A DNA stretch of 64,000 nt, taken from Bacteroidales bacterium (GTDB lineage Bacteria; Bacteroidota; Bacteroidia; Bacteroidales; UBA932). Shown in pieces: positions 1 to 64,000 of the stretch (position 1 is the stretch's first letter; every line of letters starts with the position of its first letter). The translations under genes and the position numbers were made by a program. The notes under the pieces are model-generated. The model searched no databases and had not been told where the DNA came from. It was given only the letters and a program-made list of their open reading frames with translations. The stretch covers positions 62,001-126,000 of the forward strand of contig JAFXFS010000018.1 of the NCBI GenBank assembly GCA_017513445.1, in the 5' to 3' direction.

Positions 1-940
1 CAACTACAACTGAGATCTCTCTCATTGCAGCATATCCCATAACTTGATCCAAAATTTCACCATTACGATAAATTGTAATTCTCAAATCGTAAAGGTAAGG
101 TGAATCTGGAGACCATAGTTTAGGGTTTTCTACATTCAATATTACATCAGCACCATTTGCAGATGATATAACTTCGCCATTTTCAATTAGTTCAATCAAA
201 CAATCATCTCCAACTTTTGCACCTCTGGCAATTGCTCTAACATTCAAGATTGATTTTTCAATATCTGCCTTTGCGGAGTAAGACTCTACAACAACTTCAT
301 TTACTGGCTCCATCCAGACTGTTTGCCAAATTCCTGTAACAGCTGTGTACCAGATACCATTAGGATTCGCAACTTGCTTTCCTCTTGGTTGGAATGCACT
401 ATCAGTCCCATCTGTAACTTTTACAACAAGTTTATGAGTTTTCTTTTTAGAGAGTGAATCTGTAATATCAAATGCGAATGGAGCATATCCACCCTTGTGT
501 TCACCCACAAATTTGTCATCTACATAAACTTCTGCTTTCCAGTCAACAGCTCCAAAGTTCAATCTTATTCTGCTATTCTTCCACTCTTTAGGGAGTTTAA
601 ACTCACGAGAATACCACAAAGCATCATCTACTCCTACACTTTTACCTACTCCTGAAAGAGCAGACTCTACTGCAAATGGAACTAATATCTTCCCATCAAA
701 TATTTCTGGCATCTCCTCATTGGCAGGTTTGATTGCATAATCCCATAAGCCATTGAGATTTATCCACTCACCTCTCACCAATTGAGGTCTTGGATATTCA
801 GGAAGTACATTATTCGGGTCGATATTCTCACCCCATTCTGTCATAATTTTATCACCTGCAGGCTTCCAGGTTATAGTTTCATTCTCTGCACAAGATAGCA
901 GAAGAAACAATGTTGCAAAAATTGGTAAAAGCTTTTTCAT
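1..940 (-). CDS. Glycoside hydrolase family 2 lipoprotein, 3' part outside window
   Basis: The reading frame is open from the ATG at 940 to the window edge (313 codons), so only the N-terminal part is seen. The product starts with a lipoprotein signal (MKKLLPIFATLFLLLSC, lipobox LLSC, Cys17), suggesting a membrane-anchored exported enzyme. The following region is a GH2 sugar-binding jelly roll (WYSREFKLP, then NFGAVDWKAEVYVD), and then an Ig-like sandwich containing LWSPDSPYLYDL, a stretch typical of beta-galactosidase/beta-glucuronidase-type GH2 enzymes. The catalytic TIM barrel would lie beyond the edge, so substrate cannot be assigned. It starts 11 bp after the cysteine desulfidase gene and probably shares its transcript. 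Confidence 0.88.
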   Translation of the reverse strand, partial: MKKLLPIFATLFLLLSCAENETITWKPAGDKIMTEWGENIDPNNVLPEYPRPQLVRGEWINLNGLWDYAIKPANEEMPEIFDGKILVPFAVESALSGVGKSVGVDDALWYSREFKLPKEWKNSRIRLNFGAVDWKAEVYVDDKFVGEHKGGYAPFAFDITDSLSKKKTHKLVVKVTDGTDSAFQPRGKQVANPNGIWYTAVTGIWQTVWMEPVNEVVVESYSAKADIEKSILNVRAIARGAKVGDDCLIELIENGEVISSANGADVILNVENPKLWSPDSPYLYDLRITIYRNGEILDQVMGYAAMREISVVV

Positions 941-951
941 ATTACAATTGT

Positions 952-2268
952 TTATTTACAAATCATTATATCCAAAATCATTTTGTCAGTCACTTGCATA
1001 CCTTTTGAGCCAATCTCTGCTAAGTTTCTGATACTCTTCTCTACATCATCATCAATAATACCATCATTATGGGTAATTGATATATTATCAAGTGCCAAAA
1101 CAGCAGATTGGACTGCAGAAGAGACACCAGAAGCAACTTTGAGAGCACATCCTAGTTTTGCACCATCACATACCATTCCTGTAATATTTCCAATCATATT
1201 CTGAATAGCATAGGAAACTTGCTCAATAGTTCCACCCTTCAATAGGACTATTCCACAAGCCGAACCTGTAGATGCTATTACACAGCCACAAAGTGCTGAT
1301 AATTTGCCTAAGAATCCCTTAATATAAATTGCTATTAAATGGCTAAGAGTCAATGCCCTGATTAACTCTTCACGAGAAGCTCCAAATTCTTGTGCAGCGA
1401 CTACAACAGGCAATGTCACCGTAATTCCTTGGTTTCCACTACCTGAATTACTCATTGCCGGCAATGTACAACCTGACATTCTTGCATCACAAGCAGCCGA
1501 TGTTACGGCCATAGTTCTTGCCATTAATCCAGAACCAAAGATTTCGCTATGGCCACTTGAATAGAGGGTTCTACCTACATTCAATCCAAATTTTCCATTC
1601 AATGCCTCCTCTGCCAGACGATAGTTCAAAGTAGCAGACTCTTCAATAAATTCAATTTTCTCTATTGGTGCAGTTTTGGAGAACTCATAAATTGTCTTGA
1701 CATCCAGAGCGTAGTCCAATGTAGATTTCCTACTATTTGAGATAGTCCCAGAGGAGCAATTCTCTAATTTATCCAATTCCCCATCAATTGAATGGCCATC
1801 TATCTCCTGATATACTATCGAATCGTGATTATCTTTTATAATACTCCTTGCAGAGTGAGTCTCAGAATATGCTTGTGCAGATATATATAGCTTCAAATCG
1901 GTCTTTGCCAAGTCTATTACGATTTTACCCTCATCAACTAAAGCTTTGGCTTTCTCAATAGCGTCATTATCAATATCTTTCAAGACCTCTAATCCGTATG
2001 ATGATTTTCCACAAGTAAGAGCAAGTGCAGCTGCAATGTGGAGCCCTACCATACCTACACCAGGTATTCCAACACCCATACCATTCTTTAAAATGTTTGC
2101 ACTAACCTCAACAACAACCCTAACCGGCTCAAAACCCTTTTGTCGAAGAAGTTCACAAGACTTTGCTACTGCCAAAGAAACTGCCATTGGTTCAGTACAT
2201 CCAAGTGCAGGTTTAACCTCGTTTTTTAGTAGTTCTATGATTTCGTTGATTCGATCTACTGTAAGCAT
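952..2268 (-). CDS. UPF0597 family, L-cysteine desulfidase-like (CyuA/YhaM type)
   Basis: The 438-aa protein matches the UPF0597 family (E. coli CyuA/YhaM), iron-sulfur enzymes that degrade L-cysteine to pyruvate, sulfide and ammonia. The N-terminal GCTEP motif (around residues 23-27), the SGSGNQGI segment, the CDARMSGC stretch and the LCGCVIASTGSACG stretch supply the conserved cysteines and anion-binding loops expected for a serine-dehydratase-alpha-like [4Fe-4S] active site. Length is normal for the family. The ATG at 2268 is used. The gene is followed at 11 bp by the GH2 gene. The function is assigned from the family; L-serine or another beta-eliminating substrate cannot be excluded. Confidence 0.88.
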   Translation of the reverse strand: MLTVDRINEIIELLKNEVKPALGCTEPMAVSLAVAKSCELLRQKGFEPVRVVVEVSANILKNGMGVGIPGVGMVGLHIAAALALTCGKSSYGLEVLKDIDNDAIEKAKALVDEGKIVIDLAKTDLKLYISAQAYSETHSARSIIKDNHDSIVYQEIDGHSIDGELDKLENCSSGTISNSRKSTLDYALDVKTIYEFSKTAPIEKIEFIEESATLNYRLAEEALNGKFGLNVGRTLYSSGHSEIFGSGLMARTMAVTSAACDARMSGCTLPAMSNSGSGNQGITVTLPVVVAAQEFGASREELIRALTLSHLIAIYIKGFLGKLSALCGCVIASTGSACGIVLLKGGTIEQVSYAIQNMIGNITGMVCDGAKLGCALKVASGVSSAVQSAVLALDNISITHNDGIIDDDVEKSIRNLAEIGSKGMQVTDKMILDIMICK

Positions 2269-2348
2269 AAAAATATCATTAGTATATCTTTACAAATGTA
2301 TAAAAATTGATTCACAATTAAAAAAATATAGATATAACTATGAAAAAA

Positions 2349-2379
2349 TTTGGAAAAACAATAAAACTCAGTATATTTG
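2349..2379 (+). promoter_or_regulatory. Bacteroidota promoter of tRNA-Glu
   Basis: A TTTG -33 element at 2349-2352 and a TATATTTG -7 element at 2372-2379 are separated by exactly 19 bp. This matches the TTTG-N19-TAnnTTTG consensus of the Bacteroidota housekeeping sigma factor. The mature tRNA begins 12 nt after the final G. Confidence 0.85.
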
Positions 2380-2390
2380 CATAAGAAAAT

Positions 2391-2462
2391 GCCGCATTCT
2401 TCTAACGGTTAGGAAACCGGTTTCTCAGGTCGGGAATAAGAGTTCGATTCTCTTATGCGGTA
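2391..2462 (+). tRNA. tRNA-Glu (anticodon CTC)
   Basis: A complete cloverleaf can be drawn. The acceptor stem GCCGCAT pairs with ATGCGGT (one G-U at the end). The D-arm is TTC/GAA around TAACGGTTAG. The anticodon stem CCGGT/GTCGG encloses loop TTCTCAG with anticodon CTC. The T-arm is AAGAG/CTCTT with TTCGATT. No CCA is encoded. The body aligns position by position with bacterial tRNA-Glu, including the GGTTAGGA D-loop. The acceptor stem has the GTT-free Bacteroidota form. Confidence 0.92.
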
Positions 2463-2465
2463 CTA

Positions 2466-2497
2466 AAAGAGGCTGACATATTTGTCAACCTCTTTTT
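2466..2497 (+). terminator. Rho-independent terminator after tRNA-Glu
   Basis: The hairpin AAAGAGG-c-TGACA / TGTCA-a-CCTCTTT has a TATT loop and one mismatched pair and is followed by a T-run. It lies 4 nt after the tRNA and may also serve the convergent recombinase gene on the other strand. Confidence 0.8.
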
Positions 2498-2534
2498 CTA
2501 TTTATAGACTACCTCTTATGATAATAGTTATAAA

Positions 2535-3545
2535 TCAAAGCAAAGCATTGATTAACAAATTGTTTGCCTCATCAATTTCAGATTTATCCAAAGCAGAAAG
2601 GTAGATTTTTGTTGTCTTTTCAGAGTCGTGCCCCATAGCTTGACTGATTACTGCAAGAGGTACTCTCTTATTCATTGCCGCACTTGCCCAAGAGTGTCTT
2701 GCGACATACATAGTAAGTGGATGAGGAAGATTTAACACTCTCCCTATCTGTCCTAGTTTTCTATTGACATTATGAGACATTTTCAGATATTGATGACGTA
2801 AATCAGTTGAGTTCTCATTTAATATTGGAAGTAGATATTTTGACCCTTTCAGATGATATCGATTCACAATCTCCTGCATACAGGGTTCCCACTTAATTGA
2901 TAACTCCTGATTCGTCTTTCTTCTTCGATAGACGAGATATCCACCCTTAAGATTATCACGTGTCAGGTATGCAATATCTACAAAAGAGATTCCACGTAGA
3001 TAGAAACTGAAAATAAAGAGGTCTCGTGCAAAAATAAGTGTATCTCTTTCTAATTTTAAATCCAGTATATCTTTAATTACAGAGATAGGTAAAGCTCGTT
3101 TATTAGTTACATCAACTCCTGTATAGACCCTTTTGAATGGATTCATCTGAATAATTAATCCTTTTTCAACAGCCCTATTATAAATCGAACGGAGATTCCT
3201 CATATAGAAAGAGGTGGTATTAAGGGTTAATTTTTTAGAAATAAGGTACGATTCATATTTTGCAAGCAACTGACCATCAATATCTTGCAACAATATATCA
3301 TCTCCTTTTAAAAATCGCTTGAAAGACTCTACTGATGTACTATATGTCTCCGCAAGTCGCAACTTGCCCTGAACTCGCAAATCCGAGATCAGGGCAACAG
3401 AAAAATCAAATAGAGTTACACTTTTTTGTTTTAGATTAATCAATGAGAGAAACTCATCAAAGTGAGTTGATTCTTTTGCAAATTGCAAAAAGAATTCTGT
3501 AAATTGACCTTGTGTCAATGTAGTTTTTACCTTACTTAAATTCAT
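2535..3545 (-). CDS. Tyrosine site-specific recombinase, Bacteroidota invertase/integrase type
   Basis: The 336-aa protein has an N-terminal SAM-like core-binding domain (about residues 10-125) and a C-terminal catalytic domain. Visible catalytic residues are R184 (FYLRGISFVD), K210 in the beta-hairpin (RRRKTNQ), R283-H284 (YVARHSWAS), H306 (MGHDSEKTT) and nucleophile Y315 (KIYL). The usual His of the HxxR box is Tyr280, a variant I recall from Bacteroidota invertases. No excisionase, relaxase or phage genes are adjacent, so this may be a resident phase-variation recombinase or the last remnant of an element. Its 3' end lies near tRNA-Glu. A partial inverted repeat sits directly upstream of its start. 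Its DNA target is not evident. Confidence 0.9.
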   Translation of the reverse strand: MNLSKVKTTLTQGQFTEFFLQFAKESTHFDEFLSLINLKQKSVTLFDFSVALISDLRVQGKLRLAETYSTSVESFKRFLKGDDILLQDIDGQLLAKYESYLISKKLTLNTTSFYMRNLRSIYNRAVEKGLIIQMNPFKRVYTGVDVTNKRALPISVIKDILDLKLERDTLIFARDLFIFSFYLRGISFVDIAYLTRDNLKGGYLVYRRRKTNQELSIKWEPCMQEIVNRYHLKGSKYLLPILNENSTDLRHQYLKMSHNVNRKLGQIGRVLNLPHPLTMYVARHSWASAAMNKRVPLAVISQAMGHDSEKTTKIYLSALDKSEIDEANNLLINALL

Positions 3546-3547
3546 AA

Positions 3548-3590
3548 TTCACCATTTTAATAATTGTTTTAGATACCATAAAATAGTGAA
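3548..3590. repeat. Inverted repeat abutting the recombinase start
   Basis: Arms TTCACCATTTTA (3548-3559) and TAAAATAGTGAA (3579-3590) are inverted repeats with one mismatch in 12 and a 19-nt spacer. They lie 2 nt upstream of the recombinase ATG. This could be an operator, a 5' UTR hairpin or a recombinase-binding site. The spacer is longer than a normal 6-8 bp tyrosine recombinase crossover region. Confidence 0.5.
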
Positions 3591-3616
3591 ATTTGAACTT
3601 TAATAGAATCATAAAT

Positions 3617-5215
3617 CTACTTCAAATCCCTTATAGCACGGCCTGAACTCTTAAGTAGTTCCATATCAAGCAGATCATTATCAAGCACTTTTTTTCCATT
3701 TATATAAACTGTCTCAATACCAAACGATGACTCCCTATCTTCAATACCATTTCTAAGTTTCTCCTCATTGAAAATAGTGATATCGGCATAGTAGCCCGCC
3801 TTCAAATAACCTCTCTCTTTGATTGAGAATCTGTCAGCAACCCCTCCACTCATTTTTCGGATAGTATTTGGCATTGTGTCTCCTGTGCCATTCAAAGAAT
3901 ACTTCAAGAATTTAGGGAAACAATCATAAATAGCGGGATTTTGTACACCATAGTCCTCAACCCAGGCATCTGTCATATAAAGGGAAATCTCATCTTTAGA
4001 TAGTTCACTGACTATCTCAGGGGTGCTATATGGTCCCATATTGACACGACCTTTGAAATTACTCATTTCACATAGATCCAGATATGCGTCAAGAGGAGAT
4101 TTTCCCATCTCCTTCGCAATTTTAGCAACACTTTTACCCTCATACTTCTCGTAGCCAGGTCCAATATAGGCAATCTCAATATCATCCCAACCAAAGCCAA
4201 GAAGTACAATTGTCGCAGCTATCAAAACATTGAGTTTCAACTTATTAAACCAATGACGCTTTTGCTTTGGCGTAAGCGCTTGATACCAAGCAGGCAAGAC
4301 AACAGTAATTACTGAAACACCTAACAACTCACTATAAATATCATATCCGGCATCTACCCCACTCTTTCTTAAATTATGGATAATCTTCAGTAATTCATCT
4401 TTACATTTGAAAGATTTTCTTCCTACAAATATGGCGTGGGAGTAGTGAAGTTTCATCTTTGTACCTTTAGCAATCTCTACCAATTCATCAAGAGCACGAA
4501 GCAGATGAGGTCTGCCAAGTAGAGGATATGTCATAGAGACAGCAGAACAAGCTCTCGGGTGGACAGTCATTGGACGATCATACTTTTCACACAATCTTGC
4601 CACATCTTTTAACTCCTCTATCCCGGCATAGATACCTGGTTCATACATAAGACCAAGTGATAGACCACAAGCACCCTCTTTGAGTGCCTGCTCCATAATT
4701 GAAAGCATTCTCTTATGCTCATCAGGAGTCAAAGCTCTATTCTCATATCCCGCAACACTTGTCCTTGCAGAGCAGTGTCCGGCAACGAGAGCAATATTAC
4801 AAGGGGTATTTCTATCTATTGAATCGAAAAAATCTGCGACAGTGGGATAGATTCCAGTCGTATTATTATATCCAAAGAGACCTGCACCCACCTTATCAAT
4901 ATGTGGAGATTCTCTTTCAAAACCAACAGCAGAGAGGCCGCAATTACCTGTAACAAAAGATGTTATACCCTGTCTGATGAATGGTTCAAAATATTTTATC
5001 GGCTCCTTCTTTATAGCAAACCAATCATTGTGGGAGTGAGCATCGATAAATCCTGGAGCTATCGAAAGGCCTTCAAGATTAACCACTTCACAACCCTCCT
5101 TAGGTGTAATATTTGGTTCAACTTTTACAATTCTATCCCCATCAATTAAAAGATCCGATTTAAGGGCATCAGCACCTGTACCATCATACAGCAGGGCATT
5201 TTTGAAGAGTTTCAT
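3617..5215 (-). CDS. N-acyl-D-amino-acid deacylase family amidohydrolase
   Basis: The protein is about 532 aa from ATG 5215 (MKLFKNALLYDGTG). A longer in-frame extension to 5341 is rejected because it would read through the tRNA-Arg gene and its terminator. It resembles D-aminoacylases of the amidohydrolase superfamily. The metal-binding HSH is at residues 60-62 (APGFIDAHSHND), followed by the GNCG motif bearing the conserved bridging Cys, a GHC segment, HYSHA, and a C-terminal beta-sandwich (YYADITIFN...YINGKKV) closing the fold. It would hydrolyse N-acyl-D-amino acids or related dipeptides; the exact substrate is not predictable. No obvious signal peptide is present, so it is probably cytoplasmic. 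Confidence 0.85.
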   Translation of the reverse strand: MKLFKNALLYDGTGADALKSDLLIDGDRIVKVEPNITPKEGCEVVNLEGLSIAPGFIDAHSHNDWFAIKKEPIKYFEPFIRQGITSFVTGNCGLSAVGFERESPHIDKVGAGLFGYNNTTGIYPTVADFFDSIDRNTPCNIALVAGHCSARTSVAGYENRALTPDEHKRMLSIMEQALKEGACGLSLGLMYEPGIYAGIEELKDVARLCEKYDRPMTVHPRACSAVSMTYPLLGRPHLLRALDELVEIAKGTKMKLHYSHAIFVGRKSFKCKDELLKIIHNLRKSGVDAGYDIYSELLGVSVITVVLPAWYQALTPKQKRHWFNKLKLNVLIAATIVLLGFGWDDIEIAYIGPGYEKYEGKSVAKIAKEMGKSPLDAYLDLCEMSNFKGRVNMGPYSTPEIVSELSKDEISLYMTDAWVEDYGVQNPAIYDCFPKFLKYSLNGTGDTMPNTIRKMSGGVADRFSIKERGYLKAGYYADITIFNEEKLRNGIEDRESSFGIETVYINGKKVLDNDLLDMELLKSSGRAIRDLK

Positions 5216-5261
5216 AACAAGGTTTGTTTTAATACTCTTCAAATATAGGAAATTTATAAAT

Positions 5262-5290
5262 AAAAAAAAAAGACTGTCTTTCGACAGTCT
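5262..5290 (-). terminator. Terminator after tRNA-Arg
   Basis: The perfect 8-bp hairpin AGACTGTC/GACAGTCT (5271-5290) with a TTTC loop (GAAA on the minus strand) is followed on the minus strand by a run of ten T. It ends the rplS-tRNA-Arg transcript before the deacylase gene. Confidence 0.9.
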
Positions 5291-5295
5291 CTTAG

Positions 5296-5369
5296 TGACC
5301 CCAACAGGATTCAAACCTGTAACCGCTTGATCCGTAGTCAAGTACTCTATTCAGTTGAGCTATGGGGCC
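5296..5369 (-). tRNA. tRNA-Arg (anticodon ACG)
   Basis: Read on the minus strand, acceptor GGCCCCA pairs with TGGGGTC (one G-U). The D-stem is GCTC/GAGT. The anticodon stem CTTGA/TCAAG has loop CTACGGA with anticodon ACG, normally A34-to-I edited to read CGN codons. The T-stem is ACAGG/CCTGT with TTTGAAT. The discriminator is A and CCA is not encoded. It lies 11 bp downstream of rplS in the same direction. Confidence 0.94.
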
Positions 5370-5380
5370 GTTATCTACTA

Positions 5381-5755
5381 CTATTGAGCAGATTTAGCAG
5401 GAGCTACGAACTTTCTCTCTTTAATACGAGCCTTCTTACCAGTAAGTTGTCTTAGGTAGAAGATACGAGCACGACGCACCTTACCAGATTTGTTCAATTC
5501 AATACTTTCAATAAATGGAGAAGCAACTGGGAAGATTCTTTCAACACCTACACCATTAGACATTTTGCGAATAGTGAAAGTTTCAGTTGAACCTGAACCA
5601 CGACGTTGAAGTACTACGCCACGGAATTTTTGAAGTCTCTCTTTATTCTCCTCTTTAATTTTATAAGTAACAGTAATTGTATCACCAGCTTTGAAAGCAG
5701 GGAAATTCTTTTGTTCTGTTGCTAATGCTTGTTCTGCAATTTTAATTAAATCCAT
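5381..5755 (-). CDS. rplS: 50S ribosomal protein L19
   Basis: The 124-aa protein is L19, which sits at the 30S-50S interface of the ribosome. Typical stretches are FKAGDTITVTYKI, EENKERLQKFRGVVLQRR, SGSTETFTIRKMSNGVGVE, and ERIFPVASPFIESIEL followed by KVRRARIFYLR. The length is slightly above the bacterial norm of 115-120 because of a short C-terminal tail. It is preceded by a consensus promoter and co-oriented with the downstream tRNA-Arg, with which it is probably co-transcribed. The neighbours commonly found beside rplS elsewhere (trmD, rimM) are absent. Confidence 0.98.
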   Translation of the reverse strand: MDLIKIAEQALATEQKNFPAFKAGDTITVTYKIKEENKERLQKFRGVVLQRRGSGSTETFTIRKMSNGVGVERIFPVASPFIESIELNKSGKVRRARIFYLRQLTGKKARIKERKFVAPAKSAQ

Positions 5756-5822
5756 CGTTAAATTGTATTAAGTGCAACTTTGCCAGCATATTTGCAAGAG
5801 GTTGCTTATTATTTTGGGACTG

Positions 5823-5853
5823 CAAAGGTATAAATAATTCTTATTTAAGCAAT
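5823..5853 (-). promoter_or_regulatory. rplS promoter
   Basis: On the minus strand an ATTG -33 element (5850-5853) precedes TACCTTTG (5823-5830) by exactly 19 bp, matching the Bacteroidota consensus. This predicts a 5' leader of about 65 nt before the rplS ATG. Confidence 0.75.
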
Positions 5854-5885
5854 AAAATTTCAAAAAAATTGTAAAAAATTATTCA

Positions 5886-7571
5886 TTACCAATAAAAATC
5901 ACTCTCAATTCTACTACTATTTCCTCGAGAATCCTCTGCTGTAACTACGATTTTATGGTTTTTACCCCTCTTGAATCTATTAGGATCCAATACAATTTCA
6001 ATCCTACCTCTCCTTGTATAACTCAATGCCCATTTGCCGTCAATCTCAACTCGATAGCTCCTGATGCCTGAAAGGTTATCTCTCATTCTGGCATAGATAA
6101 CAGATCTTGATGTAACTTTAGCACTCTCCTTGAATGAGAAACTTAGTTGCGGTGCAATAGTATCAATAGCAACATAGTATGTTCCAAAGGAAGATACAGA
6201 TGCCTGTACTCCACCATTTACCCATTTGCCACCAACTGCGCTCTCTACACCATTACTATTCAATTTCATAATCAATGCTTTTGATTGCAAAGAATCAGGC
6301 ACATCAGCTTTTATATGAATAGTTGCAGCTTTATGCATTGGCATTAGGTAATCTCCTATACTCCAAATAGATGAATAGATGTTATTATTAGGATCAAAGC
6401 CTCTTCTCTCCTCCACATTTAATAAAATAGATCTATAAAGAGAGGCAGCAGGGATAGCAAAAGAGAGACTATCAGCTCTATATACATTTGGTAAATTCCA
6501 GAACATAGGGACTCTTCCATCATTTGAGACACCTTTTGGCTGGACTTTATTGCCCCTTTTTACTCTATAATTGATTGCAGAGAGATTATTCTGTCCATCT
6601 CTCACCTCTACTCTCAACTTATGAACAAGTGTATCTTCTAAGATAATCAATCCGCTATTTTTCGATTCAATATGACTTCTTAGAGCATTTCCCGGTTCCA
6701 CATAACTTTTTACCATATCCATTCCTGAATAGTAGCTCTCACCATACTCTATAAGACTTTTAATATAAAGTCCCTTATAAGATGGCATTTCACCCACCTT
6801 AAAATCGAAGATTGTCTCTCCATCAAGTAAGACACGATAATGTTCTACAGCCAATCTACCAGGTGTTCCTGCCTGTTTATCCACAGCATCAATACAGATG
6901 TAAGACTTCTCTGGAAGTTCAATTACTCTGCTCAATGATGTAGGAGCATCAAACCCTAACAAGAATGATGTTTCAGGTACCCCTGTTGTATCTACATAGG
7001 AGTAGAACTTAATTCTTTGAAAAATTGGAGGTACATTATCTTTTATATCGTAATAACCCTCATTTACAAAATCAAATGGAGTTCCATTCTCGTCCCTAAC
7101 CTCCAAATGAAGGTGAGGAGCTACTGAAGAGCCGGTATTCCCTACCTTTCCAATTACATCTCCCTTTTTTACAGGAAATGTACTCTGATTAAAATAGAGA
7201 TTAACTGAGAATGATTCATCTTCATACTGTTTTTTACGCACCAATTTCTCAATCTCGTCGGTAAAGGCTGACAAGTGGCCATATACAGCACACGTACCAT
7301 CAAGATGTGTCACATATACACCTTTGCCATAACCACTTGGACTCATTGATATTCTTGAAATATATCCATCCTTAATAGAATGAATAGGGTCACCTATCCT
7401 TCCACCGACTCTAAAATCATACCCTGCGTGAAAATGATTACCACGTAATTCTCCGTAGGTGCCTGAAAATGATACGGGTAAATCTAACGGCAAACGCACC
7501 TCTTGAGCTGACAACCCAAAAAGTGCGATTACCTGTACAAATAATATTGAGTAAATTCTCTTAATCTTCAT
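5886..7571 (-). CDS. M23 family metallopeptidase (LytM domain), exported
   Basis: The protein is about 561 aa, taking ATG 7571; an in-frame TTG at 7580 three codons upstream is less likely. A signal peptide (MKIKRIYSILFVQVIALFGLSAQ) leads into an N-terminal LytM/M23 domain. It has the HxxxD zinc motif (NHFHAGYDFRVGG), a YGHLS loop and the terminal HxH (HLHLEVRD). The remaining two thirds is a beta-rich extension ending in Ig-like sequence (KVTSRSVIYARMRDNLSGI). Such periplasmic or outer-membrane-facing enzymes cleave peptidoglycan cross-bridges or regulate amidases. It starts 5 bp after dnaJ and probably belongs to the grpE-dnaJ transcript. Confidence 0.9.
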   Translation of the reverse strand: MKIKRIYSILFVQVIALFGLSAQEVRLPLDLPVSFSGTYGELRGNHFHAGYDFRVGGRIGDPIHSIKDGYISRISMSPSGYGKGVYVTHLDGTCAVYGHLSAFTDEIEKLVRKKQYEDESFSVNLYFNQSTFPVKKGDVIGKVGNTGSSVAPHLHLEVRDENGTPFDFVNEGYYDIKDNVPPIFQRIKFYSYVDTTGVPETSFLLGFDAPTSLSRVIELPEKSYICIDAVDKQAGTPGRLAVEHYRVLLDGETIFDFKVGEMPSYKGLYIKSLIEYGESYYSGMDMVKSYVEPGNALRSHIESKNSGLIILEDTLVHKLRVEVRDGQNNLSAINYRVKRGNKVQPKGVSNDGRVPMFWNLPNVYRADSLSFAIPAASLYRSILLNVEERRGFDPNNNIYSSIWSIGDYLMPMHKAATIHIKADVPDSLQSKALIMKLNSNGVESAVGGKWVNGGVQASVSSFGTYYVAIDTIAPQLSFSFKESAKVTSRSVIYARMRDNLSGIRSYRVEIDGKWALSYTRRGRIEIVLDPNRFKRGKNHKIVVTAEDSRGNSSRIESDFYW

Positions 7572-7576
7572 CCAAT

Positions 7577-8722
7577 TCAATTAAACATTCTTCTTACTCT
7601 TTCAAAAAAATTTAAATCATCTTTATCAGGATTTGGCTGGAAAGATTCAGACTTATGCATCTTTTCAACCAACTCTTTGTCCTCTTTAGATAATTTTTTA
7701 GGAATCCATACTTGGACATAAACTTTAAGATCTCCTGTACCATAGCCATTGATATCTGGAATACCTTTACCGCTGATTCTCAAGACTTTACCCGATTGAA
7801 TACCGGCATCAATCTTAATCTTCACCTTACCATTTACAGTAGGAATCACTTTTTGACATCCTGAAATTGCCTCTGGAATTGAAAGGAAAAGAGTATAAAT
7901 CAAGTCATTGCCATCTCTCTGAAACTCTTTATGTGGCTCCTCTTCAATAAGAACTAGTAGATCACCATTTATTCCACCATTTTTAGCAGCATTTCCTTTG
8001 CCTTGAATTGTCAACTGCATACCCTCTTGAACTCCTGCAGGGATTTTGAATTCAATCTCCTCTTTGGAGCGTTCCAGACCGGTTCCGCCACATTTTGAAC
8101 AAGGTTTTGATATAACTTTTCCCTCTCCGTGACAACTAGGACAAGTTGTTTGAGTTTGCATCTGACCAAGGAATGATTGAACAACCTGAATAATTGTACC
8201 TTTTCCGTTACATTTCGGACAAGTCTTAATATCAGCTTCTGATGCAGCTCCTTTGCCATTACACTCGCTACAAGTTACATCTTTATTTATTTTAACCCTC
8301 TTCTGACATCCATTAGCAATCTCTTCAAGTGTCAATTTGACCTTGATTCTAATATTTGAACCACGCTGTACCCTTCTGCCTTGACCTCTACCACCGCCAA
8401 AACCTCCACCAAAGAAGTCGCCAAAGATATCTCCAAAGCGAGAGAAGATATCATCCATTGAGAAGTTACCATTGAAGCCACCACCGGCCGCTCCACCCAT
8501 TCCGGCGTGACCGAATTGGTCGTAGCGCGCTCTCTTATCGGCATTACTTAAAACCTCGTATGCCTCAGCAGCCTCTTTGAACTTTTCCTCTGCCTCTTTA
8601 TCTCCAGGATTCTTATCAGGGTGATACTTCATCGCCACTTTGCGATAAGCCTTCTTAATCTCATCAGTAGTGGCACCTTTTTCAACACCAAGAACCTCGT
8701 AATAATCTCTTTTTTCAGCCAT
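7577..8722 (-). CDS. dnaJ: Chaperone DnaJ
   Basis: The 381-aa protein is a full class A DnaJ (Hsp40), co-chaperone that stimulates DnaK ATPase and delivers unfolded clients. Domains in order are the J domain with HPD (residues 34-36), a Gly/Phe-rich linker ([13 protein letters not shown]), a zinc-binding region with four CxxCxGxG repeats ([32 protein letters not shown]), and the C-terminal substrate-binding beta domains. It follows grpE by 13 bp and precedes the M23 peptidase gene. DnaK is encoded separately, about 8 kb away on the other strand. Confidence 0.99.
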
Positions 8723-8735
8723 ATTATATCTATAA

Positions 8736-9299
8736 TTAACAGCCCACGACTACCTTCGCATAACGGATAACCTTTCCATTCAAGGTATAGCCCTCTTGTA
8801 CAACGTCGTAAACTTTATTTTTTTGTTTTTTGTCTTGAACCGGCATCTGTGCTACTGCTTCGTGATAATCTGTATCAAAATCTACTCCTTTAGCTGCAAT
8901 TTTTTCTACACCCTTTGATTTTAAGAAATCGAGTAATTTCTTGTAAATCAATTCAGTACCCTCTTTTGCCGCATCTGTATCATCGGAATCTTTGATAGTA
9001 GCAATCGCTCTCTCACAATCATCAAGAACAGGCAAAATACCCTTCACGAAGTCCTCTGAAGCAGTCGCAATCAAATCTAAGCGCTCTTTGGCTGTACGTC
9101 TTCTGTAATTATCATACTCAGCAGCCATACGGATATATTTATCATTCAAATTATCACACTTCTCCTTCAACGAAGCTATCTCCTGCTCTTTAGGATCTAC
9201 CGACTCCTCAACCACCTCTTCGTTTTTTATCTCTTGTTGCTCCTCATTATTCACAACCTCTTTATTCTCGATATTCTCTTGTTTCTTACTTTTTTTCAT
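8736..9299 (-). CDS. grpE: Nucleotide exchange factor GrpE
   Basis: The protein is 187 aa from ATG 9299 ([14 protein letters not shown]), chosen because an upstream in-frame ATG lies too close to the promoter. A charged, Glu-rich disordered N-terminus leads to the long helix ([17 protein letters not shown]), then [11 protein letters not shown] and the C-terminal beta domain ([19 protein letters not shown]), the usual GrpE signatures. It releases ADP from DnaK. It heads a grpE-dnaJ operon; no CIRCE element was seen upstream. Confidence 0.98.
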
Positions 9300-9323
9300 A
9301 ATTTTTCCTTTTTTTATGACTTG

Positions 9324-9331
9324 CAAAGATA
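9324..9331 (-). promoter_or_regulatory. Probable -7 element of the grpE-dnaJ operon
   Basis: The minus strand reads TATCTTTG here, an exact TAnnTTTG match, 24 bp upstream of the grpE ATG. A -33 TTG at the ideal 19-bp distance is not clear (the nearest ATTG gives a 15-bp spacer). Confidence 0.55.
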
Positions 9332-9356
9332 CAACAAATTATTTGCCAATCATTTC

Positions 9357-9388
9357 TTTGCGACATTTTGACATTTTTATTATTTTTG
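9357..9388 (+). promoter_or_regulatory. Promoter of the TauE/SafE gene
   Basis: TTTG at 9357-9360 and TATTTTTG at 9381-9388 are spaced by 20 bp. The ATG at 9397 begins only 8 nt after the -7 element, so the 5' leader would be a few nucleotides at most. Confidence 0.6.
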
Positions 9389-9396
9389 TTTGACAG

Positions 9397-10203
9397 ATGG
9401 ATTTAATTAATAGAACACTATATTTTCTGGCAAATACACCTTACGACACCCCAGAAATGATTGCAGTTTTGGTTGTTGTAGGTTTTTTTGTAGGATTAAT
9501 CAATACCGTAGCAGGAATGGCCTCTATCATCTCCTATGCCCTCTTTATGGCAATGGGGATGCCTATCAATGTTGCTAATGGAACGACAAGACTCGGAGTA
9601 CTACTTCAATACTCCGCAGCCTCTATATTCTTCAAAAGGAAGGGATTCTTGAAGATGAATTTGGCCATCAAGATCTCCATCCCTATCGCTTTAGGATCAT
9701 TTTTAGGTGCAGAACTTGTCACATATCTTCCTCAAAACATCGTTGAAATTACAATGGGTGTAATGTTGCCATTTATTGGTGCATTATTGATGCTTGATAA
9801 CAAGAAGTTCAGAGGCGACCACTCAATTGACGAAATAGAGAAGGTTAATATCTGGAAATGGCTAATCTTCTTATTGATAGGCATTTACGGAGGTTTTACT
9901 CACGTAGGAGTAGGCCTGCTAATTATTTTTGGAGCATTTATGTTTCTTGGTTTGGATTTAGTAAGTGCAAATGGAATTAAGCAATTTGCAGTAGCTGTTT
10001 ATACTCCTGTAACGTTGGTTGTTTTTGCCCTTAATGATGAGATAATCTGGCCTGTTGCCATTATTTTCGCCATCGGAAATGTTATAGGAGGAGTTGTAGG
10101 TTCAGCAGTTTCTGTTAAGTGGGGTGGCAAATTTATTAAGTGGTTTGTCTTGATTGTATCAATAATAATGGCCTTCTGGCTAATTGGAAAGCAGTTTTCA
10201 TAA
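9397..10203 (+). CDS. TauE/SafE family sulfite exporter-like membrane protein
   Basis: The 268-aa integral membrane protein has about eight hydrophobic segments arranged as two repeats. Each repeat carries the family's glycine-rich turn: GFFVGLINTVAGMASII near residues 26-42 and YGGFTHVGVGLL near residues 167-178. TauE/SafE proteins export sulfite, sulfoacetate or other small organic anions; the substrate here is unknown. It is a single-gene unit divergent from grpE, with a terminator shared with the convergent fba gene. Confidence 0.88.
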   Translation: MDLINRTLYFLANTPYDTPEMIAVLVVVGFFVGLINTVAGMASIISYALFMAMGMPINVANGTTRLGVLLQYSAASIFFKRKGFLKMNLAIKISIPIALGSFLGAELVTYLPQNIVEITMGVMLPFIGALLMLDNKKFRGDHSIDEIEKVNIWKWLIFLLIGIYGGFTHVGVGLLIIFGAFMFLGLDLVSANGIKQFAVAVYTPVTLVVFALNDEIIWPVAIIFAIGNVIGGVVGSAVSVKWGGKFIKWFVLIVSIIMAFWLIGKQFS

Positions 10204-10212
10204 ATAATTGCA

Positions 10213-10262
10213 TAAAAAAGAGGGCGAACTTGATAACAATACAAATTCACCCTCTTCTAATT
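10213..10262. terminator. Bidirectional terminator between exporter and fba
   Basis: AGAGGGcGAA (10219-10228) pairs with TTCaCCCTCT (10246-10255). The stem is flanked by an A-run on the left and T-rich sequence on the right, so it can stop transcription of both convergent genes. Confidence 0.75.
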
Positions 10263-10276
10263 TTATCGTATGAAGA

Positions 10277-11239
10277 CTACGCTTGATCGTTACTTCCTAG
10301 TACGTTAACAACTTTATGTTTGTAAAGCTCTTTAAGTTTCTCACGAGCTGGGCCCAAATATTTACGAGGGTCAAACTCTTCTGGTTTTTCTACGAATACT
10401 TTACGAATTGCTGCTGTCATTGCCAAACGACCATCGCTATCGATGTTGATTTTGCAAACTGCAGATTTAGAAGCTTCACGAAGTTGATCTTCAGGAATAC
10501 CGATTGAGTCAACTAGTTTACCACCATATTTGTTAATTTCAGCAACGATATCTTGAGGAACGCTTGATGAACCGTGAAGAACGATTGGGAAACCAGGGAT
10601 ACGTTTTTCAATTTCACGAAGAATGTCCAAACGAATTTGTGGATTTTGACCAGGTTTGAATTTGTATGCGCCGTGAGATGTTCCAATTGAAATTGCCAAT
10701 GAATCTACACCTGTTCTCTTAACGAAATCTTCAACCTCTTCTGGTTTTGTATAAGTGTGTTCTTCTGCGCAAACATCATCCTCAACACCTGCAAGAACTC
10801 CAAGTTCACCCTCAACAGTTACATCGTGTTGGTGAGCAAAATCTACAACTTTCTTTGTAAGAGCAACGTTTTCATCATATGGAAGGTGTGAACCATCAAT
10901 CATAACTGATGAGAAACCATACTCAATACAAGATTTGCAAAGTTCAAATGAATCACCGTGGTCCAAGTGAAGAACGATTGGAATATTTACACCAAGTTCT
11001 TTTGCATATTGAACAGCACCTTGAGCCATATATCTCAAAAGTGTTTGGTTAGCATATTTACGCGCACCGCTTGAAACTTGAAGAATTACTGGAGATTTTG
11101 TTTCAACACAAGCTTGGATAATTGCTTGCATTTGCTCCATATTGTTAAAATTGAATGCAGGAATTGCATAACCGCCATTAATCGCCTTAGCGAAAAGCTC
11201 TTTTGAGTTTACTAAACCTAAATCTTTGTAAGATACCAT
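10277..11239 (-). CDS. fba: Class II fructose-1,6-bisphosphate aldolase
   Basis: The 320-aa zinc-dependent aldolase cleaves fructose-1,6-bisphosphate to dihydroxyacetone phosphate and glyceraldehyde-3-phosphate in glycolysis. The catalytic Asp and first zinc His are in HLDHGDSFE (D93, H94). Further ligands are the Glu and His of the EGELG and GTSHGAYKF regions and HGSS near residue 223. The C-terminal half (RKVFVEKPEEFDPRKYLGPA) matches the longer class II subgroup. Its codon use is strongly selected, in keeping with high expression. A TAATTTTG -7 element (11279-11286, minus strand) lies upstream, back to back with the gmk promoter. Confidence 0.96.
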   Translation of the reverse strand: MVSYKDLGLVNSKELFAKAINGGYAIPAFNFNNMEQMQAIIQACVETKSPVILQVSSGARKYANQTLLRYMAQGAVQYAKELGVNIPIVLHLDHGDSFELCKSCIEYGFSSVMIDGSHLPYDENVALTKKVVDFAHQHDVTVEGELGVLAGVEDDVCAEEHTYTKPEEVEDFVKRTGVDSLAISIGTSHGAYKFKPGQNPQIRLDILREIEKRIPGFPIVLHGSSSVPQDIVAEINKYGGKLVDSIGIPEDQLREASKSAVCKINIDSDGRLAMTAAIRKVFVEKPEEFDPRKYLGPAREKLKELYKHKVVNVLGSNDQA

Positions 11240-11278
11240 AATAAAATATTTTGTCTGTTTATAATTTCATCGGAGCCG

Positions 11279-11286
11279 CAAAATTA
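11279..11286 (-). promoter_or_regulatory. Probable -7 element of fba
   Basis: The minus strand reads TAATTTTG, matching TAnnTTTG, about 40 bp upstream of the fba start. No good -33 element was seen at 19 bp. Confidence 0.5.
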
Positions 11287-11294
11287 AAAATTTT

Positions 11295-11325
11295 TTTGTT
11301 ATTAACTGCTAAAATTAGATATTTG
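11295..11325 (+). promoter_or_regulatory. Promoter of gmk-nadD
   Basis: TTTG at 11295-11298 and GATATTTG at 11318-11325 are separated by exactly 19 bp. The -7 element deviates from TAnnTTTG at its first base only. The leader to the gmk ATG would be about 25 nt. Confidence 0.6.
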
Positions 11326-11354
11326 TAAGTTCTGAAAAGAAAATCACAAGAATT

Positions 11355-11924
11355 ATGGGCAAAAATCCGAAAGTTATTATCTTCTCTGCACCATCAGGTT
11401 CAGGTAAAAGTACAATCATAAATAGATTGATTGAACAATTTCCACAGATGGAATTCTCAATATCTGCCACATCTCGTCAACCGAGAGGAGAGGAACAGCA
11501 CGGCAAGGAGTATTACTTTTTTACCAAAGAAGAATTCAAACAACGAATTGATAATGAGGAATTTATCGAGTGGGAAGAGGTATATGGCGGCTCATATTAT
11601 GGTACCCTTAAATCTGAAATCGAGAGAATCAACTCCAAAGGGAATATTATACTATTCGATGTTGATGTCAAAGGTGGAATAAATCTCAAAAGGATTTTTG
11701 GAGAGAATGCCCTATCGTTTTTTATAAAAGTTCCATCAATTGATATATTGAAAGAAAGATTGATAAATCGAGGAACAGATACTATGGAGGCAATTGAAAA
11801 ACGTATTGCAAAAGCAGAAATTGAACTACTTGATGCAGATAAGTTTGATGTTATCCTTGTAAATGACATTCTTGATGAGTGTATAGCCAAAGCGACAAAA
11901 TCTGTTAATGACTTTATTGGATAA
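11355..11924 (+). CDS. gmk: Guanylate kinase
   Basis: The 189-aa enzyme phosphorylates GMP to GDP with ATP. The P-loop APSGSGKST is at residues 10-18. The GMP-binding region SATSRQPRGEE...GKEYYF and the lid segment ERLINRGTD follow in standard order. Length is normal (about 190-205 aa). It is followed by nadD after only 3 bp, so the two nucleotide-metabolism genes form one operon. The yicC gene that often precedes gmk is absent; the divergent fba gene occupies that place. Confidence 0.98.
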   Translation: MGKNPKVIIFSAPSGSGKSTIINRLIEQFPQMEFSISATSRQPRGEEQHGKEYYFFTKEEFKQRIDNEEFIEWEEVYGGSYYGTLKSEIERINSKGNIILFDVDVKGGINLKRIFGENALSFFIKVPSIDILKERLINRGTDTMEAIEKRIAKAEIELLDADKFDVILVNDILDECIAKATKSVNDFIG

Positions 11925-11927
11925 ACT

Positions 11928-12506
11928 ATGAAAATTGCTCTCTACTTCGGTTCATTTAACCCTCTGCATAGAGGCCACACTTCAATTATTCAATATTTAT
12001 TGGAGCATAGCGATGTAGATGCTGTAAGATTGGTAATATCACCTCATAGCCCTTTCAAAGAGGGTCAATACAACAATCCTGATGGATTAACTAACGAGGA
12101 ATTCATTGAATATCAGGCAAATGCAAGACTTGTGGCTCTACGGGAGGCGGTCAAGAGAAGTGGTCTTAAAGTTCAAGTCAGCGACATAGAGTATCACCTT
12201 CCAAAGCCACTATATACAATAAACACCCTTAGGATTATCAGAGAAAAAGAGGTTGAAAATGAACATATTCTGATTATGGGTGCCGACAATTTCAATGATA
12301 TTGAGAGATGGCATAAATGGCAAGAACTTCTCAATGAGTTTGAAGTGTGGGTATATCCTCGAGAAGGTTACGAAGAAATAGAAGAGAAGTGCAAAAAGTA
12401 CACTTCACCACAATATAATTACAGGGTAAAATTTCTTAATGCACCTCTCTACAATATCTCCTCAACAGAGATTAGAAATGGTAACTCCTTAGATCAGAAG
12501 GTCTGA
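11928..12506 (+). CDS. nadD: Nicotinate-nucleotide adenylyltransferase
   Basis: The 192-aa protein adenylylates nicotinate mononucleotide to deamido-NAD, the step common to de novo and Preiss-Handler NAD synthesis. The nucleotidyltransferase motif FGSFNPLHRGH contains HxGH at residues 14-17. ISPHSPFK, IMGADNFNDIERWHKW and the C-terminal SSTEIR (ISSTxxR) motif complete the active site. It lies 3 bp after gmk. It should act directly after the nicotinate phosphoribosyltransferase-nicotinamidase fusion encoded at 27.7 kb. A short hairpin (ATCAGA-AGG-TCTGAT) straddles its stop codon and may help terminate both convergent genes. Confidence 0.97.
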   Translation: MKIALYFGSFNPLHRGHTSIIQYLLEHSDVDAVRLVISPHSPFKEGQYNNPDGLTNEEFIEYQANARLVALREAVKRSGLKVQVSDIEYHLPKPLYTINTLRIIREKEVENEHILIMGADNFNDIERWHKWQELLNEFEVWVYPREGYEEIEEKCKKYTSPQYNYRVKFLNAPLYNISSTEIRNGNSLDQKV

Positions 12507-12508
12507 TT

Positions 12509-13168
12509 CTATTTTACATAGGAGAGAACCTCTGCACACTTTTCAGTAATATATTTCCAGTTTTTTGCAGCAATTACATCTTTGGGAAATAGTTTAGATC
12601 CCATTCCAACACAGTATGTACCTGCCTTAAACCAAGATTGCAAATTTTCTTTTTCTGGTTCAACAGCACCTGTTGCCATAATCAGCGACCAAGGCATAGG
12701 AGCTAAGACATCTTTCACAAATGCAGGACCTCCAACACTGGCAGCCGGAAAAATTTTCACCAATTCACAGCCACACTCTTGAGCATAACCAATCTCTGTA
12801 ACTGAGCCACAGCCAGGTGTATATAGAATCTGATGCCTGTTGCAGAAACGAGCCACCTCTTCATTAAAGCAAGGTCCAACAACGAAGTTTGCACCATAGT
12901 GAACAAACAGAGCAGCTGTAGGAGCATCAACGATTGAACCCACACCCAAAATCATCTCTGGACACTCACTCTGAACGTAACTCATAAGCTCTTTGAAGAT
13001 ATCCAAAGCACCATCTCCCCTATTTGTAAACTCAAAAAGCCTTATTCCGCCATTATAGCAGGCCTTAAGTACATTCTTAGAGTTCTCTAAATCACTATTG
13101 TAAAAGACAGGTATCACTCTATTCTGGTGCATTTTGAGTAGTACCTCTATTTTTGAATAAGTTGCCAT
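12509..13168 (-). CDS. eda: KDPG / 4-hydroxy-2-oxoglutarate aldolase
   Basis: The 219-aa class I aldolase cleaves 2-keto-3-deoxy-6-phosphogluconate to pyruvate and glyceraldehyde-3-phosphate. The Schiff-base lysine is K138 in VKIFPA, and the catalytic Glu is E46 in LFEFTNR, followed by the GVGSIVD phosphate-binding strand. It is preceded at 3 bp by the KDG kinase gene, and the two enzymes act in sequence. They degrade keto-deoxy-gluconate from uronic acids such as those released from pectin or alginate. No uronate isomerase or lyase genes lie in the window. Confidence 0.95.
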   Translation of the reverse strand: MATYSKIEVLLKMHQNRVIPVFYNSDLENSKNVLKACYNGGIRLFEFTNRGDGALDIFKELMSYVQSECPEMILGVGSIVDAPTAALFVHYGANFVVGPCFNEEVARFCNRHQILYTPGCGSVTEIGYAQECGCELVKIFPAASVGGPAFVKDVLAPMPWSLIMATGAVEPEKENLQSWFKAGTYCVGMGSKLFPKDVIAAKNWKYITEKCAEVLSYVK

Positions 13169-13171
13169 AGT

Positions 13172-14209
13172 TTATCTATTTACTCTTCCTGATTTATTTC
13201 CTGACATAAGAGACTCCACCTCTGCGACAGTTACGCGGTTGAAATCTCCATAAATTGAGTGCTTTAAACAAGAGGCTGCAGTAGCAAAGTCCAAAGCCTG
13301 TTGACTACCTTCATACTTCAACAATCCATAGATTAAACCACCCATAAAAGCATCTCCAGCTCCTACTCTATCAACTATATGAGTTATGTCGTATTCTGCT
13401 GATTTATAAATATTTATACCATCATAAAGCATTGCCGACCAGCTATTATGATTAGCATTAATTGATCCTCTGATTGTTAAAACTATCTTTTGTGAATTTG
13501 GGAATTTATGAGAGAGTTCATTACAAACATTCTCAAATTTTGAACGGTCGAAATTGGCACCGGAACGAGAGGCATCAAAATTTTCTGCCTTAATTCCAAA
13601 TACCTTATCTGCATCCTCTTCATTACCCATTATGATATCGCAATACTCCACCAGTTCAGGCATTACTTCTGAAGCACTCTTGCCCCATTTCCACAACTTT
13701 GAACGATAATTCAAATCACAAGAGATTGTAAGCCCCATCTCTTTTGCCACTTTTAGTGCCTCTAAACAGACATCTGCAGCACTCTCACTGATAGCTGGAG
13801 TTATTCCACTCCAATGAAACCAAGTAGCCCCATCAAAAATCTCTTTCCAATTTATCATACCCGGTTTAATTTCCGAGATAGATGAGTGAGATCTGTCATA
13901 TACTACTTTGCTTGAACGAGAGATTGCTCCCGTTTCCAAATAGTAGATACCCAATCTGTCTCCACCATAAAGAACATTATCTACACAAACTCCAAGTTTT
14001 CTCAATTCAGAGAGACACCAATTTCCGATATCATTATTAGGAACACGTGTAACATATTCACTTTCAATACCATAATTGGCAAGTGACACTGCCACATTTG
14101 CCTCCCCTCCGCCAAAAGTTGCAGAGAGGTTATCTGTTTGTGCAAATCTTAAATTGCCCGGAGTGGCCAGGCGCAACATTATTTCACCAAAGGTTATAAC
14201 TTTACCCAT
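13172..14209 (-). CDS. kdgK: 2-dehydro-3-deoxygluconokinase (PfkB family)
   Basis: The 345-aa ribokinase-fold sugar kinase has an N-terminal FGGGEANVAVSLANYG substrate loop and the C-terminal PfkB signature DRVGAGDAFMGGLIYGLL with the catalytic Asp of GAGD. The specificity (KDG to KDPG) is inferred mainly from its partnership with the KDPG aldolase gene 3 bp downstream; the sequence also resembles KdgK more than fructokinases. Upstream, 12 bp separate it from the radical SAM gene on the same strand, so all four genes from 16125 down may be one transcript. Confidence 0.92.
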   Translation of the reverse strand: MGKVITFGEIMLRLATPGNLRFAQTDNLSATFGGGEANVAVSLANYGIESEYVTRVPNNDIGNWCLSELRKLGVCVDNVLYGGDRLGIYYLETGAISRSSKVVYDRSHSSISEIKPGMINWKEIFDGATWFHWSGITPAISESAADVCLEALKVAKEMGLTISCDLNYRSKLWKWGKSASEVMPELVEYCDIIMGNEEDADKVFGIKAENFDASRSGANFDRSKFENVCNELSHKFPNSQKIVLTIRGSINANHNSWSAMLYDGINIYKSAEYDITHIVDRVGAGDAFMGGLIYGLLKYEGSQQALDFATAASCLKHSIYGDFNRVTVAEVESLMSGNKSGRVNR

Positions 14210-14221
14210 TATACAAGATTA

Positions 14222-15121
14222 TTACATTCTAAGTTTTAATCCCGCAAAAATCGTGTCAGGTTTGAAATTGAAAAGCGCATTCATCTCTCCAGCCATACAC
14301 AAACCGCAATCATCGCAAATACCTGTATCTTCACCTGCACAACCGGCTTTTCTACCATCCGGATAGATGAAGTTAGTAACCCAGCAACGACGTTTAAAAT
14401 TATTATGTTTCATCAACTTAAGACCTGAAACACTATTCATTATTGGGTATCCTGCACGCTTCATCTCTATCACTTTATCAATAACTTGTAGTCTCAACTC
14501 CTTATCCAATGTTAGATTTTCAGCACCCGGGAATGGTGTATAGAAATTAATTGAAATCATCTCAATAGCAGGATTATCCTTTGCATACTGAATTGTCTTC
14601 TCAACACTAGTATAATTCAATTTATTTACTACCATATTGACACTCAGATGTTTATGATCTGCAGTTGCGATATTCTTCTCTAAGCGGGCAAATGTTCCTT
14701 TACCCCTGATCTCTTCGTGAAATTCTCCATAACCATCCAAACTTACCCAAATACTATCGGCGTGGCTACCTGTAAATGGTAATTGAGCATTAGTTGTTAT
14801 TGTAACTGAGAAGAAACCAACCTCTCTTGCCAAGTCTATTAAATCGTTGATTCTATAATCTCCATCTCTCCATATCATAACCTCACCACCCTCTAAATCG
14901 ACAAAACGTGATCCCAGTTTATAGGCATATTCCAAATGCTCCTTAACTTGAGCATAGGTTGATACGTGTGGATTTGTCTTATTATAGACACTACAGTGCT
15001 TACAAGCAAGATTACACTTATCAGATATAAAAAGTACTGTTTGAAGTGGAATTTTTTTACCAAAGAACCTTGTTCTTATATACCACCAAACTAAATAAAA
15101 GAATTGTCCTATTTTTTTCAT
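14222..15121 (-). CDS. Radical SAM protein of unknown function, C-terminal Cys cluster
   Basis: The 299-aa protein carries the radical SAM motif CxxxCxxC (C36, C40, C43 in SDKCNLACKHC). A glycine-rich SAM-binding segment (VDLEGGEVMIW) and DGYGEFHEEIRG follow. A C-terminal region has extra cysteines (CWVTNFIYPDGRKAGC, then CDDCGLC), suggesting auxiliary iron-sulfur binding or a SPASM-like substrate-peptide role. An N-terminal hydrophobic stretch (FFYLVWWYIRTRFF) may associate with membrane. It ends 12 bp before kdgK and starts 2 bp after a UbiA-type prenyltransferase gene, so it probably acts with that enzyme on a prenylated product. The reaction is unknown. Confidence 0.8.
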   Translation of the reverse strand: MKKIGQFFYLVWWYIRTRFFGKKIPLQTVLFISDKCNLACKHCSVYNKTNPHVSTYAQVKEHLEYAYKLGSRFVDLEGGEVMIWRDGDYRINDLIDLAREVGFFSVTITTNAQLPFTGSHADSIWVSLDGYGEFHEEIRGKGTFARLEKNIATADHKHLSVNMVVNKLNYTSVEKTIQYAKDNPAIEMISINFYTPFPGAENLTLDKELRLQVIDKVIEMKRAGYPIMNSVSGLKLMKHNNFKRRCWVTNFIYPDGRKAGCAGEDTGICDDCGLCMAGEMNALFNFKPDTIFAGLKLRM

Positions 15122-15123
15122 AA

Positions 15124-16125
15124 CTACTTAATTATCAATAGAATAATATTTACAACTATTAATATCAGACAGAAAAATGTCACAATATTTCTTGCAAGAA
15201 GCCAGCGGATTAAGAACCAATCCATATCAATTGCTTTATACTTCTCAAAATCCCCCATAGGGCCCATCCATTTTCGAGGAGTTGTATCATATGGAGTTCC
15301 ATTTAAAAAAGCTTTCATACTTTTGACAAGGTGGATACCTAAGAATAATAGTGGCAGTATTGCCAGATACAGAGGATGGAATATTCCTAAAATCACCCCT
15401 GTCACTACTATCAGGAATGGTATAATATTGCATATTGCCAAAAATATAAGTTGCTTATTTTTACTACCCAATAGTGTTGCAAATGTAACTTTGTGTGCCT
15501 TTTTATCTACCTTAAAGTCCAATATTGAGTGTGTATATACAATATTGATTACCAGAAAACCAACAGCTATCGAGAGCAGAATTGTTGACAATGTAAGTGT
15601 GCCACTTGCTGCATACTGCATACCTATCATTAGAAGTGGTCCAAACATAATTCCTATCACAAATTCTCCCAAACCGTGATAGCAAAGTCTGAATGGCCAT
15701 CCTGAATATGATATACCGAGTAATAGTCCTAAAAGTGCTACAATACCTACCTCTATTCCACTGAAAATCATCACAATAACGCCACACAACCCCGCAACAG
15801 CAAGAAAAGAGACAATTGCATAGGCAAGTTCTTTAACTGTAGCTTTTCCGGATATAATATAGTGACATTTATCTGAATGTGCCTTATGGCCTTCGTCATT
15901 AACCTCACGTCTCAAATCTACACTCATCTTCTTGTAATCGAAATAATCATCAGCCAAATTCATTCCTAAATGGGCTGAGATAATCCCGAATAGAGCAACA
16001 ATGGCTAATAAAAGGTTGAATTCAGGCAAAAATGCCGCCAACGAAATTGCCAACAGGGATGGTAAAATACTCTGTGGAAGTGATATTGATCTTGCGTTTG
16101 ATATCCAAAATTTAACTTTATTCAT
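15124..16125 (-). CDS. UbiA family prenyltransferase
   Basis: The 333-aa integral membrane protein has about nine transmembrane helices and both Asp-rich motifs of the UbiA superfamily: NLADDYFDYKKMSVD (around residues 56-70) and SILDFKVDKKAHK (around residues 195-207). These bind Mg and a polyprenyl diphosphate. MenA (demethylmenaquinone synthesis) is the closest generic match, but the immediate neighbours are a radical SAM protein and sugar-acid genes rather than men genes. A different aromatic or lipid acceptor is therefore possible. It is co-directional and nearly contiguous with the radical SAM gene. Confidence 0.85.
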   Translation of the reverse strand: MNKVKFWISNARSISLPQSILPSLLAISLAAFLPEFNLLLAIVALFGIISAHLGMNLADDYFDYKKMSVDLRREVNDEGHKAHSDKCHYIISGKATVKELAYAIVSFLAVAGLCGVIVMIFSGIEVGIVALLGLLLGISYSGWPFRLCYHGLGEFVIGIMFGPLLMIGMQYAASGTLTLSTILLSIAVGFLVINIVYTHSILDFKVDKKAHKVTFATLLGSKNKQLIFLAICNIIPFLIVVTGVILGIFHPLYLAILPLLFLGIHLVKSMKAFLNGTPYDTTPRKWMGPMGDFEKYKAIDMDWFLIRWLLARNIVTFFCLILIVVNIILLIIK

Positions 16126-16126
16126 A

Positions 16127-16831
16127 TTACTCTGTTATAAAAGGTGGCCACGATACCGGTGCCGTTACTGAAATCTCCTCTTTTTTGGTTGGATGTATAA
16201 ATGTTGCACTTCTTGAATGAAGATTAATCCCTCCATCGCGATTTGATCTGGCCGCACCATACTTCAAATCACCTTTGATTACACATCCCATCGTTGAGAG
16301 TTGTGCTCTGATTTGATGGTGTCTTCCTGTCAATAACTCAACTTCAAGAAGATGGTATCTATCAAAACTCTTTATCAAACGATACTTCAGAAGGGCCCTT
16401 TTTGAATTAGGTTTCTGATGATTATAACAATATGATTTATTTTGCTTCTCATTTCTGACCATATAATGTTCAAGTTCACCACTCTCAGAAGATGGTTTAT
16501 CACAAACCAAGGCCCAGTAAATCTTTTTCAGATGCCCCTCTCGAAAGCTTTCATTCAATCTTTCCAGAGATTTTGAAGTTTTTGCAAAAATTGCAATACC
16601 GCTTACTGGTCTGTCAAGACGGTGTGGCACTCCCATAAAGACATTTCCAGGTTTATTATCACGTTGAGCAATAAATCTCTTAAGTGTCTCACTTAGTGGT
16701 TCATCGCCAGTTTTATCACCCTGGATAATCTCACCCACCCTTTTATTTATGATTAAAAGGTGATTATCTTCATACAGAATCCTTTGAGCAATATCGTCAA
16801 AATACTCTTTATCTAAAGGTTTATAGATCAT
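16127..16831 (-). CDS. RluA/RluD-type RNA pseudouridine synthase
   Basis: The protein is about 234 aa from ATG 16831 (MIYKPLDKEYFDD); a longer in-frame start at 16888 is less likely. The catalytic Asp lies in HRLDRPVSGI, and TGRHHQIRAQL is the conserved C-terminal motif of the RluA family. There is no S4 domain, so it resembles the short RluA/RluC-like members. It isomerises a uridine in rRNA or tRNA; the site cannot be told from the sequence. The stop codon is 1 bp from the prenyltransferase start. Confidence 0.9.
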   Translation of the reverse strand: MIYKPLDKEYFDDIAQRILYEDNHLLIINKRVGEIIQGDKTGDEPLSETLKRFIAQRDNKPGNVFMGVPHRLDRPVSGIAIFAKTSKSLERLNESFREGHLKKIYWALVCDKPSSESGELEHYMVRNEKQNKSYCYNHQKPNSKRALLKYRLIKSFDRYHLLEVELLTGRHHQIRAQLSTMGCVIKGDLKYGAARSNRDGGINLHSRSATFIHPTKKEEISVTAPVSWPPFITE

Positions 16832-16977
16832 ATATAAATGTTTATCGTACAAATAAACAAAAAAGAGTTGACTTATACAACGTGACACTATGTCAGTCTG
16901 ATTAATTTGGCATAATGTTAGCTACTATTTGGATTGTAACGAAATTTTAATAACGAAAACAATTAAAAATTAAAAAT

Positions 16978-18906
16978 ATGGGAAAAATTATTGGAATTGA
17001 CCTTGGTACCACAAACTCTTGTGTTGCCGTAATGGAAGGTAACGAACCTACTGTTATCATTAATAGTGAAGGTAAAAGAACTACTCCATCTATTGTTGCT
17101 TTTGCTGACAATGGTGAGAGAAAAATTGGTGATCCTGCTAAGAGACAAGCAATTACAAACCCTGATAAGACCATTTTCTCTATCAAGAGATTTATGGGTG
17201 AAACTTACGACAGAGTTCAAAAAGAGATTGCACGTGTCCCTTATAAAGTAGAAAGAGGTGCTAACAACACAGCTCGTGTAAATATTGATGGAAGATTGTA
17301 CTCTCCACAAGAGATTTCTGCTATTGTACTTCAAAAAATGAAAAAAACTGCAGAAGATTATCTTGGACAAGAGGTTACAGAGGCAGTTATTACTGTTCCT
17401 GCATACTTTAGCGATTCACAAAGACAAGCTACTAAAGAGGCAGGCGAAATTGCAGGACTAAAGGTAAGAAGAATTATCAACGAACCAACTGCAGCTGCTT
17501 TGGCATATGGTCTTGACAAGAAGAATAGTGATATGAAAATTGCTGTATTCGACCTTGGTGGTGGTACATTCGATATTTCAATTCTTGAACTTGGAGATGG
17601 CGTATTTGAAGTTAAATCTACAAATGGTGATACACACCTTGGTGGTGTTGACTTTGACCACGTAATTATCGACTGGTTGGTAGAAGAATTCAAAGCTGAA
17701 AATGGCGGCGTAGATTTGAGAAAAGATACAATGGCTCTTCAAAGATTGAAAGAGGCAGCTGAAAAGGCAAAAATTGAACTTTCAAGCCAAACTACAACTG
17801 AGATCAACTTGCCTTACATTATGCCAATTGATGGAGTTCCAAAACACTTGGTTAAAACTCTTTCACGTGCAAAATTTGAACAACTTGCAGACTCTTTGAT
17901 TCAAGCAACAATTGAACCTTGCCGCAAAGCTCTTCAAGATGCAGGTTTGAAAGCTTCTGAAATTGACGAAGTATTGTTGGTAGGTGGATCTACACGTATC
18001 CCTGCTATCCAACAAATCGTTGAGAAGTTCTTCGGCAAAGTTCCTAGCAAAGGTGTTAACCCTGACGAAGTTGTAGCTATAGGTGCTGCTATTCAAGGTG
18101 GTGTTCTTGCTGGTGATGTTAAGGATGTGCTTTTGTTGGATGTTACTCCTCTATCATTGGGTATCGAAACTTTAGGTGGCGTAATGACAAAACTTATCGA
18201 TGCAAATACAACTATCCCTACTCGCAAATCTGAAGTATTCAGTACTGCAAGTGATAACCAACCATCAGTAGAGATCCACGTTCTTCAAGGTGAAAGACCA
18301 ATGGCTCGTGACAATAAGACTATTGGAAACTTCCACTTGGATGGTATCACTCCTGCACCAAGAGGTGTTCCTCAAATTGAAGTTACTTTCGATATCGATG
18401 CTAATGGTATCTTGAATGTATCTGCTAAAGATAAAGCTACAGGTAAAGAGCAAAAGATTAGAATTGAGGCATCTTCTGGTCTAAGTGATGATGAAATCAA
18501 GAGAATGCGTGATGAGGCAAAAGCTAACGAAGCTGCCGACAAAGCTGCTAAAGAGAGAGTTGACAAAATCAATGCTGCTGACGCAATGATTTTCCAAAGC
18601 GAGAAGAACTTGAAAGAGTATGGTGACAAGATCCCAGCTGACAAGAAGGGTGCTATTGAAACTGCTCTTGGCCAACTTAAAGAGGCACACAAATCTGGCG
18701 ACATCGCTGCAATCGACTCAGCAACAGAAGCTTTGAACAATGCTTGGCATGCAGCATCTGAAGATATGGCGAAAGCTGCTCAAGCTGCTGACCCTAACGC
18801 AGGTGCACAAGGCGCAGGCTTCAACCCAGGTGCTGGTGCAAACAACTCTCAATCTTCTGACAAAGATCAAGAAGTAACAGATGTTGATTTCGAAGAGGTG
18901 AAATAG
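16978..18906 (+). CDS. dnaK: Chaperone DnaK (Hsp70)
   Basis: The 642-aa protein has all Hsp70 features: the N-terminal phosphate-1 loop [47 protein letters not shown], the second phosphate loop [22 protein letters not shown], the interdomain linker [13 protein letters not shown] and the substrate-binding domain. The alpha lid ends in [11 protein letters not shown], a C-terminus close to the canonical EEVD-like tail. It is a single-gene unit closed by a strong terminator. Codon use is that of a highly expressed gene. Its partners grpE and dnaJ are at 7.6-9.3 kb. Confidence 0.99.
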
Positions 18907-18926
18907 CCTCTCCACTAAATACAATT

Positions 18927-18963
18927 AAATCCGTGTAGCTCAAATAGTTACACGGATTTTTTG
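18927..18963 (+). terminator. dnaK terminator
   Basis: The hairpin AAATCCGTGTA / TACACGGATTT with an 11-12 nt loop runs straight into a T-run (TTTTTT), 20 bp after the dnaK stop. Confidence 0.92.
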
Positions 18964-18995
18964 TGTCTGAAATCTGTATTACTAAAACTTGGAAT

Positions 18996-19136
18996 AGATT
19001 GCCGCACTCCGTGCAGCAATGACGAAGTAGAGTAGATTGTCGGACTCCGTGCAGCAATGACGGAGTAGAGTAGATTGTCGGACTCCGTGCAGCAATGACG
19101 GAGTAGAGTAGATTGCCGGCTACGCCAGCAATGACG
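18996..19136. repeat. 38-bp tandem palindromic repeat, three full copies plus one variant
   Basis: Units start at 18996, 19034 and 19072 and are 38 bp each; units 2 and 3 are identical and unit 1 differs at a few sites. Each contains AGATTG...GCAATGACG around an imperfect inner stem (CGGACTCCGTGCAG). A fourth, shorter unit at 19110-19136 has a different inner stem (CCGGCTACGCCAG). The block fills most of the gap between dnaK and the convergent phosphoesterase gene; the rest of 18907-19219 shows nothing beyond the terminator. It belongs to the palindrome family seen at 46.6, 56.4, 57.4 and 61.5 kb. Confidence 0.9.
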
Positions 19137-19219
19137 TAGATGCATAAAACAGCATCTCAAAACAAACTCGTGAATGGCGAAATAGGAGCATCAATCCATT
19201 ACATACTCTCTCCTCACAC

Positions 19220-20506
19220 TTACCTTTTACGTGGCAAGACTTCAGTTTGATCTAATACTGAGCCATTACGATCTAATAGAGTAATTGTCATCTTTTTAGG
19301 TGTAACATTCAGATGTAGGGCACTCACCGTTTTTGGACCCTCTGTCCAGCGGAATTTTATCTTCTCAGAATTATATTCAAGTGGAGCATCTAGGTCACAA
19401 GCAGAGCCCCTCTCATTATCAGAAGATGTTACTTGAATATAAGTTGTACCTGATTGACTATCAACTACTTTTCCACCATATAATGGATAAGAACTCATAT
19501 AGATGTGATTATTTCCGGCAAGAGCCAAATTTACCCCTAATTCATCAAACAACTCAGACCATCTGCCATATTGAGAATCCTTACCATTAGCTCCGAAAAA
19601 CCATTGATAGTGTTCACAGACAACTACATAAGGAGATGGATTATTAGTAACGACATCTTTAACCCAACTCTGTGCTGCAGCCAATCCTGCAGAGTCTCTC
19701 ATACTCTCATTATTCAACATTACAAAGAGAACATCACCATATTTAAAGTGGTAGCAAACACCCTCTTCTCCTTCGTATCCATTGCGAGGATAGGCCGCTG
19801 CATCGCGGAAGAATTTATTGGACTGGCCATATTGGCGCGTCATATTATCGTGATTTCCATTAACTCCCGCCCACATATAATTTATAAACGGTTCCTCAAG
19901 ATATAGGTTCTGCCAAAAAGAGTAACTTCCACCCCAAGCAGTAATATCTCCAAGATGTAAAATCCAATCAAATCCCTTCTCAAAATCCTCAACGACACCT
20001 ATCATATCCATAGCGGCCTTAGTACGATGATATAATGGAGAATATGCGTGGAAGTCTGAAATTACACAAGCACTCCACCTCTTTGCTCCCGATGTGGTAA
20101 AATAATAGGTTTCAGTAGTATCACCACCCGCAATTATCCTATATTTATAATCCTTATCTGACTTAAGAGCATCAATATTAGCATCAAACTTATTAATTAC
20201 AACATCTTCATAAAAGTTCTCTCCACTTTTAGTCTTTGAGTAGATGCTGTCATAAGTTGTACACAAAACACCCTCAAAAGTACGAGTAATCGCCTTTTTC
20301 CACCTCTTATCTTTCAAAGGGGCAACCTCTAAAGTAGCACTTTTAATAGTTGTATCTGTTGCCCAACTGAAATTCATTTCAGAGTCGGTACGCTCTGATG
20401 GAGATGTAGTTATAGAAAAAATTGCCTCCTGACCACTTAGAGTATTAAAAATAGTGGCACTAAGCCATAATGTAAGAACAAGAAATAATCTATTTGTCAA
20501 CTTCAT
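19220..20506 (-). CDS. Secreted calcineurin-like metallophosphoesterase with purple-acid-phosphatase-type N-domain
   Basis: The protein is 428 aa from ATG 20506 (MKLTNRLFLVLTLWLS), which starts a clear signal peptide ending near FNTLSGQ. A fibronectin-like N-terminal domain of the purple acid phosphatase type (residues about 25-130) precedes the catalytic domain. Metal-binding motifs are visible: SDFHAY (DxH), LHLGDITAWGG (GDxx), VNGNHDNMTR (GNHD), VCEHYQWF, and GNNHIYMSS in place of the usual GHxH. It would hydrolyse phosphate mono- or diesters in the periplasm or outside the cell. The substrate is unknown. Confidence 0.88.
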   Translation of the reverse strand: MKLTNRLFLVLTLWLSATIFNTLSGQEAIFSITTSPSERTDSEMNFSWATDTTIKSATLEVAPLKDKRWKKAITRTFEGVLCTTYDSIYSKTKSGENFYEDVVINKFDANIDALKSDKDYKYRIIAGGDTTETYYFTTSGAKRWSACVISDFHAYSPLYHRTKAAMDMIGVVEDFEKGFDWILHLGDITAWGGSYSFWQNLYLEEPFINYMWAGVNGNHDNMTRQYGQSNKFFRDAAAYPRNGYEGEEGVCYHFKYGDVLFVMLNNESMRDSAGLAAAQSWVKDVVTNNPSPYVVVCEHYQWFFGANGKDSQYGRWSELFDELGVNLALAGNNHIYMSSYPLYGGKVVDSQSGTTYIQVTSSDNERGSACDLDAPLEYNSEKIKFRWTEGPKTVSALHLNVTPKKMTITLLDRNGSVLDQTEVLPRKR

Positions 20507-20530
20507 AATTAAAGGTTTTCCCAAAGGTAA

Positions 20531-21424
20531 CTATTTTTTTTCCTTTATGTGAAGTTGCCAACTATTAAACAGATTTTGCCAAACTGAATAAAGTGCTAAA
20601 AATACCGAAGCAATTGGATTCAGGTAGATATTGGACATCCAAATTCCCATTGCGACATTTTTCTGACCCAACATCTGACCTCCGGCAATAACATCACCAT
20701 ACCTCTTGCCTATCAACTTGCCAACTCCAAACTGAATTGCACAAAAAACAATCGAAATTGCTCCAAGTATAATAATATTATCAAAGTTATCTTTCCAATT
20801 ATCTATTATAAAAGATATTGTTTGACCTAAAGTAATAGTCAATGCAGCAGCCCAGATATGTAGTGAGTATGGTTCAAAACGCGAGATAAATCTATTTACC
20901 TTAGCTGCAAATAGTTGAAGGAGCATAGCCACGAAGAAAGGAAGGGCAATTATCGGAGATACTCTTCTCAAAATTAGGACAAATGATTCCAGAAATGGCA
21001 TACTTTGCTGCTCTCCTATAAAGGAGAAGTAGATTGGAGCAACAACAGCTACCATTAAATTTCCAAGGATTACGTGTGTGGTTACAGTCTCCCTATTTGC
21101 TCCCAGTATACAGGAAATAACAACGGATGATGCAGCAACAGGACATAGTACTCCCACCAGTACACCCTGAGCAACTATCTCATTATCAAATAGATAGTTT
21201 ATTAAATAATATCCCCCTAAACTTACTACAATCTGGAACAATAGCAACCATATAGTCATCTTACTTATATGGATCAGCTTCAAACTCTTGATATTGACAG
21301 AGGTAAAGTTGAGTAGTAAAATAGAAAAAATCAGATACGGCAACGTTACAGCTAAATAATCGCACCACTCGTGAAATAGAAATGCGAGCAGAATAGCTAA
21401 CGGCAGTATCTGACTTCTTTTCAA
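20531..21424 (-). CDS. Bile-acid:sodium-symporter-like (BASS/SBF) membrane transporter
   Basis: The 297-aa protein has about ten transmembrane segments. It carries the paired cross-over motifs of the BASS fold: GVLCPVAASSVVISCILGAN and the C-terminal GGQMLGQKNVAMGIW. The start is a TTG at 21424; no ATG lies before residue 50 in this frame, so an unusual start is required unless the frame begins within the upstream gene. The likely role is sodium-coupled uptake or export of an organic anion, substrate unknown. It begins 18 bp after the hydrogenase-like gene and is probably co-transcribed. Confidence 0.78.
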   Translation of the reverse strand: MKRSQILPLAILLAFLFHEWCDYLAVTLPYLIFSILLLNFTSVNIKSLKLIHISKMTIWLLLFQIVVSLGGYYLINYLFDNEIVAQGVLVGVLCPVAASSVVISCILGANRETVTTHVILGNLMVAVVAPIYFSFIGEQQSMPFLESFVLILRRVSPIIALPFFVAMLLQLFAAKVNRFISRFEPYSLHIWAAALTITLGQTISFIIDNWKDNFDNIIILGAISIVFCAIQFGVGKLIGKRYGDVIAGGQMLGQKNVAMGIWMSNIYLNPIASVFLALYSVWQNLFNSWQLHIKEKK

Positions 21425-21442
21425 TGTTAAATATAAATTTGA

Positions 21443-22906
21443 CTACTTTCTTGTATTTTCGTAAGTAGCTTCAATTTTTGCCAATTCAGGAGCAAATGGT
21501 TTCTTTTTGCCATCAACAGCTGTATAGACACAAGGACCTGTTACACAACCACCTGCACAAGACATTACCTCAACAAATGGAGTAGGAGCTTTGCCCAATT
21601 TTGCATAGAGCTTAAGCATTCCAATATTCTTCTTATCAAGGTTTGAAATTTGTGTTGCACTCAACTTGCTATTATCCAAAAATGCCTTAACTGCATCGGT
21701 AACACCACCAGCTTGAGCAAAACCATAGGCCTCTCTAACAGATTGATTTTTAACAACATACGGCTCTACACCATCCAAAGATATTGCATAACCATCGAAC
21801 ATTGAGCCAAGCTCTTCGAATGTCAAAGTAAAATCTACATTCTCAGTACCTTTGGCCTCTTTTCTCTTAGCCATACAAGGACCAATAAATACAGTTATTA
21901 CATCCTGATATCTCTCTTTAACAATCTCAGCTGTGTAATACATAGGAGATTTAGTGGTTGAGATATATTTTTCCAACTGTAGAATATGTTTCTTTGCTAG
22001 TTGAACGTATGATGGGCAGCAAGATGTGGTCATAAATTGCTCACCTGCCTCAAGTCTCTCCTCTAATTCGTGAGCTTCAAGATCAGTTGTAACCATTGCA
22101 CCCTCTGAAACCTCTACTACATCGTGGAATCCCAACTGTTTAATTGCACCATAAACATTCTCAATTGGAACATTAAACTGCGAAAGAATAGATGGAGCAA
22201 CCATTGCCACAACCTTTTTACCAGCTTTGATTCTACTTAGAACATCAAAAACCTGTGAAATCTCAAAAATTGCACCGAATGGGCAAGCATTGATACATTT
22301 ACCGCAGTAAATACATTTTGTATCATCAATATGTTCAACTCCATATTCATCTTTGCTGATGGCCTTAACCGGGCAAACATCTTCGCAAGGTACCGGAATA
22401 TATACAATTGCGTGATATGGACAACTTTGCTGACAGATACCGCAACTGATACATTTATCGTGGTCAATCTCTGCCTGACCATGCGAATTGAATCTAATCG
22501 CACCTTTAGGACAGTTTACATAACAACTTCTTGCCACACAACCGCGACAAAGGTTTGTTACCTCATAATTGGTTCTCACACAAGATGAGCAAGCCTCATC
22601 AATAACACAAAGAATATTATCCTTAGGATTCACATCACGAGTAATTGCCTCTTTCGCATACTTTGACAGTGGAGTCAATTCATCTTTCTCATCACTCATA
22701 TCAAATCCTAACAATGGAAAAGATTTATACTTCCAAATAGCTCTCTCTTTGTGAATACAACAACGACCCATCACTTTGGCATTTCTTGGTGAAAGTTCCA
22801 AAGGCAAACGGTCAATTTGTTCAACCAAACTATCGTCTTTCCATAGTCTTACAAGGTTCGCCAATAATTTGTGACGAACAATCATAACATTATTCGTAAA
22901 AGCCAT
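21443..22906 (-). CDS. Monomeric [FeFe] hydrogenase, group B-like
   Basis: The 487-aa protein combines ferredoxin-type clusters with an H-cluster domain. The N-terminal half has three CxxCxxCxxxC-like 4Fe-4S sites (residues about 120-135, 152-162 and 198-208) plus extra cysteines near 106-123. H-cluster motifs follow: TSCCPSY (C296, C297), IGPCMAKRKE (C344) and MSCAGGCVTGPC. This layout matches the group B monomeric [FeFe] hydrogenases of anaerobes, used for hydrogen production or sensing. No HydE, HydF or HydG maturase gene is in the window. A -7 promoter element lies just upstream. Confidence 0.9.
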   Translation of the reverse strand: MAFTNNVMIVRHKLLANLVRLWKDDSLVEQIDRLPLELSPRNAKVMGRCCIHKERAIWKYKSFPLLGFDMSDEKDELTPLSKYAKEAITRDVNPKDNILCVIDEACSSCVRTNYEVTNLCRGCVARSCYVNCPKGAIRFNSHGQAEIDHDKCISCGICQQSCPYHAIVYIPVPCEDVCPVKAISKDEYGVEHIDDTKCIYCGKCINACPFGAIFEISQVFDVLSRIKAGKKVVAMVAPSILSQFNVPIENVYGAIKQLGFHDVVEVSEGAMVTTDLEAHELEERLEAGEQFMTTSCCPSYVQLAKKHILQLEKYISTTKSPMYYTAEIVKERYQDVITVFIGPCMAKRKEAKGTENVDFTLTFEELGSMFDGYAISLDGVEPYVVKNQSVREAYGFAQAGGVTDAVKAFLDNSKLSATQISNLDKKNIGMLKLYAKLGKAPTPFVEVMSCAGGCVTGPCVYTAVDGKKKPFAPELAKIEATYENTRK

Positions 22907-22925
22907 AACTAAAATTTAGGAGACG

Positions 22926-22933
22926 CAAAGATA
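22926..22933 (-). promoter_or_regulatory. -7 element of the hydrogenase gene
   Basis: The minus strand reads TATCTTTG, an exact TAnnTTTG match, 19 bp before the ATG at 22906. No clear -33 element was found at the ideal spacing. Confidence 0.55.
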
Positions 22934-22939
22934 ATAGAT

Positions 22940-23713
22940 TTATCCGATTATATAATTATTTATGTTGAAGTTTTCCAGTGTTTCTTTCTTTCCAATATCA
23001 ACAATTTTCAAATTCTCAACCACAACACCCCTTACAATATGCTCTGCTGCGATAGAGAGATAAAAATCAAATATCGGGAACTTCTCAGGCCAAGATGCCA
23101 TCAAAGGGAAGATTTTTGGAGATATTAGATGAATCCCATCAAAGGCCAACTTTCTATAATCATCAGGATTTATTTTTCCGAATGGAGACTTAACTTCACC
23201 TGTCTGAATATTTGTCCAACCCACAAGACGACTATCATCATCAAAAAGCAAGTATCTATTTGTAACTCTGTCACTTACAAGTAGAGTAGAAATCACCTTA
23301 TCGGAACTATTCTCCTCATAGAATTTTCGCAAATCGAGATTTGAGAAGATGTCAACATTGTGAAGTAGAAATGGCTCTTCGTTCAGTTTTGAATCATCCC
23401 ATTGATCTGCATTAAGACCATAAAGAGGATTGGAAACGTGTCTAATTCCGCCACCTGTATCTCTTAAGAGGTCTGTTTCATCTGAAATTCTAATATCCAA
23501 CCCGAAATTATCATTCTCCTTTAGAAAATCAACAATCTGTTCAGCCAAATGTGAGACATTTATTGCAATAGTTGTAAATCCCGCCTCCTTAAGTTTAAGA
23601 ATCTGATATTCAAGCATAGGTTTACCATCCACCTTTAACAGAGCTTTTGGAGTTATATCTGTCAAAGGACGCAACCTTGTTCCTAAACCTGCAGCAAAGA
23701 TTAAAGCTTTCAT
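22940..23713 (-). CDS. Sugar-1-phosphate nucleotidyltransferase, MurU-like
   Basis: The 257-aa protein is a Rossmann-type nucleotidyltransferase with signature FAAGLGTRLRPLTDITPK (residues 6-23), PMLEYQ, an acceptor loop and the DxD-like LLHNVDIFSN segment. Its partner directly upstream is an AmgK-like sugar kinase (10 bp away). This arrangement matches the AmgK-MurU pair that converts recycled N-acetylmuramic acid to UDP-MurNAc by anomeric phosphorylation and uridylylation. MurU is therefore the favoured role, by context and fold. A mannose-1-phosphate guanylyltransferase role is the main alternative. Confidence 0.82.
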   Translation of the reverse strand: MKALIFAAGLGTRLRPLTDITPKALLKVDGKPMLEYQILKLKEAGFTTIAINVSHLAEQIVDFLKENDNFGLDIRISDETDLLRDTGGGIRHVSNPLYGLNADQWDDSKLNEEPFLLHNVDIFSNLDLRKFYEENSSDKVISTLLVSDRVTNRYLLFDDDSRLVGWTNIQTGEVKSPFGKINPDDYRKLAFDGIHLISPKIFPLMASWPEKFPIFDFYLSIAAEHIVRGVVVENLKIVDIGKKETLENFNINNYIIG

Positions 23714-23723
23714 TTACAATAGA

Positions 23724-25139
23724 TTATAAATCTTTTTGAACACCAATTTCTCTATGGCATAGACGTACATCAACATCAAACTTCTTTGCAATGTGTGTAG
23801 CTAAATGCTCTGCACAATATACAGAACGGTGCTGACCACCTGTACATCCAAACGAAAACATCAAGTGTGTAAATTTGCGATCAATATACCTCTTCACGTG
23901 GGTATCTGCTAAAGAATAGACACTATCAAGGAATTTATAAACACCACCCTCTTCTTCAATAAAATCAATAACCTCTTGATCTAGACCTGTGAAGTGCTTG
24001 TAATGTTCATATTTTCCAGGGTTCTCAATGGCACGACAATCGAATACATATCCACCACCATTACCTGATGTATCAGCAGGAATGCCCTTCTTAAATGCAA
24101 AGCTAAATATTTCTACCTCTAATTTTCGCTCGGGATTTAGATCTGCGAACTGACGCATTGTAGTGAGTTCCAACAAGATAGAACTTAAATATGGATACTC
24201 TTCGAATGGTACTTTCAACAATTTTTTAAGGTTATCTATTGCATATGGTACACTTTGAAGGAAATATGGTTTCTTCTCAAAATATCCTCTAAAACCGTAA
24301 GCTCCAAGCACTTGTAATGTCCTGAATAAGACAAAGTGACGAAGATTTGCCATAAACTCCTCTCTATTTACTTGAGTAAATTCCTGAAGAGCTTCTAAAT
24401 AGGCATCAATCAACTTCTCTCTAAGCGCATCTGAATATTTTGCCTTTGCCTGCCAAACAAACGAAGCAACATCGTAATAGATTGGACCTCTTCTACCTCC
24501 TTGAAAATCAATAAAATATGGATTTCCATCTACCAACATCACATTTCTTGCCTGGAAATCTCTATATAGGAAGTTATTTGAATTGCAATTCATTAAAATA
24601 TCAGACATTTTACTGAATTCATCCTCCAACTGAATCTCATTGAACTCAATACCTGTTGCCTTTAAGAAGCAGTATTTAAAATAGTTAAGATCGAAAGAAA
24701 TCATCCTGCGGTCAAATTCAGGTTGCGGATAACAGATGTTGAAATCCAAACCTTCAGCACCCTTGAACTGCAATGCTGGCAACATTTTTATTGTTTTGCA
24801 AAGCAACTCAACCTCTTTATGGTTATAATTTCCGCTCTCGCGTCCCTCAGAAACCGCCTTAAAGAGTGAATCATCTCCTAAATCTTTTTGTAAATAGTAG
24901 TATTGATCATCGCTCTTTGAATATACCTCAGGAACAGGCAAACCCATCTTATAGAAGTGGTCTGCAATAGTCCAGAAGGCAATATTCTCCTCAACACAAG
25001 TACCTTTGGCTCCAATCAATGTTCTATTTTTACCATACAACCTGAAGTATCTTCTGTTACTTCCCGATGAAGGCAACTCCTCAACTTTTAGAGGTTTCTC
25101 TGATGTATATTCTTCAAAAAGTCTTTCTAAGTGGATCAT
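23724..25139 (-). CDS. AmgK-like sugar kinase fused to a RapZ C-terminal domain
   Basis: The 471-aa protein joins two domains. Residues 1 to about 335 are an aminoglycoside-phosphotransferase-fold kinase with catalytic YRDFQARN (D194) and metal-binding IDFQGG (D211), as in AmgK, the anomeric MurNAc/GlcNAc kinase. Residues about 345-471 match the C-terminal domain of RapZ, including FDCRAIENPG, TGLDQEVIDF and the signature GCTGGQHRSVYCAEHLA. In E. coli that domain senses glucosamine-6-phosphate. The P-loop ATPase half of RapZ is absent. It is co-transcribed with the MurU-like gene. The fusion suggests that kinase activity could be tuned by an amino-sugar phosphate; that is inference. Confidence 0.86.
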   Translation of the reverse strand: MIHLERLFEEYTSEKPLKVEELPSSGSNRRYFRLYGKNRTLIGAKGTCVEENIAFWTIADHFYKMGLPVPEVYSKSDDQYYYLQKDLGDDSLFKAVSEGRESGNYNHKEVELLCKTIKMLPALQFKGAEGLDFNICYPQPEFDRRMISFDLNYFKYCFLKATGIEFNEIQLEDEFSKMSDILMNCNSNNFLYRDFQARNVMLVDGNPYFIDFQGGRRGPIYYDVASFVWQAKAKYSDALREKLIDAYLEALQEFTQVNREEFMANLRHFVLFRTLQVLGAYGFRGYFEKKPYFLQSVPYAIDNLKKLLKVPFEEYPYLSSILLELTTMRQFADLNPERKLEVEIFSFAFKKGIPADTSGNGGGYVFDCRAIENPGKYEHYKHFTGLDQEVIDFIEEEGGVYKFLDSVYSLADTHVKRYIDRKFTHLMFSFGCTGGQHRSVYCAEHLATHIAKKFDVDVRLCHREIGVQKDL

Positions 25140-25202
25140 CTCTTTCTAAATATATTTAACTTTCAAAAATAACACAAATAACTCTAATAATAAAATTTGA
25201 AA

Positions 25203-25700
25203 TCAAAGTTCTAAATCAAAGTTGATAGCTCTCCCCTCCCTTAAACTTGCAGCCACATCAATCAATCTCTGATTTGAGCTCCCGACAAATGGCTTGTTAT
25301 CAACCTTTTGCTCCTCAATAAAGGGACCGTCAACAAGCACATCTATGTAGGTAAGGAGTTGTGATAATTTACTATTAGAGAGAATATCTTCAAATCTATA
25401 ACCACTATAGCACCAGATTGTCTTGTTGCTATGTGATTTTATCTCTTTTGCAAGTTGAGTAACACCCTCAACCTGATAGAATGGATCTCCTCCACTAAAG
25501 GTTACATTATTGAAATCAGAATCGAGAACAACATCCAATAACTCGTTGATTGTCATCAAGTTACCATTATTAACATTCCACGACACTGGATTATGACACC
25601 CCCTACAATGGTGAGTACAACCTGCAAAATAAATTGAAGTTCGCAATCCAGGACCATCCACGATGGTATCATAAACAACTCTCAATACTGATAATTTCAT
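25203..25700 (-). CDS. nrdG: Anaerobic ribonucleotide reductase activating protein
   Basis: The 165-aa radical SAM activase installs the glycyl radical on NrdD. The CxxxCxxC cluster motif is in YFAGCTHHCRGCHN, and FSGGDPF is the SAM-binding GGE-like motif. Size is normal for the family. It starts 3 bp after nrdD, forming an nrdDG operon, and is active only under strict anaerobiosis. The 63-bp gap to the kinase gene downstream is AT-rich without a clear hairpin. Confidence 0.96.
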   Translation of the reverse strand: MKLSVLRVVYDTIVDGPGLRTSIYFAGCTHHCRGCHNPVSWNVNNGNLMTINELLDVVLDSDFNNVTFSGGDPFYQVEGVTQLAKEIKSHSNKTIWCYSGYRFEDILSNSKLSQLLTYIDVLVDGPFIEEQKVDNKPFVGSSNQRLIDVAASLREGRAINFDLEL

Positions 25701-25703
25701 AAG

Positions 25704-27641
25704 CTAAGTATGCGATACTCTATCTCTCAGTTCTGCCTTTTTAGCATAATTCCATCTATCTGTATTACCGACAAGATACCCGGTAATCCTTTGTAATCTA
25801 TCAATTCTGTCACTACCACATTTTGGGCACTCTCTAAGATTTTGCGAGGCATCCTCATAACCACAATTGAGACATCTGTTTCTATTGTGATTCACAGAGC
25901 AGTAACCAATATCATACCTATCCATTAAATCGACAACATTCATAATTGCCTGTGGGTTGTGAGCCGCATCTCCATCAAGTTCCACATAGAAAATATGGCC
26001 TCCACGTGTCTTTTCGTGATATGGTGCCTCAACTCTCGCCTTATGACTTGCGCTACATTTGTAATAGACAGGTATATGATTGGAATTGGTATAATACTCT
26101 TTATCTGTAACACCTTCGATAATACCGAACTCTGCCCTATCCTTAGATGTAAATTTTCCCGACAATCCCTCTGCAGGCGTTGCAATTATACTATAGTTGT
26201 GATTATACTTTTCAGAATAGTATAAAGCCCTCTGTCTCATTCTCTCAACTATCTGTAATCCAAGTTCTTGCGAAGATTCACTCTCTCCGTGATGCTTTCC
26301 TGTCAATGCAATTAAAGTCTCGGCAAGACCTATAAATCCAATTCCAAGAGTACCTTGATTTATCACATCTCCCAACGGCTGTTCGGGATCTAATTGATCA
26401 CCACCAACCCACAAGTGAGACATAAGGAATGGGAACTGTTTTGCCTTCGCATCTGCCTGAAATTTATATCTCTCATTGAGTTGAAATGCCGCTAAATCGA
26501 GTAAATCTTCGAGTTTCTCAAAAAAGGCATCTATTCTCTTCTCATAATCCTTTTCACCCATAACCTCAATAGCCAGACGAACAATATTTATTGAAGTAAA
26601 AGAGAGATTTCCTCTACCAATAGAACTCTTTTCTCCAAATCTATTTTCAAAAACCCTCGTTCTGCAACCCATTGTTGCCAACTCATATTTATAACGCTCA
26701 GGATCTGTTTCACACCACTTTTCGTGTTTGTTATATGGAGCATCCAGATTTACAAAATTTGGAAAAAACCTCCTTGCAGCCACTTTACAAGCATATTTAT
26801 AAAGGTCATAATTCCTATCTGAAGGGAGATAACTGACACCCCTCTTTTTCTTCCAGATCTGTATTGGAAAAATTGCAGTGGCTCCACCACCAACACCTTC
26901 GTATGTACTTGTCAAGAGTTCTCTAATCACACATCGGCCTTCGGCAGATGTATCTGTTCCGTAGTTTATTGAACTGAAAACCACTTGATTACCTCCTCTT
27001 GAATGGATAGTATTCATATTATGGATAAAGGCCTCCATAGATTGATGAACTCGCTTAACAGTACGATTTATCGCGTGTTGTACAAGACGGGCATCACCAG
27101 TTAATCCCTCAAGGGAGGTTGGTATATAGTCATCAATAACCGTATCATTGAGGTATGTGAGATCTCTCTCTTCTAACTGAGAGAGAATTTTAAGCTCCTC
27201 TTTGAAGGTAACTCTCACAAATGGGGCAAGATAGAAGTCGAAAGCTGGAATAGCTTGACCACCGTGCATCTCATTCTGAGCCGCCTCTAAGGCCATACAA
27301 GATAGCACGCTGGCAGTTTCAACTCGCTTTGCAGGTCTGCTTTCTGCGTGATTTGCAAAAAAACCATTCGCAAGAATTACATCAAGTGGATGCTGCACAC
27401 AAGTAAGACTCCTCGTTGGGTAGTAGTCCAAATCGTGGATATGCAGATACCCCTTTTCCACACATTTGGCAACTCTCTTATCCAAAAGTCTATCCATTGT
27501 AAATGACTTGGTGGTCTCACTTGCAAACTTCATCATCATACCTGCTGGCGCATCGGTATTAAGATTTGCATTCTCCCGAGTCATCTCATTGGACTTAACC
27601 TCCACTAAATCAATATATTTATCGTGTTTTTCTCCTGTCAT
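25704..27641 (-). CDS. nrdD: Anaerobic (class III) ribonucleoside-triphosphate reductase, no ATP-cone
   Basis: The 645-aa glycyl radical enzyme reduces NTPs to dNTPs. The sequence begins at the region equivalent to SLLNENANK of E. coli NrdD, so the N-terminal ATP-cone of roughly 85-90 residues is missing. The remaining catalytic barrel is intact: GYLHIHDLDYYPTRS, NEMHGGQAIPAFDFYLAPF, MGCRTRVFENR. A zinc site (CLNCGYEDAS, then CPKCGS) precedes the glycyl radical loop RITGYLVG near the C-terminus. Upstream lie only 77 bp before the divergent pncB-pncA fusion gene, so no longer start is available. It is co-transcribed with nrdG. Confidence 0.95.
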   Translation of the reverse strand: MTGEKHDKYIDLVEVKSNEMTRENANLNTDAPAGMMMKFASETTKSFTMDRLLDKRVAKCVEKGYLHIHDLDYYPTRSLTCVQHPLDVILANGFFANHAESRPAKRVETASVLSCMALEAAQNEMHGGQAIPAFDFYLAPFVRVTFKEELKILSQLEERDLTYLNDTVIDDYIPTSLEGLTGDARLVQHAINRTVKRVHQSMEAFIHNMNTIHSRGGNQVVFSSINYGTDTSAEGRCVIRELLTSTYEGVGGGATAIFPIQIWKKKRGVSYLPSDRNYDLYKYACKVAARRFFPNFVNLDAPYNKHEKWCETDPERYKYELATMGCRTRVFENRFGEKSSIGRGNLSFTSINIVRLAIEVMGEKDYEKRIDAFFEKLEDLLDLAAFQLNERYKFQADAKAKQFPFLMSHLWVGGDQLDPEQPLGDVINQGTLGIGFIGLAETLIALTGKHHGESESSQELGLQIVERMRQRALYYSEKYNHNYSIIATPAEGLSGKFTSKDRAEFGIIEGVTDKEYYTNSNHIPVYYKCSASHKARVEAPYHEKTRGGHIFYVELDGDAAHNPQAIMNVVDLMDRYDIGYCSVNHNRNRCLNCGYEDASQNLRECPKCGSDRIDRLQRITGYLVGNTDRWNYAKKAELRDRVSHT

Positions 27642-27657
27642 ATAAAAGCTATATTAT

Positions 27658-27685
27658 TTTGCTAAATTAGTTATTATTTAGCAAA
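27658..27685. promoter_or_regulatory. Perfect palindrome between nrdDG and the pncB-pncA fusion
   Basis: TTTGCTAAAT (27658-27667) and ATTTAGCAAA (27676-27685) are perfect 10-bp inverted arms with an 8-nt spacer. The site lies in the 77-bp divergent intergenic region and covers the -33 position of the promoter toward the NAD-salvage gene. There is no T-run, so it looks like an operator for a dimeric regulator, not a terminator. It does not match the NrdR-box pattern I know. Confidence 0.6.
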
Positions 27686-27690
27686 TTTCT

Positions 27691-27698
27691 TATATTTG
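27691..27698 (+). promoter_or_regulatory. -7 element of the pncB-pncA fusion gene
   Basis: TATATTTG is an exact TAnnTTTG match, 20 bp before the ATG at 27719. The expected -33 position (27668-27671, TAGT) is poor and lies within the palindrome, as expected for a regulated promoter. Confidence 0.65.
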
Positions 27699-27718
27699 AA
27701 GTTCTAAATTTTTAATTT

Positions 27719-29752
27719 ATGTACGATATCTCATATTGCTCAGACAAGTATCAGTATACTATGGGCAAAACATTCTACGATAGTGGAATGAAAGACAAAA
27801 TAGCAATTTTCAATCTATTTTTCAGAAAAGCACCCGATAACAACAATTGGGCTGTAGTTTGTGGTATTAAAGAGGCATTGGAAATGATTAAAAATCTTGG
27901 AAATGCCCCTGCGAGTTTCTTTGAAAAGTTTCTGCCGGGAGATGATTACGCAGAGTACCGAGAATTTCTTGCAAATATGAAATTTACAGGCGATGTCTAT
28001 GCGATGAGAGAGGGAGAGATAGCCTTTCCAAGAGAACCAATTATCACTGTAAAAGCTCCTATCATTGAAGCTCAGGTTTTAGAGACTCCTCTACTTTGCA
28101 TAATGAACCATCAAATGGCTGTTGCTACAAAAGCATCACGCGTAACCAGAGCTACAAACAAACCGGTAAGTGAATTTGGATCACGCAGAGCTCACGGACC
28201 TTGGGCTGCCGTTCACGGTGGAAAAGCTGCATATCTTGCAGGATGTGCCAATAGTTCCAATGTATTGACTGCCTGCAAATTCGGATTAGAGTCAAGTGGT
28301 ACTATGGCTCATAGCTATACCACATCTTTTGGATGCACAATCGAAGGTGAATACAAGGCATTTGACACATACATCAAGACTCATAAAAATGAGGGTCTTA
28401 TTCTTTTAATAGACACTTTTGACACTCTTAAATGTGGTATTATCAATGCTATAAAGGCATTTAAGAATAATGGTATCGATGATAATTATCAATATGGATA
28501 TGGCGTCAGATTGGATAGTGGAGACTTGACCTATTTGTCGCAAGAGTGCCGAAAAGCTCTTGACAATGCAGGACTTACTAAGTGTAAAATCTTTGCCACC
28601 AACTCGTTAGATGAATATATCATTACAGATTTGGAACGCCAAAATGCTAAGATTGATGCTTATGGAGTGGGTGATGCAATTGCAACAAGCAAACACAACC
28701 CTTGTTTTGGCAATGTCTATAAATTGGTTCAATTGGATGATGAGCCACTACTTAAACGCTCGGAAGATAAAATCAAGTTGATAAATCCTGGTTTCCAAAT
28801 TACATATAGACTTATTGTAAATGGAAGATTTGAAGCTGACGTAACCTGTCTCAGAGGAGATAAAACCTCTCAAAAAATCACCAATAATAAAAACATATCT
28901 ATTCGTGATGAGATGGATCAAACCAAGAGAACTGCCTTTAAATCAAATAGTTACACTTGGAAAGAGCTTCAAATACCAGCTATCAAGAATGGAGTTGTAG
29001 TTATGGAAGATATCCCTCTAACTAAAGAAAAAGAGTACTATCTTGATAATCTCAGCAGATTTGATGAAACACAAAAGAGAATCCTTAACCCTCACTACTA
29101 TAAAGTCGATATTTCAGATGAACTTTATGATGTGAAAATGGATATAATAGACAATCTTGTAGCAGAGATAAATGAACTAAGTAGAGATTTTGAAAAATCA
29201 TACTCTCACGTGGTTGTAGATATGCTTTACGACTTTATTGATGGATCACTTGCTTGTAATGGCACTCAGGAAGCGATAAAGAATGCTGTTAAACATATCA
29301 GAAAGCATCCGGAAGAGAAGGTACTTTATGTTGCCGACTGTCACCCTGCCAACCACTGTTCATTTAAGGATTTTGGCGGAATATGGCCAGCACACTGCGT
29401 TGAAGGAACTCACGGAGGTAAAATTGCATCTGAATTCTACTCAATTCCACACAAAATAAATCGCCCTGATGCCTCGAGGAATATCTATTACAAGGGTTGC
29501 AACAAAGATATGGAGCAATATTCAGGTTTTGATGGCATTAACGCAAAGGGAGAAACACTGAAAAGTCAATTAACACGCAATGTCTTTGTAAGCGGAATAG
29601 CAACTGAATATTGCATCAAGGAAACTTGTAAAGATTTGATTAACAATGGTTTCACTGTTCACATTCTCTCTGAAGCGCTTGGATACATTACTCCAGAAGG
29701 ACACGAAGAGAGCTTGAAGGAGTTGGAAGAATTGGGAGTATTTATTGACTAA
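27719..29752 (+). CDS. Nicotinate phosphoribosyltransferase-nicotinamidase fusion
   Basis: The 677-aa protein unites two steps of NAD salvage. Residues 1 to about 475 are a nicotinate phosphoribosyltransferase (PncB): SDKYQYTMG at the start, FGSRRAHGPWAAV, GTMAHSYTTSFG and YGVRLDSGDL. Residues about 495-677 are a nicotinamidase (PncA) of the isochorismatase fold. Its catalytic Asp is D501 (VVVDMLYDF), the metal site is D540-x-H542 (ADCHPANH), and nucleophile Cys632 lies in GIATEYCIKETC. The enzyme would convert nicotinamide to nicotinate and then to NaMN, feeding NadD encoded at 11.9 kb. There is no frameshift at the junction. It is divergent from nrdDG behind a palindromic site. Confidence 0.95.
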   Translation: MYDISYCSDKYQYTMGKTFYDSGMKDKIAIFNLFFRKAPDNNNWAVVCGIKEALEMIKNLGNAPASFFEKFLPGDDYAEYREFLANMKFTGDVYAMREGEIAFPREPIITVKAPIIEAQVLETPLLCIMNHQMAVATKASRVTRATNKPVSEFGSRRAHGPWAAVHGGKAAYLAGCANSSNVLTACKFGLESSGTMAHSYTTSFGCTIEGEYKAFDTYIKTHKNEGLILLIDTFDTLKCGIINAIKAFKNNGIDDNYQYGYGVRLDSGDLTYLSQECRKALDNAGLTKCKIFATNSLDEYIITDLERQNAKIDAYGVGDAIATSKHNPCFGNVYKLVQLDDEPLLKRSEDKIKLINPGFQITYRLIVNGRFEADVTCLRGDKTSQKITNNKNISIRDEMDQTKRTAFKSNSYTWKELQIPAIKNGVVVMEDIPLTKEKEYYLDNLSRFDETQKRILNPHYYKVDISDELYDVKMDIIDNLVAEINELSRDFEKSYSHVVVDMLYDFIDGSLACNGTQEAIKNAVKHIRKHPEEKVLYVADCHPANHCSFKDFGGIWPAHCVEGTHGGKIASEFYSIPHKINRPDASRNIYYKGCNKDMEQYSGFDGINAKGETLKSQLTRNVFVSGIATEYCIKETCKDLINNGFTVHILSEALGYITPEGHEESLKELEELGVFID

Positions 29753-29774
29753 AGGCATAAATTTTGTATTTTTG
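29744..29774 (+). promoter_or_regulatory. Promoter of the putative porin, inside the end of the fusion gene
   Basis: ATTG (29744-29747) and TATTTTTG (29767-29774) are spaced by exactly 19 bp. The -33 element overlaps the last codons of the upstream gene. The next ATG is only 9 nt after the -7 element. Confidence 0.65.
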
Positions 29775-29783
29775 CGCCCTTGT

Positions 29784-32153
29784 ATGCGAATGAGTATTAT
29801 TAAATATATACTTACTGCCCTTGCAATGGTTATTTTTGCAAGTACATCGTCGTATGCACAAACAACAGCAAAGGATAGCACTCTGCTTGTTGTAAGTGCT
29901 GATACATTGGGTGACAATAGAGTTGATTCTTTACGACAAAATATTGTAAATCAATTAGATACACAGGCCAATAATAATCCGGTATCAGATCAAGTTTCTA
30001 AACCAGTAGCTGATACCATCCAAACAATTTCAGATACAACTCAACAAGATAGTTCTAAACCAAAGAAAGTTTATACGGAGTATATTGACACTACCTACTA
30101 TCCACCTCTGGATTCTCAAGGGGTAATACTTGATTCATTTTTGGTAAAAGAACTTGACTCTCTCTTATCTTTATATAAGGTAGAAGCTCCTCGTAAAAAG
30201 GATTTAAGGGCCATTGATAGAGCAAAGGCTAAAGCTATAAAGGATAGTATCAGATTGAATACACCTCGTATTCTTGAAACATTTGCTCTTCCAGATTCTC
30301 TCTACTATAAAAGATTAGTACACTGGACTCACACTAGAGATTTCAATGATATTGAGGTTCAAAAATTTGATACATCTTACAATTTCCACTTTACAGAGTA
30401 TCCTTTCCAAAAGGAGGATGTTGATGCAACCTATCTCGGTGTAGCCGGTTCGCCGGTACTATACCACAACTATTTCAAGAGAGAGAGGTTGGATATCTTC
30501 CCTGCTTTTGATCCATATATTTCATACTCTTATACCCCTGACACCCATCCGATGTATAATGTAAAGACACCTTATACCGAGTTGGCATATTGGGGAACTC
30601 TCTTTGCAGGTAAATTGAAAGAGGAGGATAATATCAAGATTATGACTACTCAAAACCTCTATCCATCTTTAAATTTCAATCTACTTTATGAGAGATTTGG
30701 AGGTGGTGGTATGTTAATGAGAGAGAAATCGGACAACAGAACATTCTCTGCAACTATCAACAACCTAGGCAAGAAGTATCTTATGAATGGTGGATATATT
30801 GCACAGACTGTTAAGAGAGAGGAGAATGGTGGACTTCAAGACCCATCAATGATTTTGGACACAATTCTTGATGCAAGAACGATTCCTGTAAATCTAAGTA
30901 ATGCTTACAACCATCTGTGTCGCCGAACATTCTTCCTTACCCAATCATTTGCTATACCTTTGAATTTCTTTAGAAAGAATGCAGACTCCATTGCTGCCGG
31001 AGAAGGCACTGTTGCATATTTGGGACATAGCACTGAGTACTCAACCTACAGCAAGGTATATACAGATGATTTCACCAGTAATCCTAATCAAAAGAGTTTC
31101 TATCAGAACTACTTTATAAATGAAAATGCTAGTAATGACTCCATCTACACTATGCAGTTTGACAATCGTCTCTTCATAAGACTGCAACCATTTGATAATG
31201 ATGCGATTATCTCAAAAATCGATGGTGGTGTAGGTTATCAGAGATTGAGTCATTACACCTTCAATCCGAAGTACTTTACAAGTGGACATAAAAACAGTTA
31301 TGCCAACAATCTATATATCTATGCCGGAGCATCCGGAATGTTTAAGAAGTATATAAATTGGAGTGCAAACGGAAAGTATTACTATGCAGGTTACAATGCA
31401 AATGATTTCTCTCTTGATGGAAAGTTGAGACTATCTATCTATCCTTTCCCAGAGGGAATTCACTTGACAGGTAAAATTCACACTTCGCTCAGAAGACCTG
31501 ACTGGTTTTCAGATAATCTTTATACCAACCACTATATTTGGAATAACTCATTCGATAAGATTTCGGAATCGAAACTTGAGGGAACACTTACAATTGATAA
31601 GTTTGACCTTGAAGCATTCGCAGGTTATGCTCTTGTAGATAATATGATCTACTACGACTCATTAGCTATAATTCGTCAGCATTCAGAACCTATGAGTGTA
31701 CTTTCCGGCTATCTGAAGTATAATTTCCATCTTGGTCCGGTACACTTTGACAACAGGGTTTTATATCAATGGTCGTCAAATCAGGAGGTACTTCCTCTGC
31801 CAAAATTGTCGCTAAATCTTAAATACTATCTACAATTCCCTGTTGTTAAGAATGTTATGACTATGCAAATTGGAGCAAATGCAATTTTCCACACAGCATA
31901 CTACAAACAGGCCTACAACCCTGCTTTAGGACAGTTCTACAACCAAAACTCTGAACTTATAGGAGGTACTGCTCCATATATCGATTTCTTTGTTAACGTT
32001 CAATGGAAAAATGCCTGTGTATTTGTTAAATATCTGAATGGGGCAAAAGATTGGCCAACTTCAGATTACTTCTCTGCATATCATTACATTAGATCTCAGC
32101 CACAGTTTAAATTTGGATTATTTTGGCCGTTCTACATAGGTAATGGAAATTAA
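29784..32153 (+). CDS. Putative outer-membrane porin (Bacteroidota beta-barrel)
   Basis: The protein is about 789 aa taking ATG 29784 (MRMSIIKYILTALAMVIF...SYAQ); a second ATG two codons on is equally possible. A signal peptide is followed by a low-complexity Thr/Gln/Asp-rich segment (residues about 30-110). The rest is a long beta-strand-rich region with alternating aromatic residues (YEARF-like strands, NWSANGKYYYAGYN) ending in KFGLFWPFYIGNGN, an aromatic-rich C-terminal strand. It matches the general look of the Bacteroidota putative porin family. Function beyond outer-membrane transport is unknown. The next gene overlaps it by 11 bp. Confidence 0.8.
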   Translation: MRMSIIKYILTALAMVIFASTSSYAQTTAKDSTLLVVSADTLGDNRVDSLRQNIVNQLDTQANNNPVSDQVSKPVADTIQTISDTTQQDSSKPKKVYTEYIDTTYYPPLDSQGVILDSFLVKELDSLLSLYKVEAPRKKDLRAIDRAKAKAIKDSIRLNTPRILETFALPDSLYYKRLVHWTHTRDFNDIEVQKFDTSYNFHFTEYPFQKEDVDATYLGVAGSPVLYHNYFKRERLDIFPAFDPYISYSYTPDTHPMYNVKTPYTELAYWGTLFAGKLKEEDNIKIMTTQNLYPSLNFNLLYERFGGGGMLMREKSDNRTFSATINNLGKKYLMNGGYIAQTVKREENGGLQDPSMILDTILDARTIPVNLSNAYNHLCRRTFFLTQSFAIPLNFFRKNADSIAAGEGTVAYLGHSTEYSTYSKVYTDDFTSNPNQKSFYQNYFINENASNDSIYTMQFDNRLFIRLQPFDNDAIISKIDGGVGYQRLSHYTFNPKYFTSGHKNSYANNLYIYAGASGMFKKYINWSANGKYYYAGYNANDFSLDGKLRLSIYPFPEGIHLTGKIHTSLRRPDWFSDNLYTNHYIWNNSFDKISESKLEGTLTIDKFDLEAFAGYALVDNMIYYDSLAIIRQHSEPMSVLSGYLKYNFHLGPVHFDNRVLYQWSSNQEVLPLPKLSLNLKYYLQFPVVKNVMTMQIGANAIFHTAYYKQAYNPALGQFYNQNSELIGGTAPYIDFFVNVQWKNACVFVKYLNGAKDWPTSDYFSAYHYIRSQPQFKFGLFWPFYIGNGN

Positions 32154-33141
32154 ACAACTGATATTCACCATTATACTACTTCTTCTTAGCACTTTCCCAG
32201 CAAATAAGGTGAGTGAACGGGGTTTACAGCACCAGGAGGAGCATACCCATAGTGCTACTATTCTCCTAGATAAAAGTATGTATTCGAAGAGGGGCAAAGC
32301 TATTGGCTTCAACTATGAACTTTTCCAAAAGTATGGAGCTGCTCACAAGTGCAATATCACTGTAAAACCTCCTGTTCCGAAGAGTAATTATTGGGATAGT
32401 CTTATGGTTGGGACTATTGATATTATTGTTGCGGACTCCATTCCAGAGAGTTATGAAAAACAGTTTGTCAAGAGTATTCCTACCGCCGGAAAAGATTGTT
32501 GGATTGTTCGTGCAGATGACAAACATCTATTAGATGGCATAAATATGTGGATTACATCATACTCTCGCACAAATGAATATAAACGATTGAAATCCAATTA
32601 TTTACGAAGTTTCAATATTAAAAACTACGCCCTGGTAGATTTGGATGTAAACAGGTTATCCCCTTACGATGAGTTGATTAAGAAGTATAGTAAATTCATT
32701 GGTTGGGACTGGAGACTACTTACATCTGTTGTTTATCAAGAGTCCCGCTTCTCAATGGGAGCTCAATCATCAAGAGATGCGTTGGGATTGATGCAGATTA
32801 AAAGCTCAACTGCACAATATTATGATATTAACAATATCTACGATCCAGAGATGAATATTAAAGCCGGAGCTCTGCATCTTCAACGACTATCCAACATCTA
32901 TAAAAGGTATCAGTTTGATTCTCTCAACATTATCAAATTTACACTTGCAGCATATAATGCAGGTGAGGGACGAATAGATAACTGTATAGATGTTGCAAAA
33001 GAGCACAATATCCCATACAATCAATGGGATTCAGTGGTAACCTGCTTCCAATATATGCCTGATTTCCGTGGTGATGAGACAAAAAAATATGTAGAAGAGG
33101 TATTAAAAAGATGCGACTACTACTGTAAGATAATTAATTAA
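32143..33141 (+). CDS. MltF-like lytic transglycosylase
   Basis: The 332-aa protein has an N-terminal signal sequence and a degraded periplasmic-binding-like domain (residues about 40-170; TIDIIVADSIPES). A C-terminal SLT domain follows with catalytic Glu200 in YQESRFSMGA, then GLMQIKSST and AAYNAGEGRI. Enzymes of this class cleave the glycan strands of peptidoglycan, releasing anhydro-muropeptides for recycling. It overlaps the end of the porin gene by 11 bp (ATGGAAATTAA) and so is likely translationally coupled to it. It ends by overlapping the convergent permease gene by 8 bp. Confidence 0.9.
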   Translation: MEIKQLIFTIILLLLSTFPANKVSERGLQHQEEHTHSATILLDKSMYSKRGKAIGFNYELFQKYGAAHKCNITVKPPVPKSNYWDSLMVGTIDIIVADSIPESYEKQFVKSIPTAGKDCWIVRADDKHLLDGINMWITSYSRTNEYKRLKSNYLRSFNIKNYALVDLDVNRLSPYDELIKKYSKFIGWDWRLLTSVVYQESRFSMGAQSSRDALGLMQIKSSTAQYYDINNIYDPEMNIKAGALHLQRLSNIYKRYQFDSLNIIKFTLAAYNAGEGRIDNCIDVAKEHNIPYNQWDSVVTCFQYMPDFRGDETKKYVEEVLKRCDYYCKIIN

Positions 33142-34375
33142 CACTCATCGCTTTAGATGGACTTACCCTCGCTACGAAAATCGATGATAGTGAGAGAATC
33201 AGCATTATAACGAGAACTGAGAAGATATTCAGCAACAGTACAGTCCAAAGAGAGATATCCATAGGTACAAAATCAACAAAATAGTTCTCCGGAGAGAGTT
33301 TAATAAGGTGAGTATATTTCTGGACGAAATAACATATTAGAGCCACCACATTGCCCCAGAAGATACCTTTACCTACAATATACATTGAACGATAAAGAAA
33401 TACTCCACAAATATTTTTTGTTGTCATACCCATAGACTTTAAGAGACCAATCATAGAGATCTTCTCAAAAAGGATAATCAAGAGTGATGAAATCATATTG
33501 AATCCAGCCACAGCTATCATAAGAATAATGATTATTGCCACATTGAAATCTAACAGATGTAGCCAATCGAATAGAGTCTGATACTCTCTCTCGATAGTTG
33601 TGGGCAAAATGTGAGGATCATCTTCGCTCTGATATTCATAGATAATGTTAAAAATTTCTTCAGTTGTAAAGAAGAGATCAGCCCCCTTTGCAAGTGTAAT
33701 TTCAAAACTTGAAACATCATCCTTATCCCATCCATTAAGATTACGGATATGTCGTGAATCTACAATAGCAAGAGTCTTATCAATATTTTCAAACTGAATA
33801 TCGTAGAGGCCACACACCTCATATTTCCTTATTTTTACATTATCTCCAACATAATATGCCACAACTTCATCTCCAACTTTATAGCTCATCATTTGAGCCA
33901 ATCGTTTGGAAATCAATATCTTATTGGAAGTTCTATGACTAAAATCAGGCAATGTACCCTCGACTAATGCACTCTCAAAGAAATCAAAATTGTAAGTTGA
34001 ATCAACCCCTTTAAAGAGCAATCCCTGAATATTCTCATCAGTCTTAATAATACCAGAACGATAACTTACCGGCGAAATTCTATCTACAGATTCAAGAGAA
34101 TCAATTTTAGAGAGGTATGAGATATTTTTGCTGATTGGAGAGGCATCACTTCTGTAATCTACTCCAACTTTATTGAGGTGAATATCCCCTGAAAAACCTG
34201 ATATCTTATGATTAATCTCCTTTTTGAAGCCGGAAAGCACAGCCAATGCTATAAAGATGACCAATATACTTATTGCAATAGATATCCAGGCAATGGTATT
34301 GCTAATTGCACTTAACCTCTTGCCTGAGCGTCCATCACTACTCAACCTCTTGGCTATAAATATATTTACGCCCAT
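33134..34375 (-). CDS. LolC/LolE-type ABC transporter permease
   Basis: The 413-aa protein has four transmembrane helices (around residues 25-48, 280-305, 325-350 and 375-400) with a large periplasmic MacB-like domain between helices 1 and 2, the FtsX fold. The opening FIAKRLSSDG and the final SPSKAMSVN are typical of Bacteroidota LolC/LolE homologues. These extract lipoproteins from the inner membrane for delivery to the outer membrane. The ATPase partner LolD is not in the window. It follows the hypothetical gene by 2 bp on the same strand. Confidence 0.9.
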   Translation of the reverse strand: MGVNIFIAKRLSSDGRSGKRLSAISNTIAWISIAISILVIFIALAVLSGFKKEINHKISGFSGDIHLNKVGVDYRSDASPISKNISYLSKIDSLESVDRISPVSYRSGIIKTDENIQGLLFKGVDSTYNFDFFESALVEGTLPDFSHRTSNKILISKRLAQMMSYKVGDEVVAYYVGDNVKIRKYEVCGLYDIQFENIDKTLAIVDSRHIRNLNGWDKDDVSSFEITLAKGADLFFTTEEIFNIIYEYQSEDDPHILPTTIEREYQTLFDWLHLLDFNVAIIIILMIAVAGFNMISSLLIILFEKISMIGLLKSMGMTTKNICGVFLYRSMYIVGKGIFWGNVVALICYFVQKYTHLIKLSPENYFVDFVPMDISLWTVLLLNIFSVLVIMLILSLSSIFVARVSPSKAMSVN

Positions 34376-34377
34376 CC

Positions 34378-35202
34378 CTATTTCAACTTATTGACTATTT
34401 CCAACATCCTCTCAATAGCACTTTTTTTAATATTATCTCCCCTGCTCGCAAAAAAAGCTAAGAGACTGTTGGCGAAATAATTAAATGATTTAATGGTGTA
34501 TTGTAACTTATTACATTTTTCGAATCCTCTTTCATACTTTTGGAGCTCTAAATCACCTACTCTTACTAAGAAAGAGATATCCTCACTCCTCGCAAAAATC
34601 AAATTCAATCCTCCGCTTGTAATCTCTGGATAAAATGGCAACTGACAAAGTTGAGCTTGAATCAGATAGATAATTTCAATAGCACTCACAGCCCCCTCGT
34701 GCGTAGCACTTACAATACTAAGATTATAGAGATCCTTCAGACGTTCTGGAGTCAAACCATTTAATACTCTGACCTGTATGTAACGGATGTCATAAATGAA
34801 CTGATAATTGAATCTGTTAAGGATTTCAATATCTGTCAAAAAAGTAAGAGCTTCACCCTCATAGAGAGAATTGAAGTCCATATCCAAAGATTTTTTGTAT
34901 TGTGCTCTATCAAATTTATCTCCAAAGGCAAGAGCAGACAATAACTCAACCCATTCGGACAAATTATCGCATTTAGACTCCACCAACTCTTGGAACTCAT
35001 TGATTATCAATTCATCCCATATCACGCCATACATCCGTCGCAAATTCGATTTCTCTGTTTTATTGTTGACATTCTGAATCCTTTGCCTTATGAGAGGCAA
35101 AACAGATGGTCCCTCTTCAACAATTGGAGGGACTACGGCATTTGCCACGTATGGATCATCATCACCAAGCAGATTTATAAGATATGAAAGCTCTTCACTC
35201 AT
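34378..35202 (-). CDS. Hypothetical helical protein (HEAT-like)
   Basis: The 274-aa protein has no recognised catalytic motif, signal peptide or membrane segment. It is mostly helical. The N-terminal stretch (LLGDDDPYVANAVVPPIVEEG) resembles HEAT-repeat openings like those found in Bacteroidota SirB1/transglutaminase-like proteins, but the catalytic domain of those proteins is not present. It overlaps the nucleoside phosphorylase stop codon by one base (TAATG), so the two genes are translationally coupled. It is followed at 2 bp by the lipoprotein permease gene. No function is proposed. Confidence 0.7.
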   Translation of the reverse strand: MSEELSYLINLLGDDDPYVANAVVPPIVEEGPSVLPLIRQRIQNVNNKTEKSNLRRMYGVIWDELIINEFQELVESKCDNLSEWVELLSALAFGDKFDRAQYKKSLDMDFNSLYEGEALTFLTDIEILNRFNYQFIYDIRYIQVRVLNGLTPERLKDLYNLSIVSATHEGAVSAIEIIYLIQAQLCQLPFYPEITSGGLNLIFARSEDISFLVRVGDLELQKYERGFEKCNKLQYTIKSFNYFANSLLAFFASRGDNIKKSAIERMLEIVNKLK

Positions 35203-36080
35203 TATTTTGTCAAATTATCAAGAGACAATTTAACCAATCTATGTATAAATGGTTTATAATCCGGCTGACTCTCTTTTGCATATCTATTGGCTATCGCGCA
35301 ACAAACTGTGGCAGCTTTATGCCCCATTAGTGTCGCTAAAGAGACTAATGCAGAACTCTCCATCTCGATATTTGTAACTTTCCAATCCTCAAAACGGAAC
35401 TGCTCTAATTTCATTATCAAATCGTCAATAGCTGGAGTTAGTCTGACACATCTTCCCTGCGGACCATAAAATCCCGGCGCAGACATTGTCAAACCCTTGA
35501 TAGTGCTATCCTTAAAGCGTTCAATTAACTCTGGTGCGGACTCTACAAAATAAGGTCGTCCTATTCTCTGAGGCCAATCCATATGTTTAACAAATGCCTC
35601 TTCTATCTCTTTGCAGGCAACCTTATCTCTATCCTTATACCAATTCAAAAGGCCATCAAATCCCAATGACATTTGAGAGAAAATAAATCCGCCAAGCGGA
35701 ATTTCTGGCTGAACTGCACCACAAGTACCAATTCTCAATATTGTAAGCGACCTCTTTTCTGCTTTTTCCATACGTGTTTCAAAATCAACATTTACCAAAG
35801 CATCAAGTTCAGTCATCACAATATCGATATTGTCAGGACCTATACCTGTAGAAATTGCAGATATTCTCTTACCATTATATTTTCCCGTAATTGTATGAAA
35901 TTCACGTGATTGTAAATCAACTTCAATAGAACCTTCATCAAAGAAAGAGGCCACAATATCAACTCTTCCCTGATCTCCCACCAATATCACTGTATCAGCA
36001 AGTTGCTCAGGACGAAGATGTAGATGGAATACACTCCCATCGCTATTAATAATCAATTCTGATTCAGGTATTCTTCCCAT
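35202..36080 (-). CDS. Nucleoside phosphorylase (uridine phosphorylase-like)
   Basis: The 292-aa protein belongs to the PNP/UDP family. Visible motifs are VGDQGRVDIVASFFD (phosphate-binding start), RIGTCGAVQPEIPLGGFIF and the nucleoside-binding TNIEMESSALVSLATLMG with the signature Glu-Met-Glu. It would cleave a nucleoside with phosphate to base and ribose-1-phosphate; uridine is the favoured substrate, but purine nucleosides cannot be excluded. It heads a three-gene unit with a hypothetical protein and a LolC/E-like permease, an unusual combination with no evident shared function. Confidence 0.87.
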   Translation of the reverse strand: MGRIPESELIINSDGSVFHLHLRPEQLADTVILVGDQGRVDIVASFFDEGSIEVDLQSREFHTITGKYNGKRISAISTGIGPDNIDIVMTELDALVNVDFETRMEKAEKRSLTILRIGTCGAVQPEIPLGGFIFSQMSLGFDGLLNWYKDRDKVACKEIEEAFVKHMDWPQRIGRPYFVESAPELIERFKDSTIKGLTMSAPGFYGPQGRCVRLTPAIDDLIMKLEQFRFEDWKVTNIEMESSALVSLATLMGHKAATVCCAIANRYAKESQPDYKPFIHRLVKLSLDNLTK

Positions 36081-36156
36081 ATATCTTACTTTTAAATAAA
36101 TACAAACTCAAATTTATAAATTATTTCTATTTTTGCCTAAACAAATGATTCATATT

Positions 36157-36624
36157 ATGTTCAAAAGAGCACAGACTTGGATAATTATTCTCGCAACCCT
36201 GCTTACAGGTACGCTATTATTTACAGATTTATGCTACACAATGGTTCCAAATGAGATTACCGGTAAAATGGAGCGAGAAAGTATATCTTTTTTAGAAAAC
36301 CAGCAATATCTTGTCTTTACTATTGTGACATTTGCACTCACAATTATTGCACAATTCTATCATAAATACTTTCATCTGCAAAGAAGAGTCTGCACGATAT
36401 GTATGCTCATTCTCTTTGCCTTTCAGGCATTTATCGTCTATCACTTCTTTATGCTTAAAGATGTATATTCATTCACAATCTTTTCACTATTCCCAACAAT
36501 AACCATTATTGTTCTCTTTATAGCGACAAGATATATTCAGCGAGATGAAACTGTGGATTATCTCAACTATCTAATAGCAAACAATAAGGTAAAAAGAAAA
36601 GCTAAGAAGGTGAAAAAGAGATAG
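36157..36624 (+). CDS. DUF4293-like four-helix membrane protein
   Basis: About 155 aa are predicted from ATG 36157 (MFKRAQTWIIILATLLTG), chosen because DUF4293 proteins start with a short basic segment followed at once by helix 1. In-frame ATGs at 36133 and 36145 also exist. Four transmembrane helices and a strongly basic C-terminal tail (KVKRKAKKVKKR) are seen. The family is Bacteroidota-specific and of unknown function. A TATTTTTG -7 element ends at 36135, 9 nt before the ATG at 36145 and 21 nt before 36157. Confidence 0.7.
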   Translation: MFKRAQTWIIILATLLTGTLLFTDLCYTMVPNEITGKMERESISFLENQQYLVFTIVTFALTIIAQFYHKYFHLQRRVCTICMLILFAFQAFIVYHFFMLKDVYSFTIFSLFPTITIIVLFIATRYIQRDETVDYLNYLIANNKVKRKAKKVKKR

Positions 36625-36633
36625 TTACTACAA

Positions 36634-38619
36634 CTAATCGAGTTCGTCGTTCTTGCAATACTTCTTAATGACGCTATATGCATCACTTACGCCAAGCTCA
36701 CCAGCTTTGCTCAGGTCGATACACCCCTTCTCTTTATCCTTTAGATAGATTAGAACCAATCCCCTATTGTAGTATGCCTCAGGTATATTAGAGTAGAGTT
36801 CAAGAGCTTTATTGTAATTGGTAATTGCAGATGTCAAATCACTTGAGAGACAATACAGATTAGCCAGATTATAATAGATATATGGGAAATCAGGGTATAG
36901 TTCCTGAGCCCTTTTCAAATCATTTATTGCAACCGAATAGTCATAATTTCTCTCCACAGACTCCCTTACAACTGTCTTTGTAGTATTTGTATGCTCCAAA
37001 GAGAGTACCTGAACACTATTATCCATAGATGATACAAAATCAATCATATCGGCATTCAAAGCACTTCTGTTGATATACAAAAATGGATTATCACTATCCT
37101 TCTCTATTGCTTCGTTATAACAAACCAATGCTGTATTAAACTGCCTGTTACTTGTCTCCACAATCGCCTTTGCAAATAGGTTATATGTATCTCTCTCCTC
37201 CATAACAGAGCTGTTTACTGTCTTAATTTCATCAAATGATGAGTAGAAATCCTTCACAGCTGAGAACTCCATATTGATTGGCAAAGAGTCAATAAAGGAG
37301 TCAAGCTTAGGGAACTTAAAGCGTTCAGTATCAACCATAAAGCTAATACTTTGCTGAGTCGGAACAAATTTGTAAAGAGATTTCAATTTTATATTTACCT
37401 CGCGATGCTGTAAAAGTTCATTATTAAAATCTTTCTTTGCAAAATCTGCATCAAGGGCTATCAGATTGTCATACTGCTTAGTGGTATCAGAGAAGACTCC
37501 ATTCTCAGAAGAGGCATTCTTTGCCATATACTCTTGCACCTTTTTATTTGCTGTAACATAGTCCTCTCTGGCAGATTTATATTGTCCCAACTTATTCTTT
37601 GCATAAGAGCGGTTCATATATGCCTTCGCAAAGTCCGGATAGAGTTCAATTGCCCTTGTGTAATCTGCAATTGCATCTCTGTATCTCTCCATTTCAAGGA
37701 ATATTGCAGCTCTATTGAAAAGTGCAAGGACATTCTCAGGATTTATATCTATTACTCTATCAAGATCGGCCAATGATCCACTCCAATCCTCTATTTTTGC
37801 CTTAATCAATGCTCTATTGTATAGCGTTAATGCATTACCCGGCTCCTCTTTCAGAACACTATTCATATCCTCAAGTGCCTGTGCAATATTATTGGCCTCA
37901 AAATGAAGTAATCCTCTGTTAAAATATGCTAATGTATTGGTTGAATCAATTGAGAGAGCTGAGTTCAAATCTGCAATCGCCTCATTTGTTTTCCCCTGCT
38001 GGGCATATATTCTTGACCTTCTCACATACCCTTCTGAATCGTGTCTGTCAAGTTTAATCGCTGTGTTATAATCCCTTACAGCACTCAAAGTATCTCCCAG
38101 GAAAAGATATGAAGCACCTCTGTTAAGGTAAGCTCCGGGATCATCTGGCACTTGTTTTATAAATTTATTGAAATCTTCAACTGCCTTATCAAACTGTTGA
38201 GAAACGAAGTATGTCACTCCTCTGCTATAGTAGAGTCCAACATATCCGGGACGCAAATCCACTGCATTTGCCAAATCATCCAACGCCTTTTCATATTCAC
38301 CCAGGCGACTCAATGTGATAGCTCTGTAGTGATATGCCTGCGTATGTATGGGATTCAAATTTATTGCTTGATCGAAATCCATTTTAGCCCCAACAAAATC
38401 TCCAAGATTATACTTTGCAATACCTCTGAAATAGTATCCATCGTAGAAAGTGGGGTCTAATCTTGTCAGAATATTGAAATGCTCTATCGCCAAAGAGTAC
38501 TTTCCATCAATAAGCGCCTCTCTCCCTCTGAAGAGGAATTGAGTTCTATTATATTGTGCCTCAACCTTGACTGAGACCAAGGATAGGATTAATAAAAATA
38601 GTATAAATCTTCGCTTCAT
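36634..38619 (-). CDS. Exported TPR-repeat protein
   Basis: The protein is 661 aa from ATG 38619 (MKRRFILFLLILSLVSVKVEA), which starts a signal peptide; a longer in-frame start at 38703 would add non-signal sequence and overlap the divergent promoter. At least a dozen tetratricopeptide repeats are visible, such as FYDGYYFRGIAKYNLGDFVG, AYHYRAITLSRLGEYEKAL and AYMNRSYAKNKLGQYKSAR, in two blocks separated by a non-repeat region (about residues 370-480). TPR arrays bind protein partners; this one probably acts in the periplasm or at a membrane. The partner is unknown. Confidence 0.88.
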   Translation of the reverse strand: MKRRFILFLLILSLVSVKVEAQYNRTQFLFRGREALIDGKYSLAIEHFNILTRLDPTFYDGYYFRGIAKYNLGDFVGAKMDFDQAINLNPIHTQAYHYRAITLSRLGEYEKALDDLANAVDLRPGYVGLYYSRGVTYFVSQQFDKAVEDFNKFIKQVPDDPGAYLNRGASYLFLGDTLSAVRDYNTAIKLDRHDSEGYVRRSRIYAQQGKTNEAIADLNSALSIDSTNTLAYFNRGLLHFEANNIAQALEDMNSVLKEEPGNALTLYNRALIKAKIEDWSGSLADLDRVIDINPENVLALFNRAAIFLEMERYRDAIADYTRAIELYPDFAKAYMNRSYAKNKLGQYKSAREDYVTANKKVQEYMAKNASSENGVFSDTTKQYDNLIALDADFAKKDFNNELLQHREVNIKLKSLYKFVPTQQSISFMVDTERFKFPKLDSFIDSLPINMEFSAVKDFYSSFDEIKTVNSSVMEERDTYNLFAKAIVETSNRQFNTALVCYNEAIEKDSDNPFLYINRSALNADMIDFVSSMDNSVQVLSLEHTNTTKTVVRESVERNYDYSVAINDLKRAQELYPDFPYIYYNLANLYCLSSDLTSAITNYNKALELYSNIPEAYYNRGLVLIYLKDKEKGCIDLSKAGELGVSDAYSVIKKYCKNDELD

Positions 38620-38655
38620 TGTCACCTCAATATGCAATAATTTAACAAAATTAGG

Positions 38656-38663
38656 TATTTTTG
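38656..38663 (+). promoter_or_regulatory. -7 element of the M28-like gene
   Basis: TATTTTTG is an exact TAnnTTTG match, 18 nt before the ATG at 38682. It lies in the 62-bp divergent gap with the TPR gene. A matching -33 element is not clear. Confidence 0.5.
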
Positions 38664-38681
38664 TAAGTTGATAAAAATTTA

Positions 38682-39635
38682 ATGATGAAAAAAACTCTGA
38701 CACTTATCATTTTTGCTCTTTTTCCACTCTTTGTTGCATCTGCGCAAACAAAGGAATTCAAAGAGTATGCCCAAATGGTGAGTACAGATAGACTTAAAGA
38801 TTTAATAATAAGTCTTGCTGATGACAGGACTGAGGGACGATGCTCAGGAACTATAGGCAATATGATGGCCGAGCATACAATTATTGAATCTTTCAGAAAT
38901 AATGGTATATCTACATATAAAAGATCTACATACACACAGAGCTTTCGAAAGGATACTACAATCTTCAGAAATATAATTGGTTATCTTCCCAGCAATACAA
39001 AATCTGACGAGTATATTATTATCTGCGCCCATTATGACCATATAGGTAAAATTGGTGATGTTATCTACAATGGTGCTGATGATAATGCCTCTGGTGTAGC
39101 TGCCCTTATCACTCTATCAAAGCTCTTTTCAGAGATGAAGAGAAAGGAGAAGAATCTCAAAAAAAATATCCTCTTCGTTGCCGTTGATGGAAAAGAGTAC
39201 AATTTTGCCGGTTCTGAATACTTTCTTAAAAATCTGACAATCCCCAAACGCAAAATAAAGTGCGTCATAAATATGGACATTATTGGTTCTAAACTTGTTC
39301 CACCGACATCTCTTGATGAGTATATCCTTATCTTGGGAGATAGATTTATGACCTCAGAGTACAAAATGGATATAAGACGTATAAATATTCGTCAAAACTT
39401 AGATATGTGTATTGATTTTACATTTTATGGAAGTAAAAACTTTACTGAAATGGCTTATAAGATGTCTGACAACTATACATTTTATAAAAGAGGTATCCCA
39501 GCCATTCTCTTTACTTCCGGATTTCATCATCACACATATAAAGCTACTGATGACTTGGAAATCATTGATTTTCCATCACTTAAAAAGAGAATACTCCTAA
39601 TTTACGGTTTTACTCGCCAACTAATTTTACGATAA
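38682..39635 (+). CDS. M28 family peptidase-like protein, altered catalytic Glu
   Basis: The 317-aa exported protein has a signal peptide (MMKKTLTLIIFALFPLFVASAQ) and the M28 aminopeptidase fold. Metal ligands are visible: HYDH (H117, D119), GADDNASG, NMDIIGS and the C-terminal FHHHTY. In place of the family's E-E pair the sequence is DGKEYNFAGSEYF, with Lys171 where the general-base Glu is expected and Glu172 retained as metal ligand. The protein may therefore be an inactive or altered peptidase. It precedes uvrB by 7 bp but the products look unrelated. Confidence 0.8.
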   Translation: MMKKTLTLIIFALFPLFVASAQTKEFKEYAQMVSTDRLKDLIISLADDRTEGRCSGTIGNMMAEHTIIESFRNNGISTYKRSTYTQSFRKDTTIFRNIIGYLPSNTKSDEYIIICAHYDHIGKIGDVIYNGADDNASGVAALITLSKLFSEMKRKEKNLKKNILFVAVDGKEYNFAGSEYFLKNLTIPKRKIKCVINMDIIGSKLVPPTSLDEYILILGDRFMTSEYKMDIRRINIRQNLDMCIDFTFYGSKNFTEMAYKMSDNYTFYKRGIPAILFTSGFHHHTYKATDDLEIIDFPSLKKRILLIYGFTRQLILR

Positions 39636-39642
39636 TTTTACT

Positions 39643-41646
39643 GTGGATTTCAAGATTCATTCCCCATATCGCCCCACAGGAGACCAACCTGAGGCCATTG
39701 AGCAGATATGCAGTGCATTGTCACAAGGTGTAAAGTCTGCCACCCTACTTGGAGTTACAGGTAGTGGTAAGACCTTTACTATGGCCAATGTTATCGAAAA
39801 AATGAATCGTCCGGCTCTAATTTTGAGTCATAATAAAACACTTGCAGCTCAGCTTTATAGTGAGTTCAAGTCATTTTTCCCTGAGAATGCTGTTGAATAC
39901 TTTGTCTCGTACTACGATTATTATCAGCCAGAGGCATATATACCTACAACTGACACATATATCGAGAAGGATTTAAGTATTAATGACGAAATAGAGAAGA
40001 TGCGTCTGAGTGCGACATCAGCGCTACTTTCAGGGAGAAGAGATGTCATCGTAGTCTCCTCAGTATCTTGCCTTTACGGAATTGGAAATCCTGAAGACTT
40101 CCACTCTACCACTATCAAAATAGAGCGAGGAGATCGTATCAGTCGCACCAAGTTTCTCTACTCTCTGGTAGATGCACTATATTCAAGAAATGAGAGTGAC
40201 TTTAAGAGAGGCACATTCAGAGTGAAGGGTGATTGTGTAGATATTTATCTGGCTTATGGAGATTATGGTTGCAGGGTGATATTTTTTGGAGATGAAATCG
40301 AAAGCATAGAGATGATTGACCCGATAAGTGGAGCAACCCTGGAGTATCTAAACCAAATATCTATTTTCCCTGCCAACAATTTTGTAACCACGAAAGAGAG
40401 AATTACAAAGGCAATTCACAATATACAGGATGATTTGTGTGAACAGATCAAGTTCTTTGAAGAGATAGGTAAAGCGTATGAGGCCAAACGCCTTAAGGGA
40501 AGAGTTGAGTATGATATGGAGATGATTAAGGAGTTAGGATATTGCCCAGGAATTGAGAACTATTCAAGATATTTTGATGGGAGAAAAGCAGGTATGAGAC
40601 CATTCTGTCTGATAGATTTCTTCCCTGATGACTTTATCACATTTATTGATGAGAGTCACGTGACTCTCCCTCAGGTAAGGGCAATGTACGGTGGAGATAG
40701 CTCCAGAAAACACACCTTGATTGATTATGGATTCCGTCTCCCTGCTGCAGCCGACAATCGTCCACTTAAGTTTGATGAATTTGAAGCAATTATAGGACAA
40801 CGACTCTATGTTAGTGCAACACCGGGAGATTATGAATTTGAAGATTCTCAAGGACTTATTGTTGAACAGGTTGTAAGACCAACCGGATTGCTTGATCCTG
40901 AAATTGTTGTAAGACCTACTGCTAATCAGATTGATGACCTGCTGGAGGAGATTCGCAAAAGATGTGAACTTGATGAGAGAGTCCTGGTTACAACCCTCAC
41001 AAAGCGAATGGCAGAGGAGTTGGAGAAATATCTAACGAAGGTTGGAATCCGATGTCGATACATTCACTCTGATGTTGAGACAATGGAGAGAGTTGAGATT
41101 ATTGAAAATTTCAAAGCAGGACTATTTGACACTTTGGTGGGAGTTAACCTTCTGAGAGAGGGATTGGATATCCCAAGCGTCTCTTTGGTAGCTATACTGG
41201 ATGCCGACAAGGAGGGATTCCTCAGATCAGACCGATCTTTGACTCAAACTGCGGGACGAGCGGCACGAAATGTGAATGGCAAGGTGATTATGTATGCAGA
41301 TACAATTACCGGCTCAATGCAGAGAACTATTGATGAGACAAACCGCCGAAGAAAAAAGCAACAGGAGTACAATATTGCCAACAATATTACACCTATTCAG
41401 ATAGAGACCAAGAGTAAGAATTTACTATATGCTGCCAAGAATTATCAACAAGAGTATGAAATTAATGAAAATACAATTGTTAATGACCCAATCGTGGCAT
41501 ATATGACACCTAAAGAGCTTCACGAGGCAATTAAAGAGGCCAAGAGAAGGATGGAAGAGGCTGCTGCTCAATTGGATTTTATTGCAGCTGCCAGAGCAAG
41601 AGATGAAATGAATGCATTAAAGAAAGTATTGGAGAAGAGAAAATGA
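39643..41646 (+). CDS. uvrB: Excinuclease ABC subunit B
   Basis: The 667-aa DNA repair helicase-like protein verifies damage after UvrA loading and recruits UvrC. Translation starts at a GTG (MDFKIHSPYRPTGDQPEAI). Walker A GVTGSGKT, the beta-hairpin YYDYYQPEAY, DESHVTLPQ and the C-terminal helicase motifs (GVNLLREGLDIPSV, QTAGRAARN) are all present. The UvrC-interacting UVR domain is at the C-terminus (EAAAQLDFIAAARARDEM). It overlaps the rel gene by 4 bp and is the first gene of a uvrB-rel-uvrA operon. Confidence 0.98.
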   Translation: MDFKIHSPYRPTGDQPEAIEQICSALSQGVKSATLLGVTGSGKTFTMANVIEKMNRPALILSHNKTLAAQLYSEFKSFFPENAVEYFVSYYDYYQPEAYIPTTDTYIEKDLSINDEIEKMRLSATSALLSGRRDVIVVSSVSCLYGIGNPEDFHSTTIKIERGDRISRTKFLYSLVDALYSRNESDFKRGTFRVKGDCVDIYLAYGDYGCRVIFFGDEIESIEMIDPISGATLEYLNQISIFPANNFVTTKERITKAIHNIQDDLCEQIKFFEEIGKAYEAKRLKGRVEYDMEMIKELGYCPGIENYSRYFDGRKAGMRPFCLIDFFPDDFITFIDESHVTLPQVRAMYGGDSSRKHTLIDYGFRLPAAADNRPLKFDEFEAIIGQRLYVSATPGDYEFEDSQGLIVEQVVRPTGLLDPEIVVRPTANQIDDLLEEIRKRCELDERVLVTTLTKRMAEELEKYLTKVGIRCRYIHSDVETMERVEIIENFKAGLFDTLVGVNLLREGLDIPSVSLVAILDADKEGFLRSDRSLTQTAGRAARNVNGKVIMYADTITGSMQRTIDETNRRRKKQQEYNIANNITPIQIETKSKNLLYAAKNYQQEYEINENTIVNDPIVAYMTPKELHEAIKEAKRRMEEAAAQLDFIAAARARDEMNALKKVLEKRK

Positions 41647-43793
41647 GAGATAATATAAATAAAAGAGTTGTTAGGATTGCGGAAAGCTACCAATCTGAAC
41701 AAGATAAAGAGTTGATTATCAAATCATTCCAGCTAACTGAAGATGCTGTGAAAGATATGACTCGTGGTAATGGCAAACCATTTATAGAACACCCTATTGG
41801 AGTCGCTGAAATTGTATGTTTTGACTTAGGATTGGGAGCCACTTCTGTTATTACTCTCTTTATTCACGAAGCGACAAGGTTCAAACCTGAACTTTTAGAT
41901 AGCATTGAGAGTGATTACTCAAAGGAGATTAAGGATATGGTCATTGGATTGAATAAAATTGCAATGATCAATCCAAATGACACAAAATTGGAGGCAGAAA
42001 ACTATAGAAAACTGATTATCTCCTACTCTAAAGATCCAAGAGTTACTCTTATTAAACTTGCCGACAGATTGGAGGTGATGCGTAACATCGATTTGATTAA
42101 GAAGTCAAGTCAGATGAAAAAAGTTACTGAAACAATGTTTCTCTATATGCCTTTGGCCCACAAATTAGGGTTATATGGTATAAAAAATGAGTTGGAGGAG
42201 TTGGCTTTCAAATATAATGAACCTGAACAATACCGGGCTATTACCAATAAATTAAAGACTACTCAAAAGGATAGAGATGAATTGGTCAAATCATTCATCA
42301 ATCCTCTTAAAGATAAAATTGACAAAGAGGGGATAAAATATACCCTTAAAGCAAGGACAAAATCTGCATACTCAATATGGAAGAAGATGCAGGCGCAAAA
42401 GGTACCATTTGAGGGTGTTTACGATGTATTTGCTATACGCTTTATCATAGATGCCCCAATTGAGAAGGAGAAAGATTTGTGCTGGAAGATTTATTCACTT
42501 GTGACTGAAGAGTATATCCCTGACACTAAGCGACTTAGAGACTGGATAAGCAATCCTAAAGCCAATGGATATGAGTCTCTTCACACCACTGTAACCAATA
42601 AAGATGGAGCAGCAATTGAGGTTCAGATTCGCTCTGAAAGGATGGATTATGCGGCTGAAAAGGGAAACGCAGCACACTGGCTCTATAAGGGAATGGCAAG
42701 AGACAATTCGTTGGATGAGTGGTTGGGAAAGGTTAGAACTATTCTTGAGAGCCCAGAATCGTTAGGAGATGGCGAAATGGAGACCTATGCTCCAAATGAG
42801 GTCTTTGTCTTCACTCCAGATGGCGACTTAAGGAGATTACCTGCGGGAGCATCTCTTCTTGATTTTGCATTTGATATCCATACTAACCTTGGAATTAAGT
42901 GTTCCGGAGGAAGAATTAATGGAAAGCAGGTCTCAATCAGAGAAAAGCTGAATACAGGAGATGTGATTGAAATAATGAAGAGTAGCAACCAGAAGCCTTC
43001 ACAAGATTGGCTTAACTTCGTTGTTACTTCAAAAGCCCGCAGTAAAATCAAGCAAAAAATCAAAGAAGAGGAGTTCAAACTCGCTGAAATTGGTAAAGAA
43101 CTGGTTTCTCGAAGAATGAAAAACTGGAAACTTGAGATTACTGATGAAGAACTCACTGTTTTCCAGAAAAAGCATAAATATAGCAGTCTCAATGAGTTAT
43201 ACGCCGCAATAGGCACAGGCACCATTGATATTTCAGAGATAAAGGATTTTGTTACCAAGGAGAATAATTCTCGTCCGGAAACAGCGCCGACAATAAGCAA
43301 AGAGTTTGTTGATAGAGGAGAAGAGAGAAAGAAAAATAATGACTACTTGGTGATTGGATCTGGAGTTAAAAACCTCGATTATACACTTGCAAAGTGTTGT
43401 AATCCAATTTATGGTGATGATGTCTTTGGATTTATCTCCACAAAAGGTGGTATTAAAATTCACAGAATATCCTGTCCTAATGCATCAAGACTGATTGACA
43501 ACTATCCATATCGAATTCAAAAGGTTAAATGGAACCAAAATGTAAACAGCACCAGTTTCCAAACATCACTAAGAGTTTCATTTAATGGAGAGGAGTTTAT
43601 TAGCAATAAGGTAATTGAGACAATTAATGCATTTAAGGTTTCAATCAGATCTTTTGCCATACTTGATAAGAATAGAGGTGCACAAGATATCTCTATAACT
43701 ATCTCAGTACCAAGCAATCAGGAGTTGGATAAGATTATTCAAGCATTGAAAAGATTAAAAGGTGTTTATAATGTAACAAGAAGTAGTCGTTAA
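41643..43793 (+). CDS. RelA/SpoT-family (p)ppGpp synthetase with degenerate hydrolase site
   Basis: The 716-aa long Rel-family protein contains HD, synthetase, TGS, zinc-finger/helical and ACT domains. The synthetase region is intact (ARTKSAYSIWKKM, PKANGYESLHTT, EVQIRSERMDYAAEKG). The HD hydrolase site is not: the canonical HDxxED is HEATRF (H75, E76, R79, F80), and the later DRLHN is DRLEV, so four of seven known hydrolase residues are changed. It is probably a synthetase-only RelA-type enzyme of the stringent response. TGS (EVFVFTPDGDLRRLPAGAS) and the CC motif (LAKCCNPIYGDDV) are normal. It is coupled to uvrB by an ATGA overlap and followed by uvrA at 2 bp. Confidence 0.93.
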   Translation: MRDNINKRVVRIAESYQSEQDKELIIKSFQLTEDAVKDMTRGNGKPFIEHPIGVAEIVCFDLGLGATSVITLFIHEATRFKPELLDSIESDYSKEIKDMVIGLNKIAMINPNDTKLEAENYRKLIISYSKDPRVTLIKLADRLEVMRNIDLIKKSSQMKKVTETMFLYMPLAHKLGLYGIKNELEELAFKYNEPEQYRAITNKLKTTQKDRDELVKSFINPLKDKIDKEGIKYTLKARTKSAYSIWKKMQAQKVPFEGVYDVFAIRFIIDAPIEKEKDLCWKIYSLVTEEYIPDTKRLRDWISNPKANGYESLHTTVTNKDGAAIEVQIRSERMDYAAEKGNAAHWLYKGMARDNSLDEWLGKVRTILESPESLGDGEMETYAPNEVFVFTPDGDLRRLPAGASLLDFAFDIHTNLGIKCSGGRINGKQVSIREKLNTGDVIEIMKSSNQKPSQDWLNFVVTSKARSKIKQKIKEEEFKLAEIGKELVSRRMKNWKLEITDEELTVFQKKHKYSSLNELYAAIGTGTIDISEIKDFVTKENNSRPETAPTISKEFVDRGEERKKNNDYLVIGSGVKNLDYTLAKCCNPIYGDDVFGFISTKGGIKIHRISCPNASRLIDNYPYRIQKVKWNQNVNSTSFQTSLRVSFNGEEFISNKVIETINAFKVSIRSFAILDKNRGAQDISITISVPSNQELDKIIQALKRLKGVYNVTRSSR

Positions 43794-43795
43794 TT

Positions 43796-46573
43796 ATGGA
43801 TAACTTTATTACCATAAAGGGGGCAAGAGCCAATAACCTGAAGGGGATAGATATAGCTATTCCTCGCAACAAATTGACTGTCATCACAGGAGTTTCCGGT
43901 AGTGGCAAATCTTCTCTCGCTTTTGATACCCTTTATGCTGAAGGTCAAAGAAGGTTTGCTGAGAGTATATCATCTTTCAGTCGTCAGTTTTTAGGAAGGT
44001 TATCTAAACCAGCTGTTGACTCTATTACGGGGATTCCACCTGCAATTGCTATTGGTCAGAAGGTTAATACTTCCAATCCTCGCTCAACAGTTGCTTCAAG
44101 TACAGATATTTATGACTACTTAAAGTTACTTTTTGCTAAAATTGGCAAAACATACTCACCTATTAGCGGAGAGGAGGTTAAATGCGATACTGCCAAAAGT
44201 GTTTGTGAATATATTATCTCACATAAGGATTGCGACTATGTATACATACTTACAAAAATTGGAAGTAGCAGAGATGGTTCGCTGATTGAGGATCTTTTAA
44301 CCTATAAAGAGGATGGATACTCGAGAATTCTTATCTCTCATAACGATGGAAATCCTGCTCATTTACTAAGGATAGACCAGTTTTTGCAAGACTCTGCAAA
44401 TATCTCATATTCAAACATTTGGCTACTGATTGACAGAGTTTCTCCAAATGATGATGATGACAATATCTCTCGCATACTTGATTCAGTCCAAAGTGCTTTC
44501 AAGGTTGGAAATGGTGAAATATATATCCACTTAAATAATCAATTCAAGGAGTTTTCATCTATTTTCAAGGCAGATGGGATTATATTTGAAGAGCCAAATG
44601 AGATGATGTTTAACTTCAATAACCCACTGGGAGCTTGTCCAAAATGTGGCGGATTTGGCAAAATTGTGGGTATTGATGAATCTTTGGTTGTTCCTGACCC
44701 AACTCTAAGTATCTATGAAGATGCAATTATGTGTTGGCGTGGAGAGGTAATGAAGAAGTTCAAAGAGGAGTTGATAATGTCTGCTTATAAATTTGACTTC
44801 CCTATTCATAAGCCATACAATCAATTGACTAAAGAGCAGAAAGATACTCTATGGAATGGTAATGATTTCTTTGTAGGTATTACACCATTCTTTAATTGGG
44901 TAGAAGAGAATAGATATAAAATTCAATATAAATATCTTCTTGCCAGATATTCAGGGAAGACCACCTGCTCTGAGTGTGAAGGATCAAGATTGAGAAAAGA
45001 GGCATCTTGGGTTAAAATTGGAGGGAAGAATATTGGCGAGATTATGTCAATGAGTATCTCTGACCTATATGACTTCTTCAAAAATCTGGAGTTGGACCAA
45101 TATGACTATACTGTTGGTAAAAAGGCAATTGATGAGATTTTACTACGATTAGAATATATTATCTCGGTTGGATTGTCGTACTTAACATTGGATAGAAGGT
45201 CTAACACTCTTTCAGGTGGTGAAAGTCAACGCATTAACCTTGTCAGTTCATTAGGCAACAACTTAGTCGGTGCACTATACATTCTTGATGAACCAAGTGT
45301 CGGACTACATAACAGAGATACTCAACGACTTATTTCCGTTCTCAAAAAGTTAAGAGATTTAGGAAATACCGTTGTGGTTGTGGAACACGATGAACAGATT
45401 ATAAGGAGCGCAGATTACCTGATAGATATCGGTCCAAGAGCCGGTATAAATGGAGGAGAGATTGTTTACAATGGAGATGTCAATGGCTATCTGGAAAAAT
45501 TATCCAAAGGTGAGGCAGATCGTAGCGAGAGCGCTAACTCCTTGACAATCGATTATTTAAGTGGGATTAGAAGTATCAATTTCGGATCTAAACGCAGAAA
45601 ATGGAGTACAAGTATTGATATTATTGGTGCTATGCACAATAACTTAAAGAATATCGATGTAAAGTTCCCATTGCACTGTATAACTGTAGTAACAGGAGTC
45701 TCTGGTTCCGGAAAGAGTTCATTAGTTGGAGATACACTCTACCCAGCCCTTAACAGACATATCAATATGGTTGGCGATAAACCTGGTTTAATGAAAAGAT
45801 TAGATGGGAATTTAGATAAAATTACATCTGTTGAATATGTTGACCAAAATCCTATTGGAAAGAGTGCAAGATCAAATCCTGTTACATACCTTAAGGTTTA
45901 TGATGATATTAGAAAGATCTTCTCAGATCAGCCATACGCTAAAATGAACAATTATGGACACTCCCATTTCTCTTTTAACATTGATGGAGGAAGATGTCCT
46001 GAGTGTCAGGGAGAGGGCATTATCAGAGTAGAAATGCAATTTATGGCAGATGTTGTTATGACTTGTTCTGCTTGTAACGGTAAGAGATTCCTACCTGATA
46101 TACTGGAAGTTAAATATAAAGGGAAGAGTATCAGCGATGTACTTGATATGAGTGTAGATGATGCCATTGATTTCTTCTCTGCTCAAAAAGAGCCACTTGC
46201 GAAGAGAATTGCAGAAAAATTACAACCTCTCCAGGATGTCGGACTCTCTTATGTAAAACTTGGTCAAAGTAGTAGTTCATTCAGTGGTGGAGAGAGCCAA
46301 CGCGTGAAATTGGCTTACTTCCTGGGTAAAGAGAATAGTTCTAAACGAGAAAATATACTCTTCATATTTGATGAACCTACAACAGGACTTCACTTCCACG
46401 ACATCAATAAACTCTTAACCTCATTCAACGCATTAGTTGACAAGGGACACACAATCATTGTGGTTGAGCATAATCTGGATGTCATCAAATCTGCCGATTG
46501 GGAGATTGAACTTGGGCCTGATGCCGGTGCCAATGGTGGAGAGATTGTCTATCAAGGAGCTCCTCGGGAATAG
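43796..46573 (+). CDS. uvrA: Excinuclease ABC subunit A
   Basis: The 925-aa DNA damage sensor has two ABC ATPase modules: Walker A GVSGSGKSSLAFDT and GVSGSGKSSLVGD, and signatures NTLSGGESQRINL and SSFSGGESQRVKL. Zinc modules are CSECEGSRL, and CPECQGEG with CSACNGKRF. At the first zinc site only CPKCGG is present; the preceding CxxC of E. coli UvrA is replaced by FKADG, as I recall from other Bacteroidota UvrA. Its C-terminus (YQGAPRE) ends abruptly next to a palindromic repeat, whose inner arm TCGGGAAT it shares. It is the last gene of the uvrB-rel-uvrA operon. Confidence 0.97.
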   Translation: MDNFITIKGARANNLKGIDIAIPRNKLTVITGVSGSGKSSLAFDTLYAEGQRRFAESISSFSRQFLGRLSKPAVDSITGIPPAIAIGQKVNTSNPRSTVASSTDIYDYLKLLFAKIGKTYSPISGEEVKCDTAKSVCEYIISHKDCDYVYILTKIGSSRDGSLIEDLLTYKEDGYSRILISHNDGNPAHLLRIDQFLQDSANISYSNIWLLIDRVSPNDDDDNISRILDSVQSAFKVGNGEIYIHLNNQFKEFSSIFKADGIIFEEPNEMMFNFNNPLGACPKCGGFGKIVGIDESLVVPDPTLSIYEDAIMCWRGEVMKKFKEELIMSAYKFDFPIHKPYNQLTKEQKDTLWNGNDFFVGITPFFNWVEENRYKIQYKYLLARYSGKTTCSECEGSRLRKEASWVKIGGKNIGEIMSMSISDLYDFFKNLELDQYDYTVGKKAIDEILLRLEYIISVGLSYLTLDRRSNTLSGGESQRINLVSSLGNNLVGALYILDEPSVGLHNRDTQRLISVLKKLRDLGNTVVVVEHDEQIIRSADYLIDIGPRAGINGGEIVYNGDVNGYLEKLSKGEADRSESANSLTIDYLSGIRSINFGSKRRKWSTSIDIIGAMHNNLKNIDVKFPLHCITVVTGVSGSGKSSLVGDTLYPALNRHINMVGDKPGLMKRLDGNLDKITSVEYVDQNPIGKSARSNPVTYLKVYDDIRKIFSDQPYAKMNNYGHSHFSFNIDGGRCPECQGEGIIRVEMQFMADVVMTCSACNGKRFLPDILEVKYKGKSISDVLDMSVDDAIDFFSAQKEPLAKRIAEKLQPLQDVGLSYVKLGQSSSSFSGGESQRVKLAYFLGKENSSKRENILFIFDEPTTGLHFHDINKLLTSFNALVDKGHTIIVVEHNLDVIKSADWEIELGPDAGANGGEIVYQGAPRE

Positions 46574-46587
46574 AATACTCCAAACAT

Positions 46588-46682
46588 CCGTCATTCCCTC
46601 AACATATTCCAAATATCCGTCATTCCCGAACTTGCTTCGGGAATCTATTACAGATTGCCGGGCTTTGCCCAGCAATGACGGT
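46588..46682. repeat. Palindromic repeat cluster after uvrA
   Basis: One element at 46618-46646 has arms CATTCCCGAA / TTCGGGAATCT. A second at 46651-46681 has AGATTGCCGGGC / GCCCAGCAATGACGG. A degenerate copy (CGTCATTCCCTCAAC) precedes them at 46589. The two elements share the outer AGATT/AATGACG frame in opposite orientation. They lie between convergent uvrA and prfA and may act as transcription barriers. Confidence 0.85.
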
Positions 46683-46714
46683 AATGCTCACTTATATTGT
46701 GGAAAGAGTTATTA

Positions 46715-47800
46715 TTACTCTGTAGCAGCTTTTAATCTCTCAGCATTTTCAGCAATTTGAAGTTGATCTATCACCTCTTGGATTGCACCATCCATAAATA
46801 CAGGGAGATTATACATTGTGTAGTTGATACGGTGATCTGTTACACGAGATTGAGGATAGTTGTAGGTACGAATTTTAGCTGAACGGTCACCTGTAGAAAC
46901 CATAGTCTTTCTCTTTGATGACATCTCATTAAGATACTTTTCATACTCCATATTGTAAAGACGAGTTCTCAACTCTGCAAGAGCTTTATCAAAGTTCTTT
47001 AATTGAGACTTTTCATCCTGACATTGAACCACCAAACCTGAAGGAATGTGAGTCAAACGGATAGCTGAATATGTTGTATTTACAGATTGTCCCCCAGGAC
47101 CTGATGAACAGAATGTATCTTTACGGATATCGTTCATATTCAATTCAATATCAAACTCATCAGCCTCTGGAAGCACAACTACTGATGCAGCAGATGTATG
47201 TACACGACCTTGTGTCTCTGTTTGAGGCACACGTTGCACACGGTGAACACCACTCTCATACTTTAACACACCATAAACTCCCTCACCTGAAACTTTACAA
47301 ATCATCTCTTTGAAACCACCTGCAGCGCCCTCAGATTGACTTGTTACCTCAAGTTTCCAATTTCTCTTTTCGCAGAACTTAGCATACATTCTAAACAGGT
47401 CACCGGCAAAAATTGCTGCCTCATCTCCACCTGTACCACCTCTAATCTCAATGATAGCATTTTTACTATCTTGTGGATCTGCAGGAATCAATAGAAGTTT
47501 GATATTCTCTTCCATATCAGGTAATTGAGACTCTATCTCCGCAACCTCCTCTTTTGCCATCTCTCTCAACTCCTCATCCTTCTCCTTTGACAAAATCTCC
47601 TTTGCTCCCTCTAAATTTTCAATCATCTTGCGATATTTATTACCCGCCTCGACGATTGGCTCCAACTCCTTATACTCTTTATTAAGTTGGACATATTTTT
47701 TCATATCAGCAATTACCTCAGGATCAGACAATTGTCCTGATAAAGTTTCAAATTTTTCGTTAATTCCTGATAATTTCTCTAATAAGCTGTGTTCTGCCAT
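46715..47800 (-). CDS. prfA: Peptide chain release factor 1
   Basis: The 361-aa protein terminates translation at UAA and UAG. The GGQ motif that triggers peptidyl-tRNA hydrolysis is in SSGPGGQSVNTTYSAIRL. The stop-codon recognition PxT motif reads PQT (RVPQTETQGRVHTSA), marking it as RF1 and not RF2. GGTGGDEAAIFAGDLFRMY is also typical. It is the third gene of a mazG-tcdA-prfA unit with short gaps. Confidence 0.98.
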   Translation of the reverse strand: MAEHSLLEKLSGINEKFETLSGQLSDPEVIADMKKYVQLNKEYKELEPIVEAGNKYRKMIENLEGAKEILSKEKDEELREMAKEEVAEIESQLPDMEENIKLLLIPADPQDSKNAIIEIRGGTGGDEAAIFAGDLFRMYAKFCEKRNWKLEVTSQSEGAAGGFKEMICKVSGEGVYGVLKYESGVHRVQRVPQTETQGRVHTSAASVVVLPEADEFDIELNMNDIRKDTFCSSGPGGQSVNTTYSAIRLTHIPSGLVVQCQDEKSQLKNFDKALAELRTRLYNMEYEKYLNEMSSKRKTMVSTGDRSAKIRTYNYPQSRVTDHRINYTMYNLPVFMDGAIQEVIDQLQIAENAERLKAATE

Positions 47801-47811
47801 AAAACTTTTAT

Positions 47812-48549
47812 TTATTCAACCTGCGAAGATACGCAATTTTTTAGAATATATTCAATTACTCCTTGAGCACATATTAATCCGAATGCAGCAGGAAGGTAGG
47901 AAATTGTACCAACTTGAGACTTTTTATTCCTCTCTTCCATCTCTATAATAGCATCTCTTTGAGGCAACTCTTCTGAAAAGACCACCTTAAAACCCTTACT
48001 AATACCCATCTTACGCAACTTTTTTCTGATAATGTATGCCAATGGGCAGTTAAAAGATTTTGAGATATCTGCTATTTTAATTTTTGTAGCATCAAATTTT
48101 GCCCCTGCCCCCATTGATGAAATAAGTGGTAACTTATGATTAACGCAATATGATATCAAAGCCAATTTTGGAGAGAGTGTATCAATTGCATCAACCAAAA
48201 AATCAATTTTATGAGGAGATAGGAGCTCCTCAACATTTTCCGGTGTAAGATATTCATCTATAACTGTCAAATTAAGTTGTGGATTTATATCCTTTAACCG
48301 TTGTGCCATTACCTCACTCTTTTGATGACCAAGGGTAGATTCCAAAGCAAGCAACTGCCTGTTTTTATTTGTTATACTTACTGCATCAGAATCTAAAATT
48401 AATATATTTCCTATGCCAGAACGCACCAACATCTCTGCTGCATAAGCACCCACTCCTCCAAGACCAACTACAGCCACAGAGAACTCTGAGAATATCTTTA
48501 TAACATCCTCACCAACAAGTAGTTGTGTACGCTCTATCCAATTTCCCAT
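47812..48549 (-). CDS. tcdA: tRNA threonylcarbamoyladenosine dehydratase (ThiF/E1 family)
   Basis: The 245-aa E1-like enzyme cyclises N6-threonylcarbamoyladenosine (t6A37) of ANN-decoding tRNAs to ct6A. The nucleotide-binding loop VVGLGGVGAYAAEMLVRSGIG, DSDAVSITNKNRQ and DFLVDAIDTL are typical, and SSMGAGAKFD is a TcdA-specific stretch. Length is slightly below E. coli TcdA (268 aa). It starts 3 bp after mazG and lies 11 bp before prfA, so three translation- or nucleotide-quality genes are co-transcribed. Confidence 0.9.
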   Translation of the reverse strand: MGNWIERTQLLVGEDVIKIFSEFSVAVVGLGGVGAYAAEMLVRSGIGNILILDSDAVSITNKNRQLLALESTLGHQKSEVMAQRLKDINPQLNLTVIDEYLTPENVEELLSPHKIDFLVDAIDTLSPKLALISYCVNHKLPLISSMGAGAKFDATKIKIADISKSFNCPLAYIIRKKLRKMGISKGFKVVFSEELPQRDAIIEMEERNKKSQVGTISYLPAAFGLICAQGVIEYILKNCVSSQVE

Positions 48550-48552
48550 ATA

Positions 48553-49368
48553 CTACAAACCCTTCTCTTTTGCCTCATCCCAATACTTATCCATCTGCTC
48601 AAGATTCATGTCAGCAAATGTCAACCCATCCTTACGGGCAGCCAATTCCAAGTATGTAAAGCGATTCTTGAACTTAAGACAAGTTGTCTCAAGAGCTGTA
48701 TCAGGATTTAGATCATATAATCTTGAAGCATTTACAAGTGAGAATAGAAGATCACCTAACTCTCCTTGTGCCTTATTTACAGAATCAGGATTGCTTGTAT
48801 CAAGGTGTTGTAACTCTGATTGAAATTCACCAATCTCCTCTTTAACCTTATCCCAAACATCCTCTTTCTTATCCCAATCAAAACCTACGGCACGTGCTTT
48901 ATCCTGCATTCTATAGGCCTTAACAAGAGGTGGAAGATGTGCCGGCACACCTGAAAGAACTGTCTTATTTCCATCTTTCTCTTTAGTTTTCAATTGTTCC
49001 CAGTTTTGGATAACCTCACCGGCATCAGCAACTTTTGTCTCAGAGAATACGTGTGGATGGCGATATACCAGTTTTGTACAGAGCATATCAATCACGTCAA
49101 CTATATCAAACAACCCCTTCTCCTCTCCTATTTTTGCATAGAAGACAATATGTAACAATATATCACCCAACTCTTTAGCAATATTTTTATCATCACTTGC
49201 CAAAATTGCCTCACTCAATTCGTAGGTCTCTTCAATTGTTAATGGGCGCAAAGATTCGGTAGTCTGCTCTCTATCCCAAGGACATTTTTCTCTCAACTCA
49301 TCCATAATATCAAGCAGGTGAGCGAAAGCTTTCATCTGACGTTCTCTATCCATCTCTTTATATTTCAA
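48553..49368 (-). CDS. mazG: Nucleoside triphosphate pyrophosphohydrolase MazG
   Basis: The 271-aa house-cleaning enzyme hydrolyses (d)NTPs to monophosphates and pyrophosphate. Tandem MazG domains are visible: the first has CPWDREQTTESLRPLTIEE and ELGDILLHIVFYAKIGEE with the EExxD-type metal site, and the second has VGFDWDKKEDVWDKV and ELGDLLFSLVNASR. It may also degrade alarmone or modified nucleotides. A TATCTTTG -7 element lies upstream on the minus strand at 49388-49395. Confidence 0.95.
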   Translation of the reverse strand: MKYKEMDRERQMKAFAHLLDIMDELREKCPWDREQTTESLRPLTIEETYELSEAILASDDKNIAKELGDILLHIVFYAKIGEEKGLFDIVDVIDMLCTKLVYRHPHVFSETKVADAGEVIQNWEQLKTKEKDGNKTVLSGVPAHLPPLVKAYRMQDKARAVGFDWDKKEDVWDKVKEEIGEFQSELQHLDTSNPDSVNKAQGELGDLLFSLVNASRLYDLNPDTALETTCLKFKNRFTYLELAARKDGLTFADMNLEQMDKYWDEAKEKGL

Positions 49369-49387
49369 ATTGTTAATATTAAGCGGA

Positions 49388-49395
49388 CAAAGATA
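49388..49395 (-). promoter_or_regulatory. -7 element of the mazG-tcdA-prfA operon
   Basis: The minus strand reads TATCTTTG (TAnnTTTG), 19 bp upstream of the mazG start. No clear -33 element at the ideal distance. Confidence 0.55.
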
Positions 49396-49478
49396 GAACT
49401 AATTTTATTTACTTGTCTTAAGAAGAGGTTAAAAAATTAATTATGAACAAATTATTACATTTAATACAAAAAAAATCC

Positions 49479-49486
49479 TACATTTG
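49479..49486 (+). promoter_or_regulatory. -7 element of the CoA-transferase gene
   Basis: TACATTTG is an exact TAnnTTTG match, 36 nt before the ATG at 49523. The -33 region is AT-rich without a clear TTTG. Confidence 0.55.
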
Positions 49487-49522
49487 AAGATTATTTGAAT
49501 CAATTATCATAATTTTATAAAA

Positions 49523-50827
49523 ATGAACAAAAATATCCATTTTGTTAGTGCCGATGAGGCCGTTAAAGTCGTTAAATCAGGCGACCATATTCATTTTAGT
49601 AGCGTTGCAAGTGCTCCTAAAGTTTTGATTGAAGCTCTTTGTCGCAGAGGCGATGCTGGAGAGTTGAGAGATGTAAGAATTCACCACCTTCACACAGAGG
49701 GACAAGCTCCTTACACTGACGCTAAGTACGAAGGAATTTTCTTCCACCAAGCATTTTTCGTTGGAGGTAATGTTCGTAAAAATGTTCAAGCAGGTTATGC
49801 TGACTACATTCCAATCTTCCTAAGCGAAACTCAAAAACTTTATCGTTCAGGTGCTCTTCCTTGCGATGTGGCAATGATTCAAGTTTCTACTCCAGACAAA
49901 CACGGTTATGTATCATTAGGTACTTCAGTTGATGCTACTTTGGCTGCAATCGAATGTGCAAGAGTGGTTATCGCAGTTGTTAACAAACACGTTCCAAGAT
50001 CTTGGGGTGACGCTATGATTCCTCTAAGTATGATTGACTACTTCGTTGAAGATGACGCTGTTCTTGAACCTGCTCACTTCACTGAACCATCAGAAATCGA
50101 AAAGGCAATCGGTATCAATTGTGCTAATCTAATTGAAGATGGTGCAACTCTTCAAATGGGTATCGGTGCTATTCCTAATGCAGTTCTTGCTCAACTTGGC
50201 AACCATAAAAACCTTGGTATCCACACTGAAATGTTCGCTGATGGCGTTCTTCCTCTTGTTGAAAAAGGGGTTATTAACGGTGCAAACAAAGCTATTGACA
50301 AGGGTAAAATGGTATCTACATTCCTAATGGGATCACAAGAGTGCTACGACTTTATTGATGATAATCCAATGGTAGCTATGATGGATGTTGGATATACTAA
50401 CGATCCATTCGTAATTGCAAAGAACCCTAAGGTAACAGCTATCAACTCAGCTCTTCAAGTTGATATCACTGGTCAAGTCTGTGCAGACTCACTTGGAACT
50501 AAATTCTATTCAGGTGTTGGTGGTCAAATTGACTTCATCTATGGTGCTTCACTTTCTCAAGGTGGTAAAGCAATCATTGCAATGCCATCGGCTACTAACA
50601 AAGGTGTAAGTAAAATCTCTCCTATTTTAACTCCAGGTGCAGGTGTTGTTACTACAAGAAACCACATCCACTGGTTCGTTACTGAATATGGTGCAGTTAA
50701 TCTATATGGAAAATCTCTTCAAGAGAGAGCCAAACTTATCATTAGTGTTGCTCACCCTGATGCTCGTGAAGAGTTGGATAGAGCTGCTTTCGAACGCTTT
50801 GGTCCACACTTCCATTTCGTAGGATAA
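49523..50827 (+). CDS. Acetyl-CoA hydrolase/transferase family CoA-transferase
   Basis: The 434-aa protein is a class I-type CoA-transferase of the acetate/4-hydroxybutyrate CoA-transferase group. The likely catalytic Glu lies in GIHTEMFADG, and QMGIGAIPNAVL and GVGGQIDFIYGASLSQGGK are family motifs. It would move CoA between acyl-CoA and acetate, propionate, butyrate or 4-hydroxybutyrate in fermentation; specificity cannot be read from the sequence. The strongly biased codons (CTT, GCT, GGT) and the strong terminator suggest a highly expressed fermentation enzyme. It is a single-gene unit. Confidence 0.92.
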   Translation: MNKNIHFVSADEAVKVVKSGDHIHFSSVASAPKVLIEALCRRGDAGELRDVRIHHLHTEGQAPYTDAKYEGIFFHQAFFVGGNVRKNVQAGYADYIPIFLSETQKLYRSGALPCDVAMIQVSTPDKHGYVSLGTSVDATLAAIECARVVIAVVNKHVPRSWGDAMIPLSMIDYFVEDDAVLEPAHFTEPSEIEKAIGINCANLIEDGATLQMGIGAIPNAVLAQLGNHKNLGIHTEMFADGVLPLVEKGVINGANKAIDKGKMVSTFLMGSQECYDFIDDNPMVAMMDVGYTNDPFVIAKNPKVTAINSALQVDITGQVCADSLGTKFYSGVGGQIDFIYGASLSQGGKAIIAMPSATNKGVSKISPILTPGAGVVTTRNHIHWFVTEYGAVNLYGKSLQERAKLIISVAHPDAREELDRAAFERFGPHFHFVG

Positions 50828-50851
50828 TCTATAATAGTAGATAAATATCAA

Positions 50852-50886
50852 AACATCTTCCGCTATATTGTGGAAGATGTTTTTTT
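50852..50886 (+). terminator. CoA-transferase terminator
   Basis: AACATCTTCC (50852-50861) and GGAAGATGTT (50872-50881) form a perfect 10-bp stem with a 10-nt loop, followed by a T-run to 50887. Confidence 0.93.
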
Positions 50887-50894
50887 ATCATAAA

Positions 50895-50939
50895 GGGTAA
50901 AAAAGAGGCTGAATGAAAAGTATATTTTCATTCAGCCTC
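50895..50939 (-). terminator. Second terminator of the DUF5009 operon (minus strand)
   Basis: GAGGCTGAATGAAAA (50905-50919) and TTTTCATTCAGCCTC (50925-50939) form a perfect 15-bp stem with a 5-nt loop. On the minus strand the stem is followed by a T-run (the A-rich 50899-50904), so it terminates leftward transcription. Confidence 0.85.
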
Positions 50940-50942
50940 CTA

Positions 50943-50984
50943 ACAAAAAGGGGATGACTAATTTACTTTTTAGTCATCCCCTTT
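50943..50984 (-). terminator. First terminator of the DUF5009 operon (minus strand)
   Basis: AAAGGGGATGACTAA (50947-50961) and TTAGTCATCCCCTTT (50970-50984) form a perfect 15-bp stem with an 8-nt loop, followed on the minus strand by TTTTT. It lies 20 bp after the DUF5009 gene. Confidence 0.88.
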
Positions 50985-51004
50985 AATATATGCCTCTGAT
51001 ATTA

Positions 51005-52216
51005 TCAGACTTTCAACTTAAGGTAAAGTTTATTCATACACCAAGTAAGGCCTACGCAAACCAACGAGAAGATGATGCAAGAGAGGATTCCTAAAAATCC
51101 GCTATGACACCACTCTGGTCTAATTTGTGATATTCCAAATAACATAAAGATATTACCAAGAATTGTAGGCACAAGATAACAAGTCAAGGTTGCCTCACCT
51201 GCAGGTGCAATAAACTTGAACCAAGATGCCTTACCTTTAGATACAAGCCAAACTATAACTCCATATAGGAATACTGCTATTGCTGAGCTATATAGTACCC
51301 AAGGTGCTGTTGCCTGAATCTTCGAAATAATCCAGAAATTATTAGTGATAAGACCTCCCAATGCAAGAATTGCAGCAACAATTGTTGTGAAAGCAACAAA
51401 TGGAATCTTCTTATCTCTAAGTTTCAATTCAGTCACAGAGAGAATAATACCACCCATAGTCAATGCGCCGTGAGCTCCTGTACCGATATTCAAAATCTGA
51501 TCAGTTACTGTATAAAGAGCATTATTCTGAGGGATATTCAAAAGAGGTTCTCCTGATGCAGTCAACTTACATCTCAACATACTCCATACCAAGAAGATAG
51601 CCCACATTAAGATTAGTTTCTTAAGGTCGGTGCGAACAAAGTAATAGATAAATGCACAAACCAAATATGTCCATCCGATAAGACCTAAAATGCCCCACCA
51701 TCCGGCTCTGATAAGATTACCCTTTGGATCTACATAAATTACAATCATAAAGATAAGCAGAGCAACGCCTACATACTTTAATACTTTGTAAAGTAATCTT
51801 CTGTTCTTGTTCTCAGTTCGAGGATAAATATTCCATATCAAGAAGAAAGAGGCCAAAACCAAAAGTTTATAAACAGGCTTTGCTATACCAACTTCAGGAG
51901 CAATGTTTCCTGTATTCTGTAGCATAATACCCATTACAATCAATGCCAAAGTTCTTGTCAAGATATGTGAAGCAACTTGAACACCAGTTCTTCCCTTCTT
52001 GAAAGCATTCTCTAATGCATACGGTATTGACATACCGACAACAAACAAGAAACAAGGGAAAACGATATCAGAGAGGCCTAAATAATCCTCATTCATACCT
52101 GCGTGACCCAACCATTTTGGATACTCAATTGTCCATAGGTCATTCACGAAAATCATCAGGGTCATTGTTAATGCCCTGATGATATCTATTGCTTTATTCC
52201 TTCCGGTAAAATCCAT
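51005..52216 (-). CDS. DUF5009/HGSNAT-like multi-pass membrane protein (NagX type)
   Basis: The 403-aa protein has about ten transmembrane helices. The start RNKAIDIIRALTMTLMIFVN with the following GHAGMN and PCFLFVVGMSIPYAL segments matches the family related to heparan-alpha-glucosaminide N-acetyltransferase (HGSNAT) and to bacterial NagX, linked to amino-sugar uptake or acylation. The eukaryotic enzyme's catalytic His is likely the H of the LGHAGMNEDY region. It is followed by two terminators and starts 7 bp after a lipoprotein gene on the same strand. Its true reaction is uncertain. Confidence 0.82.
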   Translation of the reverse strand: MDFTGRNKAIDIIRALTMTLMIFVNDLWTIEYPKWLGHAGMNEDYLGLSDIVFPCFLFVVGMSIPYALENAFKKGRTGVQVASHILTRTLALIVMGIMLQNTGNIAPEVGIAKPVYKLLVLASFFLIWNIYPRTENKNRRLLYKVLKYVGVALLIFMIVIYVDPKGNLIRAGWWGILGLIGWTYLVCAFIYYFVRTDLKKLILMWAIFLVWSMLRCKLTASGEPLLNIPQNNALYTVTDQILNIGTGAHGALTMGGIILSVTELKLRDKKIPFVAFTTIVAAILALGGLITNNFWIISKIQATAPWVLYSSAIAVFLYGVIVWLVSKGKASWFKFIAPAGEATLTCYLVPTILGNIFMLFGISQIRPEWCHSGFLGILSCIIFSLVCVGLTWCMNKLYLKLKV

Positions 52217-52223
52217 AATAACT

Positions 52224-52628
52224 CTATTGTTTTGTTAATGTAATCAAAGCATCACGGCACACAAAGTGTCCTTTGTGATTATCCTCTCCCTCTTCGAAAA
52301 GGGTAAGTTTTCCTGTGATTGTTTGCTCTTTAAAATAACCGCCATTCTTTTCTCCATCAAAATCGCGGGCAGTTAGATAAAGGATGTCTACATAAGGAAC
52401 TCCATATTCCGAGATAGTAAATGTACCATCTTCTGCGGTGATAGCTGATATAGTATATCCATCAATCGCGATATTTAATGAAACAACGATTGAGTCGATA
52501 GGATTACCTTCATTATCTGTAACCTGACCAAACACAGTTACATCCATAGTTGAGAAATTCATTAAGCCACAAGAGACAAGCCCCAGTGAAGCTATCAAAG
52601 AGATAATTAAAACTTTAATTTTTTTCAT
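52224..52628 (-). CDS. Small lipoprotein with carboxypeptidase-regulatory-like domain
   Basis: The 134-aa product starts with a lipoprotein signal (MKKIKVLIISLIASLGLVSCGL, lipobox LVSC). One CnaB/CarboxypepD_reg-like beta-sandwich follows (VFGQVTDNEGNPIDSIVVSL, then AEDGTFTISEYG). The segment ARDFDGEKNGGYF resembles lipoproteins described as partners of radical SAM proteins in Bacteroidota, but the only radical SAM genes in the window are far away. It is probably surface-exposed or periplasmic. Function unknown. It is separated from the GntR gene upstream by 47 bp. Confidence 0.78.
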   Translation of the reverse strand: MKKIKVLIISLIASLGLVSCGLMNFSTMDVTVFGQVTDNEGNPIDSIVVSLNIAIDGYTISAITAEDGTFTISEYGVPYVDILYLTARDFDGEKNGGYFKEQTITGKLTLFEEGEDNHKGHFVCRDALITLTKQ

Positions 52629-52675
52629 AATGTTATATTAGTTTACCTTGATTGACAAAAGTATGAAAAAAAACA

Positions 52676-53014
52676 TTACTTGCAAAGTTCAGAGATATCA
52701 ATACCTAACAATTTTATTCTCTTTTTAATTAATGGTAGTTCATTTTCGATAAACTCTCTTCTTTGTGCCGCCAGAATATTCTCTCTCGCATCAGCAGACA
52801 CGAAGTATCCTGTACCTCTTTTATTGAAAATTATCCCCTCATAAGATAGTTTCTCATAACTCCTCATTATGGTATTCGGATTAACTCCAATTTCCCCACC
52901 CATCTCCCTCACTGAAGGGATACGACTCTCTTCTATGTACTCACCTGAGAGTATTTTTTCACAGATAGAGTCATAAATCTGGATATAAATCGGTTTGTTA
53001 TCTACAAATTCCAT
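52676..53014 (-). CDS. GntR family regulator, YtrA subfamily
   Basis: The 112-aa protein has only the winged helix-turn-helix (residues about 8-75: IYDSICEKILSGEYIEESRIPSVREMG, NPNTIMRSYEKLSYEGIIFNKRGTGYFV) and a short C-terminal dimerisation helix, which defines the YtrA subfamily. It is the last gene of an ABC transporter operon (ATPase, permease, regulator) and starts 4 bp after the permease gene. It most likely represses that operon through the palindrome GTGTATTA-N6-TAATACAC in front of the ATPase gene. Confidence 0.92.
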   Translation of the reverse strand: MEFVDNKPIYIQIYDSICEKILSGEYIEESRIPSVREMGGEIGVNPNTIMRSYEKLSYEGIIFNKRGTGYFVSADARENILAAQRREFIENELPLIKKRIKLLGIDISELCK

Positions 53015-53018
53015 AATA

Positions 53019-53831
53019 CTAATATTTAATGGTTTTTATTCGATAGAAAAGTCCCCAGACTAAAGCAATCAACATAAGTATATCACTAATAATGTCAATT
53101 AAGACAAATTTATCAACATTATTAAAAACAGACAATGCTATCTGCTCCTCTGTAAGTGTTGTCATATCAATACTATGATAGATTATCGGTCCGACAATAG
53201 AGCCGAGTATTGATGAAACAACTATTATTACTAAAATAGTTCGTGCAACTTTCGCACGTTTGAAACAAATAGCACCAAGAAGAAATGTAGACATCAATAT
53301 TATATGATCATCTATTTGAGCGAATGGGTTGGTAAATGATTCAACCTCTGTCCCCTCTGTCACAAACTTCACTTGGGAGATAAAATCAACAATTTCTGTA
53401 GTAAATAGAGGAACAGTGACATTCGGGTCTAAAAGAAAAATCACATAATCTATTGATACATATACAATTATAAATATTGCCGGAATAATAATTGCTGTAT
53501 TCAATAGCATTGAAATCAATTTCTCCATAGAAGATACCGGCAATAAAGTATATGCAGAACCACTTCTTTTATTTGTTATATAGCCGTAACATTTAGCCGG
53601 TATTGTCAGTGCCATTATAACAAAGGCAAATGCTAAAATTACCCATCGCTCAGCAATTCCGGGAACATTATATCCGAAGCCAAAAATCAAACTAACAAAT
53701 ATGGTAATTAGATAGGCCATAAGACCGGTCAATGATAAAATCAGTAACGAAAGTCCATAATTGGCGAGACACCTCTTGAAATCACTGACAAAGAAATTTC
53801 CAAAACGTTTGAAATTAAAAATATCTGACAT
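53019..53831 (-). CDS. ABC-2 type permease of the GntR-regulated exporter
   Basis: The 270-aa protein has six predicted transmembrane helices (starting around residues 18, 60, 110, 180, 200 and 240). It is the membrane half of a transporter with the ATPase encoded 8 bp upstream. The TLLPVSSMEKL stretch after helix 2 is common in this kind of Bacteroidota ABC-2 permease. Substrate is unknown; in Firmicutes YtrA-controlled transporters respond to cell-wall antibiotics. Confidence 0.82.
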   Translation of the reverse strand: MSDIFNFKRFGNFFVSDFKRCLANYGLSLLILSLTGLMAYLITIFVSLIFGFGYNVPGIAERWVILAFAFVIMALTIPAKCYGYITNKRSGSAYTLLPVSSMEKLISMLLNTAIIIPAIFIIVYVSIDYVIFLLDPNVTVPLFTTEIVDFISQVKFVTEGTEVESFTNPFAQIDDHIILMSTFLLGAICFKRAKVARTILVIIVVSSILGSIVGPIIYHSIDMTTLTEEQIALSVFNNVDKFVLIDIISDILMLIALVWGLFYRIKTIKY

Positions 53832-53839
53832 AACTAAAC

Positions 53840-54670
53840 CTATTTATTGTTAAACATCTCTTTAATCATTGTTTTATTTGCCTGAACAGCATTGAAGAGT
53901 GCTTCTAGATTGACCTTACTATCAGCACCATCTTGATTTACAAGCACTTGAACGCTACCACCAGGAGTTATCTCTTTGTATAAAGCATTATCCTTAAGTG
54001 TGTTTGAGTAGTCAAAATATAGTTTCTGCGAAATCTCATCAACAGTCGCATTTAGTAGGACATCTTTATTGTCAAGTATGATAATCGGATCTATAACATT
54101 CTCTAAATCACGCACTTGGTGTGTAGAAATGAGAACTGTTGAATCTTCTGAAACATACTGTAAAAGTGCCTTTCTAAATAGTGCTTTAGATGGGATATCA
54201 AGACCATTTGTTGGCTCATCCATATAGAGATATTTACAGTTACAAGCTAAAGCAAAGGCGATGTAACTCTTTTTCAACTGACCCGCAGACATTTTACTCA
54301 TATTTTGATTAAGGTCATTGTCAAAAAGTTGCATTATCTCTTTGAACTTATCTAAACTGAAGTTTACCCAAAACTTTCCATAATTCTTTGCAAATGCTAT
54401 AGCACTCATATTGACAGGTGCCACATCGTCTGAAAGGAAGTATTGGTTTGAGAGAAATGATGGCTTTCTATCAAAAGGTTTGAAGCCATCAACATTAATA
54501 GTACCTTCCTGGCAAACCTTTAAGCCAGACAACAGGGTAAGTAAAGTGGTTTTTCCAACACCATTTTCGCCTAAAAGACCATAAATTTTACCATCCTCTA
54601 ATTGAAAAGAGATATCCTTTAAGACCAATGACTTACCATAACTGAATGAAATTTTGTTTACCTCGATCAT
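53840..54670 (-). CDS. ABC transporter ATP-binding protein
   Basis: The 276-aa ABC ATPase has Walker A GENGVGKTT (around residues 34-42), a Q-loop region with SNQYFLSD, the signature MSAGQLKKS, Walker B KYLYMDEPTNGLD and the H-loop ISTHQVRD. It has a C-terminal extension of about 60 residues. It is the first gene of an ATPase-permease-GntR operon. The operator palindrome overlaps its predicted transcription start, so it is probably repressed by the GntR product. Confidence 0.93.
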   Translation of the reverse strand: MIEVNKISFSYGKSLVLKDISFQLEDGKIYGLLGENGVGKTTLLTLLSGLKVCQEGTINVDGFKPFDRKPSFLSNQYFLSDDVAPVNMSAIAFAKNYGKFWVNFSLDKFKEIMQLFDNDLNQNMSKMSAGQLKKSYIAFALACNCKYLYMDEPTNGLDIPSKALFRKALLQYVSEDSTVLISTHQVRDLENVIDPIIILDNKDVLLNATVDEISQKLYFDYSNTLKDNALYKEITPGGSVQVLVNQDGADSKVNLEALFNAVQANKTMIKEMFNNK

Positions 54671-54685
54671 AATTTTAATTTATTA

Positions 54686-54717
54686 GTGTATTAGTGTTGT
54701 AATACACCGCAAAGATG
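54686..54717 (-). promoter_or_regulatory. GntR operator and -7 element of the ABC operon
   Basis: GTGTATTA (54686-54693) and TAATACAC (54700-54707) are perfect 8-bp inverted arms with a 6-nt spacer. Directly upstream on the minus strand is CATCTTTG (54710-54717), a near-match to TAnnTTTG. The palindrome would cover the transcription start, a classic repressor position. Confidence 0.75.
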
Positions 54718-54721
54718 AACA

Positions 54722-54768
54722 AAAAAATTATCTTTCCAAAAAATTTTTACACTTTTTGAAAAGATAAT
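54722..54768 (-). terminator. Amidase gene terminator
   Basis: ATTATCTTTCCAAAAA (54727-54742) and TTTTTGAAAAGATAAT (54753-54768) pair over 16 bp with one mismatch and a 10-nt loop. On the minus strand the stem is followed by TTTTTTT. Confidence 0.82.
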
Positions 54769-54786
54769 CCTCTATTTGTTAAAAAT

Positions 54787-56253
54787 CTACTCTTGTAACT
54801 TTAGATAATCCTCAATTCCATCAACTACTTTTATCATCATTGCTTTACGGAATGCAGGATCTGCAATGCGCTCTTCATCAGGAAGATTGCTAAGGAATTG
54901 AGTCTCTACCAATATGTTCGGGAACTCTATAGGCGCATTAAGAGAGAAATTAAAGTTGCCAACCAAGCCGAAGTCACCCACACCATCCAACTCTTTAATA
55001 CGTTTAAGAACGGCCAAAGCAAGGTCGCGATTATGAATCCATTTATAATAAGTGCTGGCTCCCATTACTGCAAACGGACTTCCTCCTGCGTTACAGTGGA
55101 TTGATACTACGATATCGGCATCTGCATCGATGAAGCACTTTTTACGCTCATCCATAGGCACATCAACATCTTTAGCACGACTTAACACCACCTTAGCTCC
55201 CCTATTCTCAAGCTCTTTTTTCAAGAGATAAGCCATATCAAGATTTAGATCCTTCTCTTTCAAACCACTAATACTAATAGCACCATTAGATCTTGGTCCA
55301 CCGTGACCAGCATCAACTCCGATTGTCATTCCCTCAAGGGTAGGTGCAGGAGCATGCTTCATTACAATTGAGAGATTTCCGCCTCTGTCATATGATATTC
55401 TTGTACCCCAAGAACGAGATTTCAAAACGATTTTTACTCTTAGCACATCATACTCAACTTGCTCTAAATCAATATAATCCACTATTCCGAATGGCTCCTT
55501 TTGTGTAAGCCAGTTACTGTTACATCTTGCACCGAAGATATCAACTATGATTGCATTAGGATCCAACTCCTGACGTACAACATAAGGAAGATGCGCACCA
55601 AGAGAGATTGTCAATCTATCTCTATCTTCGCCTCCTGTCAATCTCCAATTTCCTGAGTTGACCAATTTTATCTCCTTGTCTGAAGGTTCAACATAAGATT
55701 TCGGAATATGATAGTATCTGTTTTGTGATACCTGAACTTTATAGAGATTTGCATACTCTTGAACAACTTTCAAAGGAATTCCCTCATCAAGAAAACTAAC
55801 CTTTGCTCCACCTAAACGATCTGTGCCATCTCCATAGTTAAAATATGCACCTTCAAGTGTCTCAACAATAAATGTTGTATCAATAAGTTCATATTTTGGT
55901 TCCTCTCTTACAGGACGACGCGCTGGAGCTGTACTTCTATAGATATTTAGGATCTTTGTAGAGATTTTTCCATCAACTATTGAGCTGATTCTCAATTCAT
56001 TATCACCAATATTCAAGTTGCCTTGCCATCCAAAGCTACCTGTTTTATAAACTTTGACACCCTCACCATTTACAGTCACTTTTGCATTTGGAGATGTCAC
56101 TCCGAGCACAATATGATTAGCAGAATAGATGGTATCAACACCTCCGCGAGTAATTCTTAATGGAGGATTTGTGGAATTTTGTGCATTCAGAAGTGATGCC
56201 GAACTAAGTGACAAAAACGCCAGTAGTCCCAATAGTTTTAGTCGAGTTTTCAT
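54787..56253 (-). CDS. N-acetylmuramoyl-L-alanine amidase (Amidase_3), exported
   Basis: The 488-aa protein has a signal peptide (MKTRLKLLGLLAFLSLSSASLLNAQ), an N-terminal beta-rich region of about 290 residues (including an Ig-like segment and an AMIN-like SIHLGAHLPYVV-type region), and a C-terminal Amidase_3 domain. Zinc ligands are visible: DAGHGG, the Glu in LKEKDLNLDMA, SIHCNAGG, and the catalytic Glu in LVETQFLSN. It cleaves the stem peptide from MurNAc in the periplasm, in cell separation or recycling. A TACCTTTG -7 element lies upstream at 56286-56293 on the minus strand. Confidence 0.93.
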   Translation of the reverse strand: MKTRLKLLGLLAFLSLSSASLLNAQNSTNPPLRITRGGVDTIYSANHIVLGVTSPNAKVTVNGEGVKVYKTGSFGWQGNLNIGDNELRISSIVDGKISTKILNIYRSTAPARRPVREEPKYELIDTTFIVETLEGAYFNYGDGTDRLGGAKVSFLDEGIPLKVVQEYANLYKVQVSQNRYYHIPKSYVEPSDKEIKLVNSGNWRLTGGEDRDRLTISLGAHLPYVVRQELDPNAIIVDIFGARCNSNWLTQKEPFGIVDYIDLEQVEYDVLRVKIVLKSRSWGTRISYDRGGNLSIVMKHAPAPTLEGMTIGVDAGHGGPRSNGAISISGLKEKDLNLDMAYLLKKELENRGAKVVLSRAKDVDVPMDERKKCFIDADADIVVSIHCNAGGSPFAVMGASTYYKWIHNRDLALAVLKRIKELDGVGDFGLVGNFNFSLNAPIEFPNILVETQFLSNLPDEERIADPAFRKAMMIKVVDGIEDYLKLQE

Positions 56254-56285
56254 TATTTTCTATAATTAATGTTATGAAGATTACA

Positions 56286-56293
56286 CAAAGGTA
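56286..56293 (-). promoter_or_regulatory. -7 element of the amidase gene
   Basis: The minus strand reads TACCTTTG, an exact TAnnTTTG match, 32 bp before the ATG at 56253. No clear -33 element was found at the ideal spacing. Confidence 0.55.
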
Positions 56294-56397
56294 GAAAATA
56301 TCAATAAATGAAAAAAGTCGGTTTCAAAAATAGTGTTTTAAATCGATCATAGGTTGTATCAGTTTTTCCAGTATTCATAGGGGTTAGCTTTTCACTC

Positions 56398-56656
56398 ATT
56401 CTTGCGATGCACTCTTTTCAATCATTCCTGCGATGCACTCTTTTCAGTCATTCCCGAAATTGCTTCGGGAATCTGTTCCTTCCATCTGGCACACCCAATC
56501 CTTGCTAGAGTGCGTTCTGAGGCACATTACCCGATCCAGGTGGAAACACTCACCCTTCCATCTGGCACACCCAATAGATTGCCGGGCTGCGCCCAGCAAT
56601 GACGGAGGGAATCTGCGCACAGTAATGATGGAGGGAATCTGCGCACAGCAATGACG
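56398..56656. repeat. Palindromic repeat cluster (third)
   Basis: Two direct copies of about 25 bp (CATTCnTGCGATGCACTCTT) start at 56398 and 56423. A CATTCCCGAA / TTCGGGAATCTG element (56448-56475) follows. The spacer CCTTCCATCTGGCACACCCA occurs twice (56478 and 56553 region). Then comes AGATTGCCGGGC / GCCCAGCAATGACGG (56576-56604) and two shortened copies of its right half (GCGCACAGYAATGAYG). All belong to the dispersed family. Confidence 0.85.
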
Positions 56657-56666
56657 TGATGTAAAT

Positions 56667-56691
56667 AAAAAAAGCGAGACCGAAGTCCCGC
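56667..56691 (-). terminator. Strong minus-strand terminator
   Basis: On the minus strand GCGGGAC-TTCG-GTCTCGC is followed by a run of seven T (56667-56673). This UUCG-capped hairpin would end any leftward transcript crossing the acidic ORF and the two CRISPR-like repeats. Confidence 0.9.
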
Positions 56692-56856
56692 CTTAAGTGT
56701 TTTCACAACGGAATAATCTTTATTGTGAATAAACGAATAAAACTAAAGATGTTGTCTACAAATTAAAAATACAAAATTGAATGCAATTCACAACGAATTT
56801 AGATTTGATAAATTGGAAATTGAAGACGGTAGCTATGTTTTCTATCTCACTGAAAT

Positions 56857-57120
56857 TTAGAAGTGCATAACCCCGTTCTTATCAGTGCGGGGTTCTTCTT
56901 CGTCTTCAAGGTCTGAAACAGTCTTATACACCCATTCCCCGTCCGCACCTTTGTATCGTTCCATTCGGTAACCTGCGATACGCTCATTGGCGGGGTCAGA
57001 AGTAAACTCCAAGAAGATACGTTCTTTCTCCTCCTCGGGCAGTGCTTCCCATTCTGCTGCCTGTCGCTCGTTGCGGGCTTCAACTTCCGCCCAAATTCTT
57101 TCAAATTCTTGGTCTGTCAT
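56857..57120 (-). CDS. Small acidic protein of unknown function, foreign composition
   Basis: An 87-aa ORF starts at ATG 57120 (MTDQEFERIWAEVEARNERQ); an in-frame ATG at 57144 would add eight residues. The protein is helical at the start (Ala/Glu/Arg-rich, WEALPEEEKERIFLEF) and strongly acidic (about 25 Asp/Glu against about 12 Lys/Arg), with no signal or membrane segment. Codons such as CGC, CGA, CCC, GAG and CTG are far more frequent than in neighbouring genes, and GC content is visibly higher, so recent acquisition is likely. It sits between two CRISPR-like repeats, downstream of the promoter-like motif in the right copy. No family is recognised. Confidence 0.6.
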   Translation of the reverse strand: MTDQEFERIWAEVEARNERQAAEWEALPEEEKERIFLEFTSDPANERIAGYRMERYKGADGEWVYKTVSDLEDEEEPRTDKNGVMHF

Positions 57121-57169
57121 ACGCTTGCTGTTTTGATGTTGCAAAATTACGTTGATGTTGTCTACAAAT

Positions 57170-57200
57170 CAAAGATACAAAATTGAATGCAATTCACAAC
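57170..57200 (-). promoter_or_regulatory. Promoter embedded in the right CRISPR-like repeat
   Basis: On the minus strand the repeat starts GTTG, then 19 bp, then TATCTTTG (57170-57177). This is an exact fit to the TTG-N19-TAnnTTTG Bacteroidota promoter. Transcription would start in the last third of the repeat and run through the acidic ORF to the terminator at 56667. Confidence 0.6.
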
Positions 57201-57207
57201 TGTGTTT

Positions 57208-57288
57208 TTAGTTTAACCATTTATCACTACCACCTGTTAAGGTGTTTATGCTTAAAATGATAAACGCCAATAAAAAAATTATTCCCAT
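57208..57288 (-). CDS. 26-residue hydrophobic peptide ORF with strong Shine-Dalgarno
   Basis: The ORF encodes MGIIFLLAFIILSINTL followed by a short polar tail ending KWLN: one transmembrane helix and a hydrophilic C-terminus. It is preceded on the minus strand by AAGGAGG seven bases before the ATG, an unusually strong Shine-Dalgarno for this organism, where most genes lack one. The stop is 8 bp before the right CRISPR-like repeat. Size and shape resemble small membrane peptides or type I toxins. It is not a recognised family. Confidence 0.45.
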   Translation of the reverse strand: MGIIFLLAFIILSINTLTGGSDKWLN

Positions 57289-57385
57289 TATTAATCCTCC
57301 TTATTTATTTTATAACAAAGTATTAATCGTTTAATTTATACTACATTGCAGGAAACTTTAGTACAGCAATGAGGTGAAAGAATAA

Positions 57386-57598
57386 CAGATTGCCGGGCTT
57401 CGCCCAGCAATGACGTTACAATATTAGTCATTCCCGAACTTGCTTCGGGAATCTGTTCCTCTTCGTCATTCCTCCGACGCAAGTCGCGGGAATCTATGTT
57501 CCATCTGGCACACCTAACAGATTGCCGGGCTGCGCCCAGCAATGACGGAGAGAATCTTCGCCCAGCAATGACGGAGGGAATCTGCGCCCAGCAATGAT
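57386..57598. repeat. Palindromic repeat cluster (fourth)
   Basis: Elements in order: AGATTGCCGGGC / GCCCAGCAATGACG (57387-57414), GTCATTCCCGAA / TTCGGGAATCTG (57427-57454), a third with arms TCATTCCTCCGACG / CGCGGGAATCT (57466-57494), CCATCTGGCACACC spacer, AGATTGCCGGGC / GCCCAGCAATGACGG (57519-57547) and two copies of CGCCCAGCAATGA. Same family as the cluster at 56.4 kb. The remaining part of 57289-57642 shows only AT-rich sequence. Confidence 0.85.
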
Positions 57599-57901
57599 GT
57601 ATTTTTTGCTGTTGAATATTGTTTATTAGTCGGCTCAATTCTTTACAAGAACATAGTCATATATACAGGGATATAATCCACACCATTCTCTCGGCGAAGT
57701 CTCATAAATCGTTCTAAATCTATTTTATTATAAAAGTGTTTATATAATTTGATATTAAATCCGCAAAAAAAGTACTGCTACTGACTGATTATCAAGTGAG
57801 TAATAATCGGGTATATATTTAGCTGTTGCACTCTTTTAAGAGTTACCAAAAAATTTATCAGTTGAATAAAGAGCGTTCGCAGTACCAAAAACCAAAAAAT
57901 T

Positions 57902-57997
57902 ATGAAAAACCCAAACTCAAAAAGCAAAAAATCACAAAAACAAAAAAAACACAAAAAACAACAATTTAACCAGCAAAATATTTTTCAATTGCCATAG
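57902..57997 (+). CDS. 31-residue Lys/Gln-rich peptide ORF
   Basis: The ORF encodes MKNPNSKSKKSQKQKKHKKQ and then QFNQQNIFQLP, a very basic, low-complexity peptide. It lies in an A-rich tract, so it could arise by chance. It overlaps the 22-codon hydrophobic ORF on the other strand by 32 bp. No clear Shine-Dalgarno; only the position and the charge bias speak for it. Confidence 0.25.
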   Translation: MKNPNSKSKKSQKQKKHKKQQFNQQNIFQLP

Positions 57998-58034
57998 CAC
58001 CTAATCCAATAATTGCAATAACCGAAACTAACAT
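57966..58034 (-). CDS. 22-residue hydrophobic peptide ORF
   Basis: The ORF encodes MLVSVIAIIGLGAMAIEKYF plus two residues, a single hydrophobic helix with a short tail. It overlaps the basic 31-codon ORF in antisense. There is no strong ribosome site. It resembles the 26-residue peptide at 57208-57288 in size and character only. Confidence 0.3.
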   Translation of the reverse strand: MLVSVIAIIGLGAMAIEKYFAG

Positions 58035-58143
58035 ATCATCAATTTTTAAAATTTAACTCTTTTATTTAAGTGCAAAGAAATAGTCAATTTGTGTCAACTT
58101 CTGTCACAACAAGAATTTTTTTAATATTTTTTATCAATTTTAC

Positions 58144-58151
58144 TATGTTTG
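58144..58151 (+). promoter_or_regulatory. -7 element of the ZIP transporter gene
   Basis: TATGTTTG matches TAnnTTTG, 18 nt before the ATG at 58170. No clear -33 element at 19 bp. Confidence 0.5.
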
Positions 58152-58169
58152 CAGTAAATTTTATTTGAT

Positions 58170-58934
58170 ATGAATTACGTATGGATATCTGCCGCCGGAT
58201 TGTGCGGCTCTACTATATTAGGTGCACTATTAGGATTTGGAATCAAGAAGGTTCCTCACAAGTGGAATGACACTATTTTAGGATTTTGCGCAGGTATGAT
58301 GTTGGCTGCGGCAATTCTTGGTTTGATAGTTCCTGCAATGGAGGGGGCGAATGTTATTAACAACAACTTTGGATGGCTACTTGTAGTTGCAGGAGTGATG
58401 ATAGGTGCGCTTTTCTTAAATGTATTGGATGCAGTAACGCCTCATTTACACACAATTACAGGGCTTGATGCTGAAGAACATAAGAGCAATGCCAGTCTTA
58501 ACAAAGTTCTTCTCTTTGTAATGGCAATCGCTATTCACAAACTCCCAGAGGGAATTGCTGCCGGTGTAGGATTTAACTCAGAGGATCTCACGAATGCACT
58601 ATCTGTAACGATTGGTATCTCTTTTCAAAATATTCCTGAAGCAATGGTTATTATAACTCCCCTACTTATAGCAGGAGTGAGTAAAAAGAGAACTTTGGCA
58701 ATATCATTTGCTATTGCACTGCTTGAGGTAGTTGGTGTTTGGATAGGTTATGCAATGGGAGCAGTTTCGCAAACATTTTTACCAATAATGTTGGCATTCG
58801 CTGGAGGTTGTATGCTTTACATTGTAAGTGATGAAATGATACCTGAAACCCACTCACACGGACACCAGAAGATGGCGACATACGCACTTCTGATTGGTTT
58901 TTTAACACTTATGATGATTGAGCAAGGAGTATAA
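58170..58934 (+). CDS. ZIP family divalent metal transporter
   Basis: The 254-aa protein has eight transmembrane helices. The metal-site motifs are on helices 4 and 5 (AIHKLPEGIAAG and GISFQNIPEAMVI), as in ZupT and other ZIP proteins. A His-containing loop (HLHTITGLDAEEH) and a C-terminal HSHGHQ cluster are also present. It would import zinc or other divalent metals (Fe, Mn) across the inner membrane. It is a single-gene unit facing the queH gene, with no Zur-box-like palindrome recognised upstream. Confidence 0.92.
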   Translation: MNYVWISAAGLCGSTILGALLGFGIKKVPHKWNDTILGFCAGMMLAAAILGLIVPAMEGANVINNNFGWLLVVAGVMIGALFLNVLDAVTPHLHTITGLDAEEHKSNASLNKVLLFVMAIAIHKLPEGIAAGVGFNSEDLTNALSVTIGISFQNIPEAMVIITPLLIAGVSKKRTLAISFAIALLEVVGVWIGYAMGAVSQTFLPIMLAFAGGCMLYIVSDEMIPETHSHGHQKMATYALLIGFLTLMMIEQGV

Positions 58935-58948
58935 ACTCGCTTTATTAA

Positions 58949-59527
58949 TTAAAGTTTACCTCTGGAGAATTCGCAACCACAATATTGCTGATTGTAGAAT
59001 TTAAGTTCCTTTAGAAGTTCGTTTCTACGATCATACAATCCCCCTTTTCGCCAATTTTGTTCCCAAAAGACAACATTGGGAATAGCTTCACAAGCAGCCC
59101 TTCCTGCTGCTATTATTTGATTGAAATCTTTCCACCTAGAAGATGCTAAAGTGGTAGTTATCACCTTAATACCAAGTTTTGAAGCTATCTCTGCTGAGGA
59201 TGTAAGTCGCTTTAAAAAACACTTGTAGCATCTTCCTCCTCTCTCTGGCTCACTTTCCAAACCGATGGCACACTCTCGCCACTCTTCATAATTATAATCT
59301 CCATCTATGAACTCCACACCAAGAGACTCAGCATATCTTTTATTCTCTGCCTTTCTGATTTCGTACTCCTCTTGTGGATATATATTTGGGTTATAATAGT
59401 AAATTACAGGAGTTATCCCATTATTCAAAAGCGCCTCTAAAATCGCTGATGAACAGGGAGCACAACAAGAGTGGAGGAGGATTTTACTCTCCCCCTCTGG
59501 AACCTGTAATCTAATATTTGGTACCAT
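58949..59527 (-). CDS. queH: Epoxyqueuosine reductase QueH
   Basis: The 192-aa enzyme carries the QueH (DUF208) cysteine motifs: LLHSCCAPCSSAILEALL near the start, GGRCYKCFLKRL in the middle, and YCGCEFSRG at the end, which bind an iron-sulfur cluster and a second metal. It reduces epoxyqueuosine to queuosine in tRNA, the cobalamin-independent alternative to QueG. Its start codon overlaps the stop codon of the HerA-like ATPase gene (TAATG), so it is translationally coupled. Confidence 0.95.
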   Translation of the reverse strand: MVPNIRLQVPEGESKILLHSCCAPCSSAILEALLNNGITPVIYYYNPNIYPQEEYEIRKAENKRYAESLGVEFIDGDYNYEEWRECAIGLESEPERGGRCYKCFLKRLTSSAEIASKLGIKVITTTLASSRWKDFNQIIAAGRAACEAIPNVVFWEQNWRKGGLYDRRNELLKELKFYNQQYCGCEFSRGKL

Positions 59528-61152
59528 TATTTTAAGAACTCTTTCAAAATTGTATTAAAGGCACTTCTTGTTGCGCTCTCAATACCCTTCTTTGCTGATT
59601 TTGAGATAGTTGAAGCAACTTTGCCTTTGGTTGTATTTGTTTTTGATGTACTCTTTGAAGTGGTTTTTCTTGTAGCTGAACCGGAGATTGATTTGGCAAT
59701 ATTAGTACCAAGACTACGTGCAAAACTTGTTGCCGCAGCACCAATCATAGTTCCAAGTATTGTTCGAGAAATGCTCTTCTTCTCCTTCTTCGCTTTCTTC
59801 GCCTCTTGTTCTGCCTTCATAATCTCCTCTTCCTCTACCTCAGCTAAGGCTGCCTCCTCGGCCTTTTTATATAGATCTGAAAGTTTCTCGTATGCACTCT
59901 CTCTGTCAAAATATTCATAATACTTTTTAATATCTGCAGGAAGGTTTGCCTGAATTTCATCACGCTGTTCCTGAGTAATTGCCCCAATTTGGCTCAATGG
60001 GAATAGGATTTTTGCCATTTCAACAATCTGAGGTGCTCCATCCTCATCAAGGAAAGAGACAAGTGCCTCACCTGTACCCAATTGTGTAATTGCATCTTCT
60101 GTCTTGAATTCAGGATTTGCTCTAAATGTCTGTGCTGCAGCCCTAACTGCTTTCAAATCTTTAGGAGTAAAAGCTCTCAGAGCGTGTTGTACCCTATTTC
60201 CCAACTGACCTAAGATAGACTCAGGTATATCATTTGGAGTCTGTGTTATGAAATATACACCTACACCTTTGGAACGAATCAATCTGACTACCTGCTCAAT
60301 TTTATCTTCAAGTGCTTTACTTGTGCCATCAAACAAAAGGTGTGCTTCATCCACAAAGAATACCAATTTTGGGAATAGCATATCACCCTCTTCTGGCAAT
60401 TCGCTGTATAACTCTGAAAGAAGCCATAACATAAATGTAGAGTAGAGTTTTGGATTTAACATCAACTCATCTGCACAAATAATATTCAAAACACCCTTAC
60501 CATTCTCTGTCTGAATTAAATCCATAATATTGAATTCGGGCTCTCCAAAGAATTTTTCTGCACCTTGATTCTCTAAAACCAATAACGAACGTTGGATTGC
60601 TCCCACACTTGCAGCAGATATATTTCCATACTCTGTTATGAACTCATCGCTATTCTTTGCCACAAAATCCAACATCATACGTAAATCTTTAAGGTCTATA
60701 AGCAATAAACCTTGATCATCAGCAATTTTGAATACAATGTTTAATATACCTGTTTGAGTTTCATTCAACTCAAGCAATCTGGCCAAAAGTTGTGGCCCCA
60801 TAGAAGATATTGTTGAACGCATCGGAACACCCAATTTGCCGAAGATATCAAAGAAGCGAACATTTGAGCCCTTAAACTCTGGATTCTGAATACCGAATTC
60901 CTCGCATCTCTTTGATATAAAGCCATTTAGACCACCTGCTTGACTAACGCCAGACAAGTCTCCCTTAATGTCTGTCATCAAACAAGGGACACCAGCTTGA
61001 GAAAAAGTTTCCGCCAATACTTGAAGAGTAACTGTCTTTCCAGTACCTGTTGCTCCTGCTATCAATCCGTGTCTGTTGGCCATATTTCCATTCATATAGA
61101 TTGGCCCCTTATTACAATGCGCTACATATAGCTTTTTATCTTCAGTAAACAT
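59527..61152 (-). CDS. HerA/DUF853-type ATPase
   Basis: The 541-aa P-loop ATPase is of the HerA/FtsK superfamily. Walker A is LIAGATGTGKTVTLQ (about residues 30-44) and Walker B is LVFFVDEAHLLFDG. The FITQTPNDIPESILGQLGNRVQ stretch holds the sensor/arginine-finger region of DUF853 proteins. A charged helical linker (AEEAALAEVEEEEIMKAEQE) and a C-terminal basic Ser/Thr/Lys-rich tail follow. The family's cellular role is unsettled; related HerA pumps process DNA ends. It is the first gene of a two-gene unit with queH. Confidence 0.9.
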   Translation of the reverse strand: MFTEDKKLYVAHCNKGPIYMNGNMANRHGLIAGATGTGKTVTLQVLAETFSQAGVPCLMTDIKGDLSGVSQAGGLNGFISKRCEEFGIQNPEFKGSNVRFFDIFGKLGVPMRSTISSMGPQLLARLLELNETQTGILNIVFKIADDQGLLLIDLKDLRMMLDFVAKNSDEFITEYGNISAASVGAIQRSLLVLENQGAEKFFGEPEFNIMDLIQTENGKGVLNIICADELMLNPKLYSTFMLWLLSELYSELPEEGDMLFPKLVFFVDEAHLLFDGTSKALEDKIEQVVRLIRSKGVGVYFITQTPNDIPESILGQLGNRVQHALRAFTPKDLKAVRAAAQTFRANPEFKTEDAITQLGTGEALVSFLDEDGAPQIVEMAKILFPLSQIGAITQEQRDEIQANLPADIKKYYEYFDRESAYEKLSDLYKKAEEAALAEVEEEEIMKAEQEAKKAKKEKKSISRTILGTMIGAAATSFARSLGTNIAKSISGSATRKTTSKSTSKTNTTKGKVASTISKSAKKGIESATRSAFNTILKEFLK

Positions 61153-61288
61153 ATCTGTCTATTTTATGATTTTTAATAATATCTTGTAAAGTTAATAACA
61201 AAAGCAATAGGATATTACCCTTCAATAGTAAAAAATAGTTACAATCTGAGATTAAATCGCAACAAAGAGAAAAAAAGAGGAAAACTAT

Positions 61289-61318
61289 TTTGGATAATAG
61301 AAAAATTTCTTACATTTG
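61289..61318 (+). promoter_or_regulatory. tRNA-Lys promoter
   Basis: TTTG (61289-61292) and TACATTTG (61311-61318) are spaced by 18 bp, close to the 19-bp ideal. The mature tRNA starts 10 nt further on. The remaining gap 61153-61288 shows only AT-rich sequence. Confidence 0.7.
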
Positions 61319-61328
61319 CAGCCCAAAC

Positions 61329-61401
61329 GCTTCCTTAGCTCAGTTGGTAGAGCACGACACTCTTAATGTTGGGGTCCAGGGTTCGAGACCCTGAGGGAGC
61401 A
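61329..61401 (+). tRNA. tRNA-Lys (anticodon CTT)
   Basis: Acceptor GCTTCCT pairs with AGGGAGC (one G-U). The D-stem is GCTC/GAGC. The anticodon stem CGACA/TGTTG has loop CTCTTAA with anticodon CTT. The T-arm is CAGGG/CCCTG with TTCGAGA. The discriminator is A and CCA is not encoded. A terminator follows at once. Confidence 0.95.
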
Positions 61402-61402
61402 C

Positions 61403-61437
61403 AAAGACGAGAAACGAACATTTCTCGTCTTTTTTTA
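61403..61437 (+). terminator. tRNA-Lys terminator
   Basis: AAAGACGAGAAA (61403-61414) and TTTCTCGTCTTT (61421-61432) form a perfect 12-bp stem with a 6-nt loop, followed by a T-run. Confidence 0.94.
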
Positions 61438-61448
61438 TTCTTACATTG

Positions 61449-61803
61449 CCGTCATTGCTGGCGAAGCCACACTACCGTCATTACTGACTAAGCCACACTA
61501 CCGTCATTGCTGGCGAAGCCGGCAATCTGTTGAGCACACCATTGAAACAGATTCCCGAAACAAGTTCGGGAATGACGAAAATGTTGTCTCAAGTCGGGAA
61601 TGACAAAAATGTTGTCTCAAGTTCGGGAATGACAAAAATGTTGTCTCAAGTTCGGGAATGACGATATCGAAACGTCATTGCTGACTAAGCCACACTACTG
61701 TCATTGCTGGCGAAGCCGGCAATCTGTTGAGCACACCATTGAAACAGATTCCCGAAACAAGTTCGGGAATGACGAAAATGTTGTATCAAGTCGGAAATGA
61801 CGG
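61449..61803. repeat. Palindromic repeat cluster (fifth) with a 128-bp duplication
   Basis: Two direct copies of about 128 bp, 61477-61604 and 61674-61801, differ at about four positions. Each contains CGTCATTGCTGGCGAAGCC / GGCAATCTG and AGATTCCCGAA / TTCGGGAATGACG elements separated by TTGAGCACACCATTGAAAC. Between them are tandem copies of a 27-29-bp unit (ATGTTGTCTCAAGTTCGGG). The block fills the gap between tRNA-Lys and the receptor gene; nothing else was seen in 61438-61863. Confidence 0.9.
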
Positions 61804-61863
61804 GTATTTTGAAGTGTCCCCTTTGACAGTTGTTAGTGGATTACAATTTAAATAGTTTGAGGT

Positions 61864-64000
61864 TTAGTACATCATATTCCACATTGCACTCTCAACCTTG
61901 GAGTTCTTTTTGGCATTCATCTTGCCAAAATTAAATGAGATACTAATTAAGAAGTGACGGCCAATAACATTTGAATAGACATCTTCTGTATATTCATCTG
62001 TGGTCCTTCTTGATAGATTCCTTGTCTGATTTAATATATCATTTACAGCAAAGGATAGTGTCATTGACTTAATACTCTTTCCTAAAGAGAAGTCCCATTT
62101 AAGTGAAGGATCTCCATAACCATTTGTATATCCGTGATAGAATAGATAACTCAACCTATTTTTCAATTCCCATCCTTTGGATGACTTATAGGTAAGATTT
62201 CCAGCCACACTATTATTCCAAGTATTAAGATTTGCTTTAGGATCAAGTGAATATTTGGTTATTCTGTTTGCTGTACTGGCCAAAAGAGATAGGTTGAGTC
62301 TCTCTGCATTATAGTTGAAAGTCAATGCCCCACTCCAATTATAGGTGTTGGTATTACTCTCCTTAAAACCACTTTTACCACTATAGAAACGATCACCATC
62401 TTCATTTCCCCAGAAGTTCTCTATAAAACTATAATAATCGAAAGAGTCCAAATCAAGTCCCTCTAAATCAGCAGCAGCTTGATAACTTACACTTTTATCA
62501 TATGAAACCCTACCATTTAATGCTACAGAGAATTGTCTCTCTTTACCAAAAGGTTGATTAAAATTGATATAAGTACTCAAATTCATACTCGGTTTAAGTG
62601 AATTTACCGGAATACCATAACGCACACCCTCTTTATCATACCAACTTGCAGAGACTATAGGGTTGTTTGTCATACTTCCATGACTGCTAATACTTAAATA
62701 TGAGAATGTTTTCTTATTATTAAATCTGTAAGAAAGAGTCATATTATTGCCAAATGTTGGCTTAAGATATATATTACCGGCCTCTATCTGAATTGGGTTT
62801 GACACATCAATAGCAGGTATAATCTTATCTCCGGAGAGCATATTGGAAGATCCACGATAATAAATCACAAAATTAGAGCTTCCGAAATTATATCTGTAAT
62901 TAAGGAAAGGAGACCAATTCATAAGCCACTCATCATCACCAGTTACAGACTCCACTCCCATAGATTTTGCTACAATCTCATTTCGTATCATATCTCCGGT
63001 CATACCAAATTGGATATTTGTAGTATCATTATTGTATTGAAGGAGCAGTTCAAGTCTCTCATTGAAATAATTATTTTTTGATAATGAAGAGTAATAATCC
63101 ACAACACTCTCCTGATTATAGGCAATTTCCTGTTGATTTCCATATTGGTAGATACTTAATGCGGAACCCCTTAGAAGCCATTTTTCTCCTATGGGCTCTA
63201 TATATCCCAAGTATCCGGTCAATCCATAATATTCACCATTAACATCATAATCAAGATCTCGCACATCTTTGGATGTACTATATTCAATCAAGCTCTTTTC
63301 TCTTTTTTGACCATCCTGCTCACTAATATCATAACTAATATTTAATGTCAGAGATCTTCTCTTCTTTCCAAAATCTTTTACACCCAAGGAAAGAAATCCA
63401 TTGGCTAAATATTTGTTATTGAATGAGTTAACTTCAGATGTAGATTTATTCAAGGTCTCATTCTGATTATAAGTTTGAGTAATATTAGATGTATAGGCCT
63501 TATTATTCGAATAGCTGAAACCTGGTTTGATCTGGAAAATAAATTTATCTCGCGATTTGTTTTTGAATTCGATATTGGCATTTATACCATCCTCAAAGCC
63601 ATATCCTGAGAATTTGGTATCAGTATATAGATTCTCACCAGAAGGCTGGAATGAAATCCTGGAAGAGACTCTTTGAGAATTTTTTGTATTGTGTTTGTAA
63701 ATAGCAGACATTGTCGATTCCATATTATCAATCCTGTCAGTGTTATAATTGAGACCACCTTGAGCGCTGGTCATAAGTCCGCCAAGTTTGGAATACTCAT
63801 CCTTTGCCATACCATTCACATTATAAATAAACATAGCAACAACACCGCTACCATAATCCACCACATTATATCCATTTCCTATTGCCACTATCTGATCTTT
63901 TTCTGTATAACCGGTAACCAACGCATTCCCATTATACAGGAATTTACCATCCTCTACCAATTCATTCTTTCTATCAGGTGTTATAGATGCTCCTGCCCCT
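61864..64000 (-). CDS. TonB-receptor-like outer-membrane beta-barrel protein, 5' end outside window
   Basis: The frame is open from the stop at 61864 to the window edge (about 712 codons; a TTG at 63960 is not the real start). The sequence is rich in alternating polar/aromatic beta-strands (FQPSGENLYTDTKFSGYGFE, NWSGALTFNYNAERLNLSLL) and has the closing-strand look of Bacteroidota outer-membrane barrels (FLISISFNFGKMNAK). The plug domain and any TonB box would lie upstream, outside the window. It is likely involved in nutrient uptake at the outer membrane; no SusD partner is visible downstream. Confidence 0.8.
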   Translation of the reverse strand, partial: GAGASITPDRKNELVEDGKFLYNGNALVTGYTEKDQIVAIGNGYNVVDYGSGVVAMFIYNVNGMAKDEYSKLGGLMTSAQGGLNYNTDRIDNMESTMSAIYKHNTKNSQRVSSRISFQPSGENLYTDTKFSGYGFEDGINANIEFKNKSRDKFIFQIKPGFSYSNNKAYTSNITQTYNQNETLNKSTSEVNSFNNKYLANGFLSLGVKDFGKKRRSLTLNISYDISEQDGQKREKSLIEYSTSKDVRDLDYDVNGEYYGLTGYLGYIEPIGEKWLLRGSALSIYQYGNQQEIAYNQESVVDYYSSLSKNNYFNERLELLLQYNNDTTNIQFGMTGDMIRNEIVAKSMGVESVTGDDEWLMNWSPFLNYRYNFGSSNFVIYYRGSSNMLSGDKIIPAIDVSNPIQIEAGNIYLKPTFGNNMTLSYRFNNKKTFSYLSISSHGSMTNNPIVSASWYDKEGVRYGIPVNSLKPSMNLSTYINFNQPFGKERQFSVALNGRVSYDKSVSYQAAADLEGLDLDSFDYYSFIENFWGNEDGDRFYSGKSGFKESNTNTYNWSGALTFNYNAERLNLSLLASTANRITKYSLDPKANLNTWNNSVAGNLTYKSSKGWELKNRLSYLFYHGYTNGYGDPSLKWDFSLGKSIKSMTLSFAVNDILNQTRNLSRRTTDEYTEDVYSNVIGRHFLISISFNFGKMNAKKNSKVESAMWNMMY

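Follow-up and report, generated by a model that had tools for sequence, protein, structure and literature searches.

The minus-strand segment from 57200 to about 56660 of the window (the whole 64,000-nucleotide stretch of Bacteroidales DNA analyzed here) most probably represents what is left of a type II-C CRISPR-Cas9 locus after deletion of its cas genes, a reading to which we assign a probability of about 0.87. An earlier note on this DNA had proposed either the remnant of a CRISPR array or a small element that has taken over a CRISPR repeat to serve as its promoter. The array remnant agreed well with what we found: the repeats belong to a type II-C family and have no further copies in the genome, cas9 and cas1 are absent, and a gene for the trans-activating RNA (tracrRNA) lies next to one of the repeats. 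The repeat family, the tracrRNA, the absence of Cas9 and Cas1, the junction between repeat and tracrRNA and the similar scars in other genomes are all read from the DNA itself.

Repeats and promoter-like boxes

Two direct repeats of 47 bp were located on the minus strand, R1 at 57154-57200 and R2 at 56748-56794, which are 406 bp apart from start to start and leave 359 bp between them. The earlier note had correctly recognized two near-identical copies, but gave them a length of 44 bp with 42/44 identical positions; the correct values are 47 bp and 45/47 (2 mismatches). The next best 47-nt match to the repeat in the window reached only 28/47, and a 31-nt repeat probe allowing up to 3 mismatches had two matches in the window, compared with 0.00 expected. 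When a 25-nt probe was used for the whole genome (1.62 Mb in 19 contigs, 99% complete), again with up to 3 mismatches, R1 and R2 were the sole copies, which excludes a repeat with many copies in front of unrelated genes. Neither the exact repeat in viral contigs nor a pattern of its 3' half in genome contigs gave a match.

Comparison with repeat collections revealed that the Rfam family CRISPR-DR49 (RF01362) matched both copies end to end, with scores of 32.8 bits for R1 (E 0.02) and 25.5 bits for R2 (E 0.82), both below the gathering score of 41. In addition, array repeats of relatives could be aligned with R1 and R2 over about 30-45 nt, with 83-94% identity; these matching arrays have a regular spacing of 76-78 bp and are sited past cas9 when viewed from the tracrRNA. 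The suggestion that the repeats are type II-C-like was thus borne out by both the Rfam family and the similarity to repeats of cas9-linked arrays, and on this evidence R1 and R2 are type II-C CRISPR repeats. They share with Bacteroidales type II-C loci (47-bp repeats of the CRISPR-DR49 family) the repeat length and the sequence GTTGTGAATTGCnTTC...TATCTTTGA, and the locus has in common with them the promoter consensus in the repeat, the tracrRNA core and the terminator. On the other hand, it lacks cas9 and cas1, has lost the tracrRNA promoter and half of the anti-repeat, and contains two repeats only, which are separated by 359 bp where about 30 bp would be usual, so that no array with spacers of about 30 bp is present.

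The earlier note had also reported a consensus promoter on the minus strand of the right repeat. Indeed, R1 contains GTTG-N19-TATCTTTG at 57200-57170, an exact match to the Bacteroidota-type promoter consensus that is unique in the window (0.10 expected). Both differences between R1 and R2 fall in the -7 box, which is mutated to TATTTTTA in R2. A second promoter-like match, TTTG-N20-TAATTTTG (57142..57173, minus strand), straddles the 3' end of R1 and the beginning of the insert just before the open reading frame (ORF) described below; matches of this type are common by chance (7 seen vs 3.5 expected). A promoter in each array repeat has been established for the type II-C system of Neisseria meningitidis (review, PMC5052741). 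The present locus resembles those arrays in having a promoter consensus inside the repeat, whereas here the consensus is kept in R1 alone, where it marks a putative promoter, and an ORF rather than a spacer lies downstream.

Intergenic repeats that do not belong to the relic are found on both sides of it. Dispersed repeats of the AGATTGCCGGGCTKCGCCCAGCAATGACG type occupy 56388..56660 on the left, and a matching cluster lies at 57347..57602 on the right (102-bp copies, 91% identical and 943 bp apart). This dispersed repeat has 63 copies in the genome when up to 3 mismatches are allowed.

The tracrRNA gene, its junction with R2 and the missing cas genes

The earlier note had recommended looking for cas9 and a tracrRNA, and a tracrRNA gene was found next to R2, on the minus strand at about 56730-56660. 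It comprises an anti-repeat remnant ATTCACAAT (56730-56722), a core reaching to about 56697, and a terminator hairpin (56691-56674) with a T-run to 56667. This terminator had been noticed before as the end of the putative small element; it is present, but it ends a tracrRNA gene that had been overlooked. No tracrRNA family was matched in Rfam, and therefore we read the block as tracrRNA because of where it lies, because it is complementary to the 5' end of the repeat and because it has a terminator. A 31-nt part of it (56730-56700, minus strand) is 97% identical in many relatives, and where cas9 is present in these relatives the block is divergent from cas9 at about 100-150 bp from the cas9 start. 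In an alignment of the window with 22 relatives, 30 columns were invariant in the 23 sequences, and such invariance of the core left a covariation test uninformative. The predicted fold has a free energy of -21.7 kcal/mol (z -4.8). The core carries one change over about 30 nt, a G-to-A at 56719 that breaks a nexus pair kept in 22/22 other sequences; such a single change could mean either a recent loss or residual constraint. We also observed that the invariant GTTGTGA in the core (for example, within window positions 56728-56700), which looks like the 5' end of a CRISPR repeat, can pair with the tracrRNA's own anti-repeat TCACAAT, and a self-occluding hairpin is possible.

The region between R2 and the tracrRNA (56731..56747, minus strand) appears to be a deletion junction. 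In relatives, the anti-repeat is longer (GAAGCAATTCACAAT) and is preceded at about 16-18 nt by a TAnnTTTG-like promoter; both the promoter and this longer form are missing here, and of the complementarity to the repeat the 9 nt of ATTCACAAT are kept while the upper part, GAAGCA, is gone. R2 and the anti-repeat remnant are separated by 17 bp, compared with 5-7 kb from the tracrRNA to the nearest repeat in intact relatives.

Neither of the two genes expected of a functional type II-C locus, cas9 and cas1, could be identified. Cas9 (TIGR01865) had no match in the 99%-complete genome, although the same probe matched 59/149 and 73/300 sampled genomes; thus, cas9 is absent from the whole genome and not merely from the window. 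Similarly, Cas1 (PF01867) had no match in the genome, whereas 9/14 control genomes matched. PF18541 was uninformative as a Cas9 probe because its controls gave no match. The absence of cas9 and cas1 cannot be attributed to contig ends, since the relic is located deep within a 202-kb contig.

These observations suggest the following history. The ancestral locus would have consisted of a minus-strand array, then cas genes on the other strand, and then the tracrRNA, which corresponds to the order of array, cas genes and tracrRNA in intact relatives. A deletion from just after R2 into the tracrRNA anti-repeat would have removed the cas genes together with the tracrRNA promoter and fused R2 to the tracrRNA, with drift afterwards, leaving R1, the 359-bp insert with its small ORF, R2, the tracrRNA and the terminator. 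If the relic is transcribed, transcription would start at the R1 promoter or the adjoining TTTG-N20-TAATTTTG, and the transcript would cover the ORF, R2 and the tracrRNA up to the terminator of the latter. In this way the ORF may have remained expressed. Without Cas9, no partner is known for the RNA parts, which are probably decaying.

Gene-sized DNA between type II-C repeats

The 359-bp insert that takes the place of a spacer (56795..57153, minus strand) has a GC content of 44.8%, compared with 37.4% for the window, and this GC-rich, foreign-looking DNA may have entered as foreign DNA between the repeats. It contains an ORF of 87 amino acids at 56857..57120 on the minus strand (ATG at 57120 to stop at 56857; a TTG at 57144 would give 95 amino acids), whose product is small and acidic. 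The GC3 of the ORF is 0.49, compared with 0.31 for the window genes, and its codon score of 0.122 is in the range found for pieces of real genes (5th centile, 0.089) and exceeds all 12 shadow ORFs (maximum, 0.071). By these sequence properties the ORF is probably a real gene that came from elsewhere. On the plus strand, a short open stretch with a C-terminal-looking translation (EFRFDKLEIEDGSYVFYLTEI followed by a stop; 56795..56860) begins at the R2 border and is convergent with the ORF; it is possibly the end of a gene that was cut at that border.

Phages and plasmids searched with tblastn, as well as viral contigs and 84,980 GTDB species genomes searched with peptide patterns, yielded no relatives of the ORF, and the insert had no match to phage records. 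Pfam and PHROGs gave no significant family for the ORF. An AlphaFold2 model built from the single sequence (mean pLDDT 76, pTM 0.41) retrieved nothing below E 0.3 in Foldseek searches against PDB and BFVD. A distant relative of the N-terminal half was found as a decayed frame in one genome, G623 (E 1e-5). With a two-row profile to which the G623 sequence contributes, a second, weak relative of this half was detected in G314, where it stands at the beginning of a 529-aa frame; from its translation, we take the remainder of this frame to be XseA-like (exonuclease VII large subunit). Short DNA matches to the ORF start in G009 and G053, the latter upstream of an integrase-like ORF, were not taken as homology.

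Inserts of gene size were also present between repeats of relatives. In six inspected loci (L062, L066, L068, L069, L076 and L082), gaps of 551-3678 bp were observed between repeats, compared with 363 regular intervals; it should be noted that the flanking repeat in L069 matched at 31/46 positions only, owing to an indel. The contents of the inserts were named partly by family search and partly by reading translations. Two of them (L082:6537-7457 in G058 and L066:2556-3494 in G018) contain a MuF-type C-terminal part, a terminator and a gpG N-terminal part, and both match one and the same region of viral contig L094 with about 74% identity; a third (L068:2835-6513, G129) carries a MuF-type gene with a toxin-like C-terminus. 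All three are inserts of Mu-like phage DNA, with those in L082 and L066 derived from one phage region. In other loci, we found HicA with a HicB-like neighbour (L062:6591-7635, G046) and a Phd antitoxin gene (L069:8640-9191, G141). Such inserts could originate from oversized capture, recombination or decay of array-side prophages, and an assembly error at the repeats is possible in each individual case. The earlier idea that a gene may have replaced a spacer fits the anatomy of the locus and has parallels in relatives. The genes between repeats in relatives face either way relative to the repeats, which indicates that promoter-borrowing is not the rule, and the repeats as general promoters for genes between them were rejected on the same ground.

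Several viral contigs carried parts of type II-C loci. Solitary II-C-like repeats were present in L088 (position 2306), directly between two phage ORFs, and in L089 (position 2643), and in L090:71-148 a mini-array of two repeats adjoins phage late genes. A tracrRNA was located on two viral-classed contigs (L092:1027-1056 and L093:1230-1259), each of which has a tyrosine-recombinase-like gene at a distance of a few hundred bp to 2.3 kb; L093 also has the start of cas9, and integration beside a CRISPR locus is possible in these two cases.

Scars in related genomes and alternative explanations

To what extent similar relics occur in the family was examined in 300 genomes, which were searched for tracrRNA sites and then for cas9. 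A total of 69 tracrRNA sites were identified in 59/300 genomes, and cas9 was missing at at least 15/69 sites (the window included) with at least 500 bp of sequence on the cas9 side. In G260 (L133), an orphan tracrRNA is immediately preceded on its 5' side by a repeat, in the same orientation as in the window, and a worn repeat occupies this position in G355 (L132). In G037 (L064:516-1166), a repeat is followed by a Phd-type antitoxin gene, a cut toxin-like frame and then an orphan tracrRNA. A GNAT-like gene is found 3' of the tracrRNA in two relics (L133 and L134) and in the intact locus L082, and purB has this position in relic L108 as well as in L017, a locus with the beginning of cas9 at the end of its contig. 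These shared 3' neighbours imply that the orphan tracrRNAs are remnants that stayed in place when the cas genes were lost. Hence, wrecked CRISPR-Cas9 loci of this sort are common in related genomes. Orphan tracrRNAs without cas9 were observed at L103, L104, L105, L107-L110, L127, L128 and L132-L135; some stand just 5' of purB, thrC or dprA on the same strand with their promoter boxes kept, and some of the genomes carry Cas9 elsewhere.

The coincidence of a relic with the site of an intact locus was seen for these other relics, in genomes of other genera than that of the window. The searched genomes include none of the same genus and so did not show the ancestral locus of this particular site; the amidase and ZIP neighbours that the relic has in the window were not beside the tracrRNA in the other loci examined. 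In addition, the undamaged state of R1 and the single change in the tracrRNA core count against a relic.

Other explanations should be considered. It is quite improbable that the locus is a functional orphan, in which the fused R2 and tracrRNA would act as a single-guide-like or decoy RNA binding the Cas9 of incoming mobile elements, with the ORF as a companion such as an anti-CRISPR. One transcript could indeed hold the repeat, a partial anti-repeat, the nexus and the terminator, the R1 promoter consensus is intact, the small acidic ORF has gene-like codon usage, and orphan tracrRNAs are frequent, several of them with promoter boxes kept. However, only 9 nt of the anti-repeat are left, a nexus pair has been disrupted, R2 has a mutated -7 box and the ORF matches no Pfam or PHROGs family significantly. 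Furthermore, natural single guides (tracr-L-like) pair repeat and anti-repeat in one transcript, whereas the predicted fold here pairs the anti-repeat remnant with the 3' part of the tracrRNA and not with R2. An RNA-based anti-CRISPR (Racr, a solitary repeat unit; PMC10651486) left by a prophage has a very small likelihood. The relic is similar to such units in that a repeat carries a promoter consensus of its own and cas genes are lacking, and single II-C-like repeats do occur on rare viral contigs (L088 and L089). Unlike a Racr, which would be one repeat in the genome of a virus or mobile element, the relic is chromosomal, with two repeats, an attached tracrRNA and no nearby phage genes; its exact repeat was found in no viral contig, its insert and ORF match no phage record, and the neighbouring ORFs look chromosomal.

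The Bacteroidota promoter consensus in the repeats might also point to a dispersed, promoter-bearing repeat that has nothing to do with CRISPR, or the repeats might be due to chance, but both can be regarded as excluded by the two copies genome-wide, the CRISPR family match and the adjacent tracrRNA. The small element proposed in the earlier note, which would borrow the repeat as its promoter, was not supported either: there are no other copies, the relatives of the ORF are weak and in other contexts, and genes between repeats occur in either orientation.

Degraded, cas-less type II loci are already known, and the window adds a further case. The second locus of Spiroplasma syrphidicola EA1, for example, has an array and a predicted tracrRNA with no identified cas genes (PMC6882279). 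The relic is similar to it in combining repeats and a predicted tracrRNA without cas genes, and differs in the fusion of repeat and tracrRNA, apparently by deletion, and in the gene between the repeats. We found no description, in the literature searched, of the frequency of such repeat-tracrRNA scars and gene-bearing intervals in the family. A repeat directly 5' of a tracrRNA core without cas9 offers a search rule for counting CRISPR-Cas9 losses, and a tracrRNA by itself is no evidence of a working Cas9 system. Inserts of gene size between II-C repeats recur, including phage MuF/gpG and toxin-antitoxin-type genes, and their origin is testable. More speculatively, and with a rather low likelihood, foreign gene-sized DNA may repeatedly lodge between the type II-C repeats of Bacteroidales by oversized capture or repeat-mediated recombination; cas loss would then strand the captured gene between a repeat-borne promoter and the tracrRNA terminator, giving a CRISPR-derived gene cassette, of which the window would be one example that is possibly still expressing its gene.

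What the first reader, a model, noticed from the sequence alone, without database searches (positions are those of the whole stretch)
56857..57120. Acidic, foreign-composition 87-aa ORF inside the CRISPR-like repeats
Seen: strongly acidic (about -13 net), GC-richer, with codon use unlike the neighbours. It is framed by a promoter-like repeat upstream and a UUCG terminator downstream. Inference: a recently acquired cassette gene. Small acidic proteins beside CRISPR loci can be anti-CRISPRs or phage-derived regulators, but nothing here proves that. It could equally be an orphan from a conjugative element.
Basis: partly seen in the sequence, partly recalled or inferred. Interest (0 to 1): 0.58.

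Follow-up and report, generated by a model that had tools for sequence, protein, structure and literature searches.

The report
Phage immunity-gene candidate inside dead CRISPR
A small acidic protein gene that sits next to a toxin gene in bacteriophages has ended up, with the last few codons of that toxin, between two repeats of a dead CRISPR array in a gut-type bacterium, where a CRISPR repeat may supply a promoter for it; similar oversized phage pieces lie at the old end of several related arrays.

Summary
The ORF is real and foreign: minus strand 57120-56857, 87 aa, net charge -13, GC 50% against 33-41% in neighbours. Its flanking repeats are true 47-nt type II-C CRISPR repeats, only two in the genome, followed by a tracrRNA tail whose nexus matches intact loci at 23 of 24 bases. 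Neither Cas9 nor Cas1 was found. The ORF therefore occupies a 359-nt 'spacer' (normally about 30 nt).

The insert is phage DNA. Relatives of the ORF in two IMG/VR phage contigs lie tail-to-tail with an ADP-ribosyltransferase toxin gene. The window insert carries that toxin's last 19-21 codons on the opposite strand, cut exactly at repeat R1. Small genes beside such toxins in Bacteroides prophages can be immunity genes (PMC11699363). Best reading: an orphan candidate immunity gene with a promoter completed by the repeat. The anti-CRISPR idea finds no support.

Oversized first intervals at the old end also occur in 3 of 38 other arrays, and all three hold or adjoin another phage gene family found beside such toxins. 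The immunity function is inferred, not shown.

The parts
56857..57120 (-). 87-aa acidic ORF, candidate orphan immunity gene of a phage ADP-ribosyltransferase toxin
   Evidence: relatives in phage contigs L144/L145 and in genomes G724, G549, G278.
56795..56860 (+). Last 21 codons plus stop of a phage ADP-ribosyltransferase toxin gene, cut exactly at repeat R1; its stop overlaps the ORF stop
   Evidence: RFDKLEIEDGSYVFYLTEI against L145 RFDKVEITKDGYVFYLTEI, 14 of 19 identical, E 5e-5 (against 5 proteins); L144 10 of 20, E 0.001.
56795..57153 (-). 359-nt insert of phage DNA standing where a roughly 30-nt spacer would be
57154..57200 (-). CRISPR repeat R2 (47 nt), with internal promoter TTG-N19-TATCTTTG
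   Evidence: Rfam CRISPR-DR49 sub-threshold.
57142..57149 (-). TAATTTTG (-7-like box) inside the insert, 20 nt after the TTTG of R2: hybrid phage/CRISPR promoter for the ORF
   Evidence: consensus TTTG-N19-21-TAnnTTTG is recalled, not from a call.
56748..56794 (-). CRISPR repeat R1 (47 nt), two substitutions from R2, weakening its promoter box (TATTTTTA)
56704..56730 (-). tracrRNA remnant: end of anti-repeat (ATTCACAA) and nexus, 23 of 24 bases identical to tracrRNAs beside Cas9
   Evidence: same core beside Cas9 in Prevotella, Persicobacter and Phocaeicola records.
56667..56692 (-). UUCG-capped intrinsic terminator of the tracrRNA, now the likely 3' end of the ORF transcript

Best explanation
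A type II-C CRISPR locus lost its cas genes, leaving two repeats joined to the tracrRNA tail. Between the repeats lies one 359-nt piece of phage DNA, ending inside a phage ADP-ribosyltransferase toxin gene and carrying the complete small gene that overlaps that toxin's stop codon. Repeat R2 gives the small gene a promoter (its own, or a hybrid with the phage -7 box), and the tracrRNA terminator ends the transcript. The 87-aa protein most likely acts, or once acted, as an immunity protein that binds and blocks the phage-borne ADP-ribosyltransferase, kept without its toxin. Shown here: the repeats, tracrRNA nexus, missing Cas9/Cas1, phage origin of the insert, and position of relatives beside the toxin. 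Inferred: transcription, translation, and the immunity function (I give that step about 0.5).
For: Two 47-nt repeats only, in the whole genome. tracrRNA nexus 23 of 24 and terminator. No Cas9 in own genome while 20 of 59 genomes searched exceed the cut-off. No Cas1 in own genome; the control rang in 9 of 14 genomes. ORF relatives in two IMG/VR phage contigs, each tail-to-tail with a protein having an ADP-ribosyltransferase domain above the Pfam cut-off. Toxin C-terminus encoded in the window insert with overlapping stops. In PMC11699363 (abstract, section 6 and passages read) a MuF-ADP-ribosyltransferase of a Bacteroides prophage has two neighbouring immunity genes, one small and non-enzymatic; that paper also speculates that small ORFs after other MuF toxins are immunity genes. 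In PMC5576092 (passages read) 89.4% of 191 MuF toxin genes are followed by an ORF under 150 aa. Parallel cases: outsized first intervals in L074, L076, L112 with the phrog_19606-like family in or beside them, which in Bacteroides phage Versailles lies between an ADP-ribosylglycohydrolase gene and a convergent large gene.
Against: Only two phage relatives were found, and three relatives (G549, G724, G278) lie in chromosomal places where no intact toxin gene was seen in the stretches read. The ORF's last 40 residues or so have no counterpart in relatives. It has no sequence similarity to the phrog_19606-like family (phmmer up to E 5), so it would be a different kind of immunity protein. The fold model is moderate (pLDDT 76, pTM 0.42) with no Foldseek match at E 0.001 or better. 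No expression data. The MuF label rests on a sub-threshold Pfam hit (E 0.058) and on gene context. Nothing shows that the gene is under selection.
Confidence: 0.58

Rival explanations
1. The insert is inert phage DNA in a decaying CRISPR remnant; the ORF is a passenger gene without present function.
For: cas genes gone; R1 and the tracrRNA nexus carry substitutions; in L076 the phage gene beside the array is broken by an in-frame stop; phage insert pieces end inside genes.
Against: The ORF is intact and complete, with a promoter box at consensus spacing from the repeat. In the window, L074 and L112 the small gene is complete while the flanking toxin or tail genes are cut (the L074 toxin end is a weak match and the L112 tail gene was named by eye).
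Confidence: 0.27
2. The ORF is an anti-CRISPR or phage regulator acting on type II-C Cas9.
For: Small, acidic, phage-derived, inside CRISPR repeats. Three Riemerella phage loci carry a tracrRNA-like element just upstream of a small gene plus a DNA-binding gene, so such links may exist elsewhere.
Against: No Cas9 or Cas1 in the genome. Relatives sit beside an ADP-ribosyltransferase toxin, with no Aca gene next to the ORF. No family match.
Confidence: 0.05
3. The functional product is the RNA: repeat R1 and the tracrRNA tail form a single-guide-like or decoy RNA, and the ORF is merely upstream.
For: Repeat directly followed by tracrRNA recurs in L088, L089 (same place as L079) and L090, in genomes without detected Cas1, and three repeats directly before tracrRNA in L116. 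The nexus cores of L088, L079/L089 and L090 are unmutated. The R1-tracrRNA strand folds better than shuffles (z -2.66).
Against: The anti-repeat in the window is reduced to about 9 bases; the minimum-free-energy fold pairs R1 with itself and the nexus flanks with each other, not R1 with the anti-repeat; no Cas9 to bind. In loci where both were found, tracrRNA lies downstream of the array on the same strand, so a deletion of the cas genes explains the fusion.
Confidence: 0.1

Closest known systems
Bxa / Bsi / BAH module of a Bacteroides stercoris prophage (PMC11699363; abstract, section 6 and passages read)
   Same: Phage ADP-ribosyltransferase toxin with small neighbouring genes, one of which binds and blocks it; Bacteroidales.
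   Different: The window has only the end of the toxin; no similarity of the 87-aa protein to the phrog_19606-like family that I take as Bsi-like (from a K-Y-x-E pattern at 86-89 of Versailles WAK79154, against the reported Bsi residues K89, Y90, E92). The Bsi sequence itself was not seen.
MuF polymorphic toxins of temperate phages (PMC5576092; passages read)
   Same: Small ORF directly beyond the toxin gene, in a portal-proximal phage block.
   Different: The small gene converges on the toxin (tail-to-tail) instead of following it on the same strand, and here it is separated from the phage.
Type II-C CRISPR loci of Bacteroidota with 47-bp repeats and about 30-bp spacers (PMC6008519, PMC5704556, PMC12080349; passages read)
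   Same: Repeat length and sequence type, promoter in the repeat, tracrRNA nexus, same-strand order array then tracrRNA.
   Different: 359-nt interval, two repeats only, no cas genes, array fused to tracrRNA.
Orphan immunity genes / polyimmunity loci (discussed in PMC11699363, passage read)
   Same: Immunity gene kept without its toxin.
   Different: Lodged inside a CRISPR array; immunity function unproved.

Membership tests
Immunity protein of a phage MuF/ADP-ribosyltransferase toxin | Gene adjacent to the toxin gene in phages | tested here: met
   2 of 2 phage relatives, plus the window's toxin end.
Immunity protein of a phage MuF/ADP-ribosyltransferase toxin | Small product (under 150 aa) without enzyme domain | tested here: met
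   87 aa; no Pfam, NCBIfam or PADLOC family at cut-off.
Immunity protein of a phage MuF/ADP-ribosyltransferase toxin | Binds and neutralises the toxin | not testable with these tools
   Needs co-expression and co-purification.
Immunity protein of a phage MuF/ADP-ribosyltransferase toxin | Toxin carries a MuF domain | tested here: inconclusive
   PF04233 sub-threshold (E 0.058) in L144, none in L145; the placing beside a portal gene is by eye in L145 and annotated only in Versailles.
phrog_19606-like (Bsi-like) family | Sequence similarity | tested here: not met
   Window ORF finds only itself in phmmer up to E 5 over 52 sequences.
Type II-C CRISPR array | 47-nt repeats of the family type | tested here: met
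Type II-C CRISPR array | Spacers near 30 nt | tested here: not met
   Single interval of 359 nt; other arrays mostly 29-31 nt.
Type II-C CRISPR array | cas9/cas1 present | tested here: not met
   (genome 99% complete, 19 contigs).
Type II-C CRISPR array | tracrRNA nexus and terminator | tested here: met
   23 of 24 core bases; UUCG terminator. Anti-repeat largely gone.
Anti-CRISPR (AcrIIC) | Similarity to an anti-CRISPR or an adjacent Aca regulator | tested here: not met
   No family hit; no regulator ORF beside it.
Anti-CRISPR (AcrIIC) | Inhibits Cas9 | not testable with these tools
   Needs an interference assay; no Cas9 in the genome.

The most novel reading that the evidence does not exclude
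The old (cas-distal) end of Bacteroidales II-C arrays is a reservoir of 'giant spacers': 0.35-1.2 kb phage pieces that carry whole toxin-immunity genes, expressed from the promoter that every II-C repeat holds. The array would then protect by making proteins against phage-borne toxins, in addition to or after loss of RNA-guided protection.
Probability: 0.15. Interest if true: 0.85.

Novelty: new variant of a known kind. Interest (0 to 1): 0.5.

Why it matters
It would be a case of a CRISPR array holding a complete, potentially expressed phage gene instead of a guide sequence, and of the same phage locus type (small genes beside an ADP-ribosyltransferase toxin) turning up in oversized intervals of several unrelated arrays. 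If general, it raises testable questions: can the adaptation machinery or recombination fix DNA pieces ten to forty times the spacer length, and do the repeat promoters turn them into genes? It also names a candidate inhibitor of a phage toxin class that in one studied case aids gut colonisation (PMC11699363, abstract).

Tried and rejected
Tried without yield: exact-peptide scans for the ORF in genome contigs and viral contigs (no relative); tblastn in phages and plasmids; PHROGs (best E 0.034); same-family genomes (19 of 398 at E 0.1, all but the own genome at E 0.0078 or worse; one of these, G278, later scored 5e-9 with a three-sequence profile); L025-type hits examined and dropped as an unrelated frame; Foldseek against PDB (nothing at E 0.001); solo repeat plus tracrRNA in viral contigs (0 matches). 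Cas9 search with PF18541 was uninformative because no control rang; replaced by TIGR01865.

Considered and rejected: that the ORF shares ancestry with the phrog_19606-like family because of a YKG stretch (no similarity); that the flanking GC-rich repeats are element ends (they recur elsewhere in the window); that the fused repeat-tracrRNA is unique to this genome (it recurs).

Limits of the survey: one search looked at 45 loci; 6 gave no array and one (L098) gave a non-CRISPR repeat, leaving 38 arrays, two pairs of which are from one genome each; 43 of 393 genomes matched but places were listed for only some of them, so the others were not read. The sensitive scan covered 28 arrays, the window included. 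The L106 interval holds an assembly gap and was dropped. The L112 'collapsed repeat' was seen by eye.

Full report
Observation. The window is G000:C2:62001-126000 of a 1.62-Mb, 19-contig, 99%-complete genome. The ORF runs on the minus strand from ATG 57120 to the stop at 56857 and encodes 87 aa. It has net charge -13, pI 4.4 and GC 49.6%, against 33-41% in ten neighbouring genes; its codon score is lower than all 131 neighbour windows. Length alone is marginal: P 0.055 for an ATG ORF of at least 87 aa in Markov resamplings of the insert.

The frame around it. Repeats R1 (56748-56794) and R2 (57154-57200) are 47 nt, same orientation, 96% identical. They are the only copies in the genome. They score as CRISPR repeats in Rfam below the gathering score. 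Arrays of same-family genomes have repeats of the same type with 29-30-nt spacers. After R1, on the same strand, comes CACAATAAAGATTATTCCGTTGTG and a UUCG terminator. The unmutated form of this 24-nt core stands beside Cas9 in the relatives' loci listed and in Prevotella nigrescens, Persicobacter psychrovividus and Phocaeicola massiliensis records, so it is the nexus of the II-C tracrRNA. The window copy matches 23 of 24; its anti-repeat is cut down to about 9 bases.

Loss of cas genes. In loci where both were found, the array lies upstream of the tracrRNA on the same strand (L127 was printed in reverse orientation), with cas genes between them in the loci I checked. The window arrangement follows if the cas genes were deleted. 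Cas9 is absent from the own genome while 20 of 59 genomes exceed the cut-off; Cas1 is absent too, with controls ringing in 9 of 14. The same repeat-to-tracrRNA fusion was found in three records of the 84,980-species collection by one exact pattern: UBA4073 (L088), RGIG2950 (L089, the same place as L079) and BRZ_FQ bin26 (L090), none with detected Cas1. L116 has three repeats directly before a tracrRNA, with no Cas9 or Cas1 in the 14 kb read.

What the insert is. Single-sequence searches found relatives of the N-terminal part at G724:C182 (E 1e-5) and G549:C9 (E 0.0026) among 393 genomes of the order (6 of 393 at E 0.02, the own genome included), and G278:C98 by a three-sequence profile (E 5e-9). 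An alignment of these found two IMG/VR phage contigs, L144 and L145, and no new clear genome among 282 (4 of 282 at E 0.01, two of them the known G000 and G549, two marginal). In both phage contigs the small gene (67 and 77 aa) ends next to the end of a convergent gene of 566 or 572 aa with an ADP-ribosyltransferase domain above the Pfam cut-off. The window insert, read on the plus strand from the first base after R1, encodes EFRFDKLEIEDGSYVFYLTEI and a stop; 14 of 19 residues match the L145 toxin's C-terminus (E 5e-5 against five proteins) and its stop overlaps the ORF's stop. So the 359 nt are best read as one contiguous phage piece: one whole small gene plus the last codons of the toxin gene, cut exactly at the repeat.

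Expression. R2 holds TTG-N19-TATCTTTG, and the insert holds TAATTTTG 20 nt after the TTTG of R2. Against the recalled Bacteroidetes consensus both are plausible promoters; the second is a hybrid in which the repeat supplies the -33 box. That II-C repeats carry promoters and that new spacers enter at the last repeat is stated in PMC12080349 (passages read); [quoted passage not shown] No transcript was seen here.

Function. In PMC11699363 (abstract, section 6 and passages read) the prophage toxin Bxa, a MuF-ADP-ribosyltransferase, is countered by BAH, a hydrolase, and Bsi, a small protein that binds it. PMC5576092 (passages read) reports small ORFs after 89.4% of 191 MuF toxin genes against 25.5% of 952 short MuF genes. 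The window protein is the small gene beside such a toxin, so immunity is the most likely role (about 0.5). The model shows three helices and a hairpin at moderate confidence and no PDB match.

Parallel cases. Of 38 arrays, three have an interval over 200 nt between good repeats: L074 (1232), L076 (610) and L112 (1162). Each is the first, cas-distal interval (for L074, whose short contig holds no cas gene, by analogy of orientation) of arrays with 11, 18 and 15 intervals; for random positions that is about 1 in 3000. Degenerate first repeats mark this end as the old one. A more sensitive scan of 28 arrays added degenerate repeats 412 (L074), 423 (L076), 594 (L109) and 319 nt (L126) further out. 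Contents: L074 holds a phrog_19606 gene (E 1e-17); L112 holds one such gene and a second, distant relative of it; the outer L076 interval holds a copy of that second type broken by an in-frame stop, and the 610-nt interval a phage virion morphogenesis gene running into the repeat. These hits were the only ones in the 52 sequences searched, window included (the loci sum to about 0.57 Mb). In L092, L093 and L094 the same family converges on large genes, with an ADP-ribosylglycohydrolase ORF upstream in L092 and L094 (the L092 hydrolase and the L092 transferase domain were tested, the rest read by eye). In phage Versailles the order is ADP-ribosylglycohydrolase, family member, convergent 869-aa protein whose C-terminus resembles the others by eye, then portal and terminase. 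The family member there has K-Y-A-E at 86-89, recalling the Bsi residues K89, Y90, E92; identity of the two families is inferred. L109's interval has a sub-threshold HicB-like ORF; L126 has no gene that I recognised. L074 begins with a possible toxin end (28 aa, E 0.003; E 0.09).

Against this reading. Two phage relatives are few; three chromosomal relatives show no intact toxin beside them in the stretches read; the C-terminal 40 residues or so are unmatched; expression and selection are untested; decay without function remains quite possible (0.27). The mechanism that put phage DNA between repeats is open: oversized acquisition, repair-linked insertion, or recombination with repeat-bearing DNA all fit.

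Novelty. Searches of the held library for long spacers, genes in arrays, orphan immunity genes with CRISPR arrays and captured genes (listings seen only) showed no report of this arrangement; that is a limited search. Small toxin-adjacent phage genes and decayed arrays are known kinds; their combination, recurring at the old end of arrays, is a new variant.

Noticed in passing
L082:1990-2530 (Riemerella phage RAP44), L083, L087: A tracrRNA-nexus-like element (4 mismatches to the 24-nt core) lies just upstream of a 113-aa phrog_18499 gene followed by a 60-aa HTH DNA-binding gene, an arrangement like an anti-CRISPR operon with a tracrRNA mimic.
   Followed up: partly
L088 (2253-3060 of the reverse strand), L089:4320-4450, L090, L116: CRISPR repeat(s) fused directly to an unmutated tracrRNA tail away from cas genes, in several Bacteroidales; could be orphan tracrRNA genes with repeat-borne promoters.
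   Followed up: partly
window 56446-56660, 57340-57600, also near 19014, 46622, 61450-61745: GC-rich dispersed intergenic repeats (ATTCCCGAA..TTCGGGAAT, GATTGCCGGGCTGCGCCCAGCAATGACG) bracket the CRISPR remnant on both sides in the same orientation.
   Followed up: partly
L021 (G278:C98): The ORF family's N-terminal motif is in frame upstream of an XseA-like protein (529-aa open frame; XseA named by eye), perhaps a mis-set start or a fusion.
   Followed up: no
L112, reverse strand 6570-6580: GTTGTGACAGC inside the 1162-nt interval looks like a repeat collapsed to its two ends, splitting it into about 0.79 and 0.36 kb.
   Followed up: no
L109, 594 nt before the first repeat (reverse strand): Degenerate repeat followed by a 136-aa ORF with a sub-threshold HicB-like antitoxin match inside the interval.
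   Followed up: no
L135 (G724:C182): The ORF relative lies beside what looks like a copy of the toxin's last residues (DRFVFYLSEI, by eye) on the same strand, and remains of another phage small gene, between a GNAT-like gene and a CorA-like gene (named by eye).
   Followed up: no
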